Assembly (NCBI GenBank): GCA_947175055.1
Contig: CAMWLJ010000001.1
Location: forward strand, 45,322-109,321
DNA from: an uncultured Lachnospiraceae bacterium
GTDB lineage: Bacteria > Bacillota > Clostridia > Lachnospirales > Lachnospiraceae
Reading direction: 5' to 3'
DNA length: 64,000 nucleotides
Shown: one piece after another, positions 1 through 64,000 of the stretch
Position numbering within the stretch: the first letter of the stretch is position 1
Layout: every line of letters starts with the position of its first letter
Position numbers and translations under genes: made by a program
The notes under the pieces: generated by a model
Told to the model about the DNA's origin: nothing
The model's input: only the letters and a program-made list of their open reading frames with translations
The model's database searches: none

Positions 1-2
1 TT

Positions 3-707
3 GTGATGACCTTCTTTGCCTGCATGGCGATCAGGCTGAATCTTGGGGATATCAAGAATGAAGGCATTGTCTTTGCTGCCGTCATGATTCTGGTAACGTA
101 TGTGGGCAGCATGTTTGTGGTCATGATCGGAACGGCAATCTATCTTATCTATCGCTTCTATACTTCGACGTACGGCGATCAGGGCTATCTGCTGCATACG
201 CTGCCGGTGGATAAGCACCATATTGTGATCGCGAAAGTGGCGGTCAGTACGGCATGGATACTGCTCAGCAGCTTTCTGGTGTATCTGTCGATACTTTTCA
301 TCTTTGCTAGTGAGAAAGGTGTTATACCGGAACTGGTCGACAGCATGCGGGTGCTCGCGGAGGAGATGAGTGGCAGGCCTTCCCTTTTTGCCGGTGTTAT
401 GACGATTACGGCTTTTGTGGTATCGGTGCTGGCCAGAGTATTGAAGGTGACCGCATGTTTGTCTTTGGGACAGCTTTCGGCAAATCATAAGCTTCTGATG
501 TCATTTGCTTATTATTTCGGGATTTATTTCCTGCAGCAGATCTTGCGTTCCTTCTATTATTTGCTTCTGGGGATGATCAACAGAAGGTTTGATACCTATT
601 ATTATGGACAGACGTGGGAAGTGACACTGCTGGCCGGATTGGTCTATACGGTAGTTTTTTATGCTGTGACCTGGTATACCATGGATAAGCAGCTGAATCT
701 TGATTAG
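3..707 (+). CDS. ABC-2-type transporter permease-like membrane protein, probably 5'-truncated by window edge
   Basis: ORF of 234 aa with several hydrophobic segments; motif context HTLPVDKHHIVIAKV is typical of ABC-2 permease subunits. ORF begins at the window edge. Confidence 0.6.
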   Translation: MMTFFACMAIRLNLGDIKNEGIVFAAVMILVTYVGSMFVVMIGTAIYLIYRFYTSTYGDQGYLLHTLPVDKHHIVIAKVAVSTAWILLSSFLVYLSILFIFASEKGVIPELVDSMRVLAEEMSGRPSLFAGVMTITAFVVSVLARVLKVTACLSLGQLSANHKLLMSFAYYFGIYFLQQILRSFYYLLLGMINRRFDTYYYGQTWEVTLLAGLVYTVVFYAVTWYTMDKQLNLD

Positions 708-721
708 GCTATTATTCACGG

Positions 722-753
722 GTCAGGAATGCGCCAAGCTGCGCATTCCGTGA
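722..753 (+). terminator. stem-loop after permease ORF
   Basis: GGAATGCGC-caagct-GCGCATTCC (726-734/741-749) with flanking GTCA/TGAC; no strong T-tract. Confidence 0.4.
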
Positions 754-783
754 CAACATGATTCGGCTGGTTTCCGGGATTTC

Positions 784-811
784 TTGACATATCGGTGAAA
801 CTTGGTATTAT
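784..811 (+). promoter_or_regulatory. sigma-A-type promoter upstream of CobW operon
   Basis: TTGACA (784-789), 16-bp spacer, TATTAT (806-811). Confidence 0.6.
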
Positions 812-1014
812 ATATAGGAAACGGCGGATTACCTTGTCGTTTCCTATTGTTGTATCATAGGAAAGTGCATCCTATGATACAAAACCGGATGCGCAGCTAC
901 GCGCGCGGAACATAAGCTGCGCTTGCCATGGAAATTAAAAGGCGAGGGTGTGCGAAGCGCACTTTTGTTCTGATACTGATGGCATATTTTTTAAGAAAGT
1001 AAGGTGTTATTTTT

Positions 1015-2139
1015 ATGACAAAGATTGATATTATTTCCGGATTTCTCGGAGCCGGTAAGACGACATTGATCAAGAAACTGCTAAAGGAGGTTTTGGCAGA
1101 TTCCAAGGTAGTTCTGATCGAGAATGAATTCGGGGAGATTGGAATTGACGGCGGCTTCCTGAAGGACGCCGGAATTGAGATCAAAGAGATGAATTCCGGA
1201 TGTATCTGTTGTTCTCTGGTAGGCGATTTCGGAGCTTCCTTACGGGAGGTACTGGATACGTACACACCGGAGCGTATTCTGATCGAGCCCTCGGGCGTAG
1301 GTAAATTGTCGGATGTTATGAAGGCAGTACAGGATGCTATGGCGGACAGAGAAGTGGAATTGAACAGTGCGGTGGCAGTAGTAGATGCATGTAAATGTAG
1401 AATGTACATCAAGAATTTTGGAGAATTTTTCGTCAATCAGATCGAACATGCAGGAACCGTTATATTGAGTAGGACAGACAAGCTGAGTGAGGACAAACTG
1501 ACTGCCTGCGTAGAGCTGATTCGGGAGCATAATGCGAAGGCGACGATCATCACGACATCTTGGGAGGCGCTGGAAGGAAAGGATATTCTGGAGACGATCG
1601 AGGGAGCCAGAGACCTGGAGGCAGAACTGATGCAGGAAGTGATGGCACAGGACGGCGGTCATGAACACGGGCCTGACTGTACTTGCGGCTGTCACGATCA
1701 CGAAGGGCACGAACACCCTCATGAGGAACATCACTACCACGATCACGAAGGGCACGAACATCATCATGAGGAGTGCTGTCATCACGATCATGAGGGGCAC
1801 GAACATCATCATGAGGAGTGCTGTCATCACGATCATGAGGGGCACCATCACCATCATCATGCAGATGAGATCTTTACTTCCTGGGGCCTGGAAACACCTG
1901 CTGTATACAGCCAGGAGGAGATCGCGCATATTTTGGAGCAGTTGGAGCAGCAGGAAGTCTATGGTATGGTCCTTCGAGCAAAGGGCATGGTAGCTTCCCG
2001 TGACGGTGGATGGATTTATTTTGATTATGTGCCGGGGGAGAGCAATATCAGAAGTGGGAAACCGGATGTGACGGGTAAGTTCTGCGTGATCGGTTCAAAG
2101 TTAAAGGAAGATAAGCTTACGGAACTTTTCCTCAGATAG
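1015..2139 (+). CDS. CobW/G3E family GTPase (putative metallochaperone) with His-rich region
   Basis: P-loop GFLGAGKTT, zinc-type motif GCICC, His/Cys-rich tract DHEGHEHHHEECCHH, CobW_C-like C-terminus. Confidence 0.9.
   Translation: MTKIDIISGFLGAGKTTLIKKLLKEVLADSKVVLIENEFGEIGIDGGFLKDAGIEIKEMNSGCICCSLVGDFGASLREVLDTYTPERILIEPSGVGKLSDVMKAVQDAMADREVELNSAVAVVDACKCRMYIKNFGEFFVNQIEHAGTVILSRTDKLSEDKLTACVELIREHNAKATIITTSWEALEGKDILETIEGARDLEAELMQEVMAQDGGHEHGPDCTCGCHDHEGHEHPHEEHHYHDHEGHEHHHEECCHHDHEGHEHHHEECCHHDHEGHHHHHHADEIFTSWGLETPAVYSQEEIAHILEQLEQQEVYGMVLRAKGMVASRDGGWIYFDYVPGESNIRSGKPDVTGKFCVIGSKLKEDKLTELFLR
1696..1860 (+). repeat. in-frame 45-bp tandem repeat encoding His/Cys-rich 15-aa unit
   Basis: Units at 1696-1740, 1741-1785, 1786-1830 and a partial unit from 1831; unit gatcatgaggggcacgaacatcatcatgaggagtgctgtcatcac. 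Confidence 0.9.
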
Positions 2140-2184
2140 TATGATCATAATAAACGATATAACAGGAAGGGTGTGGATTTATTT

Positions 2185-3114
2185 ATGAAATCGGTCTACA
2201 TGATCAATGGATTTCTCGAGAGCGGCAAAACGGAATTTATCACATATACACTTGCGCAGCCTTATTTTCAGGTGAGGGGAAAGACCTTGCTGATCTTGTG
2301 TGAAGAGGGTGAGAATGAATATGATGAGAAGCTGCTTAAGCTAAGCCGGACAGAATTGGAATTGATCGAGAGCGAAGAAGAATTTAACAGTGGCAGATTG
2401 ATCGAGTTGGAGAAGAAACACAAACCGGAGCGTATTATAGTCGAGTATAATGGGATGTGGAATTATAAGGAGATGAAATTGCCGTGGCATTGGAAGATCG
2501 AACAGCAGATCACGACGATCGATGCTTCTACATTTCCAATGTATTTTACGAATATGAAGTCATTATTGGCGGAGCAGCTTCGGAAATCGGAGATGATCAT
2601 TTTTAACCGATGTGACGGTGTACAGGATCTTAGCAGCTACAAGCGTAATGTCAAGGCGATCAATCCTAAGGCTGAGATCATATTTGAAGATTCTAACGGG
2701 GAGATCAATGAGATCATGGAAGACGATCTGCCATACGATCTGAAATCACCTGTCATTAAACTAAATAATGAAGGATATGGCATCTGGTACCTGGATTCTT
2801 TGGATCATCTGGAGCGTTATGAGGGAAAGACGATTCAGTTTGTGGCGATGGTATTAAAACCCAAGGAGTTTCCGAAGGGCTATTTTGTGCCGGGACGCAT
2901 GGCCATGACCTGTTGTGCGGAAGATATGGCATTTCTTGGATTTGCCTGTGAATATGACAAGGCGGATGTTCTGAAGGAAAGACAGTGGGTGAAGGTGACC
3001 GCAGAGGTTGCCAAAGAATATTTTGCAGATTATCAGGGGGAAGGTCCCGTGCTTCACGCAGTGGAGGTGGAACTGACGAAGGCACCCAAAGAGGAGATCA
3101 TCAGTTTTATGTGA
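2185..3114 (+). CDS. CobW-like GTPase with C-terminal YcgQ/TIGR03943-like domain
   Basis: N-terminal MINGFLESGKTEF P-loop; C-terminal GRMAMTCCAEDMAFLGFACEY...WVKVTAEV resembles the TIGR03943/DUF1980 RFVMTCC-ADA pattern. ORF opens at 2173; ATG at 2185. Confidence 0.75.
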   Translation: MKSVYMINGFLESGKTEFITYTLAQPYFQVRGKTLLILCEEGENEYDEKLLKLSRTELELIESEEEFNSGRLIELEKKHKPERIIVEYNGMWNYKEMKLPWHWKIEQQITTIDASTFPMYFTNMKSLLAEQLRKSEMIIFNRCDGVQDLSSYKRNVKAINPKAEIIFEDSNGEINEIMEDDLPYDLKSPVIKLNNEGYGIWYLDSLDHLERYEGKTIQFVAMVLKPKEFPKGYFVPGRMAMTCCAEDMAFLGFACEYDKADVLKERQWVKVTAEVAKEYFADYQGEGPVLHAVEVELTKAPKEEIISFM

Positions 3115-3246
3115 AGTAAAGTAACGACATACTATATTTCTGCTCTTGATTCTTGCTAAAGCTGTATAGGAAAGCGGCGGCAAGGCTGAATGCGAAATCT
3201 CCAAAGTCGTCAACTATGGTATCAGAGAAATTTGAAGGAAGGCCAG

Positions 3247-3280
3247 GGACACATAAGGACTGTGATTATGTGTCCTTTTT
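3247..3280 (+). terminator. Rho-independent terminator
   Basis: GGACACATAA-N9-TTATGTGTCC followed by TTTTT. Confidence 0.85.
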
Positions 3281-3306
3281 ATGTCACGATTGATAGTTGT
3301 TATTTC

Positions 3307-3360
3307 CGCGAGCAACGAGCCGAGTGGTTGCTTGCAGCGGGGCTTTGATTTCACGGGGTT
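3307..3360 (+). repeat. dispersed palindromic repeat, short copy
   Basis: CGCGAGCAACGAGCCGAGTGG...GCTTTGATTT...CGGGG shared with 37545-37660. Confidence 0.7.
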
Positions 3361-3399
3361 GGCAGCTTTATGAGCAGGAGTTAACGGGAAGGAGCAGAT

Positions 3400-4164
3400 A
3401 TGACGGATGAGCGGGAGTTGCTGCAGCTGAAGAAAAGGTTGACAGAGCTTGCAAGACGATCTTATGAACAGGGAATCTATACATTTACTCCTTTTCTGGG
3501 ACTGTCGCAGCAGCAGGCATTCTATGAAATACAACGGGAAGTGGCGTATGCGGGGGTTGGGATGGAAGGTGGCAGTCCCGTATGTGAACGCAAGATGATA
3601 CGATTCGGCAGCGTGGAGCATCTTGGCTATGAGGAAGAATATCCGATCCGGTGTGTCAGGATTGAGCCTGTTGCACCTAAATTTGCAGAGAAACTGGCCC
3701 ACCGAGATTTCCTGGGAGCGATCATGAATCTTGGAATTGAGCGGGATACGGTGGGAGATATCTTCGTCCAGGATAAGGCAGCGATGATATTTTGTCAGGA
3801 AAGCATCGCGCCATATCTGACAGAACAGTTGAGGCAAGTGAGGCGTACGCCGGTAAATTGTGTGGTGACAGAAGTCACGGAAGAATTGAAAACACCTGTT
3901 TTGGAAAAAATATCTATGTCGGTTTCTTCCGCAAGAATTGATGCCGTTATTTCCAAGATATATAATCTGTCCAGAAACCAGAGCATGGAATTGTTTAGGG
4001 TAGGTCGGGTTTATGTGAACGGAAGGCTGGTTGAGAATAACAGTTATGCGTTGAAGGAAAAAGACAGTGTTACGGTAAGAGGATTTGGCCGCTTCCTTTA
4101 TGCGGGCATACAGGGAGAGACGAAGAAGGGCAGGATACGTGTTGATGCAAAGCTGTATCGATAG
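3400..4164 (+). CDS. ylmH: YlmH family RNA-binding S4-domain protein
   Basis: 254 aa; S4 domain ISSARIDAVISKIYNLSRNQSMELFRVGRVYVNGRLVENNSYALKEKDSVTVRGFGRF; YlmH-type N-terminal region. Confidence 0.85.
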   Translation: MTDERELLQLKKRLTELARRSYEQGIYTFTPFLGLSQQQAFYEIQREVAYAGVGMEGGSPVCERKMIRFGSVEHLGYEEEYPIRCVRIEPVAPKFAEKLAHRDFLGAIMNLGIERDTVGDIFVQDKAAMIFCQESIAPYLTEQLRQVRRTPVNCVVTEVTEELKTPVLEKISMSVSSARIDAVISKIYNLSRNQSMELFRVGRVYVNGRLVENNSYALKEKDSVTVRGFGRFLYAGIQGETKKGRIRVDAKLYR

Positions 4165-4176
4165 GCAGGTTGAAAA

Positions 4177-4200
4177 GATTGAAAATTAAAATTTTCAATC
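4177..4200. repeat. AT-rich palindrome
   Basis: GATTGAAAATT-AA-AATTTTCAATC, perfect 11-bp arms. Confidence 0.8.
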
Positions 4201-4326
4201 GCGAGATTTGTGTCTGCGCGTTGCTTGCCACAAACTCAATATGCGCAAAAACCCGCGCAGAAATGGGGGAAACATGAAGAAAAATCATGGGAAAAGGGTG
4301 GAAATATGCAAAGGAGATGATCTCAT

Positions 4327-5259
4327 ATGATTCAATATAAGGCTTTTCAATGGCTGTTTTTCTTTTATTTATACTGCTTTTTTGGCTGGTGCTTTGAATC
4401 TTCTTATGTGTCTTTGAAATCAGGCAGGATAGTAAACAGAGGATTTATGCGGGGGCCCTTTTTGCCATTATATGGGAGTGGGGCGATCATGATGTTGATC
4501 GTTTCGAGTCCTTTTCAGGATAACATTTTGCTTACCTATATCGCCGGCGTGATCGGGGCCACGGCGCTGGAATATATAACGGGTGTTACGATGGAGGCCT
4601 TGTTCAAAGTCAGATATTGGGACTATTCAAAGCAGCATTTCAACTTTCAGGGGCATATCTGTCTAAGTTCCTCTATTGCCTGGGGGTTTTTGACGATTCT
4701 AATGACCAGGGTCGTGCATAGGCCGGTGGAGCAGTTTGTACTGTCGATACCAGGGAGTTTGCTCTTTCCGCTAACAATGCTTCTTACGATATATATTGTG
4801 GTTGATTTTACGTTGTCCTTCAAGGCTGCTATGGAGATCCGGGATCTGCTTGATAAGATGCAGAAACTAAAAGAAGAAGTAGAACGTCTGCAACGTCGCT
4901 TGGATGTGATCATTGCTTTTAACAATGCAGAAAAACTGCAGCGCCGTCAGGAGAATGAACAAAGCCTGGCAGAGCTGAGCACCGGAGTAAAACAACGTTT
5001 TGTAAGTTTAAAGGAGAGTATTCAGAACATGCCTGCAGCGTATGGAGAGGGGATCAGAGAAGAGATTGCAGAACTTCGAGGAAGATTCAGTCACTATATT
5101 GATGCGCAGAAGAACTACAGAGAGATGCTGGGATTTTATAAACGGGATATGATCCGCAGCAATCCTACTATGGTCTCCAAGAAGTTTAAGAATGTTCTGG
5201 AAGAACTAAAGCATATCGTAAGTGGTGACCAACAGCATGAAGAGGAAGAACAGGAATAA
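4327..5259 (+). CDS. putative ABC-transporter type IV-like (PF06541-like) membrane protein with C-terminal coiled coil
   Basis: N-terminal FFWCFESSYVSLKSGRIVNRGFMRGPFLPLYGSGA motif, several TM segments, then a long charged helical region. Confidence 0.75.
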   Translation: MIQYKAFQWLFFFYLYCFFGWCFESSYVSLKSGRIVNRGFMRGPFLPLYGSGAIMMLIVSSPFQDNILLTYIAGVIGATALEYITGVTMEALFKVRYWDYSKQHFNFQGHICLSSSIAWGFLTILMTRVVHRPVEQFVLSIPGSLLFPLTMLLTIYIVVDFTLSFKAAMEIRDLLDKMQKLKEEVERLQRRLDVIIAFNNAEKLQRRQENEQSLAELSTGVKQRFVSLKESIQNMPAAYGEGIREEIAELRGRFSHYIDAQKNYREMLGFYKRDMIRSNPTMVSKKFKNVLEELKHIVSGDQQHEEEEQE

Positions 5260-5283
5260 ATAAGGAAGATCAGGAATAAAGAG

Positions 5284-5318
5284 GACGATCAGATCACTTA
5301 TACAGTGACATGATCGTC
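5284..5318. terminator. bidirectional terminator between convergent genes
   Basis: GACGATCA-N19-TGATCGTC inverted repeat between convergent ORFs. Confidence 0.6.
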
Positions 5319-6146
5319 TTTGTGACTGATCGAACTATAGCGTCTGTGTAATCGATGGCCTGAGCGGATCGATTCTATGATCTGATTCTCCATCAATTCA
5401 AGATTTCTTGCCTTACGGCGAAACAGAGCACACGCCTTGTTGTAGAACCAGAAAGAATAAACGAGGACGTCGTTGATCTTGCCCAGTTTATCCTTCGTCG
5501 TATGGTCGTAGTGCCGGCCGCCGATTATGGTGGTCTTGCCGGCTTTGATGTAATGGATCAATTCTGTCTCATTGGTGATGTATTCTTGCAGTATCGTGTA
5601 ACCAAAACCGACACAGGCGGCCTTGTGAGAATCGCTTCCGCCGATGCACGGTAGATGATATCGGCTGGCAAGCTGCATGGCGCGCATGTTAGAGTCTGCA
5701 TCTTCACAGGCATTATAACCTTCCACGAAATCGAAACGCCGGTAGATGATCTGTGCAAGTCTGCCATGTAAAGTATTGCGTATGCTTAAGAATTTCTCAC
5801 CGCAGGGATGAGCAGGCCCGATGATACCGCCATAGCGATGAACGATCTCGATCAGCAGGATGACGGGTAGTCCACGCAATTCTAAAATGGGCAGCTTGAC
5901 ACCGACAGGCATAATGATCAACATATGTCCGGCGTCGATCGTATCGTATTCTATACCCTTCAACACTATGAAATCTTCAGGCTTCTGGGGAAGCTTCTTA
6001 TAATACCGGTATGCCTTATAGGAATCGTGGTCTGTGATCAGCATGCCGTGGTAACCCTTCTGCTTCAGTATTTCTATATTTTCCAGTAATTCCAGTTTAC
6101 AATCCGGAGAACCTTCTTTTGTGTGACAGTGCATATCCAGTTTCAT
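5298..6146 (-). CDS. PHP-domain metal-dependent phosphoesterase
   Basis: MKLDMHCHTKEGSPD, LITDHDSYKAY, GPAHPCG and GSDSHKA metal-binding motifs of the PHP family. Confidence 0.85.
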   Translation of the reverse strand: MKLDMHCHTKEGSPDCKLELLENIEILKQKGYHGMLITDHDSYKAYRYYKKLPQKPEDFIVLKGIEYDTIDAGHMLIIMPVGVKLPILELRGLPVILLIEIVHRYGGIIGPAHPCGEKFLSIRNTLHGRLAQIIYRRFDFVEGYNACEDADSNMRAMQLASRYHLPCIGGSDSHKAACVGFGYTILQEYITNETELIHYIKAGKTTIIGGRHYDHTTKDKLGKINDVLVYSFWFYNKACALFRRKARNLELMENQIIESIRSGHRLHRRYSSISHKDDHVTV

Positions 6147-6285
6147 ATAACTCCATCATGCCTTTCCAGCTTTATAAAGAATCTTTCATGATCGCGGATG
6201 TATCCTTACATTTAGGATTACATAGTATATTCTACCTCTGTTATTCAAAAAAATCCATATTTTTTTCTATCCTTTTTTACCGCAT

Positions 6286-6478
6286 GTAACAGTTCAGCCC
6301 TCCTCATTCATAAAAGCGTCTGCTGCGCAGCCGACGCCGCTTTGCGGCTCAACTTTAAACGAACTTTGTTCGTTTTTTTATACTGAGGGCGCTCCGCTCA
6401 TAAAATAATCTGCTGCCAGTGTTTTGTGTGCAAGCACCCACACACAGTCCGCAGATTATTTCATGGCTGAACTGTTAC
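6286..6478. mobile_element. MITE-like non-autonomous element
   Basis: Perfect 14-bp TIRs GTAACAGTTCAGCC (6286-6299)/GGCTGAACTGTTAC (6465-6478), flanked by 8-bp direct repeat TACCGCAT (6278-6285, 6479-6486); no ORF. Confidence 0.85.
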
Positions 6479-6615
6479 TACCGCATTTGCTTTGCCGTGA
6501 TTTAAGCAGGAAGCCACATCGACCGGTAAGTTGACCGGTACTGTATGAAAAGGAACGGATTCGTGACCTTGCTGTCATAACTTGGACAAAGGTTCATATA
6601 TTGAGGTAAGGAGGA

Positions 6616-7566
6616 ATGCAAATGAGACAGGAAGAAATACTGCGTATGTTTCCACAGGATATGCGAAGAAGGTGGGAACAGGTTGCAATGCAGGCGGATG
6701 GTCTGCAGGAGATCCGGCTGCGAGTGAATGTTCCTGCGGCTGTCTGGATCGATGATAGAGAATGGTTTGTAGATACAGAGGGCAGACTGGTGAACAGATG
6801 GCCGCAGGAAGGCATTTGCAGGCCGGAAGAATTGGACGCGATCTTAAAGCATCTCTGCCAGTATTCTGTATATGCATTTGCAGATGAGATCCGGCAGGGG
6901 TTTTTGACGATACAGGGGGGCCATCGAATAGGCTTATCGGGACAGGTCATCTTAGAAGAAGAAAATAAGATACGCAATCTAAAATACATACGCTATTTAA
7001 ATATCCGTATCGCGCATGAGATCAAGGGTGTGGCGGACCGGATCTTGCCATATCTGTATGATGAACAGGGACAGGCGTTCAATACATTATTGATCTCGCC
7101 GCCCGGCTGCGGTAAGACAACTATGCTGAGGGATATTATCAGACATCTGTCTAATGGGACAGTTTATGGAAAAGGGATGAATGTCAGTGTGGTGGATGAG
7201 CGGTCAGAGATCGCCGGAAGCTATCTGGGTATCGCCCAGAATGATGTGGGTATCAGAACGGATGTACTGGACGGGTGTCCGAAACAGGAGGGCATGATGC
7301 TATTGATCCGCGCCATGTCTCCGCAGGTTCTGGCCGTGGATGAGTTGGGCAATGAGGGTGATATACGAGCGCTGCAGGTGGCCAGTGGATGTGGCTGCAA
7401 GCTTCTGGCTACGATTCATGGCACTTCACTGGAAGAGGTGCGGAGTAAAAAATACATGTGTAATATTATCGCAGACAGGCTTTTTGAGAGATACCTCGTG
7501 CTTACCAGAAAAAACGGGCGCTGTGAGATAGAGGGTATTTATGACCAGGAAGGGATGCGATGTTGA
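6616..7566 (+). CDS. spoIIIAA: stage III sporulation protein AA (AAA+ ATPase)
   Basis: Walker A SPPGCGKTTMLRD, VVDERSEIAG; first gene of complete spoIIIA operon. Confidence 0.95.
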   Translation: MQMRQEEILRMFPQDMRRRWEQVAMQADGLQEIRLRVNVPAAVWIDDREWFVDTEGRLVNRWPQEGICRPEELDAILKHLCQYSVYAFADEIRQGFLTIQGGHRIGLSGQVILEEENKIRNLKYIRYLNIRIAHEIKGVADRILPYLYDEQGQAFNTLLISPPGCGKTTMLRDIIRHLSNGTVYGKGMNVSVVDERSEIAGSYLGIAQNDVGIRTDVLDGCPKQEGMMLLIRAMSPQVLAVDELGNEGDIRALQVASGCGCKLLATIHGTSLEEVRSKKYMCNIIADRLFERYLVLTRKNGRCEIEGIYDQEGMRC

Positions 7567-8078
7567 GATTAGCTGGCTGTCTCTGCATATTAGCGGGCTG
7601 TATTGGCTGGGGCGGCAATAAGATCAGGGAAGAGAAAAAGAAAATACGGCATTTTCAGGAGCTGATCCGTATTATCAGAAGGATTCAAGGCGAGATCAGG
7701 TATGGAAAACATACACTGCCGGAAATCTGTTTGATATTATCGGAATGTTGTGAAGAACCCTTTCGTGCGTGTTTCGGCTCCATTTACGAGAGAGCTGGCA
7801 GAGAGGATGACAGCTGCCTGGAGCAGATCTGGACGCAGGAGATGACAGGATTGATGCAGTCCGTATCTCTGCAGAAAGAAGAACAGGAGATATTAAGAAA
7901 CCTGCCGCAGAATCTGGGATTACAGGAGGAGAAATACCAGGCAGAGAGTATCGGACAATCCATGGACCTGCTCATCAGAAAGTGCAGGCAGGCAGAAGAC
8001 GCCTATGAGAACAAATCCAGAGTGATATTCAGTCTGAGTATTCTGACGGGAGTATTTTTGGTGATCCTGGTGTTATAG
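7560..8078 (+). CDS. spoIIIAB: stage III sporulation protein AB
   Basis: 172 aa, N- and C-terminal hydrophobic segments, operon position. Confidence 0.9.
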   Translation: MLRLAGCLCILAGCIGWGGNKIREEKKKIRHFQELIRIIRRIQGEIRYGKHTLPEICLILSECCEEPFRACFGSIYERAGREDDSCLEQIWTQEMTGLMQSVSLQKEEQEILRNLPQNLGLQEEKYQAESIGQSMDLLIRKCRQAEDAYENKSRVIFSLSILTGVFLVILVL

Positions 8079-8101
8079 AGCGGGATACATAAGGAGGATA
8101 C

Positions 8102-8296
8102 ATGAGTGTAAGTCTTATTTTCAAAATAGCGGCAGTAGGCATTCTGGTCACGATCTTGAATCAGGTCCTAAAGCACAGCGGCAGAGAGGAACATGCATTC
8201 CTGATCAGTCTGGCGGGACTGATCCTGGTATTGAGCTGGATTATTCCTTATATTTATGACCTGTTTGTGATGGTGCAGGATCTGTTTACGATGTAG
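8102..8296 (+). CDS. spoIIIAC: stage III sporulation protein AC
   Basis: 64 aa, two TM; ILNQVLKHSGREEHAFLISLAGLILVL. Confidence 0.93.
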   Translation: MSVSLIFKIAAVGILVTILNQVLKHSGREEHAFLISLAGLILVLSWIIPYIYDLFVMVQDLFTM

Positions 8297-8376
8297 AACA
8301 GCATCCGGCAGGTTATCGCAGCATACAATAACACTGCGTATGGTATGGGCATACACCTATTTGAGGAGAAGATGTT

Positions 8377-8763
8377 ATGGAGATCGTTAAAATTGCATTC
8401 ATCGGCATTGTCGGAATACTGCTTGCAGTTCCGCTCAAAAGCTATAAGGCGGAGTATGGGATTTATGTAGGGATAGCTGTCTGCCTAATTATTTTTGGGT
8501 ATGCCATACAGTATTTTACTGGCATATTGTCATCCATGGAGAGATTGCGGGAATATCTTGAGGATAACTATAGTTATTTGACGGTTCTCCTGAAAGCGGT
8601 GGGAGCTACCTATGCATGTGAGTTTTGTGCAGGTATCTGTAAAGATGCGGGATACGGCGGAATAGCCGGACAAGTTGAGATACTTGGCAAATTGTATATT
8701 CTTTTGACAGGAATGCCTGTATTGATGACTTTGCTTGAGAGTATACAGTCAATTGCAGGATAA
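8377..8763 (+). CDS. spoIIIAD: stage III sporulation protein AD
   Basis: 128 aa; YACEFCAGICKDAGYGGIAGQVEILGK motif; operon position. Confidence 0.93.
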   Translation: MEIVKIAFIGIVGILLAVPLKSYKAEYGIYVGIAVCLIIFGYAIQYFTGILSSMERLREYLEDNYSYLTVLLKAVGATYACEFCAGICKDAGYGGIAGQVEILGKLYILLTGMPVLMTLLESIQSIAG

Positions 8764-8924
8764 AGCACATGGTTTTTGCGCTGTATAAAAGGTTTTGCAG
8801 GAAATCCTTCATATTTACCTCTATTCTGAGGACGCGAGCAGCATAAATACCAATGAGAATAGAGTAGCAGATAATGGTGACGGATGTAATTTTATGACTG
8901 CAAGGGAAGGACAGGGATTGGGAC

Positions 8925-9992
8925 ATGGAAATGGGAGAAGGCAGCTTGATATGGGAAAGTGTAGATTTAAATGCAGCCATGCTTGACTTCCAGCGTCTGT
9001 ATCCGGAATACACGTTTGACGGTGAGCATGTTTTGAACCTTATCCTGCAGGGCAAATTATGGGATGTCGTGAAGGAACTGACCAATGGAATAACGAGTGC
9101 GATTAATTCTCAGGCGGGGGAATTAAGGACTTTGTTCTTCACAATCTTGTTGCTGGGGATCGTAGCAGCCCTTTTTGTAAATTTTGCAGATCTGTTTCAA
9201 GACCATCAAGTATCAGATCTTGCATTCTATTTTGTTTATATGCTTTTGATCGCAGTGCTTCTGAAATCTTTTGAGAGTGGTATGAGCATCGTGAGGGGGA
9301 TATTGGAATCGGTGACGGTCTTTATGAAACTTTACATACCGACCTATATGATAACGGTTGGCAGCGCTGCCGGCGTTGCTTCCGCATCAGTGTATTATCA
9401 GATACTGCTGTTCATTGTCTATCTGATAGAGTGGGGCTATCTGACGATACTGCTTCCGGTCATATACAGTTATGTTCTGCTCACCGTGATCAATGGAATC
9501 TGGATGGAAGAAAAGCTGGCGCTTCTCCTGGAACTGCTCGGTAAGGTAATAGGAGTCAGTATTAAGATCACGATGGGTGTCATTACGGGGTTTAGTATAC
9601 TGCAGTCAATGATATCTCCTGTTATAGATTCTTTGCAGTCTTCCGCGCTCAAGAAAGCTATGGCGGCAATACCAGGGATCGGAGGGCTGACAGAAGGTAT
9701 GTTTGAGATGGTGGTAGGCTCTGCAGTCCTGGTCAAGAACAGTGTCGGGTTGTATATTACTCTGGTCCTGATCTTAGTGTGCTGTGTGCCGGTGCTGAAG
9801 CTACTGCTTCTTGGCGGGGTGATCAAGCTGAGTGCAGCTCTGATGGGAATCATCAGTGACAGGCGTATGACAAACTGTGCAAACAGAGTTGGAGACGGTA
9901 ACCTTATGCTGCTGAAGATAGCCTTATCTTCCGTAGGAATGTTCGTGATCCAGATTGCGGTCATCACTTACACAACGAGCGGCAGGATGTGA
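8925..9992 (+). CDS. spoIIIAE: stage III sporulation protein AE
   Basis: 355 aa polytopic protein with SpoIIIAE core; operon position; N-terminal signal peptide not evident in this ORF. Confidence 0.88.
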   Translation: MEMGEGSLIWESVDLNAAMLDFQRLYPEYTFDGEHVLNLILQGKLWDVVKELTNGITSAINSQAGELRTLFFTILLLGIVAALFVNFADLFQDHQVSDLAFYFVYMLLIAVLLKSFESGMSIVRGILESVTVFMKLYIPTYMITVGSAAGVASASVYYQILLFIVYLIEWGYLTILLPVIYSYVLLTVINGIWMEEKLALLLELLGKVIGVSIKITMGVITGFSILQSMISPVIDSLQSSALKKAMAAIPGIGGLTEGMFEMVVGSAVLVKNSVGLYITLVLILVCCVPVLKLLLLGGVIKLSAALMGIISDRRMTNCANRVGDGNLMLLKIALSSVGMFVIQIAVITYTTSGRM

Positions 9993-10093
9993 CGTGCAGG
10001 TATTCGGAATTCTCTCCTGTGTCCGTTTGGAAGCTGCGCTTCTGCCGGTGGCAAGAGTGATTTGAGACTATATACAGGAAAAGAGGGAAATCT

Positions 10094-10801
10094 GTGATAG
10101 AGAATATAAAGAGAATAGGCTTGTTTATGATCGTTGCGCAGACATTTATTCATTTTGCTGCCGGAAAGCAGTATGAGAAATATATGAAAATAATCGCAGG
10201 TGTTATAGTATTATTATTGTTTGTCAGGCCGTTTTCTTCTCCGGGTATGGATTTTGAAGTACAATGGCAGCTGGAAATGGAACACCTGACAGAACAGATG
10301 AAAGAACAGACTGGTATATGGGAACAGACCATGCCAGATATGGATCATGGAACAGAGCGCAGGATCGTAGGGCAGTTTGAAAAAGAGATACAAGAAAAAT
10401 TAAACAGAGAGGTAGCATTGGAAAATTTTACAATAACAGATGTTAAAGTTGAATGGGAGGGTGGTGATGAGAAAGGAAGCGTGGAAGCGTGGGAGAAGAC
10501 TATTGGGGGCATTGTGATAACACTTAAGCAGACAGTACAGGAGGATCAGGATCTGGAGAAAGGAAATCATGTGGATCCGGTCACCATAGAGAGCATTCAC
10601 GTGGAGACAGGAGGTCGGAAAGGAGGGCAGGAATGGCGAAATAACGAGACAAATCCGGAGGACAGTCAGAGGAAGAACGGTGGTGAGGCAAAACAGGAAA
10701 CGGACCGGGATATGGAGACAGCAGAATATTGCAGGATGTTTGCCGAAGCTTTGGGAATAGAAGAGACGCAGGTGGAGGTGAATTACAGTGGGGGAAGGTA
10801 A
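10094..10801 (+). CDS. spoIIIAF: stage III sporulation protein AF
   Basis: Two N-terminal TM segments (FIHFAAGKQYEKYMKIIAGVIVLLLFVRPF); operon position; GTG start. Confidence 0.9.
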   Translation: MIENIKRIGLFMIVAQTFIHFAAGKQYEKYMKIIAGVIVLLLFVRPFSSPGMDFEVQWQLEMEHLTEQMKEQTGIWEQTMPDMDHGTERRIVGQFEKEIQEKLNREVALENFTITDVKVEWEGGDEKGSVEAWEKTIGGIVITLKQTVQEDQDLEKGNHVDPVTIESIHVETGGRKGGQEWRNNETNPEDSQRKNGGEAKQETDRDMETAEYCRMFAEALGIEETQVEVNYSGGR

Positions 10802-11399
10802 TAAAGTATTACAGAGGCTGACTAACGGAAAGAAGCTTCAGAAGGATCAGTATCTGATCATTATTCTGGTGGGCATTTTACTTTGCGTAATCGCAATTCC
10901 GACTAACAAAAAAGATTCAAAGTCCGATTTATCGAACATAAAGGATGATATAGTGGATGATCATAAGGGTTTAGATGATGTAGATGTGCCGGTAGATTAT
11001 GTAGGCTGTTGGGAGGATAAGCTCGAAGATGCGCTCAGATACGTAGAAGGAGTGGGTAAAGTCAGGGTGCTTATTACACTGCATAGTTCTGAACAGAAGA
11101 TCGTTGAGAAGGACGGACCGGAAGAACATTCGGAGACAACAGAGACGGACGCTGCGGGAGGGAACCGCACGATAGGAGAGAGCCGGATCGAGAAGAATAC
11201 GATTTATACAGTCGATGCGCAGGGTGGGAATGTGCCTTATGTGGTCATGACAATACCGCCTGTCGTGGAGGGGGTTGTAGTGATCGCACAGATGGCGGAT
11301 CGGGAGAACATACAGGAAGATATTATTCAGGCAATTCAGGTATTATTTGATATCGATGCGAATAAGATTAAAATAGTAAAGATGAAAAATAAACAGTGA
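10788..11399 (+). CDS. spoIIIAG: stage III sporulation protein AG
   Basis: Single TM, ring-building domain KLEDALRYVEGVGKVRVLITLHSS; operon position. Confidence 0.92.
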   Translation: MGEGNKVLQRLTNGKKLQKDQYLIIILVGILLCVIAIPTNKKDSKSDLSNIKDDIVDDHKGLDDVDVPVDYVGCWEDKLEDALRYVEGVGKVRVLITLHSSEQKIVEKDGPEEHSETTETDAAGGNRTIGESRIEKNTIYTVDAQGGNVPYVVMTIPPVVEGVVVIAQMADRENIQEDIIQAIQVLFDIDANKIKIVKMKNKQ

Positions 11400-11412
11400 A
11401 GGGGAGAAAGAA

Positions 11413-12126
11413 TTGAAAAATATGATCAAGAAGAACCAAATGATGATCACAGCACTTGCGATCATGATCGCAGTGGCAGGATACCTGAATTTTGCAGGTA
11501 CGAAGGTAACGGATGAAGACCTTATGACGGTCAATGGCGAGATCGCTACAGATGATATGGGGAATTTGGCAAAGAGTCAGGATGAGGCGGATCTTGCCAG
11601 TCTGACAGATTTATCTGAGGAAGATCTGGAACAGGCAGCAGGCGACATTGAAAGTCTGGACAGTGATGTGACTATGGCGGTAAATGGCGGCATTGACGAG
11701 GAACTGGCAGAAGCTCTGGCGGAAGAACAGCTGGAGGATGTACCGGGCGAAGCGGTCTTTACTTCAGGCACTGTCTCTGAGATGTCGGGCGCCAAGATGC
11801 AGAAAGAACAGACCAGAGCGCAGAATAAGGAAACATTGTTGGAGATCATCAACAATGCCAACATCAGTGATACACAGAAGCAGGAGGCGGTGAACAGTAT
11901 GATCTCCATGACAGACATCGCAGAGAAAGAGACTGCAGCGGAGATCTTACTGGAAGCAAAGGGATTCTCGGACGCTATTGTCAGTATAGACGGAGAGAGC
12001 GTTGATGTGGTGGTCAATACGGAAGAGCTGACAGAGGCACAGAGGGCACAGATCGAAGATATTGTGATCCGTAAGACAGGAGTAGGGGCAGAATCAATCG
12101 TTATCAGTACAGTTAATGCAAATTAA
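11413..12126 (+). CDS. spoIIIAH: stage III sporulation protein AH
   Basis: N-terminal TM, YscJ-like domain at C-terminus; operon position. Confidence 0.92.
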   Translation: MKNMIKKNQMMITALAIMIAVAGYLNFAGTKVTDEDLMTVNGEIATDDMGNLAKSQDEADLASLTDLSEEDLEQAAGDIESLDSDVTMAVNGGIDEELAEALAEEQLEDVPGEAVFTSGTVSEMSGAKMQKEQTRAQNKETLLEIINNANISDTQKQEAVNSMISMTDIAEKETAAEILLEAKGFSDAIVSIDGESVDVVVNTEELTEAQRAQIEDIVIRKTGVGAESIVISTVNAN

Positions 12127-12347
12127 GTGCATAATAGAAAGATTTATGATAAAATATATCCGTATGGCATTTTGCGGCGGAAATCATAGCAAAGCAGCCG
12201 ATGCCCACCGATCGAAGGGGATTTTTCCGGAAGCAGCCGGAGATATTTGATACGACGGTGGGCGGAGCGGCGGCATATCGGAGCAGTTTAGTAATCATGC
12301 CGGAGTTTGCCGGATATTTAAGTTATAGAAGCTGGAGGATAAATTAC

Positions 12348-13940
12348 GTGGGCAATTACGCGGAGGAGATTAACAAAAGAAGAACTTTTGCGATCATATC
12401 GCATCCGGATGCGGGTAAGACAACATTGACAGAGAAATTTCTGCTGTATGGCGGCGCGATCAATCTTGCGGGCAGTGTGAAAGGGAAAGCAACGGCAAGA
12501 CATGCGGTCTCCGATTGGATGGAGATTGAGAAAGAGAGAGGAATCTCCGTTACATCATCGGTACTGCAGTTTGAGTATGACGGATTTTGCATCAATATTC
12601 TTGACACACCGGGACACCAGGATTTCTCGGAGGATACGTACAGAACGCTGATGGCGGCGGATTCGGCGGTCATGGTCATTGACGCATCCAAAGGAGTGGA
12701 GGCACAGACGCGCAAGCTTTTTAAAGTATGTGTTATGCGCCATATTCCGATCTTTACATTTATCAATAAGTTGGACAGGGATGCCAATGATACGTTTGAA
12801 CTGCTTGATGAGATCGAGAAAGAACTGGGGATCGCGACCTGTCCCATCAACTGGCCGATTGGTTCCGGTAAAGGATTTAAGGGTGTTTACGAGCGTGCAA
12901 GCCGTAGTGTCATCACCTATGCGGATACAGAGAAGGGAACGAAAGAGGGACATGCTACCCGAATACCGATCGAGGAAGAGACAGCTTTGACGGAACAGAT
13001 TGGAGAGGCGCAGAAAGCGCAACTCATGGAAGAGATAGAGTTGTTAGACGGAGCCAGTGCCGAATACGATCTGGAGCAGATACGGGCAGGAGAATTGACA
13101 CCGGTCTTCTTCGGATCGGCGCTTACGAATTTTGGAGTGGAGATTTTCTTGCAGCATTTTTTGCAGATGACGACAACACCACTTCCCAGGAAGGCAGATG
13201 TCGGTCTGATCGATCCGGTGGAACATGAATTTTCGGCCTTTGTCTTCAAGATTCAGGCTAATATGAATAAGGCGCACAGGGACAGAGTCGCATTCATGCG
13301 TATCTGTTCCGGAAGATTTGATGCGAGTGCTGAGGTGAAGCATGTACAGGGAGGCAAGATCATGCGCTTGTCACAGCCGCAGCAGATCATGGCAGATGAG
13401 CGTAAGATATTGAGTGAAGCCTATGCCGGAGACATTATCGGTGTTTTTGATCCCGGTATTTTCTCGATCGGTGATACGATCTGTATGCCGAAAGAACAGT
13501 TTGCATATGAGGGAATTCCTACTTTTGCGCCGGAGCATTTTGCGAGAGTACGGCAGCTGGATACGATGAAGAGAAAACAATTTGTGAAAGGCATCACGCA
13601 GATCGCGCAGGAAGGCGCTATCCAGATCTTCCAGGAATTCAATACGGGTATGGAAGAGATCATCGTAGGAGTGGTAGGAGTACTGCAGTTTGATGTATTG
13701 AAATATCGTCTGGAGAATGAGTATAACGTAGAGATCAGGTTGGAGAATCTTCCGTATGAACATATTCGCTGGATCGAGAATACGGAGATCGATCTGGATA
13801 GACTGACCGGAACATCGGATATGAAGAAGATCAGGGACCTGAAAGGAAATCCGCTCTTATTATTTGTTAACCAGTGGAGTGTCGGCATGACCCTGGATAG
13901 GAATGAAGGGCTGATCCTATCGGAATTTGGCCGGAACTAG
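12348..13940 (+). CDS. prfC: peptide chain release factor 3
   Basis: Translational GTPase: RRTFAIISHPDAGKTTLTEK, NILDTPGHQDFSEDTYRTL. ORF opens at 12201; GTG at 12348 with upstream GGAGG is the likely start. Confidence 0.93.
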   Translation: MGNYAEEINKRRTFAIISHPDAGKTTLTEKFLLYGGAINLAGSVKGKATARHAVSDWMEIEKERGISVTSSVLQFEYDGFCINILDTPGHQDFSEDTYRTLMAADSAVMVIDASKGVEAQTRKLFKVCVMRHIPIFTFINKLDRDANDTFELLDEIEKELGIATCPINWPIGSGKGFKGVYERASRSVITYADTEKGTKEGHATRIPIEEETALTEQIGEAQKAQLMEEIELLDGASAEYDLEQIRAGELTPVFFGSALTNFGVEIFLQHFLQMTTTPLPRKADVGLIDPVEHEFSAFVFKIQANMNKAHRDRVAFMRICSGRFDASAEVKHVQGGKIMRLSQPQQIMADERKILSEAYAGDIIGVFDPGIFSIGDTICMPKEQFAYEGIPTFAPEHFARVRQLDTMKRKQFVKGITQIAQEGAIQIFQEFNTGMEEIIVGVVGVLQFDVLKYRLENEYNVEIRLENLPYEHIRWIENTEIDLDRLTGTSDMKKIRDLKGNPLLLFVNQWSVGMTLDRNEGLILSEFGRN

Positions 13941-13979
13941 TACACTAGAGGCAGGGCAGTGTGCGCGGAATGAGAGGAT

Positions 13980-15161
13980 ATGCATATGAAAAGAACAGGC
14001 TTATTATTGATCGGTATGTTGGTTGTTACGGGATGTTTGACTTATGCATGGCGGATACTGCCTCGTCAGGAAAGCGATCTGTATATTCAGGAAAATGTCG
14101 GAGCTATGCAGGAAGAACCGGAACCGGCAGAGCAAGTCATTCAGCGGGAGAGTGAGCAGGGATATGCATATGGCAAGCTGCCTGCGGAGAAACAGGAACT
14201 GTATTTGGAGATCAGAGATGCGCTGATAAACTTCGAGGAAGATGTCAGATTGTCAAGCTGTGATAAAGCGGAGATCTCCGATGTATTCCAGTGTGTTTTG
14301 AATGACCATCCGGAAATCTTCTATGTGGAAGGGTATACCTATACGGAGTATACGCTGGGAGAGATTTTAAAGAAGATCACATTCACCGGCTCTTATCGTT
14401 TCAAGCAGGCAGAGATAGCAGAGAAGCAGAAATTGATCGATGCATATACGGAGCGATGTCTGAGCGGAATGCCTGCATATGCGGACGACTATACGAAAGT
14501 AAAGTATATTTATGAATACCTGATCCATAATACGGAATACGATGCTGCGGTGGGAGACAATCAGAATATTTGCTCAGTGTTCATTGAAGGGAGGTCGGTC
14601 TGCCAGGGATATGCGAAGGCGACGCAGTATCTATTGAATAAGGCCGGGGTTTTTGCGACTCTTGTGCTGGGACATGTGGTCGGTGGTGAAGGACATGCGT
14701 GGAATCTGGTACGGATCGATGGGGAATATTATTATGTAGATACGACTTGGGGAGATGCCTCGTATCAGGCAGTAGGTACCTCTACAGATTATCCTGCGGA
14801 GAAGATCCCTACGATCAATTACGACTATCTTTGCGTGCCGACTGAACAGATGAATCTGACTCATACGCTGGACAATGTAGTGGAGCTGCCGGAGTGCAGT
14901 TCCATGGCGGCTAATTATTATGTGCGGGAAGGGTTCTACTTTACAGAGTGGAATGAAGAGCAGGTGGAGAGAATCTTTCATGAGGAATACGAGAAGGGCA
15001 GCGCGTATGTGACGCTTAAGTGTGTGAATGAGGATGTATACAGGCAAATGCAGGAGGCGCTGATCGAGCGGCAGGAAGTCTTTCGGTATTTGGATTGTCC
15101 GGAAGGGATCGTGTCCTACTCGGATAATGAGAAGCAATACAGCATGAGTTTCTGGCTTTAA
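13980..15161 (+). CDS. transglutaminase-like domain protein
   Basis: Signal-like N-terminus; catalytic context GRSVCQGYAKATQYLLNKAG...GHAWNLVRIDGEYYYVDTTWGD. Confidence 0.85.
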   Translation: MHMKRTGLLLIGMLVVTGCLTYAWRILPRQESDLYIQENVGAMQEEPEPAEQVIQRESEQGYAYGKLPAEKQELYLEIRDALINFEEDVRLSSCDKAEISDVFQCVLNDHPEIFYVEGYTYTEYTLGEILKKITFTGSYRFKQAEIAEKQKLIDAYTERCLSGMPAYADDYTKVKYIYEYLIHNTEYDAAVGDNQNICSVFIEGRSVCQGYAKATQYLLNKAGVFATLVLGHVVGGEGHAWNLVRIDGEYYYVDTTWGDASYQAVGTSTDYPAEKIPTINYDYLCVPTEQMNLTHTLDNVVELPECSSMAANYYVREGFYFTEWNEEQVERIFHEEYEKGSAYVTLKCVNEDVYRQMQEALIERQEVFRYLDCPEGIVSYSDNEKQYSMSFWL

Positions 15162-15264
15162 CGGTAACAATTTTAAACATACTCTAGGCAAAAATGATAA
15201 AATTTGGTATACTTATTATCTGGGTTATTGTAATCGGGCAATACTATAGCAATGGAAATGGGAG

Positions 15265-15657
15265 ATGAATATGGATCAGGAATTATCTAAGAATATTTAT
15301 GTATTACAGGAAGATGAGAAAATAGGTACGGTAAAGATCGCAGACGACGTAGTTGCGATGATCGCGGCGCTTGCAGCGACAGAAGTGGAAGGGATTGCGG
15401 CCATGAACGGCAATATGGCAAAGGAGCTATTGAGTAGAGTTGGCGTTAAGGGACTTGCCAAAGGGGCGCGGGTCGAGATCTTTAATAAGAAGGTTAAGGT
15501 AGAACTTGCTATCGTCATGGAATACGGGTTTAATATTCCGGCGACCTGTCAAAGAGCGCAGAGTAAAGTGAAGAGTGCGATTGAGAATATGACAGGGCTG
15601 GAAGTGACTGATGTCAATATCCGGATAGCGGGAATCAATGTGTCTAAAGAGAAATAG
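15265..15657 (+). CDS. Asp23/Gls24 family envelope stress protein
   Basis: 130 aa; VAMIAALAATEVEGIAAMNG...VTDVNIRIAGINV. Confidence 0.9.
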   Translation: MNMDQELSKNIYVLQEDEKIGTVKIADDVVAMIAALAATEVEGIAAMNGNMAKELLSRVGVKGLAKGARVEIFNKKVKVELAIVMEYGFNIPATCQRAQSKVKSAIENMTGLEVTDVNIRIAGINVSKEK

Positions 15658-15670
15658 TATACGGAACATT

Positions 15671-15764
15671 TTCGCTGGAGCCACAAACTCGAGATTGCAG
15701 AGCCAAATTTGAAATTTGGCTCGCAGCCTTCGCAGGAAATTGCTTCGGCATGGAGGTAAATATG
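15671..15764 (+). repeat. modular repeat ending in SD and start codon of nusB
   Basis: CACAAACTCGAGATTGCAGAGC, palindrome GCCAAATTT-G-AAATTTGGC (15702-15720), CGCAGCCTTCGCAGGAAATTGCTTCGGCATGGAGGTAAATATG. Confidence 0.65.
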
Positions 15765-16157
15765 AGCAGAAGAGAACTGCGGGAACAGATTTTCAAGCTA
15801 CTGTTCCGTGTGGAATTTAACAGTTTAGAGGATATGCCGGAGCAGGAAGAGCTTTTCTTTGACCAAGAAGATGCTGCACAGGGAGAAGACGCTGCTTATA
15901 TTTCCGACAAATATAATAAAATCTGCCAGAAACTCACCGAACTGGACGTAATGTTGGATGAGAAAGCAAAGGGATGGAATACCAAACGAATGAGTAAGGT
16001 GGATCTGACGATCTTAAGACTTGCTGTTTATGAGATCGAATATGATGATTCTGTACCTGGCAGTGTCGCGATCAATGAGGCTGTGGAGCTTGCTAAGAAG
16101 TTTGGGCAGGACGCGTCATCGAGCTTTGTCAATGGAATTCTTGCTAAATTTGTATAA
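15762..16157 (+). CDS. nusB: transcription antitermination factor NusB
   Basis: SRRELREQIFKLLFRVEFN...VDLTILRLAVYEIEYDDSVPGSVAINEAVELAKKFG. Confidence 0.95.
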   Translation: MSRRELREQIFKLLFRVEFNSLEDMPEQEELFFDQEDAAQGEDAAYISDKYNKICQKLTELDVMLDEKAKGWNTKRMSKVDLTILRLAVYEIEYDDSVPGSVAINEAVELAKKFGQDASSSFVNGILAKFV

Positions 16158-16219
16158 AATAAATGATGAATCGGACCGGGACTTTACACTGTCGGTAAGG
16201 TACGTGAGAAAGTATCAAT

Positions 16220-17437
16220 ATGCAGAATGTATATACAGTTGCACAGGTTAATTCTTATATAAAAAATATGTTCATGCAGGATTATATGTTGCAGTCGATC
16301 ATGGTCAAGGGTGAAGTGAGTAACTGCAAATATCATTCTTCTGGACATATTTATTTTACATTAAAGGATGCAAAAGGGACAATAGCGTGTGTTATGTTTG
16401 CGTCTGATCGCAGTGGGTTATCCTTTAAGATGGCGGAGGGACATCAGGTCGTCGTAAGCGGCAGTGTGAATGTCTACGAGCGGGATGGCAAGTATCAACT
16501 GTATGCCAGGGCGATACAGCTTGACGGTGCAGGTGCGCTCTATGAGCGATATGAAAGATTGAAAAGTGAACTGGAAGAGCGGGGGATGTTTGCGGCACAG
16601 TATAAACAGCCCATTCCAAAGTATATCAGGAGACTCGGCGTTGTGACCGCTGCCACGGGAGCGGCAGTCAGAGATATCATCAATATCGCTGGAAGGCGCA
16701 ATCCATACGTACAGATCATTCTGTATCCGGCAATCGTACAGGGAGAAGCGGCGCCAGCCAGTATTGTAAATGGTATTCGCGCTATGGAGCGGCAGCAGGT
16801 AGATACTATAATTGTGGGAAGAGGCGGTGGGTCCATAGAGGATCTTTGGGCATTTAATGAGGAAATAGTGGCACAGGCGATATTTGACTGTCCTATTCCT
16901 GTTATCTCAGCGGTAGGACATGAGACAGATACGACGATCGCTGATTTTGTGGCAGATCTGCGGGCACCCACACCGTCAGCAGCGGCAGAGCTTGCGGTTT
17001 ATGATATCGAACAATTGCAGGACAAGCTGTCAGAGTATGCCTATACAATGCAGCACTTATGCAGACGTATCATCAGATATTACAGGCAGGCTGCGGAACA
17101 GTATAGCGTGAGAATGCGTTATCTGAGTCCACTGAATACTATCCGCAATAAGAGGCTGCAGGTACTGTCACTGGAAGAGAGACTGCAGAATCTGATGGAG
17201 AAGCAGCTCCAGGACAGCAGGCATAGAATGGCGATCTACGTTGAGCAAATGAAAGGACTGTCGCCCTTAGACAAACTGAATCAAGGATATGCATATGCTG
17301 CTGACGATTCTGGAAAGACACTGACATCGATCGAGCAGGTTTCAATCGGCGATGCGGTGACGGTCTATGTGAAGGATGGCAGGCTGCGGGCAGAAGTTAC
17401 TGATAGATTACATCAGGAACATTTGATCGAGGGATAG
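16220..17437 (+). CDS. xseA: exodeoxyribonuclease VII large subunit
   Basis: OB-fold N-terminus, GVVTAATGAAVRDI, VGRGGGSIEDLWAFN, ISAVGHETDTTIADFVADLRAPTPSAAAE. Confidence 0.96.
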   Translation: MQNVYTVAQVNSYIKNMFMQDYMLQSIMVKGEVSNCKYHSSGHIYFTLKDAKGTIACVMFASDRSGLSFKMAEGHQVVVSGSVNVYERDGKYQLYARAIQLDGAGALYERYERLKSELEERGMFAAQYKQPIPKYIRRLGVVTAATGAAVRDIINIAGRRNPYVQIILYPAIVQGEAAPASIVNGIRAMERQQVDTIIVGRGGGSIEDLWAFNEEIVAQAIFDCPIPVISAVGHETDTTIADFVADLRAPTPSAAAELAVYDIEQLQDKLSEYAYTMQHLCRRIIRYYRQAAEQYSVRMRYLSPLNTIRNKRLQVLSLEERLQNLMEKQLQDSRHRMAIYVEQMKGLSPLDKLNQGYAYAADDSGKTLTSIEQVSIGDAVTVYVKDGRLRAEVTDRLHQEHLIEG

Positions 17438-17486
17438 GATGGGAAGGAAGCTTGCAGTTATCGTAAACACCAGTGTGGAGGTATGT

Positions 17487-17735
17487 ATGGAGGTATGTAT
17501 GGGTGAGACGGCGCGTGAAACAGGGCAGGACAGACAGGAGCTTTCTTTGGAAGAGGCATTTGGACAGATAGAAGATGTGATCGCACATCTCGAGACGGAG
17601 GAGATAACGCTGGAGGAATCTTTCCGGGAATATAACAGAGGTATGCAGTTGCTGCGGCACTGCAACGATGCGATCGACAGAGTGGAGAAGAAAGTACTTC
17701 AGATCAATGAGAGTGGTGGATTGGATGAATTTTGA
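17487..17735 (+). CDS. xseB: exodeoxyribonuclease VII small subunit
   Basis: LSLEEAFGQIEDVIAHLETEEITLEESFREYNRGMQLLRHCNDAID. ORF opens at 17439; start ambiguous between ATG 17487 and 17499. Confidence 0.92.
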   Translation: MEVCMGETARETGQDRQELSLEEAFGQIEDVIAHLETEEITLEESFREYNRGMQLLRHCNDAIDRVEKKVLQINESGGLDEF

Positions 17736-18675
17736 GACAGAGTTAGAACAGAAAACAGCAGCTATAGCACCGATCCTGCGGCGGTATCTTCCGGCTGAGA
17801 CAGGATATCAGAGCAAAGTGGCAGAGGCAATGAATTATTCAGTGCAGGCAGGCGGTAAGAGGCTTAGGCCATTGCTGATGGCAGAGAGTGCGGCGCTTTT
17901 TGCAGATACGTCAGTGACAGCTGCAGAACAGGATGCGCCGGCGCGGGAAGCGTTTGTGGATCGCACGCTGCCGTTGTTTATGGCGGCATTGGAGATGATC
18001 CATAACTATTCTCTGGTGCATGACGATCTTCCGGCGATGGACAATGACGAATATCGCAGAGGGCGCAAGACGACACATGTGGTTTACGGCGAGGGCATGG
18101 CAGTGCTGGCAGGAGACGGCCTGCTCAACTATGCGTTTGAGACGGCCGTACGTGCTTTCGAGGAAGCGGAGACGAGGGAGGAGCTTTGTAGGGTAGCGGC
18201 GGCCATGAAGATACTATCCGGCAAGGCCGGAATCAACGGTATGATAGGTGGACAATGTGCTGATCTGGAAGCAGAGAAGCTGGGGGATGATGTGACGGAA
18301 GAGATGCTCCTCTATATTCATGAGCATAAGACGGCGGCATTGATCCAGGCGGCGATGACGATCGGAGCAGTTCTGGCCGGGGCAACACAAGAGGAGATTG
18401 CCGTGTTGGAGAGATGTGCCTATAATATCGGAGTGGCATTTCAGATCCAGGATGATATTCTGGATGTGACGAGTTCCCTGGAAGTGTTGGGGAAACAGGT
18501 GGGCAGTGACGAGAAGAATCACAAGCTTACGTATGTTACGATGCACGGACTGGAAGAGTCGAAGCATCAGGTGGCAAAGTTGTCCGAAGAAGCCGTTGAA
18601 ATGCTTGCATCTTTTCCCAAAAGGAATCTTTTTCTGGAAAAGTTGGCAGAGCAGTTGATCTACAGAGAGAAATAA
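17725..18675 (+). CDS. ispA: polyprenyl (farnesyl) diphosphate synthase
   Basis: GGKRLRPLL, HDDLPAMDNDEYRRG, QIQDDILDV. ORF opens at 17668; ATG 17725 overlaps xseB. Confidence 0.93.
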   Translation: MNFETELEQKTAAIAPILRRYLPAETGYQSKVAEAMNYSVQAGGKRLRPLLMAESAALFADTSVTAAEQDAPAREAFVDRTLPLFMAALEMIHNYSLVHDDLPAMDNDEYRRGRKTTHVVYGEGMAVLAGDGLLNYAFETAVRAFEEAETREELCRVAAAMKILSGKAGINGMIGGQCADLEAEKLGDDVTEEMLLYIHEHKTAALIQAAMTIGAVLAGATQEEIAVLERCAYNIGVAFQIQDDILDVTSSLEVLGKQVGSDEKNHKLTYVTMHGLEESKHQVAKLSEEAVEMLASFPKRNLFLEKLAEQLIYREK

Positions 18676-18687
18676 AGAGGGGTATCT

Positions 18688-20598
18688 ATGCTTTTAGAGA
18701 AGATCGAACAGACGAATGATATCAAGCAGATCGCAGAGAGCGACTATGGTGTACTGGCACAGGAGATCAGAGAGTTTTTGATCCGATCGATCAGCGAGAC
18801 CGGTGGGCATCTGGGATCGAATCTGGGTGCGGTAGAACTTACTATGGCGCTGCACCTGTTTTTGAATCTGCCGGAGGATAAGATCATCTGGGATGTGGGA
18901 CACCAATCATATACGCATAAGATCTTAACAGGTAGAAGGGACGGTTTTGCTAATTTACGGAAGTTTGGCGGCATGAGCGGTTTCCCGAAGCGCAAGGAAA
19001 GTGAATGTGATTGTTTTGATACCGGACATAGCTCTACTTCCATTTCTGCGGGATTGGGCATGGTCAAGGCCAGAGACATCAAAGGGGAGAAGAACACCAT
19101 CGTATCCGTGATCGGTGACGGTTCCCTGACCGGCGGCATGGCGTATGAAGCACTCAATAATGCCTCACGTTTGGAGACTAATTTCATTATTATACTGAAT
19201 GACAATAATATGTCCATATCGGAGAATGTGGGCGGCGTATCGAAATATTTGAATAATATCAGAACGGCAGATATGTATCTGGATCTGAAAGAAGGAGTCT
19301 ATAATTCGCTTCACGGGAAGTCAAAGTACGGAGATAAGGTGGTATCTCAGATCAGAAGAGCTAAGAGCAGCTTTAAACATTTAGTTGTGCCAGGTATGTT
19401 TTTCGAGGATATGGGCATTACTTATCTGGGTCCGGTGGATGGACATAATATTTCGGCCATGGTCCGGCTTCTCGGAGAAGCCAGGAAGATCAGAGGTGCG
19501 GTTCTCCTGCATGTGATCACGCAGAAGGGGAAAGGCTATGTGCCGGCTGAGAGGCACCCGGCCAGATTTCATGGAGCAGAGCCTTTCGATATAGAGACCG
19601 GAATTCCCAGCAAACCGCAGAGCAAGGCCAATTATACGGATATATTCTCCACGGTTATGTGTAAATTAGGTCAACGGCAGGAAAATGTGGTGGCGATCAC
19701 GGCGGCGATGCCGGACGGTACGGGATTGAAGCGCTTTCGGAACAGGTACCCAGACCGATTCTTTGACGTTGGGATCGCGGAAGAACATGCAGTAACATTT
19801 GCGGCCGGGTTGGCGGCCGGTGGACTGAGACCAATCGTGGCGATCTACTCCTCCTTTTTACAGAGAGCCTATGATCAGATCCTGCATGATGTCTGTCTGC
19901 AGAATCTGCCGGTAATCTTTGCGGTTGACAGGGCGGGGCTGGTAGGCAGTGACGGAGAGACGCATCAGGGTATTTTTGATCTGTCTTATCTGTCTTCGAT
20001 TCCGAATATGCACATCATGGCGCCCAAGAATAAATGGGAACTTTCTGACATGTTGAAATTTGCTCTGGCTTCCGACATGCCGATGGCGATCCGTTATCCG
20101 AGAGGAGAGGCATTTGATGGACTGAAAGATAATCGTGCGCCCATCCTGTATGGGAAGAGTGAGCCTCTATACGAAGAAGAAGATATCATATTGTTTGCTG
20201 TAGGCAGTATGGTTAAAGTGGCTCTTGAGGTGCGGAGTCAGCTTAAGGAGAGAGGATATTCTTGCTCACTGACCAATGCGCGGTTTGTGAAACCGATAGA
20301 TGAGCAGGCGGTGCGTGAGGCATGTAGAGAGCACAGACTGCTCGTGACGCTGGAAGAGAATGTGATGAGCGGCGGTTATGGAGAGAAAGTTAGGGCGTAT
20401 GTAGATGAGATTGGTGCATCCGCGCAGGTGCTCAACATAGCGATTCCGGATGAATATGTGGAACATGGTAACGTGGAGTTGTTGAAACGCGAAATTGGGA
20501 TCGACGCGGATTCGGTCACGACGAAAATTCTCACACGCTACGTATCGATGGCCGGAGAGCGGGAACAGAAAGAGGAAACAGCAGGCGCAGACAGATGA
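18688..20598 (+). CDS. dxs: 1-deoxy-D-xylulose-5-phosphate synthase
   Basis: GGHLGSNLGAVELTMALH, VIGDGSLTGGMAYEALNN, RFFDVGIAEEHAVTFAAGLA. Confidence 0.96.
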   Translation: MLLEKIEQTNDIKQIAESDYGVLAQEIREFLIRSISETGGHLGSNLGAVELTMALHLFLNLPEDKIIWDVGHQSYTHKILTGRRDGFANLRKFGGMSGFPKRKESECDCFDTGHSSTSISAGLGMVKARDIKGEKNTIVSVIGDGSLTGGMAYEALNNASRLETNFIIILNDNNMSISENVGGVSKYLNNIRTADMYLDLKEGVYNSLHGKSKYGDKVVSQIRRAKSSFKHLVVPGMFFEDMGITYLGPVDGHNISAMVRLLGEARKIRGAVLLHVITQKGKGYVPAERHPARFHGAEPFDIETGIPSKPQSKANYTDIFSTVMCKLGQRQENVVAITAAMPDGTGLKRFRNRYPDRFFDVGIAEEHAVTFAAGLAAGGLRPIVAIYSSFLQRAYDQILHDVCLQNLPVIFAVDRAGLVGSDGETHQGIFDLSYLSSIPNMHIMAPKNKWELSDMLKFALASDMPMAIRYPRGEAFDGLKDNRAPILYGKSEPLYEEEDIILFAVGSMVKVALEVRSQLKERGYSCSLTNARFVKPIDEQAVREACREHRLLVTLEENVMSGGYGEKVRAYVDEIGASAQVLNIAIPDEYVEHGNVELLKREIGIDADSVTTKILTRYVSMAGEREQKEETAGADR

Positions 20599-21500
20599 GA
20601 GAGAGATTGGATGTTATTCTGGTAAAACGCGGTCTTGCTCCTTCCAGGGAGAAAGCAAAGGCTATCCTGATGGCCGGCAATGTCTTTGTGGACGGACAGC
20701 GGGAGGATAAAGCCGGATCGACGTTTGATGAAAGTAAAATTCAAATAGAGGTAAGAGGAAACAACTTGAAATATGTAAGCCGCGGCGGGTTGAAGCTGGA
20801 GAAGGCAATGGAGCAGTTCCCGATCACACTCATGCATACGGTCTGCATGGATATCGGGGCTTCTACGGGAGGTTTCACGGACTGCATGCTGCAAAACGGG
20901 GCTGACCGGGTGTATGCCATTGATGTGGGGCACGGACAGCTGGCATGGAAGTTGCGCAACGATGCCAGAGTCGTATGCATGGAAAGAACGAATTTCCGCT
21001 ATGTGACTAGGGAGGATATTGCGCAGAAGGTTGACGTTGCTTCGGTGGATGTATCATTCATCTCGCTCACTAAAATTTTGATTCCGGCGCGCAATCTGCT
21101 GAGTGAGAAAGGGCAGATGGTCTGTCTGATCAAACCGCAGTTCGAGGCGGGCAGAGATAAGGTCGGCAAGAAGGGTGTTGTCCGAGAACCGGCGGTGCAT
21201 GAGGAAGTGATACGTAAAGTGATAGATCATGCCGACCTGATTGGATTTGAAGTAGCGGGTCTTACGTATTCACCGATCAAGGGGCCGGAAGGCAATATAG
21301 AATATTTGATCTATTTAACAAAGAAGGCAGATATTCCGGAAGAAGTGCTGGGACTGTCTGAAGCGGAGGCGGAAGAGAGGCTTCGTGGAATAATAGAGGA
21401 AAAGAGCGGGAAGGCGCACAGCAGGGACATAGAGGAAATGATTCGTTCCGTTGTGCTCGACGCGCATAACGTTTTGGATGAGGCGAAACAGGCAGAATGA
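20595..21500 (+). CDS. tlyA: TlyA family RNA methyltransferase
   Basis: N-terminal S4 domain, DIGASTGGFTDCMLQNGA; start overlaps dxs stop. Confidence 0.93.
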   Translation: MRERLDVILVKRGLAPSREKAKAILMAGNVFVDGQREDKAGSTFDESKIQIEVRGNNLKYVSRGGLKLEKAMEQFPITLMHTVCMDIGASTGGFTDCMLQNGADRVYAIDVGHGQLAWKLRNDARVVCMERTNFRYVTREDIAQKVDVASVDVSFISLTKILIPARNLLSEKGQMVCLIKPQFEAGRDKVGKKGVVREPAVHEEVIRKVIDHADLIGFEVAGLTYSPIKGPEGNIEYLIYLTKKADIPEEVLGLSEAEAEERLRGIIEEKSGKAHSRDIEEMIRSVVLDAHNVLDEAKQAE

Positions 21501-22345
21501 GGCATTTTTATCTGATCACAAACAGAGTGAAGGATCCCGACGGATCTTATACACAGCAGATAATCTCCTATTTGGAAATGCATGGGGCCAGTGTGACATG
21601 TGTAGATAATACGGAACGGTTTTCAGACAGATGGGAAGAGAAGGAATCCGGTCAGGACGAGGCAGAATGTGTTCTTGTCCTGGGCGGGGACGGTACCCTG
21701 CTTCGTGCAGCCAGGACTATGATGAACAGGGATATTCCCCTGCTGGGGATCAATCTGGGTACGTTGGGATATCTGGCTGAGGTTGAGATCGCCGCGATAG
21801 AGGAGGCACTTGAGAAACTGCTGTCTGACCGGTTCACGAAGGAAGAACGGATGATGCTGGTCGGGAAGGTCGAAAGGAAAGTGGGGAAGGAAGAAAATTT
21901 TGCCCTGAATGATATTGTGTTGTCCAGGTGTGGATCCCTGCAGGTCTTAAACTTCCACATCTATGTGAATGGACAGTTTCTAAACAGCTACAGTGCGGAT
22001 GGGATGATCGTGGCGACACCGACGGGTTCTACCGGGTATAATCTGTCGGCAGGTGGACCGATCGTGGAACCGGGTGCCAACCTGCTTCTGCTGACGCCGA
22101 TCTGTCCGCATACTTTGAACACAAGAAGCATTGTTCTGGCTCCTGACGATACGGTCAGGATTGAGATTCCGGAGGGAAAGGACGGCCGGGAACAACTGGT
22201 AGAGGTCAATTATGACGGAAGTTGTAAGGTCAGGCTGCGGACGGGCGACCATATCGTTGTCTGTCGGGCTAATAAGACAACAGGAATCCTGAAACTGAAC
22301 ACGGAAAGTTTTCTGACGGTACTACATAAGAAGATGAGCGAATGA
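21497..22345 (+). CDS. nadK: NAD kinase
   Basis: LVLGGDGTLLRAAR, GINLGTLGYLAEVE, TPTGSTGYNLSAGGPIV. Confidence 0.95.
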   Translation: MRHFYLITNRVKDPDGSYTQQIISYLEMHGASVTCVDNTERFSDRWEEKESGQDEAECVLVLGGDGTLLRAARTMMNRDIPLLGINLGTLGYLAEVEIAAIEEALEKLLSDRFTKEERMMLVGKVERKVGKEENFALNDIVLSRCGSLQVLNFHIYVNGQFLNSYSADGMIVATPTGSTGYNLSAGGPIVEPGANLLLLTPICPHTLNTRSIVLAPDDTVRIEIPEGKDGREQLVEVNYDGSCKVRLRTGDHIVVCRANKTTGILKLNTESFLTVLHKKMSE

Positions 22346-22412
22346 TCGCGGTGGGAATGAACCGGCAGAAGACAAGTCATAATAATATAAGTAAATGATG
22401 AGACAGTGATCT

Positions 22413-22865
22413 ATGAAAAAGAGAAGACATGAAAAGATAATTGAATTGATCGGACAATATGAAATCGAGACGCAGGAAGAATTGGCCGATAGACTGCGGG
22501 AAGAGGGATATCAGGTGACGCAGGCGACAGTGTCACGTGATATCAGAGAATTGAAATTATCAAAGATCTCCGGTGGAAACGGCAGACAGAAATATATTGC
22601 CTTTACAAGGGAAGAGGTGCATCTGGGCGATAAATACATCCGCGTGCTGCGAGAAGGATACGTTTCTATGGATCTGGCACAGAATCTGCTTATCATGAAG
22701 ACTGTATCCGGTATGGCAATGGCGGTAGCCGCGGCAGTTGATGCGTTGAAACTGGATGAGATCGTCGGCTGTATCGCAGGTGATAACACGATCATGATGG
22801 CGATGCGCAGTGAAAGTGCGGCAGCGCAGGTGATGGATAAATTACGAAGAATGATAGAACAATAA
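22413..22865 (+). CDS. argR: arginine repressor
   Basis: EELADRLREEGYQVTQATVSRDIRELKL...GCIAGDNTIMMAMRS. Confidence 0.95.
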   Translation: MKKRRHEKIIELIGQYEIETQEELADRLREEGYQVTQATVSRDIRELKLSKISGGNGRQKYIAFTREEVHLGDKYIRVLREGYVSMDLAQNLLIMKTVSGMAMAVAAAVDALKLDEIVGCIAGDNTIMMAMRSESAAAQVMDKLRRMIEQ

Positions 22866-23001
22866 GATACAATGGCGCGTTGGCATGTCAGGATTGAGAG
22901 TGTGTCTGGCATGTTTATGTCAGAGCGCGGATGATTATGTATTTGGATGACTGCTTCCGATAAGCAGATGTGTCCGGAGAGAATACATAAGAGGTGAAAG
23001 A

Positions 23002-24684
23002 ATGTTACAAAGTTTACATGTGAAGAATTTAGCGTTGATCGATGAAGTCGAGGTTGAATTCGGAGAAGGCCTGAATATCCTTACCGGGGAAACCGGTGCG
23101 GGGAAATCTATTATCATCGGATCCATCAATCTGGCGCTGGGAGCGAAAGCAGACAAAGATCTGATCCGGACCGGGGCAGAATATGCGCTGGTAGAACTGG
23201 TCTTTACGGTAGAGCAGCCGCAGCAGCTAAAAGCCATACAGGAATTGGATCTGCCTGTGGAGGAGGAACAGATCATCTTGCAGCGCCGGATCATGCCAAG
23301 CCGTAATGTCTGTAAAGTGTGCGGTGAGACAGTGACGGCCAGACAATTGAAGCAGTTGGCAGAGATTTTGATCGATATTCACGGGCAGCATGAACACCAA
23401 TCATTGTTGCAGCCTGCAAAGCAGCTGGAAATCCTGGATGCCTATGCGGGAGAGGTGTTGACGCCTTATAAAGAAGAATTACGAAATATTTACGGGGAAT
23501 ACCGTAAAGCCGTGGAGGCGTTATCCGGCAGTGAGGTGGATGAGGAGACCCGCAAAAGAGAAGTGGCGCTGGCAGAGTTTGAGTGTCAGGAGATTGAAGA
23601 GGCAGCTTTGATCCCGGGAGAAGATGAGGAGGTTGAGCAGACTTATCAAAAGCTCGTGAACGGGCAGAAGATCAGGGATGCAGTCAATATGGCGCATGCG
23701 CTTTGCGGCTATGAGGAAGGCGGCATTGGCAGTAACGTCGGGCGGGCTCTCAGGGAGATGAAGTCCGTATCGGCTTATGACGATGTGCTCAGAGAATTTG
23801 AACAGCAGCTGCTGGATATAGACAGCCTGCTCAACGATTATAACCGCGGTGTGGCAGATTACCTGTCGGAATTGGAATTTGACGGAGAACTCTTCGATCA
23901 GACGGAGAAACGCCTGAATCTGATCAATCATTTGAAGACAAAATATGGAAATTCCATAGAAGATATATTGCAATACCGTGACAAAGCGGAGAACACACTG
24001 GATAAATACAGGGATTATGATACCTATCGTAAAGAATTACATGAGCAGGTCGATGTCTTAAAGAAGAGAGCGGCTGCAGTAGGGTCGGAGATATCTGATA
24101 TTCGCAGAAGTTTTGCCGCCAAGTTATCGGAGGAGATGAGGACTGCGCTTGTCGATCTTAATTTTCAGGAAGTTGCCTTTGAGATTCAGATCTCATCTGC
24201 GCCGGAGTTGGTGAGCGGAAACGGATTCGACAAAGTTACTTATATGATCTCGACAAATGCCGGAGAAAGGCTTCGGGAACTGGCACAAGTGGCCAGCGGC
24301 GGTGAACTGTCGCGTATCATGCTGGCGCTCAAAACGGTGCTTGCGGATAAGGATTCGATCGAGACTCTGATCTTTGATGAGATCGATACGGGTATCAGTG
24401 GCAAAACGGCATGGAAGGTATCCGAGAAAATGGGAATTCTTGGGAAGGGGCATCAGATCATCTGCATTACCCATCTGCCGCAGATCGCCTCGATGGCGGA
24501 TCGGCATTTCTGCATCGAAAAGAAAGTGGAAGACAATCGTTCCGTTACGGATATCAGGAAGCTGAATGAAGAAGAAAGTACCGCCGAGGTGGCAAGAATG
24601 CTTGGAAGTGCCAGCGTAACAGAGAATGTTATGAACAATGCGCGGGAGATGAAAGAATTGGCAAGAAAAACAAAACAATACTAA
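23002..24684 (+). CDS. recN: DNA repair protein RecN
   Basis: GLNILTGETGAGKSIIIGSI, DIHGQHEHQSLL, ASGGELSRIMLALK, FDEIDTGISG. Confidence 0.96.
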   Translation: MLQSLHVKNLALIDEVEVEFGEGLNILTGETGAGKSIIIGSINLALGAKADKDLIRTGAEYALVELVFTVEQPQQLKAIQELDLPVEEEQIILQRRIMPSRNVCKVCGETVTARQLKQLAEILIDIHGQHEHQSLLQPAKQLEILDAYAGEVLTPYKEELRNIYGEYRKAVEALSGSEVDEETRKREVALAEFECQEIEEAALIPGEDEEVEQTYQKLVNGQKIRDAVNMAHALCGYEEGGIGSNVGRALREMKSVSAYDDVLREFEQQLLDIDSLLNDYNRGVADYLSELEFDGELFDQTEKRLNLINHLKTKYGNSIEDILQYRDKAENTLDKYRDYDTYRKELHEQVDVLKKRAAAVGSEISDIRRSFAAKLSEEMRTALVDLNFQEVAFEIQISSAPELVSGNGFDKVTYMISTNAGERLRELAQVASGGELSRIMLALKTVLADKDSIETLIFDEIDTGISGKTAWKVSEKMGILGKGHQIICITHLPQIASMADRHFCIEKKVEDNRSVTDIRKLNEEESTAEVARMLGSASVTENVMNNAREMKELARKTKQY

Positions 24685-24714
24685 TATTAAAATCGAAAAT
24701 TTTTCACATACTAG

Positions 24715-24745
24715 AAAGGACATGCTCAGTGTATGTCCTTTTTTT
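24715..24745 (+). terminator. Rho-independent terminator of recN
   Basis: AAAGGACAT-N8-ATGTCCTTT plus T run; overlaps the nominal ORF start at 24733. Confidence 0.8.
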
Positions 24746-24864
24746 CGATGGAAAGAGAGCCTGCTGCATGTGTACATTTAAAGAGCAACAAGATGGGCAA
24801 TTCCTTATTGGCTGTAAGGAGTATTGACCATAAATATATTGTAGTAGATGGGAGATGTGGAAAA

Positions 24865-26196
24865 TTGAACCGTTTAATAGATATGACAAAGCAACAGGAA
24901 AGAATGTACAGGGTCTTCTTATATACAATACTTGCTGCAGCGGCGGTCGCAATTACGATATTGGTATATCTGACTTATTGGGATAAAATTCCATCAACCA
25001 TAAAGATACGCGCCGGAGTGGAGCAGGAACTGGACTTTAAGGTTCCGGTATCGGGAAGGATCTATCGTGTGAATGAATCGGATGTTACACCCGTATCTTC
25101 GCTGTCGGATTCTACGGATAAAGAGGTGGCGGAACAGGCAACGGAGAGTATCCCGATAGATTTTGCACATAAAGTGAGAGTCAAGGCAAATGCGATTGAT
25201 ACTTATAAGATGGATCTGAAACTCTTCGGGGTAATTCCCTATAAAAATGTGGATGTGGAAGTGATTCAGGACAAGATGCTCACACCGTCGGGAATACCCA
25301 TCGGTATCTATGTGAAAACAAGTGGAGTGTTGGTAGTCGGAATCGGAGAGTTTGAGAACAGTGAGGGAAAGAAGGTATCTCCTGCGAAATATGCGCTGCA
25401 GAAGGGGGATTATATTCTGCAGGTCAACGGGGAGACCGTAGAGAATAAGAAGCACTTTATCAGGATGGTGGAAGCCTCTGATGGAGAGAGCATGGTGTTG
25501 GCGATCAAGCGGAACGGAGAAATTACAGATATCATGGTAACGCCGGAAGCTAATCAGAATCAGGAATGGAAGGTGGGAATCTGGATCAGGGATAACGCCC
25601 AGGGAATCGGGACCATGACCTATGAAGATGCCGACAATTCTTTCGGTGCGCTCGGCCATGGGATCAATGATGTGGATACTTCTTTGTTGATGAACCTGGA
25701 GGAAGGGACTCTTTACAGGACTCAGATCGTGGGGATAACCAGAGGGTCTAACGGCAGTCCGGGAGAACTGACCGGTTATATCGAATATGACAGTGACAAT
25801 GTGATCGGAGAGATTACAGAGAATACGGAAGAAGGAATCTTTGGCGTATGTGATGATGTGGTGGAAGAGGCTTCTTCCTTTGAACCGATTCCGATCGCAC
25901 TCAAACAGGAAATAGAGATGGGGCCTGCGCAGATCATCTGTTCTGTCACCGGGGAACCGGAGTTCTATGACGTGGAGATTGTGGAGGTAAATCTGGATCG
26001 GGATAATATTAACAGGGGGATCGTGGTGCAGGTGATAGATGAGAAACTACTGACCTTGACCGGTGGGATCATACAGGGTATGAGCGGTAGCCCGATTGTC
26101 CAGAACGGCAAGCTGGTAGGGGCAGTGACGCACGTGCTGGTGCAGGATTCGACGCGGGGATATGGCATTTTTATCGAGGAAATGCTGGGGCACTGA
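24865..26196 (+). CDS. spoIVB: SpoIVB peptidase
   Basis: PDZ domain, C-terminal S55 peptidase region GTMTYEDADNSFGALGHGIND and GMSGSPIVQNGKLVGAVTHV. ORF opens at 24733 inside a terminator; TTG 24865 is the more likely start. Confidence 0.93.
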   Translation: MNRLIDMTKQQERMYRVFLYTILAAAAVAITILVYLTYWDKIPSTIKIRAGVEQELDFKVPVSGRIYRVNESDVTPVSSLSDSTDKEVAEQATESIPIDFAHKVRVKANAIDTYKMDLKLFGVIPYKNVDVEVIQDKMLTPSGIPIGIYVKTSGVLVVGIGEFENSEGKKVSPAKYALQKGDYILQVNGETVENKKHFIRMVEASDGESMVLAIKRNGEITDIMVTPEANQNQEWKVGIWIRDNAQGIGTMTYEDADNSFGALGHGINDVDTSLLMNLEEGTLYRTQIVGITRGSNGSPGELTGYIEYDSDNVIGEITENTEEGIFGVCDDVVEEASSFEPIPIALKQEIEMGPAQIICSVTGEPEFYDVEIVEVNLDRDNINRGIVVQVIDEKLLTLTGGIIQGMSGSPIVQNGKLVGAVTHVLVQDSTRGYGIFIEEMLGH

Positions 26197-26329
26197 TTCC
26201 TGTCGATCCCGGCTAAGGATGTGATGGAAGAAATAGATATAGCCGAATGAGAAGGAAAAAGGTTCTATCGAAATGAATAAAGAAGGGCAGGATTGATTGT
26301 AAAATATGCCTGCTCTTTTTTGATATTTG

Positions 26330-26358
26330 TTTACACGGTTTGTATAGTTTGCTATAAT
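26330..26358 (+). promoter_or_regulatory. sigma-A-type promoter of the two-component/ABC island
   Basis: TTTACA (26330-26335), 17-bp spacer, TATAAT (26353-26358). Confidence 0.7.
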
Positions 26359-26518
26359 GATTAAGTAAAAGTTGAGCATTATAGTTAACTGCATTAGCAA
26401 TTTTGTGTTTATCCTTACAAGAGCTTATGCATATGGCAGTGTCCTAAATTGATAATTGCAATTTGTTATGGCGCTTATGATAGATGCAGGAGTCAACGGT
26501 CAATCGTGCATTTTTCAA

Positions 26519-26528
26519 GGGGGGGGGG
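26519..26528 (+). repeat. G10 homopolymer at ribosome-binding position
   Basis: Ten consecutive G residues ending 9 nt before the TTG start at 26538. Confidence 0.9.
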
Positions 26529-26537
26529 TAAGACCGT

Positions 26538-28028
26538 TTGAAGATCATTATTGTGGAGGATGAGTCGATCATTCGCAATGGACTGGTGAAGCATATCAAG
26601 TGGGAGAGCCTGGGGATCAGTGAGATCCGGGTAGCAGCGAATACGCAGGAGGCTCTTACAATCTGTGAGAGTTATATACCGGATATCGTGGTGTCTGATA
26701 TTTCCATGCCCGGAGAGAATGGCATCCTGCTGTGTCGGAAACTGCGGAAGCTCTTCCCGGATATTGAGATCATTTTCGTCACCGGCTATGCGGATAAGGA
26801 ATATCTGAAGGCGGCGATCGATTTGCATGCGGTGCGGTATGTGGAGAAGCCGATCAACAGGAAGGATATTTCGGAAGCGGTACAGGAGGCTGTGAATAGG
26901 TATCAGAAGACGATGGAGCATAAGGAGGCGCAGTTACATACGCTGTTCATTGATTCGGCTTCTTTTCCGATCAATATCAGAGGGAAGAATGTGTTCCGAG
27001 TAGGTATTTTGCAGCTTGATCAGAAGGAGGGGCTGGCAGAGATTAAGCAGAAATTAACGGAAGGTGTGGATGGATGGCTCAGAAAGTATAGTCTGGCAAT
27101 GCTGATGGAGATTTCGGATCCGATGACGCTCTCTTTTCTGCTGGGTGGAGAAGATGGGGAGCCGTTGGAAGCATCTGCAAGAAAGGAATATATGCAGCTT
27201 GTGGAACAGATTCTGGGGGAGAAGATCCGTTGGTTTTTGGCCATGGGCCATCGGGTAGAAGGGACGGAACATATTACGGACTCCTGGCAGACGGCGAAGC
27301 AGGTGAAGAATGCACTGGCTTATCTGGGCTGGAATCATGTAGCCTATTCCGAAGACCTGCATGGCAGTCATAGATTTGAGACGGATATGACTGTGGTTGA
27401 GCATTTTGCCGAGGCGGTATCCGGCAAGAAGGAAGAGGAGGCCGCAGAGCTTTTGAATAATTTTGCGCAGGAATTGGAAGAGAAACAGATTTTCTTGAAT
27501 GGAGAGATCCGGCATGTTTATTATGCCTTGAATCTGGTCATAAAGCAGGCGGAACTTACGCTGCGTGTCAACGATAAGAATCATGAAACGGATGTGGTAA
27601 ACGGGGATTTTTTTGAGCATGTGGCTACTTTTGCGGAGATGAATCAGTATTTGCAGAGCCGTCTTTCGGCACTCTTTGAGGATGGTGAGGCACAGAAGTG
27701 CACTTATGTGGTAAAGAAAGTTATGGATTATATCTGGGAGAATTACGCAGACTCCTCCCTTTCGATCAAAATACTGGCGGATCATGTTTATCTTACGCCG
27801 ACTTATTTGAGCAATGTATTTAAGAAGAGCGCCGGTCTGACGATTGGGCAGTATATGGTGGATGTGCGGATTGATAAGGCGAAGCGGTTGATGAGGGACC
27901 CTCAACTTAAGTTCTATCAGGTGGCTTCCATGGTAGGTTATGAGGACGCTAACTACTTTGCTAAGATCTTTAAGAAAAAGACGAATATGACACCGTCGGA
28001 GTATAAGGAGAGTTTATCGGTTCGATGA
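26538..28028 (+). CDS. YesN-type AraC-family response regulator
   Basis: Receiver IIIVEDESIIRNGLVKHIKWES...VVSDISMPGENG; C-terminal AraC HTH YLTPTYLSNVFKKSAGLTIGQYMVDVRIDKAKRLM. Confidence 0.92.
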   Translation: MKIIIVEDESIIRNGLVKHIKWESLGISEIRVAANTQEALTICESYIPDIVVSDISMPGENGILLCRKLRKLFPDIEIIFVTGYADKEYLKAAIDLHAVRYVEKPINRKDISEAVQEAVNRYQKTMEHKEAQLHTLFIDSASFPINIRGKNVFRVGILQLDQKEGLAEIKQKLTEGVDGWLRKYSLAMLMEISDPMTLSFLLGGEDGEPLEASARKEYMQLVEQILGEKIRWFLAMGHRVEGTEHITDSWQTAKQVKNALAYLGWNHVAYSEDLHGSHRFETDMTVVEHFAEAVSGKKEEEAAELLNNFAQELEEKQIFLNGEIRHVYYALNLVIKQAELTLRVNDKNHETDVVNGDFFEHVATFAEMNQYLQSRLSALFEDGEAQKCTYVVKKVMDYIWENYADSSLSIKILADHVYLTPTYLSNVFKKSAGLTIGQYMVDVRIDKAKRLMRDPQLKFYQVASMVGYEDANYFAKIFKKKTNMTPSEYKESLSVR

Positions 28029-29830
28029 AAACGATGATGGCGAAGATGTCTATGCAGAGGCGGATGATGATCTATTTTGCAGTGCCCTTGTTGATCATAC
28101 AGATCGTAATTGCGGCTTCCTGCTATCCGGCGCTCCTGGTGAGATTTCGGAAACAGATGGATTACTTGCTGGGGCAGTCTATCAATCAGGCAGTTTCTTT
28201 CCTGGAAAGTTATATTCATAATATGGAATACCTTACGCAGCTGGTGGAAAACAACGGACAGATTTATGGTGTTTTGACTGCTGAGCAATTTTTGGGGAAG
28301 AAGAAGCCGGATGAGCAGTATATGGAATTCTATATGTTGAACAGGACCTTTAATTCACTTGAATTTTCCAATTCTTTATATCGGTTCGGATTGTATATTT
28401 CTGATGATATCGCTTATGTCAATAATAATTATTTCATATTTCCGCAAAGCAGATTGGAAGAACGGAACGACCATGCCAGAATGAAGGAATACTTTGCCAG
28501 TGGGAGGGACTATCTTGTGCTCAGTGAAGAGCGGAAAGATATTGGTTCCAGGGATACGTCCAAGATGCTGACCCTGTATCATCAGATTTCAAATAGCAGT
28601 ACCGAGGAGATCGTGGGAATATGCAGTATCAGTATTGATATGGATCGTATCGTGCAGGTGATGGAGAATGCAAATATTACTTCACATGGGCTTGTTTATC
28701 TGGTCAATGCGGAAGGGGAGGGAATCGTATCCAGTAATGAAACACTTTTTCAAGAATTGAGAGAATGGGATCTTTTTCCCTTGAAGGGGGAAGAGATATC
28801 CGGGCAGTCTGTAAAGATGGGAAGGACTACTTATTATGCAGACAGAAAGGATATTGAGAATACCGGATGGCAGATGGTCTCTCTGATTCCTGTTAGGGAA
28901 TACGATGGACAATATCGAAGTATGGTTTTGTTGGCGGTCATTTCAGTTGTCATTATGGCATTTACGATCATGATGGTTTCGTATTTCCTTTCCAATTATT
29001 ATGTAGGTCGTTTAAAGAAGCTGGGGCTTCAGATGAAGCATCTGCAGGACGGTAATTTAAACGTGCAGCTTCCCTCGGCCCAACAAGGAGATGAGATCGA
29101 AGAGGTATATCGGAATTTTAACTTCATGGTTGGTGAAGTTCGCAGATTATTGAAGGAGGAGTTTCAGCTTGGTAAGGATGTGAGGGTAGCAGAATTACGC
29201 GCTCTGCAGGCACAGATCAATCCGCACTTCTTGTATAATACACTTGACCTGATCAATTGGATCGCAATGGATTATGGTGCTGAGGATATCGAGAAGATCG
29301 CATGGAATCTGGCCCGATTTTATCGGCTGAGTCTCAATCGGGGGCAGGATCTTATCAGTATCGGTGAGGAGGTGGAGCATGTCCAGGTGTATGTCAATAT
29401 CCAGAAATTTCATTATGACGATGCGGTACACCTTGAAGTAGACATTCCGGAGGAGTTGAAGTCATTGGCATGTTTGAATATTATTTTGCAGCCTTTTGTG
29501 GAGAACGCGATCTTACACGGAATCGGTGAGAGGACGGAGATCAGCCAGTGCTCCATTTCCATTCGGGTACGGCAGCAAGGGGATGATATTCTGTTTACGG
29601 TCAAGGATGACGGGCCCGGTATGACGCAGAAGCAGATGGAGGAGGCGGAGATGCTTGATATCAGCCAGATCAAAGGCGGATATGGGGTTAAGAATATCAA
29701 CTTCCGTATTAAGCTGTGTTTCGGAGAAGAATACGGTGTTCGATATGAGAGCGTACTGGGAGAGGGAACGACAGCTTTTATTCTGATTCCGGCCATGACA
29801 ATGGAAGAGGCAGAGAAGAAGATCATGTGA
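28025..29830 (+). CDS. YesM-type sensor histidine kinase
   Basis: HAMP region, LRALQAQINPHFLYNTLDLINW (His kinase), HATPase VKDDGPGM; overlaps regulator by 4 nt. Confidence 0.93.
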   Translation: MKTMMAKMSMQRRMMIYFAVPLLIIQIVIAASCYPALLVRFRKQMDYLLGQSINQAVSFLESYIHNMEYLTQLVENNGQIYGVLTAEQFLGKKKPDEQYMEFYMLNRTFNSLEFSNSLYRFGLYISDDIAYVNNNYFIFPQSRLEERNDHARMKEYFASGRDYLVLSEERKDIGSRDTSKMLTLYHQISNSSTEEIVGICSISIDMDRIVQVMENANITSHGLVYLVNAEGEGIVSSNETLFQELREWDLFPLKGEEISGQSVKMGRTTYYADRKDIENTGWQMVSLIPVREYDGQYRSMVLLAVISVVIMAFTIMMVSYFLSNYYVGRLKKLGLQMKHLQDGNLNVQLPSAQQGDEIEEVYRNFNFMVGEVRRLLKEEFQLGKDVRVAELRALQAQINPHFLYNTLDLINWIAMDYGAEDIEKIAWNLARFYRLSLNRGQDLISIGEEVEHVQVYVNIQKFHYDDAVHLEVDIPEELKSLACLNIILQPFVENAILHGIGERTEISQCSISIRVRQQGDDILFTVKDDGPGMTQKQMEEAEMLDISQIKGGYGVKNINFRIKLCFGEEYGVRYESVLGEGTTAFILIPAMTMEEAEKKIM

Positions 29831-29922
29831 GTCGGTGGTAAAACCTGGGTTTGGATAATTTGTACACATATTCTTTTTTATGTTCCACAAAAGCACAAAA
29901 ATTGACAAGAAATTAGCGTTAG

Positions 29923-29949
29923 AAAGCAGCGAATCAGCTGCTTTTTTTT
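29923..29949 (+). terminator. Rho-independent terminator
   Basis: AAAGCAGC-gaatca-GCTGCTTT followed by a T run. Confidence 0.85.
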
Positions 29950-30143
29950 GTCCTGTTTTGGGATCTATTTTCGTCATTTAGTTTATGAAAGTAAAAAAAT
30001 ACAGGAGAAAAATAAACAAAAAGGAAAAGAGCATAAGATATTCCTTAATATCATAGTTTTGCCTCATTCAAATTGCACAAAATATTTCTTATAATTTATG
30101 TAATGTTTGTGAAAGGATAAATAAAAGGAAAGGAAGAAAGAAC

Positions 30144-31058
30144 ATGAAAGCTTTTATGGAAGAAGTAAAAAAGAACAAGGCGCTCTTTGTCATGGCGGCT
30201 CCGGCAGTGCTTCTCGTATTGGTCATGCAGTATCTGCCCATGTCGGGTCTGGTATTGGCATTTAAGAACTACCGGTATGATATGGGCGTCTTCGGCAGTG
30301 ATTGGAACGGGCTGGCAAATTTCTCCTACCTGTTCTCATCCGGTACAGGTTGGTTGATCACCAGGAATACCATTCTCTATAATCTCTTGAACTTGATCAC
30401 ATCACAAATGTTGGCTGTATTGATCGCGATCTTTATCACGGAGATGAATGGGAAGATATTCAAGAAAGTGTCTCAGTCGGTTATTTTCCTGCCTTATTTC
30501 ATTTCATGGGTCATTGTCGGCGTATTTGTATACAACATTTTTAACTATGAGACAGGTCTTATGAATGGACTGCTGACTGCCGTAGGTCTAGAGGCGGTCA
30601 ACATGTATGACAAGCCGGGAGCATGGCCGGTCATTATCTGTATCTTTAATTCCTGGAAATGGTGTGGATATAATTCGGTCATCTATATTGCCGCGATCAC
30701 CGGTGTGGATTCAGAAATTTATGAAGCGGCGTCTATCGATGGCGCGACAATCTTCCAGAGGATCCGCGCGATTACATTGCCGAGCATCAAACCTACCATT
30801 ATCACTATGCTTCTCCTGCAGGTGGGACGTATTCTGCGTGGCGATTTCGAGATGTTCTATCAGATTGTTGGTAATAACGGACAGCTATATAATGCAACAG
30901 ATGTTATTGACACCTATGTATTCCGCTCCTTGATGCAGAATTCCAATATCGGTATGACTGCGGCGGCATCTTTCTATCAGTCGGCACTCTGCTTTATCAT
31001 TATCATGGTCGTAAATGCAGTAGTGAAGAGGATTGATGCAGACTATGCTTTGTTCTAA
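30144..31058 (+). CDS. LplB-like carbohydrate ABC transporter permease
   Basis: 304 aa; EAASIDGATIFQRIRAITLPSIKPTI (EAA loop); LplB/YtcP-type arrangement. Confidence 0.9.
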   Translation: MKAFMEEVKKNKALFVMAAPAVLLVLVMQYLPMSGLVLAFKNYRYDMGVFGSDWNGLANFSYLFSSGTGWLITRNTILYNLLNLITSQMLAVLIAIFITEMNGKIFKKVSQSVIFLPYFISWVIVGVFVYNIFNYETGLMNGLLTAVGLEAVNMYDKPGAWPVIICIFNSWKWCGYNSVIYIAAITGVDSEIYEAASIDGATIFQRIRAITLPSIKPTIITMLLLQVGRILRGDFEMFYQIVGNNGQLYNATDVIDTYVFRSLMQNSNIGMTAAASFYQSALCFIIIMVVNAVVKRIDADYALF

Positions 31059-31075
31059 AAAGGGAGGGATGAGAA

Positions 31076-31984
31076 ATGGCTAACAATATGCAAGGTGTAA
31101 AAATTAAAATGAGTCCGTCAACGAAGTTGTTCTATGTCATTTGCTATGTAGTGGTAACGATCGTTGCATTGGCATGTCTTCTTCCATTTATCATGCTGAT
31201 ATCCGGATCTTTTTCTTCGGAGCAGGCTATTCGATTTCAGGGATACGGACTTTTACCCAGAGAGTTTTCAACTGCAGCGTACGAGCTTATTTTTAAGACA
31301 CCCATAACAGTTATCAGGGCATATGGCGTATCGATCTTTATCACGGTCGCCGGAACTGCACTTGGACTTTTATTTACAACTATGACAGCGTATGTCATTG
31401 CAAGACAAGATTTCAAATACAGAAATCAGTTATCCTTTTTCTTCTATTTTACAACGTTGTTTAATGGAGGAATGGTATGTACGTACATTTTCTATATACA
31501 GTACCTGCATTTGAAAGATAATATGTTGGCATTGATCCTGCCCTCTATGTTCAATGTGTTTTATCTACTGATCATGAGGACATTTGTAGCAGCGATCCCG
31601 ACGGCACTGATCGAATCGGCTAAGATTGACGGCGCAGGAGAGTATAAGATATTCTTCAGGATCATTCTACCATTGCTGAAATCCGGTCTGGCAACGATCG
31701 GCTTGTTTCTGGCCCTGGGCTACTGGAATGATTGGTACAATGCAATGCTGTATATGAATGATGAAAAGCGTTATCCGTTACAGTATATGTTGTACAGCCT
31801 GATGCAGAAGACACAGGCAATGGCGGCGATCGCCAGTCAGGCAAACATTCAGATGATTGATATGCCTTCTAACTCTTTAAAACTTGCTATGGCAGTGGTG
31901 GCTACCGGTCCGATCGTATTGGTATATCCGTTTGTACAGAAATATTTCGTAAAGGGTGTCACGGTGGGGTCCGTAAAAGGTTGA
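31076..31984 (+). CDS. LplC/YtcP-like carbohydrate ABC transporter permease
   Basis: 302 aa; ESAKIDGAGEYKIFFRIILPLLKSGLATIGLFLALGYWNDWYNAMLYMND. Confidence 0.9.
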   Translation: MANNMQGVKIKMSPSTKLFYVICYVVVTIVALACLLPFIMLISGSFSSEQAIRFQGYGLLPREFSTAAYELIFKTPITVIRAYGVSIFITVAGTALGLLFTTMTAYVIARQDFKYRNQLSFFFYFTTLFNGGMVCTYIFYIQYLHLKDNMLALILPSMFNVFYLLIMRTFVAAIPTALIESAKIDGAGEYKIFFRIILPLLKSGLATIGLFLALGYWNDWYNAMLYMNDEKRYPLQYMLYSLMQKTQAMAAIASQANIQMIDMPSNSLKLAMAVVATGPIVLVYPFVQKYFVKGVTVGSVKG

Positions 31985-32082
31985 TACGCATAAGATGCAG
32001 GCAGAAATGGAAGACTAAATATTTGGGTTAAAATAAAAATTTATATATAACATTTTAACAAAACATAACAGGAGGAAAATTT

Positions 32083-33648
32083 ATGATCAAGAGAACAAAA
32101 ACACTGAAAAGACTGCTGGCTACAGGAATGGCAGCCATCATGACGGCGGGTATGCTTACCGGCTGCGGAGGCGGATCCTCAAATTCAACAGATAGTTCGT
32201 CCGGTCAGGAAAGTTCCGGTGCAGAGAGTGCAGAGGCGGAAGGAGGCGAGGCGGCAGCCGGAGAACTGGATACTTCCAAGGAAGTGGCTTTGTCCATGTA
32301 CGTGATCAGTGACCGTCCGGCAGGACAGGATATAGTGGATGAGAATTTGAATAAGATCTTGAAGGAGAAGCTGAATTGTACATTGAAGATCAACTATATC
32401 GGATGGGCGGAATATGCTAACAAGTACCCGCTTTTGTTCTCCTCAGGAGAGGAATTCGATATGGCATATGCTGCCAGCTGGCTGAATTATCCATCCCTTG
32501 CACAGAAGGGCGCTTTTATGAACCTGGATGAACTGTGGCCGACCTATGCACCGGATAACTTTGCAGCCGCGCCGGAGGCAGCCAAGGAGCAGGCTACAGT
32601 AGCGGGACATTATTACTGTGTTCCACAGCAGTTTGCTACGACCAATGCATATGGAGCGATCTATCGTAAAGATCTGGTAGAGGGAAGTGACTGGGACGGT
32701 GTGATGGAAACTTTTGAAGATATCGAAGAATACTGTGATATCGTCAAAGAACTGCACCCGGAGATTGAGCCGCTTGATCAGTATTCGGCGGCGCCGGAAT
32801 GGTCTCTCACTTATATGAGACACCAGGGCTATAATGCTTTGGCAGAGGGCATCCGTTATCTTTGGTATGATCCAACAGAAGAAAATCCGAAGGTAGTTGC
32901 CAATGAGAGCTATGAAAAGATGCCGGAATTCCTGGAAATGATGGCGAGATGGAATGAAAAAGGATTCTTTACAAAGTCTGCCCTGTCAGATACGGATTCT
33001 CAAAAATTCCAGAATGGTAAAGCTGCGCTGCGCGTTCATAACATTGATACTTACCGTGGTCAGGCGATCCTGCATCCGGATTGGGGTGTAAGCTATTCCA
33101 ATTTTGTTAAGAATTTGTCGCATCTTCCGTACACACAGGACTGTATGGTGATTTCCAATACTTCCAAGAATCCGGAGAGAGCGATGGCTCTTTGGAATTT
33201 GATCACAACGGATCAGGAAGTATATGATGCGTTCATGTACGGTGTTCTGGATGTTACGTATACGCTGCAAGATGATCAGTTTGATATCACGGACAAAGAT
33301 TTATATGGCGAGGGTGCTATGTGGGCTGCTCGTACGAATGAACTCAACAGGAATCCAGTGGGAACACCGGAAGAGTTTGATATCATGAAAGCGGAATTTG
33401 AAGAGACGATCGCTGCAAACAATACCGCAGAAAAATATTCGGCATTTGTTTTTGATACGAGCACGGTGGAGACAGAGCTGGCAGCTTGTAACAATGTTTG
33501 GCAGCAGTATTGGTGGCCTCTTGAGCTGGCATATACAGATAGAGAGACAGGGCTGGCAGAATATGCGGAAAAGATGAAGGCTGCAGGTCTCGATAAGATC
33601 ATGGAAGAAGCACAGAGACAGCTGGATGAGTATACGGCAAGCCACTAA
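32083..33648 (+). CDS. LplA-like extracellular solute-binding lipoprotein
   Basis: Lipobox TAGMLTGCGG; DUF3502-like C-terminal region; operon position. Confidence 0.9.
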   Translation: MIKRTKTLKRLLATGMAAIMTAGMLTGCGGGSSNSTDSSSGQESSGAESAEAEGGEAAAGELDTSKEVALSMYVISDRPAGQDIVDENLNKILKEKLNCTLKINYIGWAEYANKYPLLFSSGEEFDMAYAASWLNYPSLAQKGAFMNLDELWPTYAPDNFAAAPEAAKEQATVAGHYYCVPQQFATTNAYGAIYRKDLVEGSDWDGVMETFEDIEEYCDIVKELHPEIEPLDQYSAAPEWSLTYMRHQGYNALAEGIRYLWYDPTEENPKVVANESYEKMPEFLEMMARWNEKGFFTKSALSDTDSQKFQNGKAALRVHNIDTYRGQAILHPDWGVSYSNFVKNLSHLPYTQDCMVISNTSKNPERAMALWNLITTDQEVYDAFMYGVLDVTYTLQDDQFDITDKDLYGEGAMWAARTNELNRNPVGTPEEFDIMKAEFEETIAANNTAEKYSAFVFDTSTVETELAACNNVWQQYWWPLELAYTDRETGLAEYAEKMKAAGLDKIMEEAQRQLDEYTASH

Positions 33649-33745
33649 TAACGAAATATTTGTCATATAATGAATTTGGTTTCACAAAAACAGGCGTACA
33701 GTTTACAATATTGTGTAAAGAAATGTAGACTTACTGCGTGATAAC

Positions 33746-33786
33746 AGAGCACCGTGCAGAAATAATGGTTCGGTGCTCTTGTTTTT
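33746..33786 (+). terminator. Rho-independent terminator after the binding-protein gene
   Basis: AGAGCACCG-N16-CGGTGCTCT followed by TGTTTTT. Confidence 0.75.
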
Positions 33787-33861
33787 CAATCATAATGGAG
33801 GTAAGTTTGAAAAATCACACTGAGGTGCTGTTTTTCGCAGCCTTCGCAAAAATAGCTTCGG

Positions 33862-33967
33862 CACAAATTCTGTTGATCGCAGAGCAAAATTGGAGTATTC
33901 CTTCGGAAAACTCTGAAATTCTGCTCGCGTCCTCAGCGTAAAACGCTTCGGAATGGAGGAAAATATG
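33862..33967 (+). repeat. 106-bp dispersed repeat, copy A (supplies SD/ATG of GH30 gene)
   Basis: Differs from 36784-36889 at about 8 of 106 positions by eye. Confidence 0.9.
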
Positions 33968-35314
33968 AAGAAAGCAACGATGTTTACAACTGTATTTTGC
34001 AGTGAAGGTGTCCGGCAGGAAACCTATGAGACGAGTCTGGTCCCCGACAGTAAGGCCCAGGAAGCAGATGTGGTGAATGTATATCCACATAAAAGGTATC
34101 AGACGATCAAGGGCTTTGGGGCGGCGCTCACGGAGTCGGCAGGCTATACGCTGGCGCGGATGAGCGAAGGGAAGCGGCAGGAGATCGTGGATGTCTGTTA
34201 TGGCAAAGACGGGATTGGGTATACACTGGGTAGGATCCATATGGACAGCTGCGATTTCTCCGTCAGCAATTATTGTGCGGTGGAGAATGCGGAAGATCCT
34301 GCATTCGGGGATTTTACGCTGGAACGGGATGCGAAGTATGTGCAGCCTCTTTTGAAGATGGCTGCAGATGCACTGGGGAAACCGGTCTTATTGCTGCTTT
34401 CTCCCTGGTCACCGCCGGCCTTTATGAAAGAGACGGGCGTGCGCAACGGCGGTGGGCATTTGCGTAGAGAGTGTTATCAGACCTATGCGGATTACGTGGT
34501 AAAATATATCACCGAGTATGAGAAGCGAGGGATGCCGATAGACTGTATGACGGTGCAGAATGAACCTCTGGCCGTACAGACATGGGATTCTTGCGAGTAT
34601 ACGGCAGAAGAAGAGAAGGAGTTTTTAAGAGACTACCTGTATCCGGCGCTGCGAGAGAACGGACTGGAGCATGTGAAGCTGTATATTTGGGATCACAACA
34701 AGGAGCGGGTCTATGAACGGGCTTGTGAGATCGTGGATGAGACGACGAAGGACATGGTGGCAGGGGTGGCCTATCACTGGTATTCGGGAGATCATTTTGA
34801 GACTTTGCAGATGGTAAGGGAGGATTTTCCGGAACTGATGCTGATGCGCAGTGAAGGCTGCGTGGAATATGCCAGAGGGAAAGAGCATGTACAGGATGAC
34901 ATGCGCCATGCCAAGTTGTATGCACATGACCTGATCGGGGACCTGAACCATGGAATGAACAGCTGGCTGGACTGGAATCTGGTATTGGATGAACAGGGTG
35001 GCCCTAATCATGTTGGAAATTTCTGTAATGCGCCGGTGATGTGCGATACGACCACGGATACGGTGGAGTATAAACCCATGTTCTACGCCATCGGACAATT
35101 CAGTAAATATATTCTACCGGGTGCTGTCAGGATTGGTTGTTCCAGCTTTTCACCGGAGGTGGAGGTGACTGCAGCGCAAAACCCGGACGGTTCGGTGGCA
35201 GTGGTGATCCTGTATACCGGTAAGGGCAGGAAGATGATACACTTGCGGACGGAAGGGAAAGTCACGAAAGTTGTTTTGCCTGGGAACAGCGTATCGACGG
35301 TGGTTCTTCAATGA
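33965..35314 (+). CDS. glycoside hydrolase family 30 (glucosylceramidase/beta-1,6-glucanase-like)
   Basis: YQTIKGFGAALTESAGYTL, SPWSPPAFMKETG, MTVQNEPL (acid/base) and LMRSEGCVEY (nucleophile region); no signal peptide. ORF opens at 33953. Confidence 0.88.
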   Translation: MKKATMFTTVFCSEGVRQETYETSLVPDSKAQEADVVNVYPHKRYQTIKGFGAALTESAGYTLARMSEGKRQEIVDVCYGKDGIGYTLGRIHMDSCDFSVSNYCAVENAEDPAFGDFTLERDAKYVQPLLKMAADALGKPVLLLLSPWSPPAFMKETGVRNGGGHLRRECYQTYADYVVKYITEYEKRGMPIDCMTVQNEPLAVQTWDSCEYTAEEEKEFLRDYLYPALRENGLEHVKLYIWDHNKERVYERACEIVDETTKDMVAGVAYHWYSGDHFETLQMVREDFPELMLMRSEGCVEYARGKEHVQDDMRHAKLYAHDLIGDLNHGMNSWLDWNLVLDEQGGPNHVGNFCNAPVMCDTTTDTVEYKPMFYAIGQFSKYILPGAVRIGCSSFSPEVEVTAAQNPDGSVAVVILYTGKGRKMIHLRTEGKVTKVVLPGNSVSTVVLQ

Positions 35315-35380
35315 TCGATGTTAAAGAAAAGGAATAGCAGAAAAAATGGAACAAAAAACTGCTTCGGCATGGAGGTAAGT

Positions 35381-36547
35381 ATGGATATCAAAGGTGTCAA
35401 TCTGGGAAATTGGCTGGTTTTGGAAAAATGGATGAGCCCGGGACTGTTTGCGGGAACTACAGCGGAGGACGAGTATTATCTTCCAACGCAGCTTCCGCGG
35501 GAAGTGTACGAGGCGAGGATTAAGACTCACCGCGCAGAATATATCACGGAACGGGATTTTACGAGGATCAAAGCCATGGGCATGAATACCGTGCGGATTC
35601 CGGTACCCTATTTTATCTTTGGGGACAGAGAGCCTTTCATAGGCTGTGTAGAGGAGCTGGATCGGGCTTTTAACTGGGCGGAGCGGTACGGACTTAAAAT
35701 ATTGATCGATCTGCATACTGCGCCGGACAGTCAGAATGGCTTCGACAATGGCGGGATCAGCGGTGTGTGCAAGTGGTCTCAGGAACCGGAGGAAGTGGAG
35801 TTTGAACTAACGGTATTAGAGCGGTTGGCGCAGCGTTATGGTAAGAGAGAAGGTCTGTGGGGGATTGAAGTGATCAATGAGCCCATCACAGAAGAGACTT
35901 GGAATCTAATGGGGGTAGAAGAACGATATCCGGCGGTGGATCCCAAGAAGGCGGCAGGAACAAAGCCCAATACCCTTGCCTTTATCAGGCAGTTTTATCT
36001 GGATGCCTATGACCGGTTGCGTAAATATCTGTCAGAAGAGAAGTACGTGGTGATTCATGATGCGTTCCTTTTGAAAGCCTGGAAGGATTTCATGCGAGAG
36101 GATAAGTATAAGAATGTGGTGCTGGATACGCATCAATATCTGATGATGGCGGAAGGGATGGGCTGTGAGCAGACTGTGGAAGGCTATGTGAAGTTCATCA
36201 AGGAGCATTACGAGAATGATATTCGGGAAATGCAGGAATATTTTCCGGTGATCTGCGGTGAGTGGTGTCTCTTCAACTCGCTGGCAGTAGGCCGGGATAC
36301 GAAGGGCGGTCAGACTGTGTTAAACGGTCAGGAAGGGATGTCGAAGGAGAGTGTCAGCGACGAAGAGAAGAGAAAGATCTACCGGGCGCTGGCGTATGCG
36401 CAGCTTGAGGCATGGAAAGCAGGCAGCGGTTATTTCTACTGGAGTTATAAATTGTTAGTCGATACCGTCAATGAGGCCGGCTGGGTAGGCTGGGACAGTT
36501 GGGATCTGGGTCGTTGCGTAGATTTCGGATGGTTTCCGACAGAGTGA
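35381..36547 (+). CDS. glycoside hydrolase family 5, exo-beta-1,3-glucanase-like
   Basis: MDIKGVNLGNWLVLEKWM, NTVRIPVPYFIF, GIEVINEP (acid/base), PVICGEWC (nucleophile); no signal peptide. ORF opens at 35318. Confidence 0.88.
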   Translation: MDIKGVNLGNWLVLEKWMSPGLFAGTTAEDEYYLPTQLPREVYEARIKTHRAEYITERDFTRIKAMGMNTVRIPVPYFIFGDREPFIGCVEELDRAFNWAERYGLKILIDLHTAPDSQNGFDNGGISGVCKWSQEPEEVEFELTVLERLAQRYGKREGLWGIEVINEPITEETWNLMGVEERYPAVDPKKAAGTKPNTLAFIRQFYLDAYDRLRKYLSEEKYVVIHDAFLLKAWKDFMREDKYKNVVLDTHQYLMMAEGMGCEQTVEGYVKFIKEHYENDIREMQEYFPVICGEWCLFNSLAVGRDTKGGQTVLNGQEGMSKESVSDEEKRKIYRALAYAQLEAWKAGSGYFYWSYKLLVDTVNEAGWVGWDSWDLGRCVDFGWFPTE

Positions 36548-36569
36548 TCTATATTGATATATTTGTGAG

Positions 36570-36595
36570 AAGCGGTAGAGAGATCTGCCGCTTTT
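36570..36595 (+). terminator. probable terminator after GH5
   Basis: AAGCGG-N12-CCGCTT followed by TTC. Confidence 0.45.
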
Positions 36596-36783
36596 CATAC
36601 TGGAAATCTGTATGGACCTCTTATATGACAAAAGCAATGACCGCAGTGCGATGCCTTACTATTCCATAGTATTCTTCTATTGTTTATAATGGTTTATGTC
36701 GGAACGCGTCAACAGACCGGTAAGAAGGTTGAATAAATTCTCTGATGAGCAATTTAGCCAACCAAGAATTTGTGTCGAAGAGT

Positions 36784-36889
36784 CACAAATTCTGTTGATC
36801 GCAGAGCAAAATCGGAGTATTCCTTCGGAAAACTCCTAAATTCTGCTCGCGTCCTCAGCGCAAGGCGCTTCGGAATGGCGTAAAATATG
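36784..36889 (+). repeat. 106-bp dispersed repeat, copy B (decayed SD, ATG followed by TAA)
   Basis: Same sequence as 33862-33967 with GGAGG changed to GGCGT; ends ATGTAAG. Confidence 0.9.
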
Positions 36890-36985
36890 TAAGAATTGTA
36901 TGAATAAGGTTATTGTCTATTATGAATGTGTATTATCGTGGAATGGCGACAGTAACGGAGCAACCAGGAAAATGGAGGAATACTT

Positions 36986-37504
36986 ATGGAGACATTGAAC
37001 ATGACCGCGGCGAGAGACCAAAAGCAATTTTACAAGCTTCTGGATAACCTGATCAGTACGAACAAGGAATTCCAGATCATGATAACGGTTCCTTCGGGAA
37101 CAAAAGATACAGCGGCACAGGAGAAAGATGTGACTTTGTCATCGTATGTGACAAGAGATCTGGAGAAAGATGTGACGGATATGATCCATGAGATCGGTGT
37201 GCCGGCACATATCAAAGGGTATCAGTATCTGCGGGAAGCAATCATGATGTCTGTAGAGGATGTGGAAATGCTTGGCTCCATCACGAAAGTGTTGTATCCG
37301 ACCATTGCGAAGAAGTACCAGACCACACCCAGCCGGGTGGAGCGTGCTATCCGTCATGCGATCGAGGTTGCTTGGTCGAGAGGGCGGATGGAGACATTGG
37401 ACGCGCTATTTGGCTATACGATCAATACCGGAAAGGGGAAGCCTACTAACTCGGAATTTATTGCATTGATAGCGGATAAGATACGATTGCAGTACAGACA
37501 TTGA
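36986..37504 (+). CDS. stand-alone Spo0A C-terminal DNA-binding domain protein (no receiver)
   Basis: [67 protein letters not shown]...[19 protein letters not shown] is the Spo0A effector domain; only about 60 aa precede it. Confidence 0.93.
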
Positions 37505-37544
37505 CGTCACCTCTTTTGTTATAATGTCCAAGTCGTATTATTCT

Positions 37545-37660
37545 CGCGAGCAACGAGCCGAGTGGCTGCTTAAGAGATGCAAAGCATCTCTAGACATTTG
37601 GCGACTGCCGCGAGGGTCAAATACTCCGCTGCTTGCATCGGGTCTTTGATTTTGATGGGG
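37545..37660 (+). repeat. dispersed palindromic repeat, long copy
   Basis: CGCGAGCAACGAGCCGAGTGG start shared with 3307-3327; contains hairpin GAGATGC-AAA-GCATCTC and GCGAGGGTCAAATAC related to 41854-41895. Confidence 0.7.
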
Positions 37661-37777
37661 ACCGCTTAGAATGCAGAGATATTTTCAAAAATAATCCTTT
37701 TATTGCCACTGGAAATGCTGTATAATATAAGTTAATGACTGGAGAGGACAGGACAATTTATATTTTGGAGGGTTAGT

Positions 37778-39223
37778 ATGAAAAATATTTTGTTTGTTGC
37801 ATCGGAAGGGGTTCCTTTTATCAAGACAGGAGGGTTGGCGGATGTGATCGGTTCTCTGCCCAAGTGTATCGACAGAGAATACTTTGACATCAGAGTGATT
37901 CTTCCTAAATATACCTGCATGAAGCAGGAGATGAAGGATAAGCTCACGTATAAGACACATTTTTATATGGATTTCCACTGGAAGGAAGAATATGTGGGAA
38001 TCATGGAAGCCGAAGTGGAAGGTGTGAAATACTATTTTATCGATAACGAAGGCTTCTTCAGTGGGTTCAAGCCTTACAGCGATAATGCACTGTTTGAGAT
38101 AGAGAAGTATGCGTTTTTCTGTAAAGCGGCGTTGTCGATCCTTCCGGTGATCGATTTCAGGCCGGATCTGATCCACTGCCACGACTGGCAGACCGGACTT
38201 ATCCCTGTATATCTGAAAGAGAGATTCCAGGGAGGTGACTTCTATAGAGGCATCAAGACTGTTATGACGATACATAACCTGAAGTTCCAAGGGAAATGGA
38301 GTGTTAAGGAGGTTAAGGAGATTACGGGACTGCCGGATTACTTCTTCACTTCAGATAAGTTGGAAGCTTATAAGGATGCCAATCTCTTAAAGGGCGGTCT
38401 TGTGTATGCGGACGCGATCACTACAGTCAGCGATACTTATGCAGAAGAGATCAAGACGGCGTTCTACGGTGAGGGACTGGACGGTCTGATGCGCGCCAGG
38501 GCAGCAGATTTGCGCGGTATCGTCAACGGCGTCGATTATACAGACTTCAGTCCGGAAATAGATAAGAATATTGAGTTTAATTATAATGCGGTGAACTTCC
38601 GCAAGGAGAAGGTGAAGAATAAGCGGGCGCTGCAGGCGGAGCTGGGCTTGAATCAGGATGATAAGGCGATGATGATCGGTATCGTATCTCGTCTGACAGA
38701 TCAGAAGGGATTTGACCTGATTGCTTATGTGATGGATGAGCTTTGTCAGGATAATGTGCAGATCGTAGTGCTGGGAACCGGTCAGGAGCAGTATGAGAAT
38801 ATGTTCCGTCATTTTGACTGGAAATATCATGGCAAGGTATCGGCGAACATCTATTATTCGGATGCGCTGTCACATAAGATCTATGCAGCGAGCGATGCAT
38901 TCCTGATGCCGTCTCTCTTTGAGCCCTGTGGATTGAGCCAGCTAATGTCCCTGCGCTATGGTACGGTGCCGATCGTGCGTGAGACCGGCGGTCTGAAGGA
39001 TACGGTAGCGCCTTACAATGAGTATGAAGGAACCGGGACAGGATTCAGCTTCAAGAATTATAATGCCCATGAGATGCTTGGTACGATCCGTTACGCGGAG
39101 CATATCTATTATGATAAGAAGCGTGAATGGAACAAGATCGTGGACAGGGCAATGGCAGTTGACTTCTCGTGGCATGTATCAGCGAAGAAGTATCAAGAGA
39201 TGTACGACTGGTTGATCGGATAA
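37778..39223 (+). CDS. glgA: glycogen synthase
   Basis: FVASEGVPFIKTGGLADVIGSLPK, HCHDWQTGLIPVYLK, GIVNGVDYTDFSP, PSLFEPCGLSQLMSLRYGTVPIVRETGGL. Confidence 0.95.
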   Translation: MKNILFVASEGVPFIKTGGLADVIGSLPKCIDREYFDIRVILPKYTCMKQEMKDKLTYKTHFYMDFHWKEEYVGIMEAEVEGVKYYFIDNEGFFSGFKPYSDNALFEIEKYAFFCKAALSILPVIDFRPDLIHCHDWQTGLIPVYLKERFQGGDFYRGIKTVMTIHNLKFQGKWSVKEVKEITGLPDYFFTSDKLEAYKDANLLKGGLVYADAITTVSDTYAEEIKTAFYGEGLDGLMRARAADLRGIVNGVDYTDFSPEIDKNIEFNYNAVNFRKEKVKNKRALQAELGLNQDDKAMMIGIVSRLTDQKGFDLIAYVMDELCQDNVQIVVLGTGQEQYENMFRHFDWKYHGKVSANIYYSDALSHKIYAASDAFLMPSLFEPCGLSQLMSLRYGTVPIVRETGGLKDTVAPYNEYEGTGTGFSFKNYNAHEMLGTIRYAEHIYYDKKREWNKIVDRAMAVDFSWHVSAKKYQEMYDWLIG

Positions 39224-39248
39224 GATCAGAGTAAGGTGAAAGATATCG

Positions 39249-39316
39249 GAGCAAGTGTCGGACTTGTCAGCGCAGACATAGGGATTGCCTGACAGGCTGC
39301 CGTGCTTGCTCTTTTT
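39249..39316 (+). terminator. terminator after glgA
   Basis: GAGCAAG...CTTGCTC followed by TTTTT. Confidence 0.6.
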
Positions 39317-39344
39317 AACATGAGATGTCAGCAGTAACTCGGAG

Positions 39345-40982
39345 GTGCGCATGGGCGGACAAAAGAAACAGAATAATTTTGTGCTGCAGGCGGGGATTTT
39401 GGCAGCAGCGGGCATGATCGTGAAGGTGATCAGCCTGATCTACCGCAGTCCGCTTCTGAGTATCATCGGTCTGGAGGGAAACGGTTATTACAGTGAGGCG
39501 TTCAATATCTATACGATCATCCTGTTAATCTCTTCTTACAGTATTCCTTCGGCAATCTCTAAGGTGATCGCCCAGAAAATGGCCTTTAAAGAATATGGGA
39601 ATGCACAGCGAGTTTTTCGGTGTGCACTTCTTTATGTTTTGATCGTAGGCGGCGCGGCGGCAGTCATTACATTTGCAGCGGCCCCTTGGTTGGTAGGAGA
39701 GAACTCGGTGGTGGCGCTCAGAGTGCTGGCACCTACGATTTTTTTCTCTGGTTTTTTGGGAGTGTTCCGCGGATATTTTCAGGCACACGGATCGATGATG
39801 CATACCTCTCTGTCACAGATTCTGGAACAGATCCTGAATGCGGTGGTCAGTATACTGGCGGCATATCTGCTGATGAAGACAGTGCAAGACGGTAGTCAGA
39901 CTACTCGGGCGATCGTTGGTTCTGCAGGCAGTGCGCTTGGCACCGGAGCCGGCGTTGTGATGGCACTTTTGTTTATGGTCGCTATGTATATGCTGAACCG
40001 CAAGATGATAGACAGGCGGGTGCGGTATGACCGCACAGGCATGACGGAAAGCTATGGTGAGATCGTTAAGACCATTTTTACGGTGGTCACACCGTTTATC
40101 CTGAGTACTTTCATCTACAATTGTTCCACTGTAGTCAATATGAAAATCTACAAGTGGATCTTGATGGATTTCAGAGATGTGGATTACGTAACGGTTGCGA
40201 TCGATTATGGGATTTTTGCCACGCAGGCGGTTTCCGTTGTCAATATACCGATCGCTATCGCTTCGGCGATGTCTTCGGCGACGATACCTGGGGTTTCTAC
40301 TACTTTTATCAGAAAAGAATATAAGAAGACAAGGAAGCAGGTATCAAAGGCTATACGTATGACGATGATGGTATCCATACCGGCGGCTATGGGACTCGGT
40401 CTTCTGGCACAGCCGGTGATGCAGTTTATTTTTCCGCAGAAAGATTCGCTGGAAAGAGCTTCAGGACTGTTGGCGGCATTGGCAGTCTCCGTGGTCCTGT
40501 ATGGGCTGTCCACGTTGACGAATGCGGTCTTACAGGGGATCGGTAAGGTGAATACACCGGTGATCCATGCGGCGATAGCCCTGGTGGTTCAAGTGGGTGC
40601 CTTGATCGGGCTGCTGTTGTATACGGATCTGAATCTGTATGCACTGGTGTGTGCCAATATCATCTATTCGCTGGTGGTATGTATCCTGAACCAGATCTCT
40701 GTAAGAAAACATCTGAAATATAAGCAGGAGATCATGAAGACTTTTATCAAGCCGCTGGTCTCATCAGTGGTGATGGGAGCCGTGGCATTTGGCGTCTATC
40801 ACGGGCTGTATCTGGTATTGCCGGTGAGTCGGGTCGTACTCCTGATCGCTATTGGGCTGGGGGCCTGTGTCTATTTTGTGATGATCCTCTTTATCGGCGG
40901 TGTGAATGAGCAGGAACTGCGGGCATTTCCGAAGGGAGCTATGCTGGTGCATGTGGCGAAGAAGATGCGTCTGCTGAAATAA
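39345..40982 (+). CDS. SpoVB/MurJ-like polysaccharide flippase (MOP superfamily)
   Basis: 545 aa polytopic; QAGILAAAGMIVKVISLIYRSPLLSIIGLEGNGYYSEAFNIYTIILLISSYSIPSAISK. Confidence 0.88.
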   Translation: MRMGGQKKQNNFVLQAGILAAAGMIVKVISLIYRSPLLSIIGLEGNGYYSEAFNIYTIILLISSYSIPSAISKVIAQKMAFKEYGNAQRVFRCALLYVLIVGGAAAVITFAAAPWLVGENSVVALRVLAPTIFFSGFLGVFRGYFQAHGSMMHTSLSQILEQILNAVVSILAAYLLMKTVQDGSQTTRAIVGSAGSALGTGAGVVMALLFMVAMYMLNRKMIDRRVRYDRTGMTESYGEIVKTIFTVVTPFILSTFIYNCSTVVNMKIYKWILMDFRDVDYVTVAIDYGIFATQAVSVVNIPIAIASAMSSATIPGVSTTFIRKEYKKTRKQVSKAIRMTMMVSIPAAMGLGLLAQPVMQFIFPQKDSLERASGLLAALAVSVVLYGLSTLTNAVLQGIGKVNTPVIHAAIALVVQVGALIGLLLYTDLNLYALVCANIIYSLVVCILNQISVRKHLKYKQEIMKTFIKPLVSSVVMGAVAFGVYHGLYLVLPVSRVVLLIAIGLGACVYFVMILFIGGVNEQELRAFPKGAMLVHVAKKMRLLK

Positions 40983-41092
40983 CGTATGTTTGGAATTTCC
41001 TGCACCTGATAGTTGATAAGGATCGGAATGTGTTCGACCGATCGAGGAGTACCGCGAAATTTTGAAAAGTAAATAAAATAAAAATAGCGAGA

Positions 41093-41137
41093 ATAAATGA
41101 TTGTCCAAATACAAATACTGTTTGGGACAATCATTTT
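41093..41137 (+). terminator. Rho-independent terminator
   Basis: AAATGATTGTCC...GGGACAATCATTT followed by TT. Confidence 0.65.
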
Positions 41138-41159
41138 TAATTTCAGGAGGTATGATCAT

Positions 41160-41345
41160 ATGGCAAATTTATCAGAGTTAGATCTACAGAATCTTCGTCA
41201 CCTTATGGGTGGCTATGATGTAACGCACTGCAAGATGAAGGAGTATGCGGAATGCGCATCCGACACGAAGGTGAAACAGTTCTTTGAAAAAGGTGCACAA
41301 TCCGCAATGCAGAATAAGCAGCAGCTGATGGAATATTTGCGATGA
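41160..41345 (+). CDS. small spore-coat CotF-like protein
   Basis: MANLSELDLQNLRHLMGGYDVTHCKMKEYAECASDTKVKQFFEKGAQSAMQNKQQLMEYL; RBS AGGAGG upstream. Confidence 0.65.
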   Translation: MANLSELDLQNLRHLMGGYDVTHCKMKEYAECASDTKVKQFFEKGAQSAMQNKQQLMEYLR

Positions 41346-41495
41346 GCAGAAGGTCTGTGTAGATGATTCTCTGCAGATCGGGAGACATTCGGCTGTGAGC
41401 CGTAACAGGACAAAAGGATATGGAAGTTGATCGTAGTAGGAAATAAGTGCAGCAGAAAATAAAATATTGTATAAATGGATAAAGGAGACCTTATT

Positions 41496-41756
41496 ATGCA
41501 AATGGAAGAGAAGACAATGGTAGCGGATACCCTGACCGGAATTAACGGTGAACTGGTACGTTTCGGGGAGATGATCGCCCAGACGGAGAACAAGGAACTG
41601 AAACAGACATTGAAGCAGTTCCGTAATGCATGCGAGCAGTCGCAGGAAGAGTTGTATCAGATCGCACGCGAGAAATCTTATTATGTGCCGGCTGCGAAGG
41701 CGACCCAGGAAGAGATCGCGCATGTGAGATCTCTGTTTACGTCCAGCACGATTTAG
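41496..41756 (+). CDS. spore coat (CotF-family-like) protein
   Basis: MEEKTMVADTLTGINGELVRFGEMIAQTENKELKQTLKQFRNACEQSQEELYQIAREKSYYVPAAKA. Confidence 0.7.
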   Translation: MQMEEKTMVADTLTGINGELVRFGEMIAQTENKELKQTLKQFRNACEQSQEELYQIAREKSYYVPAAKATQEEIAHVRSLFTSSTI

Positions 41757-41776
41757 GAAATTAACTGAAGGTACAA

Positions 41777-41820
41777 ACCCCGCAAAGGTTCTGAACGTAT
41801 CGGATGGGTCTTTGCGGGGT
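41777..41820. terminator. terminator-like inverted repeat
   Basis: ACCCCGCAAAG-N22-CTTTGCGGGGT. Confidence 0.6.
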
Positions 41821-41859
41821 CTTGTATGTTTTGTATTTCATGTTCAGTATTTTGCGAGG

Positions 41860-41895
41860 ATCAAATACCCCGTTGCTTACAGCGGGGTATTTGAT
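41860..41895. terminator. bidirectional terminator-like palindrome
   Basis: ATCAAATACCCCG-N10-CGGGGTATTTGAT between convergent genes. Confidence 0.7.
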
Positions 41896-43709
41896 TTATC
41901 GACTTGTCGGATTGAAGAGATGTCCGAATCAATGGCCATCGAGTAGTTGGTATAGTATACCACGAATCCGGGTTTGGCGCCGGCCGGCTTCTTGACATGC
42001 TTCTTCTGGATATAATCAATTTCCACTTTAGCCTGATCGCGCCCCTTAGAATAGTAGGCGGCCAGCCTGGCAGCCTCCTCGAAGGTGCGGTCTGGAAGCT
42101 CCTGGCCTTCTGTCTTGACGATCACGTGGGATCCTGCCTTCTTCTTGGCGTGGAACCACCAGTCGTTGCCGGTGGCGAATTTGAAAGTCAGTTCGTCGTT
42201 CTGGAAATTATTCTTGCCCACATACATATGAAAACCGTCGCTGCTGATATAGTGGAAAGGCTTGCTGGTGACTTTGGCCTTCTTTGTACCGCCTTTCCGG
42301 CGGATGTAGCCGCTTTCGATCAGCTCTTCCTTGATCTGTACCAGATCTTCTTCCTGCATGGCGATATCCAGAGCAGCCAGAATAGATTCCAGATGTTCAA
42401 CTTCTTGTTTGACCTGTACGGTCAATTCCGAGAGCGCTTCATAGGTACGCTTCAGTTTCCCGTATTTCTCGAAATATTTCTGCGCATTCTCCTGAGGAGT
42501 GAGAGTGGGATCCAGAGGAATCGTTATCATTTCGTTGGTATAGTAGTTCAAGGCTTCCATTGATTTAGACTCAGGCGTTATGTTATATCCATAAGTGTTG
42601 ATCAACTCTCCATATACTTTGTACTTGTCCTTTTTCTCCGTATCCTGCATCTGCTTTATCTGAAGGTCGTACTTCTTGACATTGCGTTCCAGGGCGGTCT
42701 GTACGATCTTGCGCAGGTCTACAGATTTCTGACGGATGCGTGTTACCATGCTGCGCTCCGCATAATACTGTTCCAGAACGGCGCTGATGGAAGGGTAAGT
42801 TTTGACTGTCTTGTCTGCATAAAGCGTCAGCGGCAGCGAGGCAAATTCTATGGGCACCAGTCCTTCATAGAAAATGGATGGGGTAAAAACACCTGTTATA
42901 ACTTGCTGTAACATGCCGGCAAATGTATCATACAGCCTGTGCAGAACGGCCTCTTCCAGAACATTGGCGGGCAGGTCGGCGTCGATACCGCTGCGGTAGC
43001 ATACTTCTTGGGCCATAATGGGGGAGAGACCGGTATAGGAAGTATAAAGAGCCTTATAGACCGCCATGGGCTGTGTGTGCATATGTTCACAAAAGTTTAC
43101 ATAAGTCAGGAGAGAACGGTCATCGTCTACTGTGGTAGGAGATGAGCTGACAATGCTATCAGTGGTTCCTTCGTACTGGGGGCAGAAGCGGAGCGGATTC
43201 CACTTATTCTGTGTCTGGGGGATGAAATAATCCCTTCCGGGCAGCACTTCGCGGACGGAGCTGACCATACCGGAGATATGCTTGATACTGTCGATGATCA
43301 TGTTCTTGTCATCACAGAAGATGATATTGCTGTGTTTGCCCATCACTTCGATGATCAGTTTCTTACGGCACAGGTCGCCTAATTCATTCAGGTGTTCCAA
43401 CTCAAGATGGATGATCCGCTCAAGTCCGGGCTGGGCAATCGTTAAGATGCGTGCATTTTGCAGGTGTTTACGCAGCAGCATACAGAACCCCGGGGCGGTC
43501 AAGGGACTTGGCTTATTAGTCTGGGTCAGATAGACCAGGGGCAGGGAGGCGTCTGCGGACAGGAGAAGCCTGTACTGGGAGCCGTTGTTCTTAATGGTCA
43601 GCAGTAGTTCATCACTTTCGGGCTGGGCGATCTTGTAGATTCGGCCGCCGGAGAGTGTCTGCCGCAGTTCTGAAACGATATTTGCAATGGTGATGCCGTC
43701 AAAAGCCAT
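41877..43709 (-). CDS. rqcH: NFACT/Rqc2 (FbpA) family protein
   Basis: MAFDGITIANIVSELRQTLSGGRIYKIAQPE; C-terminal FHYISSDGFHMYVGKNNFQNDELTFKFATGNDWWFHAKKKAGSHVIVK. ORF upstream end 43754; ATG at 43709. Confidence 0.93.
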   Translation of the reverse strand: MAFDGITIANIVSELRQTLSGGRIYKIAQPESDELLLTIKNNGSQYRLLLSADASLPLVYLTQTNKPSPLTAPGFCMLLRKHLQNARILTIAQPGLERIIHLELEHLNELGDLCRKKLIIEVMGKHSNIIFCDDKNMIIDSIKHISGMVSSVREVLPGRDYFIPQTQNKWNPLRFCPQYEGTTDSIVSSSPTTVDDDRSLLTYVNFCEHMHTQPMAVYKALYTSYTGLSPIMAQEVCYRSGIDADLPANVLEEAVLHRLYDTFAGMLQQVITGVFTPSIFYEGLVPIEFASLPLTLYADKTVKTYPSISAVLEQYYAERSMVTRIRQKSVDLRKIVQTALERNVKKYDLQIKQMQDTEKKDKYKVYGELINTYGYNITPESKSMEALNYYTNEMITIPLDPTLTPQENAQKYFEKYGKLKRTYEALSELTVQVKQEVEHLESILAALDIAMQEEDLVQIKEELIESGYIRRKGGTKKAKVTSKPFHYISSDGFHMYVGKNNFQNDELTFKFATGNDWWFHAKKKAGSHVIVKTEGQELPDRTFEEAARLAAYYSKGRDQAKVEIDYIQKKHVKKPAGAKPGFVVYYTNYSMAIDSDISSIRQVDKSNTPL

Positions 43710-44055
43710 GATGGTTCCTCCTTTTATCTGGGATGACGAACGAAATAAAGGCAAATTTTGTTCGTCAAGTTAATTGTCAAAATAAATATGATATAATTAT
43801 GGTGCAGATGATCGCTTCGCTTTACGAGAACGTGAAGCAAATTTGCTTTTTATATTTTATAATAAGTAAAGGGAATTTTCAACTTTCTTGACTACTACGG
43901 GTAATTATTCTATAATGAAATCTGTACGCACAGGCAAATTGCAGCGGTGTCGGAACGGATGACGCCGTCAGGGGAGACATGACGGCAGGCCAGAGGGTCG
44001 GAGAAGCTGCAGGACTATTGTGCTCGCAGAACAGAGGAAAGGCAAGTACACGACT

Positions 44056-44934
44056 ATGATAAAGAGTATGACTGGTTTCGGCAGATGTGAGATCGCCAGA
44101 GAGGAACGCAGGATCAGCGTAGAGATGAAGTCCGTCAACCACAGATATCTGGATGTGAGCATCAAGATGCCCAAGAAGCTGAACTTCTTCGAGGCGGCGA
44201 TACGTGGTGAACTTAAGAACTATATCCAGCGTGGGAAGGTGGATCTTTTCATTAATTATGAGGATCTGACGGAGTCTAATGTGTGCGTGAAATACAACAG
44301 GGAGCTGGCCTCGGAGTATATGATGTACTTAAATAAGATGGCGGAGGATTTTGCTCTGGAGAATGACATCCGTGTGTCTGCTCTGTCTCGGTATCCGGAA
44401 GTGTTGAGCATGGAAGAACAGACGATTGACGAAGAGGAATTATGGCAGCTTCTGGAGGAGGCGGTCAGGGGTGCAGCAGAGGGATTTGTGGAGACCAGGG
44501 TCAAAGAAGGCGAGAACCTGAAGAATGACTTGATCGGCAAACTGGATGGTATGTTAACGCATGTGGATTATATCACAGAGCGGTCACCGTTGATCATTGC
44601 GGAGTATAAGCATAAGCTTCGGGATAAGGTCAAGGATCTTCTGGAAGATGCGAATGTGGACGAAAGCCGTCTGCTCATGGAAGTCACGATCTTTGCGGAT
44701 AAGGTATGTGTGGATGAAGAGTTGGTACGTCTGCGCAGTCATATCGAGACGACGAAAGAGAATCTTCTGCAGGGAGGCAGCATTGGACGTAAGCTGGACT
44801 TTATCGCCCAGGAGATGAACCGGGAGGCGAACACTATTTTATCCAAGACCAGCGACTTGGAGACATCAAATCACGCTATTGAATTAAAGACGGAGATCGA
44901 GAAAGTACGCGAGCAGATTCAGAACATCGAGTAA
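44056..44934 (+). CDS. yicC: YicC/YloC family endoribonuclease
   Basis: MIKSMTGFGRCEI...GRKLDFIAQEMNREANTILSKTSD. ORF opens at 44020. Confidence 0.94.
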   Translation: MIKSMTGFGRCEIAREERRISVEMKSVNHRYLDVSIKMPKKLNFFEAAIRGELKNYIQRGKVDLFINYEDLTESNVCVKYNRELASEYMMYLNKMAEDFALENDIRVSALSRYPEVLSMEEQTIDEEELWQLLEEAVRGAAEGFVETRVKEGENLKNDLIGKLDGMLTHVDYITERSPLIIAEYKHKLRDKVKDLLEDANVDESRLLMEVTIFADKVCVDEELVRLRSHIETTKENLLQGGSIGRKLDFIAQEMNREANTILSKTSDLETSNHAIELKTEIEKVREQIQNIE

Positions 44935-45029
44935 ACGGCATGTCTGCCTGACGGTTTCGGGAAATGACCGGAGCAGGCGGCATGAATACAGACAGGAACA
45001 GGATGCAGCGAGAAAGAGGGGCATCAAAT

Positions 45030-45290
45030 ATGGGAAGGCTGATTCATGTAGGATTTGGCAATGTGGTGAATACGGGAAAGATCATTGCGATCGTCAGCCC
45101 GGATTCTGCGCCGATCAAGCGCATGGTACAGAAGGCAAAAGAGACAGGAACAGCGATAGACGCTACACAAGGGCGTAAAACGAAGGCAGTGCTGGTGATG
45201 GAAAACAACCAGATCGTGTTGTCGGCTTTACTTCCGGAGACCATTTCCGGCAGAGCACAGATGGAAGGCGGAGAGGCAGATGAAGCGTAA
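45030..45290 (+). CDS. remA: extracellular matrix regulator RemA (DUF370)
   Basis: MGRLIHVGFGNVVNTGKIIAIVSPDSAPIKRMVQKAKETGTAIDATQGRKTKAVLVM. ORF opens at 44964. Confidence 0.95.
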   Translation: MGRLIHVGFGNVVNTGKIIAIVSPDSAPIKRMVQKAKETGTAIDATQGRKTKAVLVMENNQIVLSALLPETISGRAQMEGGEADEA

Positions 45291-45903
45291 GGGTATTTTG
45301 ATCATTATATCCGGGTTTTCCGGAGCGGGGAAGGGAACCCTGGTCAAGAAGCTGGTGGAGAAATACGATGGGTATGCATTGTCTATTTCTGCAACTACCA
45401 GAGAACCCAGGCCGGGAGAAGTGGACGGCCGTGAATATTTTTTCCTGAAAAAAGAGGAATTTGAGAGTAAGATCGCCGAGAACGGCTTGATCGAGTATGC
45501 GTGCTATTGTGATAATTATTATGGGACACCGCGGGAATATGTGGAGGAACAGCTGGAGGATGGCCGGGATGTGATCTTGGAGATTGAGATCCAGGGAGCA
45601 CATAAGGTGAAGCAGCAGTATCCGGATGCACTGACGCTTTTCGTGATGACACCCGATGCCGAGGAACTCAGATACAGGCTGGAAAGCCGGGGGACAGAGA
45701 GTGCGGAAGTGATCGAGAAGCGTATGCAGCGTGCCGCCAAGGAGGCGATGGGCATCGAGAAATATGAGTATATCGTGGTGAACGATAATTTGGAGAAGTG
45801 TGTTGATGAGGTACACAGGATCATCATGGCAGCCCATAATGCAGCGCATAGAAATATAGAATTTATCGATAATATTAGAAAAGAACTGGAAGGAGAAATG
45901 TGA
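45280..45903 (+). CDS. gmk: guanylate kinase
   Basis: ISGFSGAGKGTLVKKL, SATTREPRPGEVDGREYFF. Confidence 0.95.
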   Translation: MKRKGILIIISGFSGAGKGTLVKKLVEKYDGYALSISATTREPRPGEVDGREYFFLKKEEFESKIAENGLIEYACYCDNYYGTPREYVEEQLEDGRDVILEIEIQGAHKVKQQYPDALTLFVMTPDAEELRYRLESRGTESAEVIEKRMQRAAKEAMGIEKYEYIVVNDNLEKCVDEVHRIIMAAHNAAHRNIEFIDNIRKELEGEM

Positions 45904-46163
45904 TGTTACACCCATCTTATGCAGATTTGATCAACGTAGTAAACAGTGGAGTTGAGGAAGGAGAGGATCCGGTAGTAAACAGCAGATATTCTATCGTAAT
46001 GGCGACATCCAAGAGAGCGAGACAGATCATTGCCGGCGATGAGGAACTGGTGGACGGCAGAGGTAAGAAGGCGCTTTCCGTGGCTGTGGAAGAGCTGAAC
46101 CAGGGTAAGATCAAGATTCTGGGTGAGGAAGAGCAGGACGAGGAAACGGAAGAAGAAGCATAA
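45903..46163 (+). CDS. rpoZ: DNA-directed RNA polymerase omega subunit
   Basis: MLHPSYADLINVV...SRYSIVMATSKRARQI...KKALSVAVEELNQGKIKI; follows gmk. Confidence 0.92.
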   Translation: MLHPSYADLINVVNSGVEEGEDPVVNSRYSIVMATSKRARQIIAGDEELVDGRGKKALSVAVEELNQGKIKILGEEEQDEETEEEA

Positions 46164-46165
46164 TA

Positions 46166-47512
46166 ATGAAAAAGAAGATATTGTTCGTGTCTCTCGGATG
46201 TGACAAGAATCTGGTAGATTCCGAGATGATGCTGGGGCTGCTTGCAAAAAGCAGTTATGAATTTACCGACGATGAGCGTGAGGCGGATGTTGTGGTGGTC
46301 AACACATGTTGCTTCATCAACGATGCCAAGGAAGAGAGCATCAATACGATTCTGGAGATGGCAGAGCTTAAGAAAATCGGCGCTATCGAAAGCCTGATCG
46401 TTACAGGATGTCTTGCTCAGCGCTACAAAGAGGAGATTCAGGCGGAGATTCCGGAGGTGGATGCTATCCTGGGGACGATGGCGATCGATGAGATCGCGAA
46501 GACCCTGGAAGAAGTGGGGCAGGGTATTAGGACCAATCGTTATAAAAGCCTGGATGAGAAACCTTTGACCGGCGTGGACCGTGTGGTCACTACCGGCGGC
46601 CATTATGCCTATCTGAAGATCGCGGAAGGGTGCGATAAGCACTGCACCTACTGTATCATTCCCAAGGTGCGGGGCAATTATCGCAGCGTACCGATGGAGG
46701 ATCTGGTGCAGGAGGCGGAGAAGCTGGCTGAGCAGGGAGTCAGGGAACTGATCCTGGTAGCCCAGGAGACGACGCTGTACGGGGTGGATCTGTACGGACA
46801 TAAGGCTTTGCCGGAATTGCTGCATAGGTTATGTAAGATCAGCGGATTGTATTGGGTACGGATTCTGTATTGTTATCCGGAGGAGATCGATGAAGCATTG
46901 ATCGAGACGATACGGCAGGAGAAGAAGATTTGTCATTATCTGGATCTGCCCATTCAACATGCGTCAGACAGGGTATTGCGCAGGATGGGACGTAGGACGG
47001 ACAGGGAGCATCTGGAGCAGACGATCGACAGGCTGCGTCAGGAGATTCCGGATATCTGTCTGCGGACTACGCTGATCACGGGTTTTCCGGGTGAGACACA
47101 GGAGGATCACGAACAGCTGCTTGATTTTATTGACCGCATGGAGTTTGACAGACTTGGGGTGTTCCCCTATTCTCAGGAGGAAGATACGCCGGCGGCACTG
47201 ATGGAAGACCAGATTGAAGAAGAAATCAAACAGCAGCGGTTTGCGGAATTGATGGAACTGCAGCAGGAGATCGCTTTTGCAGCGGCACAGGATATGGTCG
47301 GCAGAGTGGTCACGGCAGTGATCGAGGGCAAGGTCGTCGATGAGAACGCGTATGTGGCGCGGACATATAAAGACGCTCCGGGAGTGGATGGGCTGTTGTT
47401 CGTGAATACGGGACGGGAGCTGTTGACCGGTGATTTTGTCAAAGTGAAAGTTAATGGTGTCTATGAATATGATTTGATGGGAGTGTTAGTAGAAGATGAA
47501 TTTACCGAATAA
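46166..47512 (+). CDS. rimO: ribosomal protein S12 methylthiotransferase RimO
   Basis: VSLGCDKNLVDSEMMLG, radical SAM AEGCDKHCTYCIIPKVRG, C-terminal TRAM. Confidence 0.96.
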   Translation: MKKKILFVSLGCDKNLVDSEMMLGLLAKSSYEFTDDEREADVVVVNTCCFINDAKEESINTILEMAELKKIGAIESLIVTGCLAQRYKEEIQAEIPEVDAILGTMAIDEIAKTLEEVGQGIRTNRYKSLDEKPLTGVDRVVTTGGHYAYLKIAEGCDKHCTYCIIPKVRGNYRSVPMEDLVQEAEKLAEQGVRELILVAQETTLYGVDLYGHKALPELLHRLCKISGLYWVRILYCYPEEIDEALIETIRQEKKICHYLDLPIQHASDRVLRRMGRRTDREHLEQTIDRLRQEIPDICLRTTLITGFPGETQEDHEQLLDFIDRMEFDRLGVFPYSQEEDTPAALMEDQIEEEIKQQRFAELMELQQEIAFAAAQDMVGRVVTAVIEGKVVDENAYVARTYKDAPGVDGLLFVNTGRELLTGDFVKVKVNGVYEYDLMGVLVEDEFTE

Positions 47513-48029
47513 ATTGACAATGTTTCGTGTGATCCTGATCCCCTTTTTTGTGGTGTTTCTTTTAGTTGACATAACATCCGTAGATAAGTGGATAGCACTT
47601 GCTATTTTTATTGTTGCCAGTCTGACAGACATGTTGGACGGCAAGATCGCCCGCAAATACAATCTGGTGACGAATTTTGGCAAGTTTATGGATCCACTGG
47701 CAGATAAACTGCTGGTATGTTCTGCGTTGATCTGTCTTGTAGCGCTTGAAAGGATTCCGGCCTGGATGGTCATCGTCATCATTGCCAGAGAGTTTATCAT
47801 CAGTGGTTTCAGGCTGGTGGCTTCGGACAATGGCGTCGTGATCGCGGCAAGTTACTGGGGAAAGTTCAAGACGACATTTCAGATAATCATGATATGCCTG
47901 ATGATCGCGGATCTGGAGGCACTGCAGCTTTTGACAATGATCGTAACTTGGGTAGCCGTGATCCTGACGGTGGTGTCATTGGTGGATTATCTGGTGAAGA
48001 ACAAGGACGTTATGAAGGATACGAAGTAA
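47496..48029 (+). CDS. pgsA: CDP-diacylglycerol--glycerol-3-phosphate 3-phosphatidyltransferase
   Basis: MNLPNKLTMFRVILIPFFV, TDMLDGKIARKYNLVTNFGKFMDPLADKLLV. Confidence 0.95.
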   Translation: MNLPNKLTMFRVILIPFFVVFLLVDITSVDKWIALAIFIVASLTDMLDGKIARKYNLVTNFGKFMDPLADKLLVCSALICLVALERIPAWMVIVIIAREFIISGFRLVASDNGVVIAASYWGKFKTTFQIIMICLMIADLEALQLLTMIVTWVAVILTVVSLVDYLVKNKDVMKDTK

Positions 48030-48058
48030 ACGTAGAGAGAACATAGAAGGATGAGCAT

Positions 48059-49330
48059 ATGATCGTAGAACTGATTTCAGTGGGAACAGAGATTCTATTG
48101 GGCAATATCGTGAATACCAACGCGGCTTTCCTGTCCGAGAAATGTGCCGGGCTTGGCCTTTCCTGTTATTATCAGGATGTGGTGGGCGACAATGAGGACA
48201 GGCTGTACGAGACGATAAAGACGGCTCTTGGCAGGGCCGATATTCTGCTCTTGTCGGGAGGACTTGGGCCGACCCAGGATGACCTGACGAAGGAAGTGGC
48301 GGCTAAGGTAATGAACAAGACGTTGTACCTTCATGAGGAGAGCAAGGCAGCTATTCAGAGCTTTTTTGAAAAAAGAGGGCTGGAGATCACAGATAATAAC
48401 TGGAAGCAGGCCATGGTGCCGGAGGGCTGTATCGTGGTTGCTAATCCCAACGGCACAGCGCCGGGTATCATCATGGCGGAAAACGGTAAACATGTGATAC
48501 TGATGCCAGGACCGCCGAATGAGATGATCCCCATGTTTGAGACGTCGATCATGCCATATTTGAGCAGCCTGCAGTCTTGTGTGATCTATTCACAGACAGT
48601 GAAGATCTGCGGCGTGGGAGAGAGCAAAGCAGAGACCATGGTGGCGGATCTGATCAAAGAGCAGAGCAACCCGACATTAGCCACCTATGCTAAGACCGGA
48701 GAGGTACATCTGCGGGTGACAGCCCGGGCCGAGGATGAGAAGGCGGCCAGAAAGCTGGTAAAGCCCATGGTCAAGGAATTAAAGGGGCGTTTTGGCAATC
48801 ATATCTATACAACGGAAGATGATGTGACACTGGAGAAAGCGGTGGTAGATCTTCTACTGGCCAATAGACTGACAGTGAGCACGGTAGAATCCTGCACTGG
48901 CGGACTTGTGGCAGCCAGGTTGATCAATGTACCGGGTGTGTCCGAGGTCTTCAAATCCGGGTATATCACGTATTCCAATAAGGCCAAGCGAAGACTGCTG
49001 GGAGTCAAGAAGAATACGCTGGCCAAGCATGGGGCAGTCAGTGAGACGGTTGCCAGAGACATGGCGAAGGGCGCCGCTATAGTGTCCAAGGCGGATGTGG
49101 TGGTCAGTGTTACAGGCATTGCCGGACCTGACGGCGGTACGGAAGAGAAGCCGGTTGGTTTGGTGTATATCGGCTGTTATGTATGTGGAAGGTACACGGT
49201 CAAGAAATGTCTTTTCAGCGGTGACCGTGCCAAGATCAGGGATAATACGGTCTCAGCCGCGTTGTCATTGATGCGGGAATGTATTTTGCAGTATTACAGT
49301 GAAGTGACGTTTGGCGGGAAAGACAAGTGA
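48059..49330 (+). CDS. cinA: CinA family protein
   Basis: MIVELISVGTEILLGNIVNTNAAFL, GGLGPTQDDLTKE, STVESCTGGLVAARL, TGIAGPDGGTEEKPVGLVYI. Confidence 0.95.
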   Translation: MIVELISVGTEILLGNIVNTNAAFLSEKCAGLGLSCYYQDVVGDNEDRLYETIKTALGRADILLLSGGLGPTQDDLTKEVAAKVMNKTLYLHEESKAAIQSFFEKRGLEITDNNWKQAMVPEGCIVVANPNGTAPGIIMAENGKHVILMPGPPNEMIPMFETSIMPYLSSLQSCVIYSQTVKICGVGESKAETMVADLIKEQSNPTLATYAKTGEVHLRVTARAEDEKAARKLVKPMVKELKGRFGNHIYTTEDDVTLEKAVVDLLLANRLTVSTVESCTGGLVAARLINVPGVSEVFKSGYITYSNKAKRRLLGVKKNTLAKHGAVSETVARDMAKGAAIVSKADVVVSVTGIAGPDGGTEEKPVGLVYIGCYVCGRYTVKKCLFSGDRAKIRDNTVSAALSLMRECILQYYSEVTFGGKDK

Positions 49331-49367
49331 AATAGCACGTGTAATTGAAAGGAAAAGGGGAAAATAA

Positions 49368-50810
49368 ATGGATCGATCGGAAGAGTTTGCGGATCGTAAT
49401 AACAGTAACAGGGAAGAAATGGATATACTCTCCGAGGAATCACCGTCTGGAGAAGATTCGGGAGTCTGTTCTACGGCGGATACTGCTGCAGGACAGGTGA
49501 TAAATTTGCAGGATACGGAGCAGGCTCAGGATGTAAATGATCCGAGCAGACAGCAGAATTATGATACAGGGCCGTATGATGGAAATCCTTATTACAATAA
49601 TACTCCTCATAATCATGATGCATATCAGAATACTCCTTATAATAATGATTCGTATCATAACAATCCTTATAATAATACTCGTTATGGTGACAGCCCTTAT
49701 TATGATGATCCCTATCGGAATGCGCAGTACAGCCCATTGGCACGGCCGGCCAAGAATAATAACATTCCATTGATCATTGGGATCGCTGCGGCTATCGTGA
49801 TCTTGTTTCTGATTGCTGTTTTTGCCCTGACTTATAGAGTGGTATCACTGTACTCCGAAAGATGGGAGAAGTCTCATAAAGGTTTTGAAGAGCATGAGTT
49901 TAATGATGACAGGCAGGAGAAACGGCAGAAGAACAGTGAAGAAGAGATAGAGTCGTATGACCGTGACCGCTTTGATGATGAATACGATCATGATGGTTAT
50001 TTTAATTATGATGAATACGATTACGATGACTATTTTAATGATGATTACTTTAATGACGATTATTTTAATGATGGTTACTTTAACGACGATTATTTTAATG
50101 ATGGTTACTTTAATGACGATTACTTTAAAGATGGTTATTATAATGACGATTTCGGTGATGGGTATGATTATGACAATGATCAGTATTATACGCTGCACGA
50201 CGATATCAAGAAGGATCTTTCTTATTCCGTAGAATTTGAGCATTATGAATATGACACCGATAATGATAATGTGGAGATCATGGTGTCCTATCCGGTGATC
50301 AAAGGCGAAAAGGTACCGAATCTGAAGCATTTGAATAGTGTGATAGCAGAGGAGATCGATCTGTTCAAAGATTATTTCGAGGAAGAATATGCGGATTATA
50401 TGGATGAGTATAATGGGTATTTTTCTGCACTTTCTTCCGGATATGTCACCTATATGGATGAAGAGAAGATGAGTATCGCTTTTGCGGAGTATATATATAC
50501 CGATTACTATAATGAAGCATTTCTGTATAGTATCAATATCGATATGGAGAACGGCGTCATTTTAGAGAATGAGAACATGCTGAGCATTGATGATGACTTT
50601 TCAGTGGAGTTCAGAAAGAAGAGCGATGTGCAAAATGGTGAGATCGTCTATCTTACAGGTATGACTGACCAGGAGATCACGGATCACTTTAACTCTTCAA
50701 ATATTATTGTCTTCTATACTCCTAAGGGAATGGAGATCGGATTCAACTATGAAGAAGGATGGGTAACCGTTACCTATGAGGACTACGATAAGTATCTTAA
50801 GGTTTTCTGA
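49368..50810 (+). CDS. membrane protein with Asn/Tyr/Asp repeats and RsiV/DUF3298-like C-terminal domain
   Basis: N-terminal Tyr/Asn repeats, single TM (IPLIIGIAAAIVILFLIAVFAL), acidic YFNDD repeats, C-terminal VEFEHYEYDTDNDNVEIMVSYPVIKG... Confidence 0.75.
   Translation: MDRSEEFADRNNSNREEMDILSEESPSGEDSGVCSTADTAAGQVINLQDTEQAQDVNDPSRQQNYDTGPYDGNPYYNNTPHNHDAYQNTPYNNDSYHNNPYNNTRYGDSPYYDDPYRNAQYSPLARPAKNNNIPLIIGIAAAIVILFLIAVFALTYRVVSLYSERWEKSHKGFEEHEFNDDRQEKRQKNSEEEIESYDRDRFDDEYDHDGYFNYDEYDYDDYFNDDYFNDDYFNDGYFNDDYFNDGYFNDDYFKDGYYNDDFGDGYDYDNDQYYTLHDDIKKDLSYSVEFEHYEYDTDNDNVEIMVSYPVIKGEKVPNLKHLNSVIAEEIDLFKDYFEEEYADYMDEYNGYFSALSSGYVTYMDEEKMSIAFAEYIYTDYYNEAFLYSINIDMENGVILENENMLSIDDDFSVEFRKKSDVQNGEIVYLTGMTDQEITDHFNSSNIIVFYTPKGMEIGFNYEEGWVTVTYEDYDKYLKVF
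50031..50150 (+). repeat. in-frame 15-bp tandem repeat encoding YFND(D/G)
   Basis: tattttaatgatgat/tactttaatgacgat and variants, eight consecutive pentapeptides. Confidence 0.9.
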
Positions 50811-50812
50811 TC

Positions 50813-51139
50813 TTATGTGATATCCAGTATATCATCAAATGCAATTTTAGTATTTACAATCTGAAGCAACCGGCTGGTTTCGTCAATTCGGGCGACCATG
50901 CCGGTTACTTTAATGTATTCGTCTTTGCTGAAATAAACGACGGAGGCAATCTGGCCTTTGATCAGGCAGTGCATTTTGCGGTCCAGCTCTTCTGCCATCT
51001 CTTCAGATAATTCTATTCTTGGCACGGTGATCTTCTCACGGGCAGCCAGTGCGTCCGGCAGACCCTTTAAGGCTGCGAAGGGCATAAACTGCTTGGCCCT
51101 GTCTTCTATTGGCATTTTGTGTTTGGGTTTACTCGCCAC
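50813..51139 (-). CDS. YolD-like protein
   Basis: MPIEDRAKQFMPFAALKGLPDAL; overlaps the polymerase gene. Confidence 0.8.
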   Translation of the reverse strand: MASKPKHKMPIEDRAKQFMPFAALKGLPDALAAREKITVPRIELSEEMAEELDRKMHCLIKGQIASVVYFSKDEYIKVTGMVARIDETSRLLQIVNTKIAFDDILDIT

Positions 51140-52394
51140 TTTTGTGCCCTCCGATCTGATGATTCCGTTCTTTGGTGGTGGCGCCTTCTTCCAGGTTCAT
51201 GCCCTTTAAGATGGCGTCTTTGCCGAACTTGTTCTTGATACTGATGACAGCCTGCTGTATCTTGCGGCTGCGCTCTAACTGTGCGCTGTCAATGAAGAAA
51301 TTGTATTGATGGTATTCCTCCGGCATCACATTGTTGCAGGTGATATTGATGCGATGGACCGGGTAAGCCGGATCAACGATCTGCCGGTAAAGATCTGTCA
51401 CTACGGGTATGAGTAGCAGATCGGAGTTGGTCTCCACGTCAGCAGCGGCAGTACCGTGGGAGGAAGGAACATTGAGCCTGTTGGCATAGCCTACGTGAAG
51501 CGTGATGGAGCCGGTGACCAGATTCTTCTCTACCAGATCCAGGCAGAGCAGATCCATCATTTCCTTTGCAACGAGCAATCCCTTTTCGTAAGAATAGTCA
51601 CTGCCCAGTACCTGTCCGCTGCTCAGACAGTTGGTGTGTGACCTGTAGGATTTGATATCTGACATGGTAACGGGCTCACGGCCCCAGGCGTGGTCGATCA
51701 GAAGCTCGGCGTCAATGCCGAAGAGCCGATAAAGGAAATCTTCGTCGGCCTGTGCGAGATCTCCCATAGTGCGGATACCGTAGGGTTCCAGTCGTCTTGC
51801 AGTGCCGGAGCCGATCCGCCAGAAATCGGTGAGAGGACGATGGTTCCACAACAGTGTCTGGTAGCTGCTTTCGTCCAGTTCGCCGATAAAATCTTCTGCG
51901 TGCTTAGCGGTGATATCCAAAGCTACCTTGGCCAGATACAGGTTCGTGCCGACGCCACAGGTGGCACGAATCTTGGTGATACGGAAGATATCTGCCATGA
52001 TGCGCAGTCCCAGTTCGCGGGCAGAGATGTGGTACAGTTCCAGATAGTCAGTCACATCCATGAAAGCTTCGTCGATGGAGTACACATGGATGTCTTCTTT
52101 GGAAATATAGTTCAGATAGATACTGTAAATATCGGCGGCGGTATCGATATATTTCTGCATACGGGGCGGGGCAACGGTATACTTTACATGCTTCGGAATC
52201 TCAAAAAGGCGGCAGCGATTCTTGATGCCAAGGGCCTTCATGGCAGGCGTGATGGCAAGGCAGATCGTCTTCTCGGTGCGTTCCGGATCGGCTACAACCA
52301 GATTTTCAGTCATGGGATCCAGACCCTTGGACACACATTCCACGGAAGCGTAGAAGGATTTCAGATCGATACATAGGTAGGTGCGTTGTTTCAT
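51129..52394 (-). CDS. Y-family DNA polymerase (UmuC/UvrX/DinB type)
   Basis: YLCIDLKSFYASVECVSKGLDPMTENLVVADPERTEKTICLAITPAMKALG; YSIDEAFMDVTDYL catalytic motif. Confidence 0.93.
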   Translation of the reverse strand: MKQRTYLCIDLKSFYASVECVSKGLDPMTENLVVADPERTEKTICLAITPAMKALGIKNRCRLFEIPKHVKYTVAPPRMQKYIDTAADIYSIYLNYISKEDIHVYSIDEAFMDVTDYLELYHISARELGLRIMADIFRITKIRATCGVGTNLYLAKVALDITAKHAEDFIGELDESSYQTLLWNHRPLTDFWRIGSGTARRLEPYGIRTMGDLAQADEDFLYRLFGIDAELLIDHAWGREPVTMSDIKSYRSHTNCLSSGQVLGSDYSYEKGLLVAKEMMDLLCLDLVEKNLVTGSITLHVGYANRLNVPSSHGTAAADVETNSDLLLIPVVTDLYRQIVDPAYPVHRINITCNNVMPEEYHQYNFFIDSAQLERSRKIQQAVISIKNKFGKDAILKGMNLEEGATTKERNHQIGGHKSGE

Positions 52395-52500
52395 GATAAT
52401 ACTCCCAGCACGGAATTATGAAAGAATATTTCGGTAGCAGGCCATATACGGCAGCGCTGTCAGTCCATTACCGGATTATGTAATGACAGCAGTTATACAA

Positions 52501-52529
52501 AGCATAACACGCGAACGTATGTTTGGCAA
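52501..52529 (-). promoter_or_regulatory. promoter with embedded LexA-type SOS box
   Basis: Minus strand TTGCCA-N17-TATGCT; + strand CGAACGTATGTTTG (52512-52525) fits CGAACRNRYGTTYG. Confidence 0.75.
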
Positions 52530-52741
52530 GCGAAAAACTATGGAAACGATGAATTGAGCCAAAATTGTTGAAATTTTTGAAATGACGGCTAGCGGTAAAG
52601 GCTTAGATATGATAGAATTTTTACATTGTGATAAGAAAATGTTCAGATCATAATGAGAAAACGGAGGTAGAGTACTGTGAAATAAATTTTTCACAGGTAA
52701 ATTGGTGCTTTGTGGCAGCAAATGTCGCAGGCTGAGAAAGG

Positions 52742-53872
52742 TTGGTTATTACTATGGAGAAAGCAAATGTATATTTTACAACGTTCAAGGCGACAGCGCA
52801 TGAGAACCTTCTGCAGAAGCTGCATCGTCTGATGAAGACAGCCGGGTTTGAGAAGATTGATTTCACCGATAAGTATGCGGCGATCAAGATTCATTTCGGG
52901 GAGTATGGCAACCTGGCATTCCTGCGGCCTAACTATGCCAGAGTAGTGGCTGATTATGTGAAGGAACTGGGAGGCAAACCATTTCTGACGGATTGCAATA
53001 CGCTGTATGTAGGCAGCAGGAAGAATGCCCTTGATCATTTGGAGACGGCATACATAAATGGATTCTCTCCTTATCAGACGGGATGTCATGTGATCATTGG
53101 AGATGGCCTGAAGGGGACTGATGAGGCATTGGTTCCGATTGACGGTGAGTATGTGAAAGAGGCGAAGATCGGGCAGGCAGTCATGGATGCGGATGTTTTT
53201 ATCTCACTGACACATTTTAAGGGACATGAAGCGGCCGGATTCGGCGGAACGCTGAAGAATATAGGAATGGGATGCGGTTCGAGAGCAGGTAAGATGGAAC
53301 AGCATTATGAGGGTAAACCGAGTGTGGATTCGTCTGTCTGCATAGGCTGTGGCGCATGTGACAGAATATGTGCACACGCTGCTCCGATCATAGAGAACGG
53401 TAAGGCACATATCGATCATGAGAAGTGTGTTGGCTGCGGACGGTGTCTTGCGGCGTGTCCGAAGGATGCGATCACGGCGGATCTTTCTAATTCTGTGAAG
53501 GTGCTTAACTGTAAGATGGCTGAATACAGCCTGGCGGTATGCAAAGATCGTCCATGCTTCCATGTATCTCTCATCTGTGACGTATCACCCAACTGCGACT
53601 GTCATTCCGAGAATGATATTCCGATCATTCCCAATGTAGGAATGCTTGCTTCTTTCGATCCGGTGGCGTTGGATCAGGCGTGCGCGGATCTGTGCAATCA
53701 GATGACACCGGTGGAAAGCAGTGTTTTGGGTGAGAATCTGAAGAAGCATGGCAATGAAGAGGGGCATGACCACTTCCATATGACACATCCGGATACGGAG
53801 TGGAAGAGCTGTATTGCCCATGCGGTGAAGCTGGGCCTGGGTACAGATCAGTACGAGCTTGTGCAGATCTAG
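52742..53872 (+). CDS. DUF362 domain protein with two 4Fe-4S ferredoxin motifs
   Basis: N-terminal DUF362-like region; CIGCGACDRICAHAAP and CVGCGRCLAACPKDAI. Confidence 0.9.
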   Translation: MVITMEKANVYFTTFKATAHENLLQKLHRLMKTAGFEKIDFTDKYAAIKIHFGEYGNLAFLRPNYARVVADYVKELGGKPFLTDCNTLYVGSRKNALDHLETAYINGFSPYQTGCHVIIGDGLKGTDEALVPIDGEYVKEAKIGQAVMDADVFISLTHFKGHEAAGFGGTLKNIGMGCGSRAGKMEQHYEGKPSVDSSVCIGCGACDRICAHAAPIIENGKAHIDHEKCVGCGRCLAACPKDAITADLSNSVKVLNCKMAEYSLAVCKDRPCFHVSLICDVSPNCDCHSENDIPIIPNVGMLASFDPVALDQACADLCNQMTPVESSVLGENLKKHGNEEGHDHFHMTHPDTEWKSCIAHAVKLGLGTDQYELVQI

Positions 53873-53978
53873 AAAGAGTGCGGGATACTGATGCCGCGAG
53901 TCAGATCAGTGTCGTAGTGGGATACGGACATGTGGCAGACAGAATGCAGAAAGGAATAACGAAGAAGGACAGGGAACG

Positions 53979-55772
53979 ATGAGGATAGACGAGAAATTAA
54001 CCCGATTACGCGAGTTGATGGGTGAGAACAACTTTTCTGCCTATATCATACCGACGGATGATTTTCATAGTTCGGAATATGTGGGTGACTATTTTAAGGC
54101 GAGAGAATATATGTCAGGATTTACCGGATCCGCAGGGACCCTGGTAGTTTTGCAGGATAAGGCAGCATTATGGACAGACGGCAGATATTTCATTCAGGCT
54201 GCCAGACAGCTTCAGGGCAGTACTATCGAGCTGATGCGTTCCGGGCAGCCGGATGTGCCCAAGATAGAAGAATATCTGGAGAAACATTTGGGCGAGAAAG
54301 CCGTGATCGGGTTCGATGGCCGCACAGTCACGAAGCGATTTGTGGAGATGATCGGAGAGAAGACTGACGCGAAGCAGATCACCTTTGACGGTAGTAAGGA
54401 TCTGGTGGATGCGATCTGGACGGATCGCCCGCCCCTTTCCAAAAAGCCGGTCTGGGAACTGCATGTGAAATATGCAGGTAAGAGCAGAGAGGACAAGATC
54501 AAGGAAGTTCGGACCAAAATGCAGGAAGAGAAGGCTGATCAGCTGCTGGTGACCGCACTGGATGAGATAGCGTGGCTTTTTAATCTGCGCGGAGGAGATA
54601 TTGCGCATACGCCGGTTTTTCTGTCTTATCTGCTTTTGACGAAGGAGCAGATCACGTTGTTTGCCCACGAGGAGATATTTCCGGTGCAGATATTGGAAAG
54701 GTTGACTCGGGAAGGTGTGACGATAAAGCCCTATGAGGAGATCGGGCAGGCGGTAGGCAATATGCCTGCGGGAACGAAGGTATGGTTGGACAGTGGGGCC
54801 GTGAATTACCGGCTGACACAAAAGGTACCGAAGGATGTGGAGATTCTGGATCAGGAAAGTCCGATCGTGCTTATGAAAGCAGTGAAGACACCGGAGGAGA
54901 TGAAGCATATGCGTGCTGCCCACATAAAGGACGGCGTTGCGGTGACGAGATTTATCCATTGGCTGAAGACAAATGTAGATAGGGAGACGGTCACGGAAGT
55001 AGGCGCTGCCGGGAAATTAGAGATGCTCCGGTCACAGATGGAAGGGTATTTGGAACCCAGCTTTTCTTCTATCATTGCCTATGGACCTCACGGTGCGATC
55101 GTGCATTATGCGCCGACACAGGAATCAGATGTGGAGATGAAGGCGGAAAGCTTCTGTCTGGCGGATGTGGGTGGTCATTATCAGGAAGGCACTACGGATA
55201 TCACCCGTACCATAGCGCTGGGGGATCTGACGGAGGAGGAGAAGCGGTATTATACGACGGTACTGCGAGGAAACCTGGCATTGGGCGCAGCGAAATTTGT
55301 GGAAGGTGTCAGCGGACAGAATCTGGATGTGTTGGCGAGAGGCCCATTATGGGAGATGGGCATGGATTACAATCATGGGACCGGCCACGGCGTAGGCTAT
55401 ATTCTTGGAGTGCATGAAGGGCCGCAGAGGATCCACTGGCGTGTCTCACCGGGAGCGCAGAGTGTTCCGTTGGAGGAGGGTATGATCGTATCCGATGAAC
55501 CGGGACTGTATCTGGAAGGACGCTTTGGCATCCGATTGGAGAATCTGGTTCTGTGCCGTAAGGGAGAGAAGAATGATCATGGTCAATTCCTGTATCTTGA
55601 GCCGTTGACGATGGTGCCTTTTGACAGGGAAGCGATTCTGCTGGAATTGATGACGGAGAAAGAATTGGAATGCCTCAATCTCTATCACCAGAGGGTGTAC
55701 GAGTCTTTATCACCGTATTTGGACGAGGAAGAGCAGTGCTGGCTGAAGGAAATGACGGCGCGGATACAGTAG
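53979..55772 (+). CDS. aminopeptidase P family (M24) metallopeptidase
   Basis: LWTDGRYFIQAARQL; DVGGHYQEGTTDITRT; GTGHGVGYILGVHEGPQRI; DEPGLYLEGRFGIRLEN. Confidence 0.93.
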   Translation: MRIDEKLTRLRELMGENNFSAYIIPTDDFHSSEYVGDYFKAREYMSGFTGSAGTLVVLQDKAALWTDGRYFIQAARQLQGSTIELMRSGQPDVPKIEEYLEKHLGEKAVIGFDGRTVTKRFVEMIGEKTDAKQITFDGSKDLVDAIWTDRPPLSKKPVWELHVKYAGKSREDKIKEVRTKMQEEKADQLLVTALDEIAWLFNLRGGDIAHTPVFLSYLLLTKEQITLFAHEEIFPVQILERLTREGVTIKPYEEIGQAVGNMPAGTKVWLDSGAVNYRLTQKVPKDVEILDQESPIVLMKAVKTPEEMKHMRAAHIKDGVAVTRFIHWLKTNVDRETVTEVGAAGKLEMLRSQMEGYLEPSFSSIIAYGPHGAIVHYAPTQESDVEMKAESFCLADVGGHYQEGTTDITRTIALGDLTEEEKRYYTTVLRGNLALGAAKFVEGVSGQNLDVLARGPLWEMGMDYNHGTGHGVGYILGVHEGPQRIHWRVSPGAQSVPLEEGMIVSDEPGLYLEGRFGIRLENLVLCRKGEKNDHGQFLYLEPLTMVPFDREAILLELMTEKELECLNLYHQRVYESLSPYLDEEEQCWLKEMTARIQ

Positions 55773-55880
55773 CAGAAGGGCGCAAAGAATGCCTGCGCCA
55801 TCGCTGATACGGGTGCAGGCATGACGAGCATATGTAGTATGGAGAGAAGCCGGACAAAAGCAGAGTAGAGAAGGGAAAAC

Positions 55881-56906
55881 ATGGAACAAAGGAAAATCAG
55901 ATGGGGTCTGCTGGGGGCAGGAGAGATCTTGAACCGCTGGATGAACGGTGCGCAGCAGATAGAAGATATGGAGATCGTTGCGGTTGCATCCAGAAGCAGC
56001 GAACGGGCCCGTAAGATGGCACAGAAATTTCATATTCCGGCGGCCGTAGACTATGAAGAGCTGTTGGCGCGTAAAGATATCGATGTGGTCTATATCCCGG
56101 TACCGCACACGGCGCATAAGGAACTGGCAGTGAGGGCAATGGAATCCGGGAAAGGGGTGCTGGTGGAAAAACCGGCGGCCATTAACGCGGAAGAGTTTCA
56201 GGAAATGATCGACTGCGCCAGGAAAAATCATACGTTTTTGATGGAGGCTGTGTGGACGAAATTTTTCCCGATCATACAGGAGATAGAGGGCAGGATTGGA
56301 GAGAAGGGAATCGGACAGGTACGGGTCGTACAGTCAAATTTTGCTTTCCGGAACGAGGTCGATCCGGCATCGAGGCTTTTTGACATGGAGCGTGCAGGCG
56401 GTGGGCTTTTGGATGTGGGCGTTTATAATCTGCATTTTTCTCGGATGGTCCTGAAGAAAGATCCGCTGTATCTGATCGGAAAAGCATCCATGGATACGGA
56501 TGAGCATCATCTTCAGATAGACGAGCAGGCCGCTTACATCGCACAGTATGACAGGGGTGAGCTGGCTGTAATGGGAAGCGGGGTACGTATCGGGATGCTG
56601 GACACAGCCTGGATTTATGGAACGAAAGGATACATTACAGTGCCTCATTTCTGGAAACCGACACGGATGCTTGTGACAGTCGGGAATGAAACCACGAATA
56701 TTGAACGAAAGGTGCCGCAGAAGATCGCGGGTGTGGAGGATGAAGGGTACCAGTATGAGATCGCACATGTAAATCAATGCATCCGGGAAGGCGTGGTCGA
56801 GTCACCGGTGCTGACGTGGAAGGATACGATGGCCATCCTGAACCAATGTGACAGTCTGCGGACAGACTGGGGAATCGTGTATCCGCAGGAAAGAAAGAGT
56901 TTATAA
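55881..56906 (+). CDS. Gfo/Idh/MocA family oxidoreductase
   Basis: RWGLLGAGEILNRW; DVVYIPVPHTAHKELAVRAMESGKGVLVEKPAAINAEEF. Confidence 0.93.
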   Translation: MEQRKIRWGLLGAGEILNRWMNGAQQIEDMEIVAVASRSSERARKMAQKFHIPAAVDYEELLARKDIDVVYIPVPHTAHKELAVRAMESGKGVLVEKPAAINAEEFQEMIDCARKNHTFLMEAVWTKFFPIIQEIEGRIGEKGIGQVRVVQSNFAFRNEVDPASRLFDMERAGGGLLDVGVYNLHFSRMVLKKDPLYLIGKASMDTDEHHLQIDEQAAYIAQYDRGELAVMGSGVRIGMLDTAWIYGTKGYITVPHFWKPTRMLVTVGNETTNIERKVPQKIAGVEDEGYQYEIAHVNQCIREGVVESPVLTWKDTMAILNQCDSLRTDWGIVYPQERKSL

Positions 56907-57116
56907 TATTTTCGGTGCAGATTTTTTGTGCTTATGAACAGGGAATATATCTGTATAGGAATTTAAAGGTAGGAGATACTTTTAGAGAATAGTATTTTTC
57001 AGTGGACGTAGTAGATGAAGAATGCAAGGCAATACGGTCATCTATCATGAGGACTCTGGACAGAAAGATACAAGTTGACGAAGAGATGTGGGATATCACA
57101 TAGAATGGAGGAGACT

Positions 57117-57671
57117 ATGGCACAGGCAGCAGGAAACAGTAAATACGCAGGAACTCAGACAGAGAAGAACTTGGAGGCGGCGATCGCAGGCGAATCGGTG
57201 GCGAGAAATAACTATACTTTCTTCGCATCCAAGGCGAAGAAGGAAGGATTTGAGCAGATTGCAGCAATCTTCCAGGAGACTGCAGACAACGAGAAAGAGC
57301 ATGCTAAGCTCTGGTACAAAGAACGTTATGGGATCGGTACTACGGCTGAGAATCTGGCAGCGGCAGCGGCGGGTGAGAATTATGAATGGACAGAGATGTA
57401 TGTAGGATTCGCGGAGACTGCGGAGAAGGAAGGCTTTCCGGAACTGGCGGCTAAGTTCCGTCAGGTGGCAGCTATTGAGAAACAGCATGAGGAACGTTAC
57501 CGGGCACTTCTTCGGAATGTAGAGATGCAGGAAGTATTTAAGAAGAGTGAAGTCAAGGTATGGGAGTGCCGCAACTGCGGACATGTCGTGGTAGGCTGTG
57601 ATGCACCTGAGATCTGTCCGGTGTGTGCACATCCGCAGGCGTATTTCGAGATCAAGGCGGAGAACTATTGA
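57117..57671 (+). CDS. rubrerythrin family protein
   Basis: Two ferritin-like ExxH helices and C-terminal rubredoxin [28 protein letters not shown] opens at 57075. Confidence 0.94.
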
Positions 57672-57754
57672 TGCCAAGACTTACAGTACCGCCCGCAGAC
57701 AGCGTGGCCGGACAGCCGGTTACTGCATAAGCGTGTGGAAGATTACGGGAAGAA

Positions 57755-57791
57755 CTGAGGTGATGTGGGCTGTTAGCTTATGTCACCTCAG
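57755..57791 (+). terminator. terminator-like stem after rubrerythrin
   Basis: CTGAGGTGA...TCACCTCAG inverted repeat. Confidence 0.55.
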
Positions 57792-57839
57792 TATTTGTGT
57801 GGAGTGTTACAAAGGAGTGTGTTAAACTGCAAAAAAAGA

Positions 57840-57891
57840 TTGACAGAATCTGACAAATGTTTTATTCTTAATTGACAGAACGTTTGTTCTG
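57840..57891 (+). promoter_or_regulatory. promoter plus palindromic operator of OpuC-type operon
   Basis: TTGACA (57840-57845)-N17-TATTCT (57863-57868); palindrome CAGAAC-gttt-GTTCTG (57876-57891) near the predicted +1. Confidence 0.65.
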
Positions 57892-57900
57892 CGTTGCGAG

Positions 57901-58545
57901 GTGGAGGATATGCAGATCTTACAGATATTTTGGGACAGGCGGGAACTGTTTATAACCTGTCTGCTGGAACATATCAGAATATCACTGACAGCAGTGTTGT
58001 GTGCAGGGATACTCGGTATCCTGACAGGGATTCTGATCAGCAGACATAAGAAGGCGGCAGGTGTGGTGTTGGGGATCGTCAATGTGATCTATACTATTCC
58101 GTCAATCTCTTTGCTGGGATTTCTGATCCCCCTGACAGGAATTGGCAACCGGACGGCTATCATTGCTTTGACTGTCTATGGATTGTTACCCATTGTCAGG
58201 AATACGTACACGGGTCTGACGACTGTGGATGCCACTATTTTGGAGGTGGCGGAAGGGCTGGGCTCAGATGGCAGGCAGGTGATGTTTCGGATTCGATTTC
58301 CGCTGGCACTACCTGTGATCATCAGCGGCTTCCGCAATATGGTGGTCATGATCATCGCCATGGGCGGTATCGCCTCCTTTATCGGGGCAGGCGGCCTTGG
58401 AGTTGCGATCTACCGGGGAATCACAACCTACAATATGACGTTGACAGCTGCGGGCTCTATACTGATCGCTCTTTTGGCTCTGTTTTGTGACCGTCTGCTT
58501 TCTCTGGCGGAGAAAGCAGTTAACAGGAGGTACGGCATTGAATAA
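57901..58545 (+). CDS. osmoprotectant-type ABC transporter permease (OpuCB/OpuCD-like)
   Basis: YTIPSISLLGFLIPLTGIGNRTAIIALTVYGLLPIVRNTYTGL; GGIASFIGAGGLG. Confidence 0.9.
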   Translation: MEDMQILQIFWDRRELFITCLLEHIRISLTAVLCAGILGILTGILISRHKKAAGVVLGIVNVIYTIPSISLLGFLIPLTGIGNRTAIIALTVYGLLPIVRNTYTGLTTVDATILEVAEGLGSDGRQVMFRIRFPLALPVIISGFRNMVVMIIAMGGIASFIGAGGLGVAIYRGITTYNMTLTAAGSILIALLALFCDRLLSLAEKAVNRRYGIE

Positions 58546-59263
58546 GGTGATTGAGATACGGGAATGTTCGGCAGCTTACGGAGAGAATGCGGTGCTGCAT
58601 AAGGTTTCCCTTACGGTAGAGCAGGGGGAACTGGTAGTGATCATCGGGCCTTCCGGATGCGGAAAGACGACATTGCTCAAGATGATCAACGGCATCGTGA
58701 CGCCGAGCGAAGGAGAAGTGATCGTTAACGGAGAAGCACTGGCGGAGTGCAATCTGGTTGCCTTGCGCCGACAGATTGGTTATGCGGTGCAGGGAGCGAA
58801 GCTTTTTCCGCACATGACGGTTCGGGATAATATCTGTTATGTTCCTGGCTTGGAGAAGAAGATGACGACAGAAGAGAAGCAGCATCTGGTCAAACGTATG
58901 CTGGAGATGGTTCAGTTGCCGGTGCAGCTTTCTAGCCGTTTCCCGCGGCAGCTTTCAGGAGGTCAGCAGCAGAGGGTGGGAATCGCCAGGGCCATGGCGG
59001 CGAATGCCAGGATACTTCTGATGGACGAGCCCTTCGGTGCAGTGGATGAGATCACCCGGAAAGGGCTGCAGGAGGAATTGCTTTCCCTGCAGGAGAAGAC
59101 GGGAGTTACGATCGTATTCATCACGCATGACATTGATGAGGCTTTTAAACTTGGCAGCCGTATTTTGATCATGAAGGAAGGCTGTATCTGGCAGGAGGGT
59201 ACGGCAAAGGATTTGATGGAATCGCCGCGGGATGCATTTGTGAGGAAGCTGTTGAACAGATAA
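58538..59263 (+). CDS. osmoprotectant-type ABC transporter ATPase (OpuCA-like)
   Basis: GPSGCGKTTLLKMING, LSGGQQQRVGIARAMA, LLMDEPFGAVDEITR. ORF opens at 58487; TTG at 58538. Confidence 0.92.
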   Translation: MNKVIEIRECSAAYGENAVLHKVSLTVEQGELVVIIGPSGCGKTTLLKMINGIVTPSEGEVIVNGEALAECNLVALRRQIGYAVQGAKLFPHMTVRDNICYVPGLEKKMTTEEKQHLVKRMLEMVQLPVQLSSRFPRQLSGGQQQRVGIARAMAANARILLMDEPFGAVDEITRKGLQEELLSLQEKTGVTIVFITHDIDEAFKLGSRILIMKEGCIWQEGTAKDLMESPRDAFVRKLLNR

Positions 59264-59294
59264 GCGGCAGGATTATACTAGTTATGAAAGGGGA

Positions 59295-60221
59295 ATGAAA
59301 GAGATGGCAAAGAAGAGACAGGGAAAGAGACATTTGAAAAAGGCAGTCGTATTGTTCCTGGTCGTGGCGATGATGTCCGGCTTATGCGGCTGTGGGGAGA
59401 AGAAGGTGATCCGCATTGCCTCCAAGCCCATGACGGAGCAGTATATCCTGACGGAGATCATTGCACAGCTGATCGAGGCCGAGACAGATTATGAGACGGA
59501 GATCACCAAAGGTGTGGGTGGTGGTACGACCAATATCCATCCGGCTTTAGTCAAGGGAGAGTTCGATCTGTATCCGGAATATACGAGGACAGCATGGCTG
59601 AATGTCCTGAAGAAAGAAGAGATGGAGAAGGATGATGAGAAGCTGTATGCACAACTGCAGGAAGAGTATGCTGCTCTGGGATTGACTTGGACCGGCCTTT
59701 ATGGGTTTTCCAATACGTATGGCTTGGCGCTCAGACAGGAAACGGCGGAGCAGTATGGTCTGGGCACTTATTCGGATCTGGCAGCGGCTTCCGGAGAACT
59801 CATCTTCGGTGGTAATCCGGATTATATCGAGCTGGAGACCGGTTATCCCCGGCTCTGTGAGGCATATGGTATGCAGTTTAAAGACGTGAAGCAGATGGAG
59901 ATTGCCTTAAAATATGAGGCTTTGACAAACGGAGAGGTGGATGTGATCAATGCCTTTACGACAGATGCGCAGCTTGCGGCTAACAACCTGGTCCTACTTA
60001 CCGACGACGGCAGTTTCTTTGAGCGTTTCGATGCAGGTACGATCGTGAGAAAAGATGCGCTGGAGAAGTATCCGAAGCTGGAGGGTGTGTTGGAGAAGCT
60101 GAACGGACTGATTTCGGAAGACGAAATGCAGCAGTTGAATTATGAAGTGGAAGTAAACGGCAAAGAAGATAAAGAAGTGGCAAGACAGTTCCTTGTGACG
60201 AAGGGGCTGCTGTCAGAATAA
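59295..60221 (+). CDS. osmoprotectant-type substrate-binding lipoprotein (OpuCC-like)
   Basis: Lipobox SGLCGCGE; IRIASKPMTEQYILTEIIAQLIEAETDYETEITKGVGGGTTNIHPALVKGEFDLYPEYT. Confidence 0.92.
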   Translation: MKEMAKKRQGKRHLKKAVVLFLVVAMMSGLCGCGEKKVIRIASKPMTEQYILTEIIAQLIEAETDYETEITKGVGGGTTNIHPALVKGEFDLYPEYTRTAWLNVLKKEEMEKDDEKLYAQLQEEYAALGLTWTGLYGFSNTYGLALRQETAEQYGLGTYSDLAAASGELIFGGNPDYIELETGYPRLCEAYGMQFKDVKQMEIALKYEALTNGEVDVINAFTTDAQLAANNLVLLTDDGSFFERFDAGTIVRKDALEKYPKLEGVLEKLNGLISEDEMQQLNYEVEVNGKEDKEVARQFLVTKGLLSE

Positions 60222-60275
60222 AGAGGCGGATGAGGATCTCCGCCAGCAGGGTATGCATTGCTAAAGCAATTTAAA

Positions 60276-60319
60276 AAGCTGCGGGACAGGGTCTTCCTAT
60301 CCCGCAGCTTGAATTTTTT
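60276..60319 (+). terminator. Rho-independent terminator
   Basis: AAGCTGCGGGA-N13-TCCCGCAGCTT followed by GAATTTTTT. Confidence 0.85.
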
Positions 60320-60362
60320 ATAGGACTCAGATTCCAAGCAGATATCTGAGTCAACTACAGTA

Positions 60363-61508
60363 TTAAACAACCTTAAATTTCTCAATATAGACCGGGAAAG
60401 TGTCAGTGCCTTTCATCTCCTTGCCGGCCGAGATCGTCACGTTCTTATCTGTGATCAGATATTCTACATTTGCACCTGCTTCTACCACTGTATCTTGCAT
60501 CAGAATGCAGTTCTTTACAGTAGCGCCTTTGCCGATCTTGACACCACGGAAAATCACGCTGTTCTCCACTTCACCCTCGATCACGCAACCGTCAGCCATC
60601 ATCACGTTCTGCACCTTAGCGCCATCCTTATAGTGGGTCGGGTTATCGCCGCGGATCTTCGTATAGATGGGAGCGGAAGAGAAGAGAGCATCCAGATTAT
60701 AGTCATCCAGAAGCTTCATATTCTCATCGAAGTAACTCTTCATGCCACTGATGCGTGCCACATAGTCTGTGTATTTGTAAGCCTGTACATTCAGTTTGCC
60801 AAGCTGCGGCATGATAACGTCGCGCATGAAGAAGGAACGTCCCTGGATATAAGCGTCATTTATGATGTTGATCAACAATTCTCTGTTAACGACGAAGATG
60901 TTCATGGACATCTTCTGTACGCCATCTGTCTTCGGATTGATGTATACTTTCTTAAGACGACCGTCTTCGACATCAAAGGTGTAATAGAAGATCTTATCAT
61001 TGGTCGGATAGTTCAGCAGTTCCTCCGGAATTTCCTGTTCATTGTAGGCGATCGTCATATCAGCACCGCTGTCGATATGAGCCTGCAACATAGCACTGAA
61101 ATCGAAGTTGACTACCACGTTGGTATCCGACATGATCACGTATTCCTCTTTCTGGTCTTTTAAGAAATCCAGAAGATTTGCCAGTGCGCTGGCGCGTCCC
61201 ACATAAGGGCCTCCTACTTCTTTCTCCGCAAAAGGAGGGAAGATGCGCAGACCGCCGTTCTTGCGGATCAGATCCCACTCGCGTCCGGAACCGAGATGAT
61301 CCATCAGGGAGTGATAGTTCTTGTTTACCACCACAGAGATGTTGTCAATACCGGAATGAGTCATGCTGGACAAGATAAAGTCAATGACACGGTAACGGCT
61401 GGCAAAAGGGATGGAAGCCATCAAACGCACGCTGACCAGTTCCGGAACCAGAGCATCATAACTGTTTGGAAAAATAATACCGACTACACTAGTGTTTGAT
61501 TTTACCAT
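60363..61508 (-). CDS. glgD: glucose-1-phosphate adenylyltransferase regulatory subunit GlgD
   Basis: GlgC-like fold with divergent N-terminus; [28 protein letters not shown]; overlaps glgC. Confidence 0.93.
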
Positions 61509-62710
61509 TGCTCTTCACCACCTTCTACATTATTTCTGACCATGGCATTGGGGCCTACCACGGCATTCTCACCGATAGTAACGCCGGAGCCGACAGTGGC
61601 CACGCCGTTCTCATCGCCGGAAGGCATCGCGCCTACCACGGCGTTCTCACAGATCGTTACGTTCTCTGCTACAATACAGTGTTTCACCACTGCGCCTGCC
61701 TTGACGGTCGTGCCACCCATCAGGACTGCATCTTCCACCACCGCGCCTGCTTCTACCTTCACGCCGCCGAAAAGGATGGAGTGTTTCACACTGCCCTTGA
61801 TCCGGCAACCGTCGGTGATCATGGAATTCTCTACGATTGCGCCGGGGTTGATCTTATGCCCGGTCATGCCGGCGTTGCGGCTGTAGATCTTCCAGTCCTC
61901 GTCGAAAAGGTTGATGCCGCTGTGCTCGGGATCCAGGACTTCCATGTTGGCTTCCCATAAGGAAGCGATGGTTCCTACATCCTTCCAGTAGCCGTTGAAA
62001 TGATAGGCATACATCTGACGGTGATCGCGCAGAAGGTTGGGGATGATATTGTTGCCGAAATCGTTCTCGGAGTTCGGGTCTGCCTCATCCTCTTCCAGAT
62101 ACTGTCTTAAGATATCCCAGTTGAAAATATAAATACCCATGGAAGCCAGATTAGACTTAGGTTTCTTAGGTTTCTCCTGGAATTCGGTGATCTTGTCATT
62201 CTCGTCGGCTACCATCAAGCCGAAGCGGGGAGCCTCTTCCCAGGGTACTTCCATAACGGCTACGCTGAATTCTGCGTTCTTCTCCTTATGGAATTTCAGA
62301 AAGGCGCTGTAATCCTGCTTACAGATCTGGTCACCGGAAAGGATGATGACATATTTGGGATCATAACGTTCAATAAAGGATATATTCTGATAGATTGCAT
62401 TTGCGGTTCCTTTATACCAGTCCGAGCCGTGAGCTTTCTGGTAGGGCGGTAGTACGTGTACACCTCCGTGAAGCCGATCCAGATCCCAAGGCTGCCCGTT
62501 GCCTATGTATTCATTCAATTCCAGCGGTTGATACTGGGTCAGGATTCCCACGGTATCAATGCCTGAATTAACGCAGTTGGAAAGCGGGAAATCGATGATA
62601 CGATATTTGCCGCCAAAAGGAACTGCAGGTTTTGCAAGCTTCTCGGTCAGTGCATACAGACGGGAACCCTGTCCGCCGGCAAGAAGCATTGCAATCATTT
62701 CTTTTGCCAT
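61502..62710 (-). CDS. glgC: glucose-1-phosphate adenylyltransferase
   Basis: [52 protein letters not shown]-terminal hexapeptide repeats. ORF upstream end 62761; ATG at 62710. Confidence 0.95.
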
Positions 62711-63090
62711 ATTAATATTCCTCCTTTTAAACTTTATAAAAAGATTATATAACAAAATCATGGAAAATAATAGAAAAATCCGAAAAAAGTCGAAGAAAAT
62801 TATAATTTTTACCTATTGACTTTTCAAAAAAACTGTGAATGGACAAAACGATGACTAACGGTATTTATTGTGCATTGACCATGAATGTGTACCGGTTGCC
62901 TGCAACCGTAAAGTGATCGGCAAGTACTACGTACTCAATGACCTTGCAGCAGAGTGCAGGGCACCGTGAATAGCAACAACGGCTGCGTACTTTGTGCATG
63001 AACCGATTCGTTTCGGGTTGCCTTGCCGGCGTTGTAATGATAAAATAAACTTATATTTTAAAGAATTATATCTGCAAAAGGAGTATATAC

Positions 63091-63750
63091 ATGAAAGAAG
63101 TCAGAATATTGGAGATCAAGCAGAGTGTTTTTGCGGATAACGACAGAAGGGCACAGCTTCTGCGGCAGGAACTAAAGGAGAAGAAACTATTTCTGCTAAA
63201 TCTTATGTCCTCGCCGGGATCGGGTAAGACTACCACGCTGATGAGAACAATAGAAGCGTTGCGTGACACATTGAGAATAGGGGTTATGGAGGCGGATATC
63301 GATTCCGACGTAGATGCCAGGACGATTTCCCGATCCGGAGTGAGAGTCATACAACTGCACACCGGTGGGATGTGCCACCTGGACGCAGAAATGACCAGAC
63401 AGGGACTGGAAGGACTGGATACGGCAGAACTTGACCTGGTGATCTTAGAGAATGTGGGGAATCTGGTGTGCCCGGCGGAGTTTGACACCGGAGCGACTAA
63501 GAATGCCATGATCCTTTCGGTGCCGGAGGGGGATGACAAGCCGTTAAAATATCCGTTGATGTTTTCTCTCTGTGACGTGGTACTGGTGAATAAGATCGAC
63601 GTGCTGCCCTATTTTGATTTTGATCTGGAGAGATGCAGGGAATATGTGCACAGGCGTAATCCGCAGGCAAAGATCATTCCGATCTGCGCCAAGACAGGAG
63701 AAGGGATACAGGAGTGGACAGACTGGCTGCTGCAGGAAGTGCGAGGATGA
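63091..63750 (+). CDS. hypB: hydrogenase nickel incorporation GTPase HypB
   Basis: NLMSSPGSGKTTTLMRTIEAL, GGMCHLDAEMT, ENVGNLVCPAEFDTG, VVLVNKIDVLPYFDFD. Confidence 0.93.
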   Translation: MKEVRILEIKQSVFADNDRRAQLLRQELKEKKLFLLNLMSSPGSGKTTTLMRTIEALRDTLRIGVMEADIDSDVDARTISRSGVRVIQLHTGGMCHLDAEMTRQGLEGLDTAELDLVILENVGNLVCPAEFDTGATKNAMILSVPEGDDKPLKYPLMFSLCDVVLVNKIDVLPYFDFDLERCREYVHRRNPQAKIIPICAKTGEGIQEWTDWLLQEVRG

Positions 63751-63925
63751 TAGGGGGCGGAAGGCAGGAGAATCGGTTCACTGACAGCAGAGCAGGGATA
63801 TGCTCTCCGGCGATGATATAAGGACAGAATGAGCTGTGTAGATAGAGAATGATCTCAAGGAAGTATCCGTGGATCGAATGATAAGGCAAAGATAGAAACA
63901 AAGCAGGAAAGGACAGGAGAGGGGT

Positions 63926-64000
63926 ATGGAGAGAAAACTGGACAAGGAGAAATATCCGGAGTACGTATATCCGGAGCATAAGCCGGATCACAGTAAGCCG
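63926..64000 (+). CDS. start of an unidentified CDS truncated by the window end
   Basis: ATG after GGAGAGGGGT, open to window end: MERKLDKEKYPEYVYPEHKPDHSKP. Confidence 0.35.
   Translation, partial: MERKLDKEKYPEYVYPEHKPDHSKP

Follow-up and report, generated by a model that had tools for sequence, protein, structure and literature searches.

The window analysed here, a 64,000-nucleotide stretch of a contig from an uncultured Lachnospiraceae bacterium (assembly GCA_947175055.1), contains spoIIIAA and a divergent PHP gene, and a short inserted element lies in the AT-rich gap between them (Table 1). The perfect 14-bp terminal inverted repeats (TIRs), with 165 nt separating their arms, and the exact 8-bp duplication around the element are, to the base, as a preliminary description had given them, and its claims of a non-coding interior and of internal hairpins hold as well: no ORF of at least 80 aa lies inside the element, and two inverted structures were found in it. 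The whole element folds far more strongly than its shuffles (z = -6.8 and -7.5 for the two strands), and an Rfam scan of the window gave no match. Within the window no other perfect 14-bp inverted pair spans 60-500 bp, and the 8-bp flanks of the focal TIRs are identical; 100 shuffled windows yielded five inverted pairs, none with matching flanks.

Table 1. Features of the element and its surroundings (positions in the window unless a locus is named)
Feature	Position	Strand	Basis or remark
Left target-site duplication TACCGCAT	6278..6285	.	Sequence; the empty site in G086 has one TACCGTAT
193-bp MITE, non-coding, ISBst12/IS66-type ends	6286..6478	.	Sequence; multi-copy in its own genome
Left TIR GTAACAGTTCAGCC	6286..6299	+	Same sequence as the S. 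musculi IS TIR
Right TIR GGCTGAACTGTTAC	6465..6478	-	14/14 complementary to the left TIR
Right target-site duplication TACCGCAT	6479..6486	.	Sequence
Hairpin AAACGAAC-TTT-GTTCGTTT, then T-run, terminator-like	6357..6375	+	Missing in 173-175-bp copies
Internal imperfect inverted repeat, 24-nt arms (6399-6422 / 6442-6465)	6399..6465	.	83% complementary
Outside the element: sigma-E-like motif, putative spoIIIA promoter, intact	6574..6602	+	Conserved upstream of spoIIIAA in relatives
142-bp / 31-bp allele site	L166 / L180 / L075 (G052, G050, G047), around 1501		

Elsewhere in the window, a GTPase-like ORF (1015-2139; CobW/COG0523-type by eye) has a histidine-rich repeat region (HDHEGHEHHHEECC...), and the adjoining ORF (2173-3114) looks similar; the two are perhaps a metal-handling pair.

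The genome to which the window belongs is a fragmented draft (3.47 Mb in 225 contigs, 80.9% complete). It contains 35 exact TIR sites and 57 sites with at most one mismatch, compared to none for a reversed control pattern. BLAST recovered eight full or near-full copies including the focal one (80-100% identity) together with many partial ones, and the search for further genomic copies proposed in the preliminary description is thus positive. In thirteen elements of 84-194 bp the 8-bp flanks match at seven or eight positions, exactly so in six. The copy on C16 differs from the focal element at only 3 of 193 positions (98.4% identity) and is enclosed by a different duplication, CGAAAAAT, which marks the transposition as recent. 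The interior is variable: versions of 191-193 bp and of 173-175 bp differ by the presence of the AAACGAAC hairpin, and other MITEs bearing the same TIR have unrelated interiors.

SpoIIIAA was found in 76 of the 77 genomes of the genus, and the insertion can be placed by comparison with these relatives. The nearest relative (G086; SpoIIIAA 91% identical at the amino acid level) has CTATCCTTTTTTTACCGTATGATTTGTGC in place of the CTATCCTTTTTTACCGCAT-element-TACCGCAT of the window, i.e. it carries a single duplication-like octamer and no element, and thus provides the empty-site allele that was to be looked for. G085 and G091 likewise lack the element. As for the neighbouring operon, spoIIIA is under sigma-E control, and the motif GTCATAACTTGGACAAAGGTTCATATATTGAG directly before spoIIIAA, which is kept in relatives lacking the element, resembles a sigma-E promoter. 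This candidate (GTCATAACTT...CATATATT), which is the same as in element-free relatives, is found about 88 bp downstream of the insertion. Because the motif is conserved, intact and at this distance, a disruption of spoIIIA transcription is not supported, and the earlier suggestion that the element could affect it finds no backing. The weak terminator-like hairpin in the element faces spoIIIA; since the upstream gene is divergent, little transcription should reach this hairpin. In a further genome (G022, L193), a degenerate 32-bp hairpin (GAGAACAGTTCAGAC...CCCTGTTAC) just upstream of spoIIIAA is apparently located at the position of the focal insertion, though the site is empty in the closer relative G086. 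This hairpin may reflect a target hot spot or, alternatively, an old insertion since lost in between.

The combination of GTAA ends and 8-bp duplications is one that we take to point to IS66. MITE-bearing genomes were therefore searched for the IS66 DDE domain, and the flanks of the matches were scanned for the TIRs. Sporofaciens musculi has three copies of an IS of 1814-1817 bp (L368:2580-4393, L369:2293-4109 and L373:2527-4340) with the TIR GTAACAGTTCAGCCTTGCGAYTG, which is identical over 14 bp to that of the MITE, and with the 8-bp duplications TAATGTTT, AACTTTTT and ACTTTTTC. From an ATG at 2865, the L368 copy codes for one protein of 494 aa, and this copy differs from the L369 copy solely by a 3-bp gap; in the L373 copy the transposase frame is broken. 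The protein scores 69.5 bits against PF03050 (cut-off 23.1) and 137 bits against NCBIfam transpos_IS66, which is under the cut-off of 180 and therefore marks it as a divergent IS66 member. The IS shows the traits of the ISBst12 group: (i) an IS66-type DDE transposase by PF03050, (ii) a single ORF without tnpA/tnpB, as only one ORF of at least 90 aa is present in the 1814-bp copy, and (iii) GTAA-type ends with an 8-bp duplication. G466 carries the same IS at 97-98% amino acid identity with a TIR about 47 bp past the stop codon.

The search for a transposase gene with matching TIRs has succeeded in one respect and failed in another: the gene was found, inside an IS, in another genus, whereas none was found in the element's own genome, where the S. 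musculi transposase has no match at E <= 0.001 in the 80.9% complete draft. A close copy of this IS is present in 1 of 397 genomes of the family (E <= 1e-60), so that it is much less common than the MITEs. The genus of the window has single-ORF IS66 relatives, about 30% identical, which in two genomes carry TIR-like ends with 9-11 of 14 positions matching, among them GTAACTATTCAGCA. Several other candidates for the partner were rejected. The IS66 genes C198 and C9 of the own genome have no matching TIR; the multi-ORF IS66 copies of the genus have a different TIR or lack ends within reach; in G074, a TIR pair of 1410 bp encloses ordinary-looking ORFs and its flanks are not duplicated; and among the ORFs inside unpaired TIRs none was recognisable by eye as a transposase.

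The TIR is found in 42 of the 77 genomes of the genus and extends beyond it. At least 118 stretches with the TIR pair at 137-197 bp came from a scan covering 84,980 species genomes; among the matches listed, almost all are from Lachnospiraceae genera or unresolved Clostridiales/Eubacteriales, and one is labelled Bacillus. Two genomes are particularly rich in TIR sites with at most one mismatch, namely G098 (455 sites in 3.3 Mb) and G100 (340 sites in 2.4 Mb). At 119 exact TIR pairs in the scanned loci, the 8-bp flanks match at all positions in 57 and at seven in 30 more (87/119 with at most one mismatch), compared to one pair with exact 7-bp flanks and two with exact 9-bp flanks. The middle of the 8-bp duplications is AT-rich. 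A search of plasmid and phage DNA gave no match save two partial ones in unannotated faecal phage contigs.

In many relatives the MITEs start with a 31-bp hairpin, GTAACAGTTCAGCC-TTC-GGCTTCACTGTTAC, in whose second arm the last bases of the right TIR recur. Among 46 hairpins examined, nine are solo and have flanks in which 7 or 8 of the 8 positions agree, none has flanks that agree at 6, and most of the others are the left end of longer MITEs. At one orthologous site, the allele of G050 is a 142-bp MITE and that of G052 and G047 is the 31-bp hairpin, all with the same 8-bp target duplication and in flanks that are mostly 91-94% identical. The sequence ACTGTTAC occurs both in the hairpin arm and in the right TIR, and a deletion between these two repeats would yield the 31-bp form. 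This pair of alleles suggests a decay route: with the end of the TIR repeated in a terminal hairpin arm, a MITE may be reduced to a short hairpin while the duplications on either side stay intact. The 31-bp hairpins occur at several unrelated sites with exact or near-exact 8-bp duplications; that they would themselves be mobile, i.e. transposing units of 31 bp with their ends back to back instead of collapsed MITEs, we consider unlikely. In G022 a different palindromic element with the ends CAATGTCATTAAGTTAAG is apparently nested in the MITE hairpin at three loci (L101:5008-5402, L106:3092-3431 and L113:2701-3041).

MITEs are short elements (below about 500 bp) that lack a transposase gene, have perfect or near-perfect TIRs and a target-site duplication whose length is constant, occur in several copies at unrelated sites, share their ends with an autonomous element and have an empty site in a relative. 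The focal element, a non-coding sequence of 193 bp, has TIRs that pair at 14/14 positions, an 8-bp duplication both at its own site and family-wide, copies at unrelated sites with differing duplications, an orthologous site that is empty in G086 and, by way of the S. musculi IS and not of its own genome, ends shared with an autonomous element. The earlier MITE-like reading is thus supported by the own-genome copies, the empty site and the IS with the same TIRs. An immobile conserved palindromic or regulatory repeat that mimics a transposon, e.g. a spoIIIA attenuator or RNA element, would account for the strong folding of both strands and for the terminator-like hairpin; however, each copy stands in different flanks with 8-bp duplications, relatives lack the element at the same site and no Rfam family matches it. 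The duplications and the empty site refute this explanation, to which we attach almost no weight. Similarly, an origin as a hairpin element of the REP/BIME type or derived from IS200/IS605, with an HUH (Y1) enzyme as its mover, would be in agreement with a hairpin-rich, extragenic sequence of high copy number that in some relatives consists of a single 31-bp hairpin. HUH/Y1 elements are not known to make target duplications, whereas those observed here are consistently 8 bp, and the enzyme encoded by the partner IS is of the DDE type; the 8-bp duplications refute this origin, which is extremely improbable.

We suggest, with a probability of roughly 0.88, that the 193-bp element is an IS66-family MITE of the ISBst12 group that is moved in trans by an ISBst12-type transposase and is most likely neutral for spoIIIA. 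In this model, the DDE transposase of an ISBst12-type IS with the same 14-bp ends would recognise the TIRs of the MITE and would have inserted it in trans in the AT-rich gap that separates spoIIIAA from the divergent PHP gene, staggered cutting and repair would have duplicated TACCGCAT, and the insertion would most likely have been neutral for spoIIIA. Alternatively, the element is a true MITE whose mover is an unrelated transposase of an IS with the same ends, the ISBst12-type IS being a convergent user of the TIR. In line with this alternative, neither the own genome nor the MITE-rich G098 and G100, which have no PF03050 match, contain an ISBst12-type IS, and the MITE and the S. musculi IS share the 14-bp TIR and no further sequence. 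On the other hand, the 14-bp match is exact at both ends of several IS copies whose duplications have the same length of 8 bp, and related ends are present in the single-ORF IS66 elements of the own genus and in ISDge4; we therefore find an unrelated mover improbable and favor the ISBst12-type transposase.

A 13-base string of the TIR had no occurrence in a literature search, and a 2024 review of prokaryotic MITEs leaves IS66 unmentioned. A genuine and complete MITE now has a family assignment and a likely source of its transposase. A MITE superfamily that is abundant in Lachnospiraceae genomes now has a named probable driver, and by means of the TIR and the 8-bp duplication these repeats can easily be masked and annotated. 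The interest of the element lies chiefly in this abundance and in the tie to the poorly studied ISBst12 group.

The relation to known systems can be drawn at three levels. A classical multi-ORF IS66-type element of 3410 bp (G022, L146:2351-5760; TIR GTAAGCGG(C/T)AAATAATCGGCGTC, duplication AATCGAGA) shares a GTAA terminus and an 8-bp duplication with the focal MITE, whereas its TIR, GTAAGCGGCAAATAATCGGCGTC, is unlike the focal one. ISDge4 is a member of the ISBst12 group that was caught moving and that has the ends GTGACTACTCAGCA / GTAACTGCTCAGCA, an 8-bp repeat and a single transposase of 449 aa (PMC12898284). Its ends GTAACTGCTCAGCA and GTGACTACTCAGCA match the MITE TIR at 11 and 9 of 14 positions, respectively, and its layout of an 8-bp direct repeat and a single transposase ORF is that of the S. 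musculi IS; compared to such ISBst12-group IS of about 1.8 kb, the focal element lacks the transposase gene. Finally, MITEPsy1 of Pseudomonas syringae, an element 100 nt long that has IS5-like ends, duplicates 4 nt and was trapped moving, is like the focal MITE in being short and non-coding and in having TIRs, a target duplication and IS-like ends (PMC3189936). The two differ in the transposase family on which they draw and in that the focal MITE is known here from its sequence, whereas MITEPsy1 was observed in motion.
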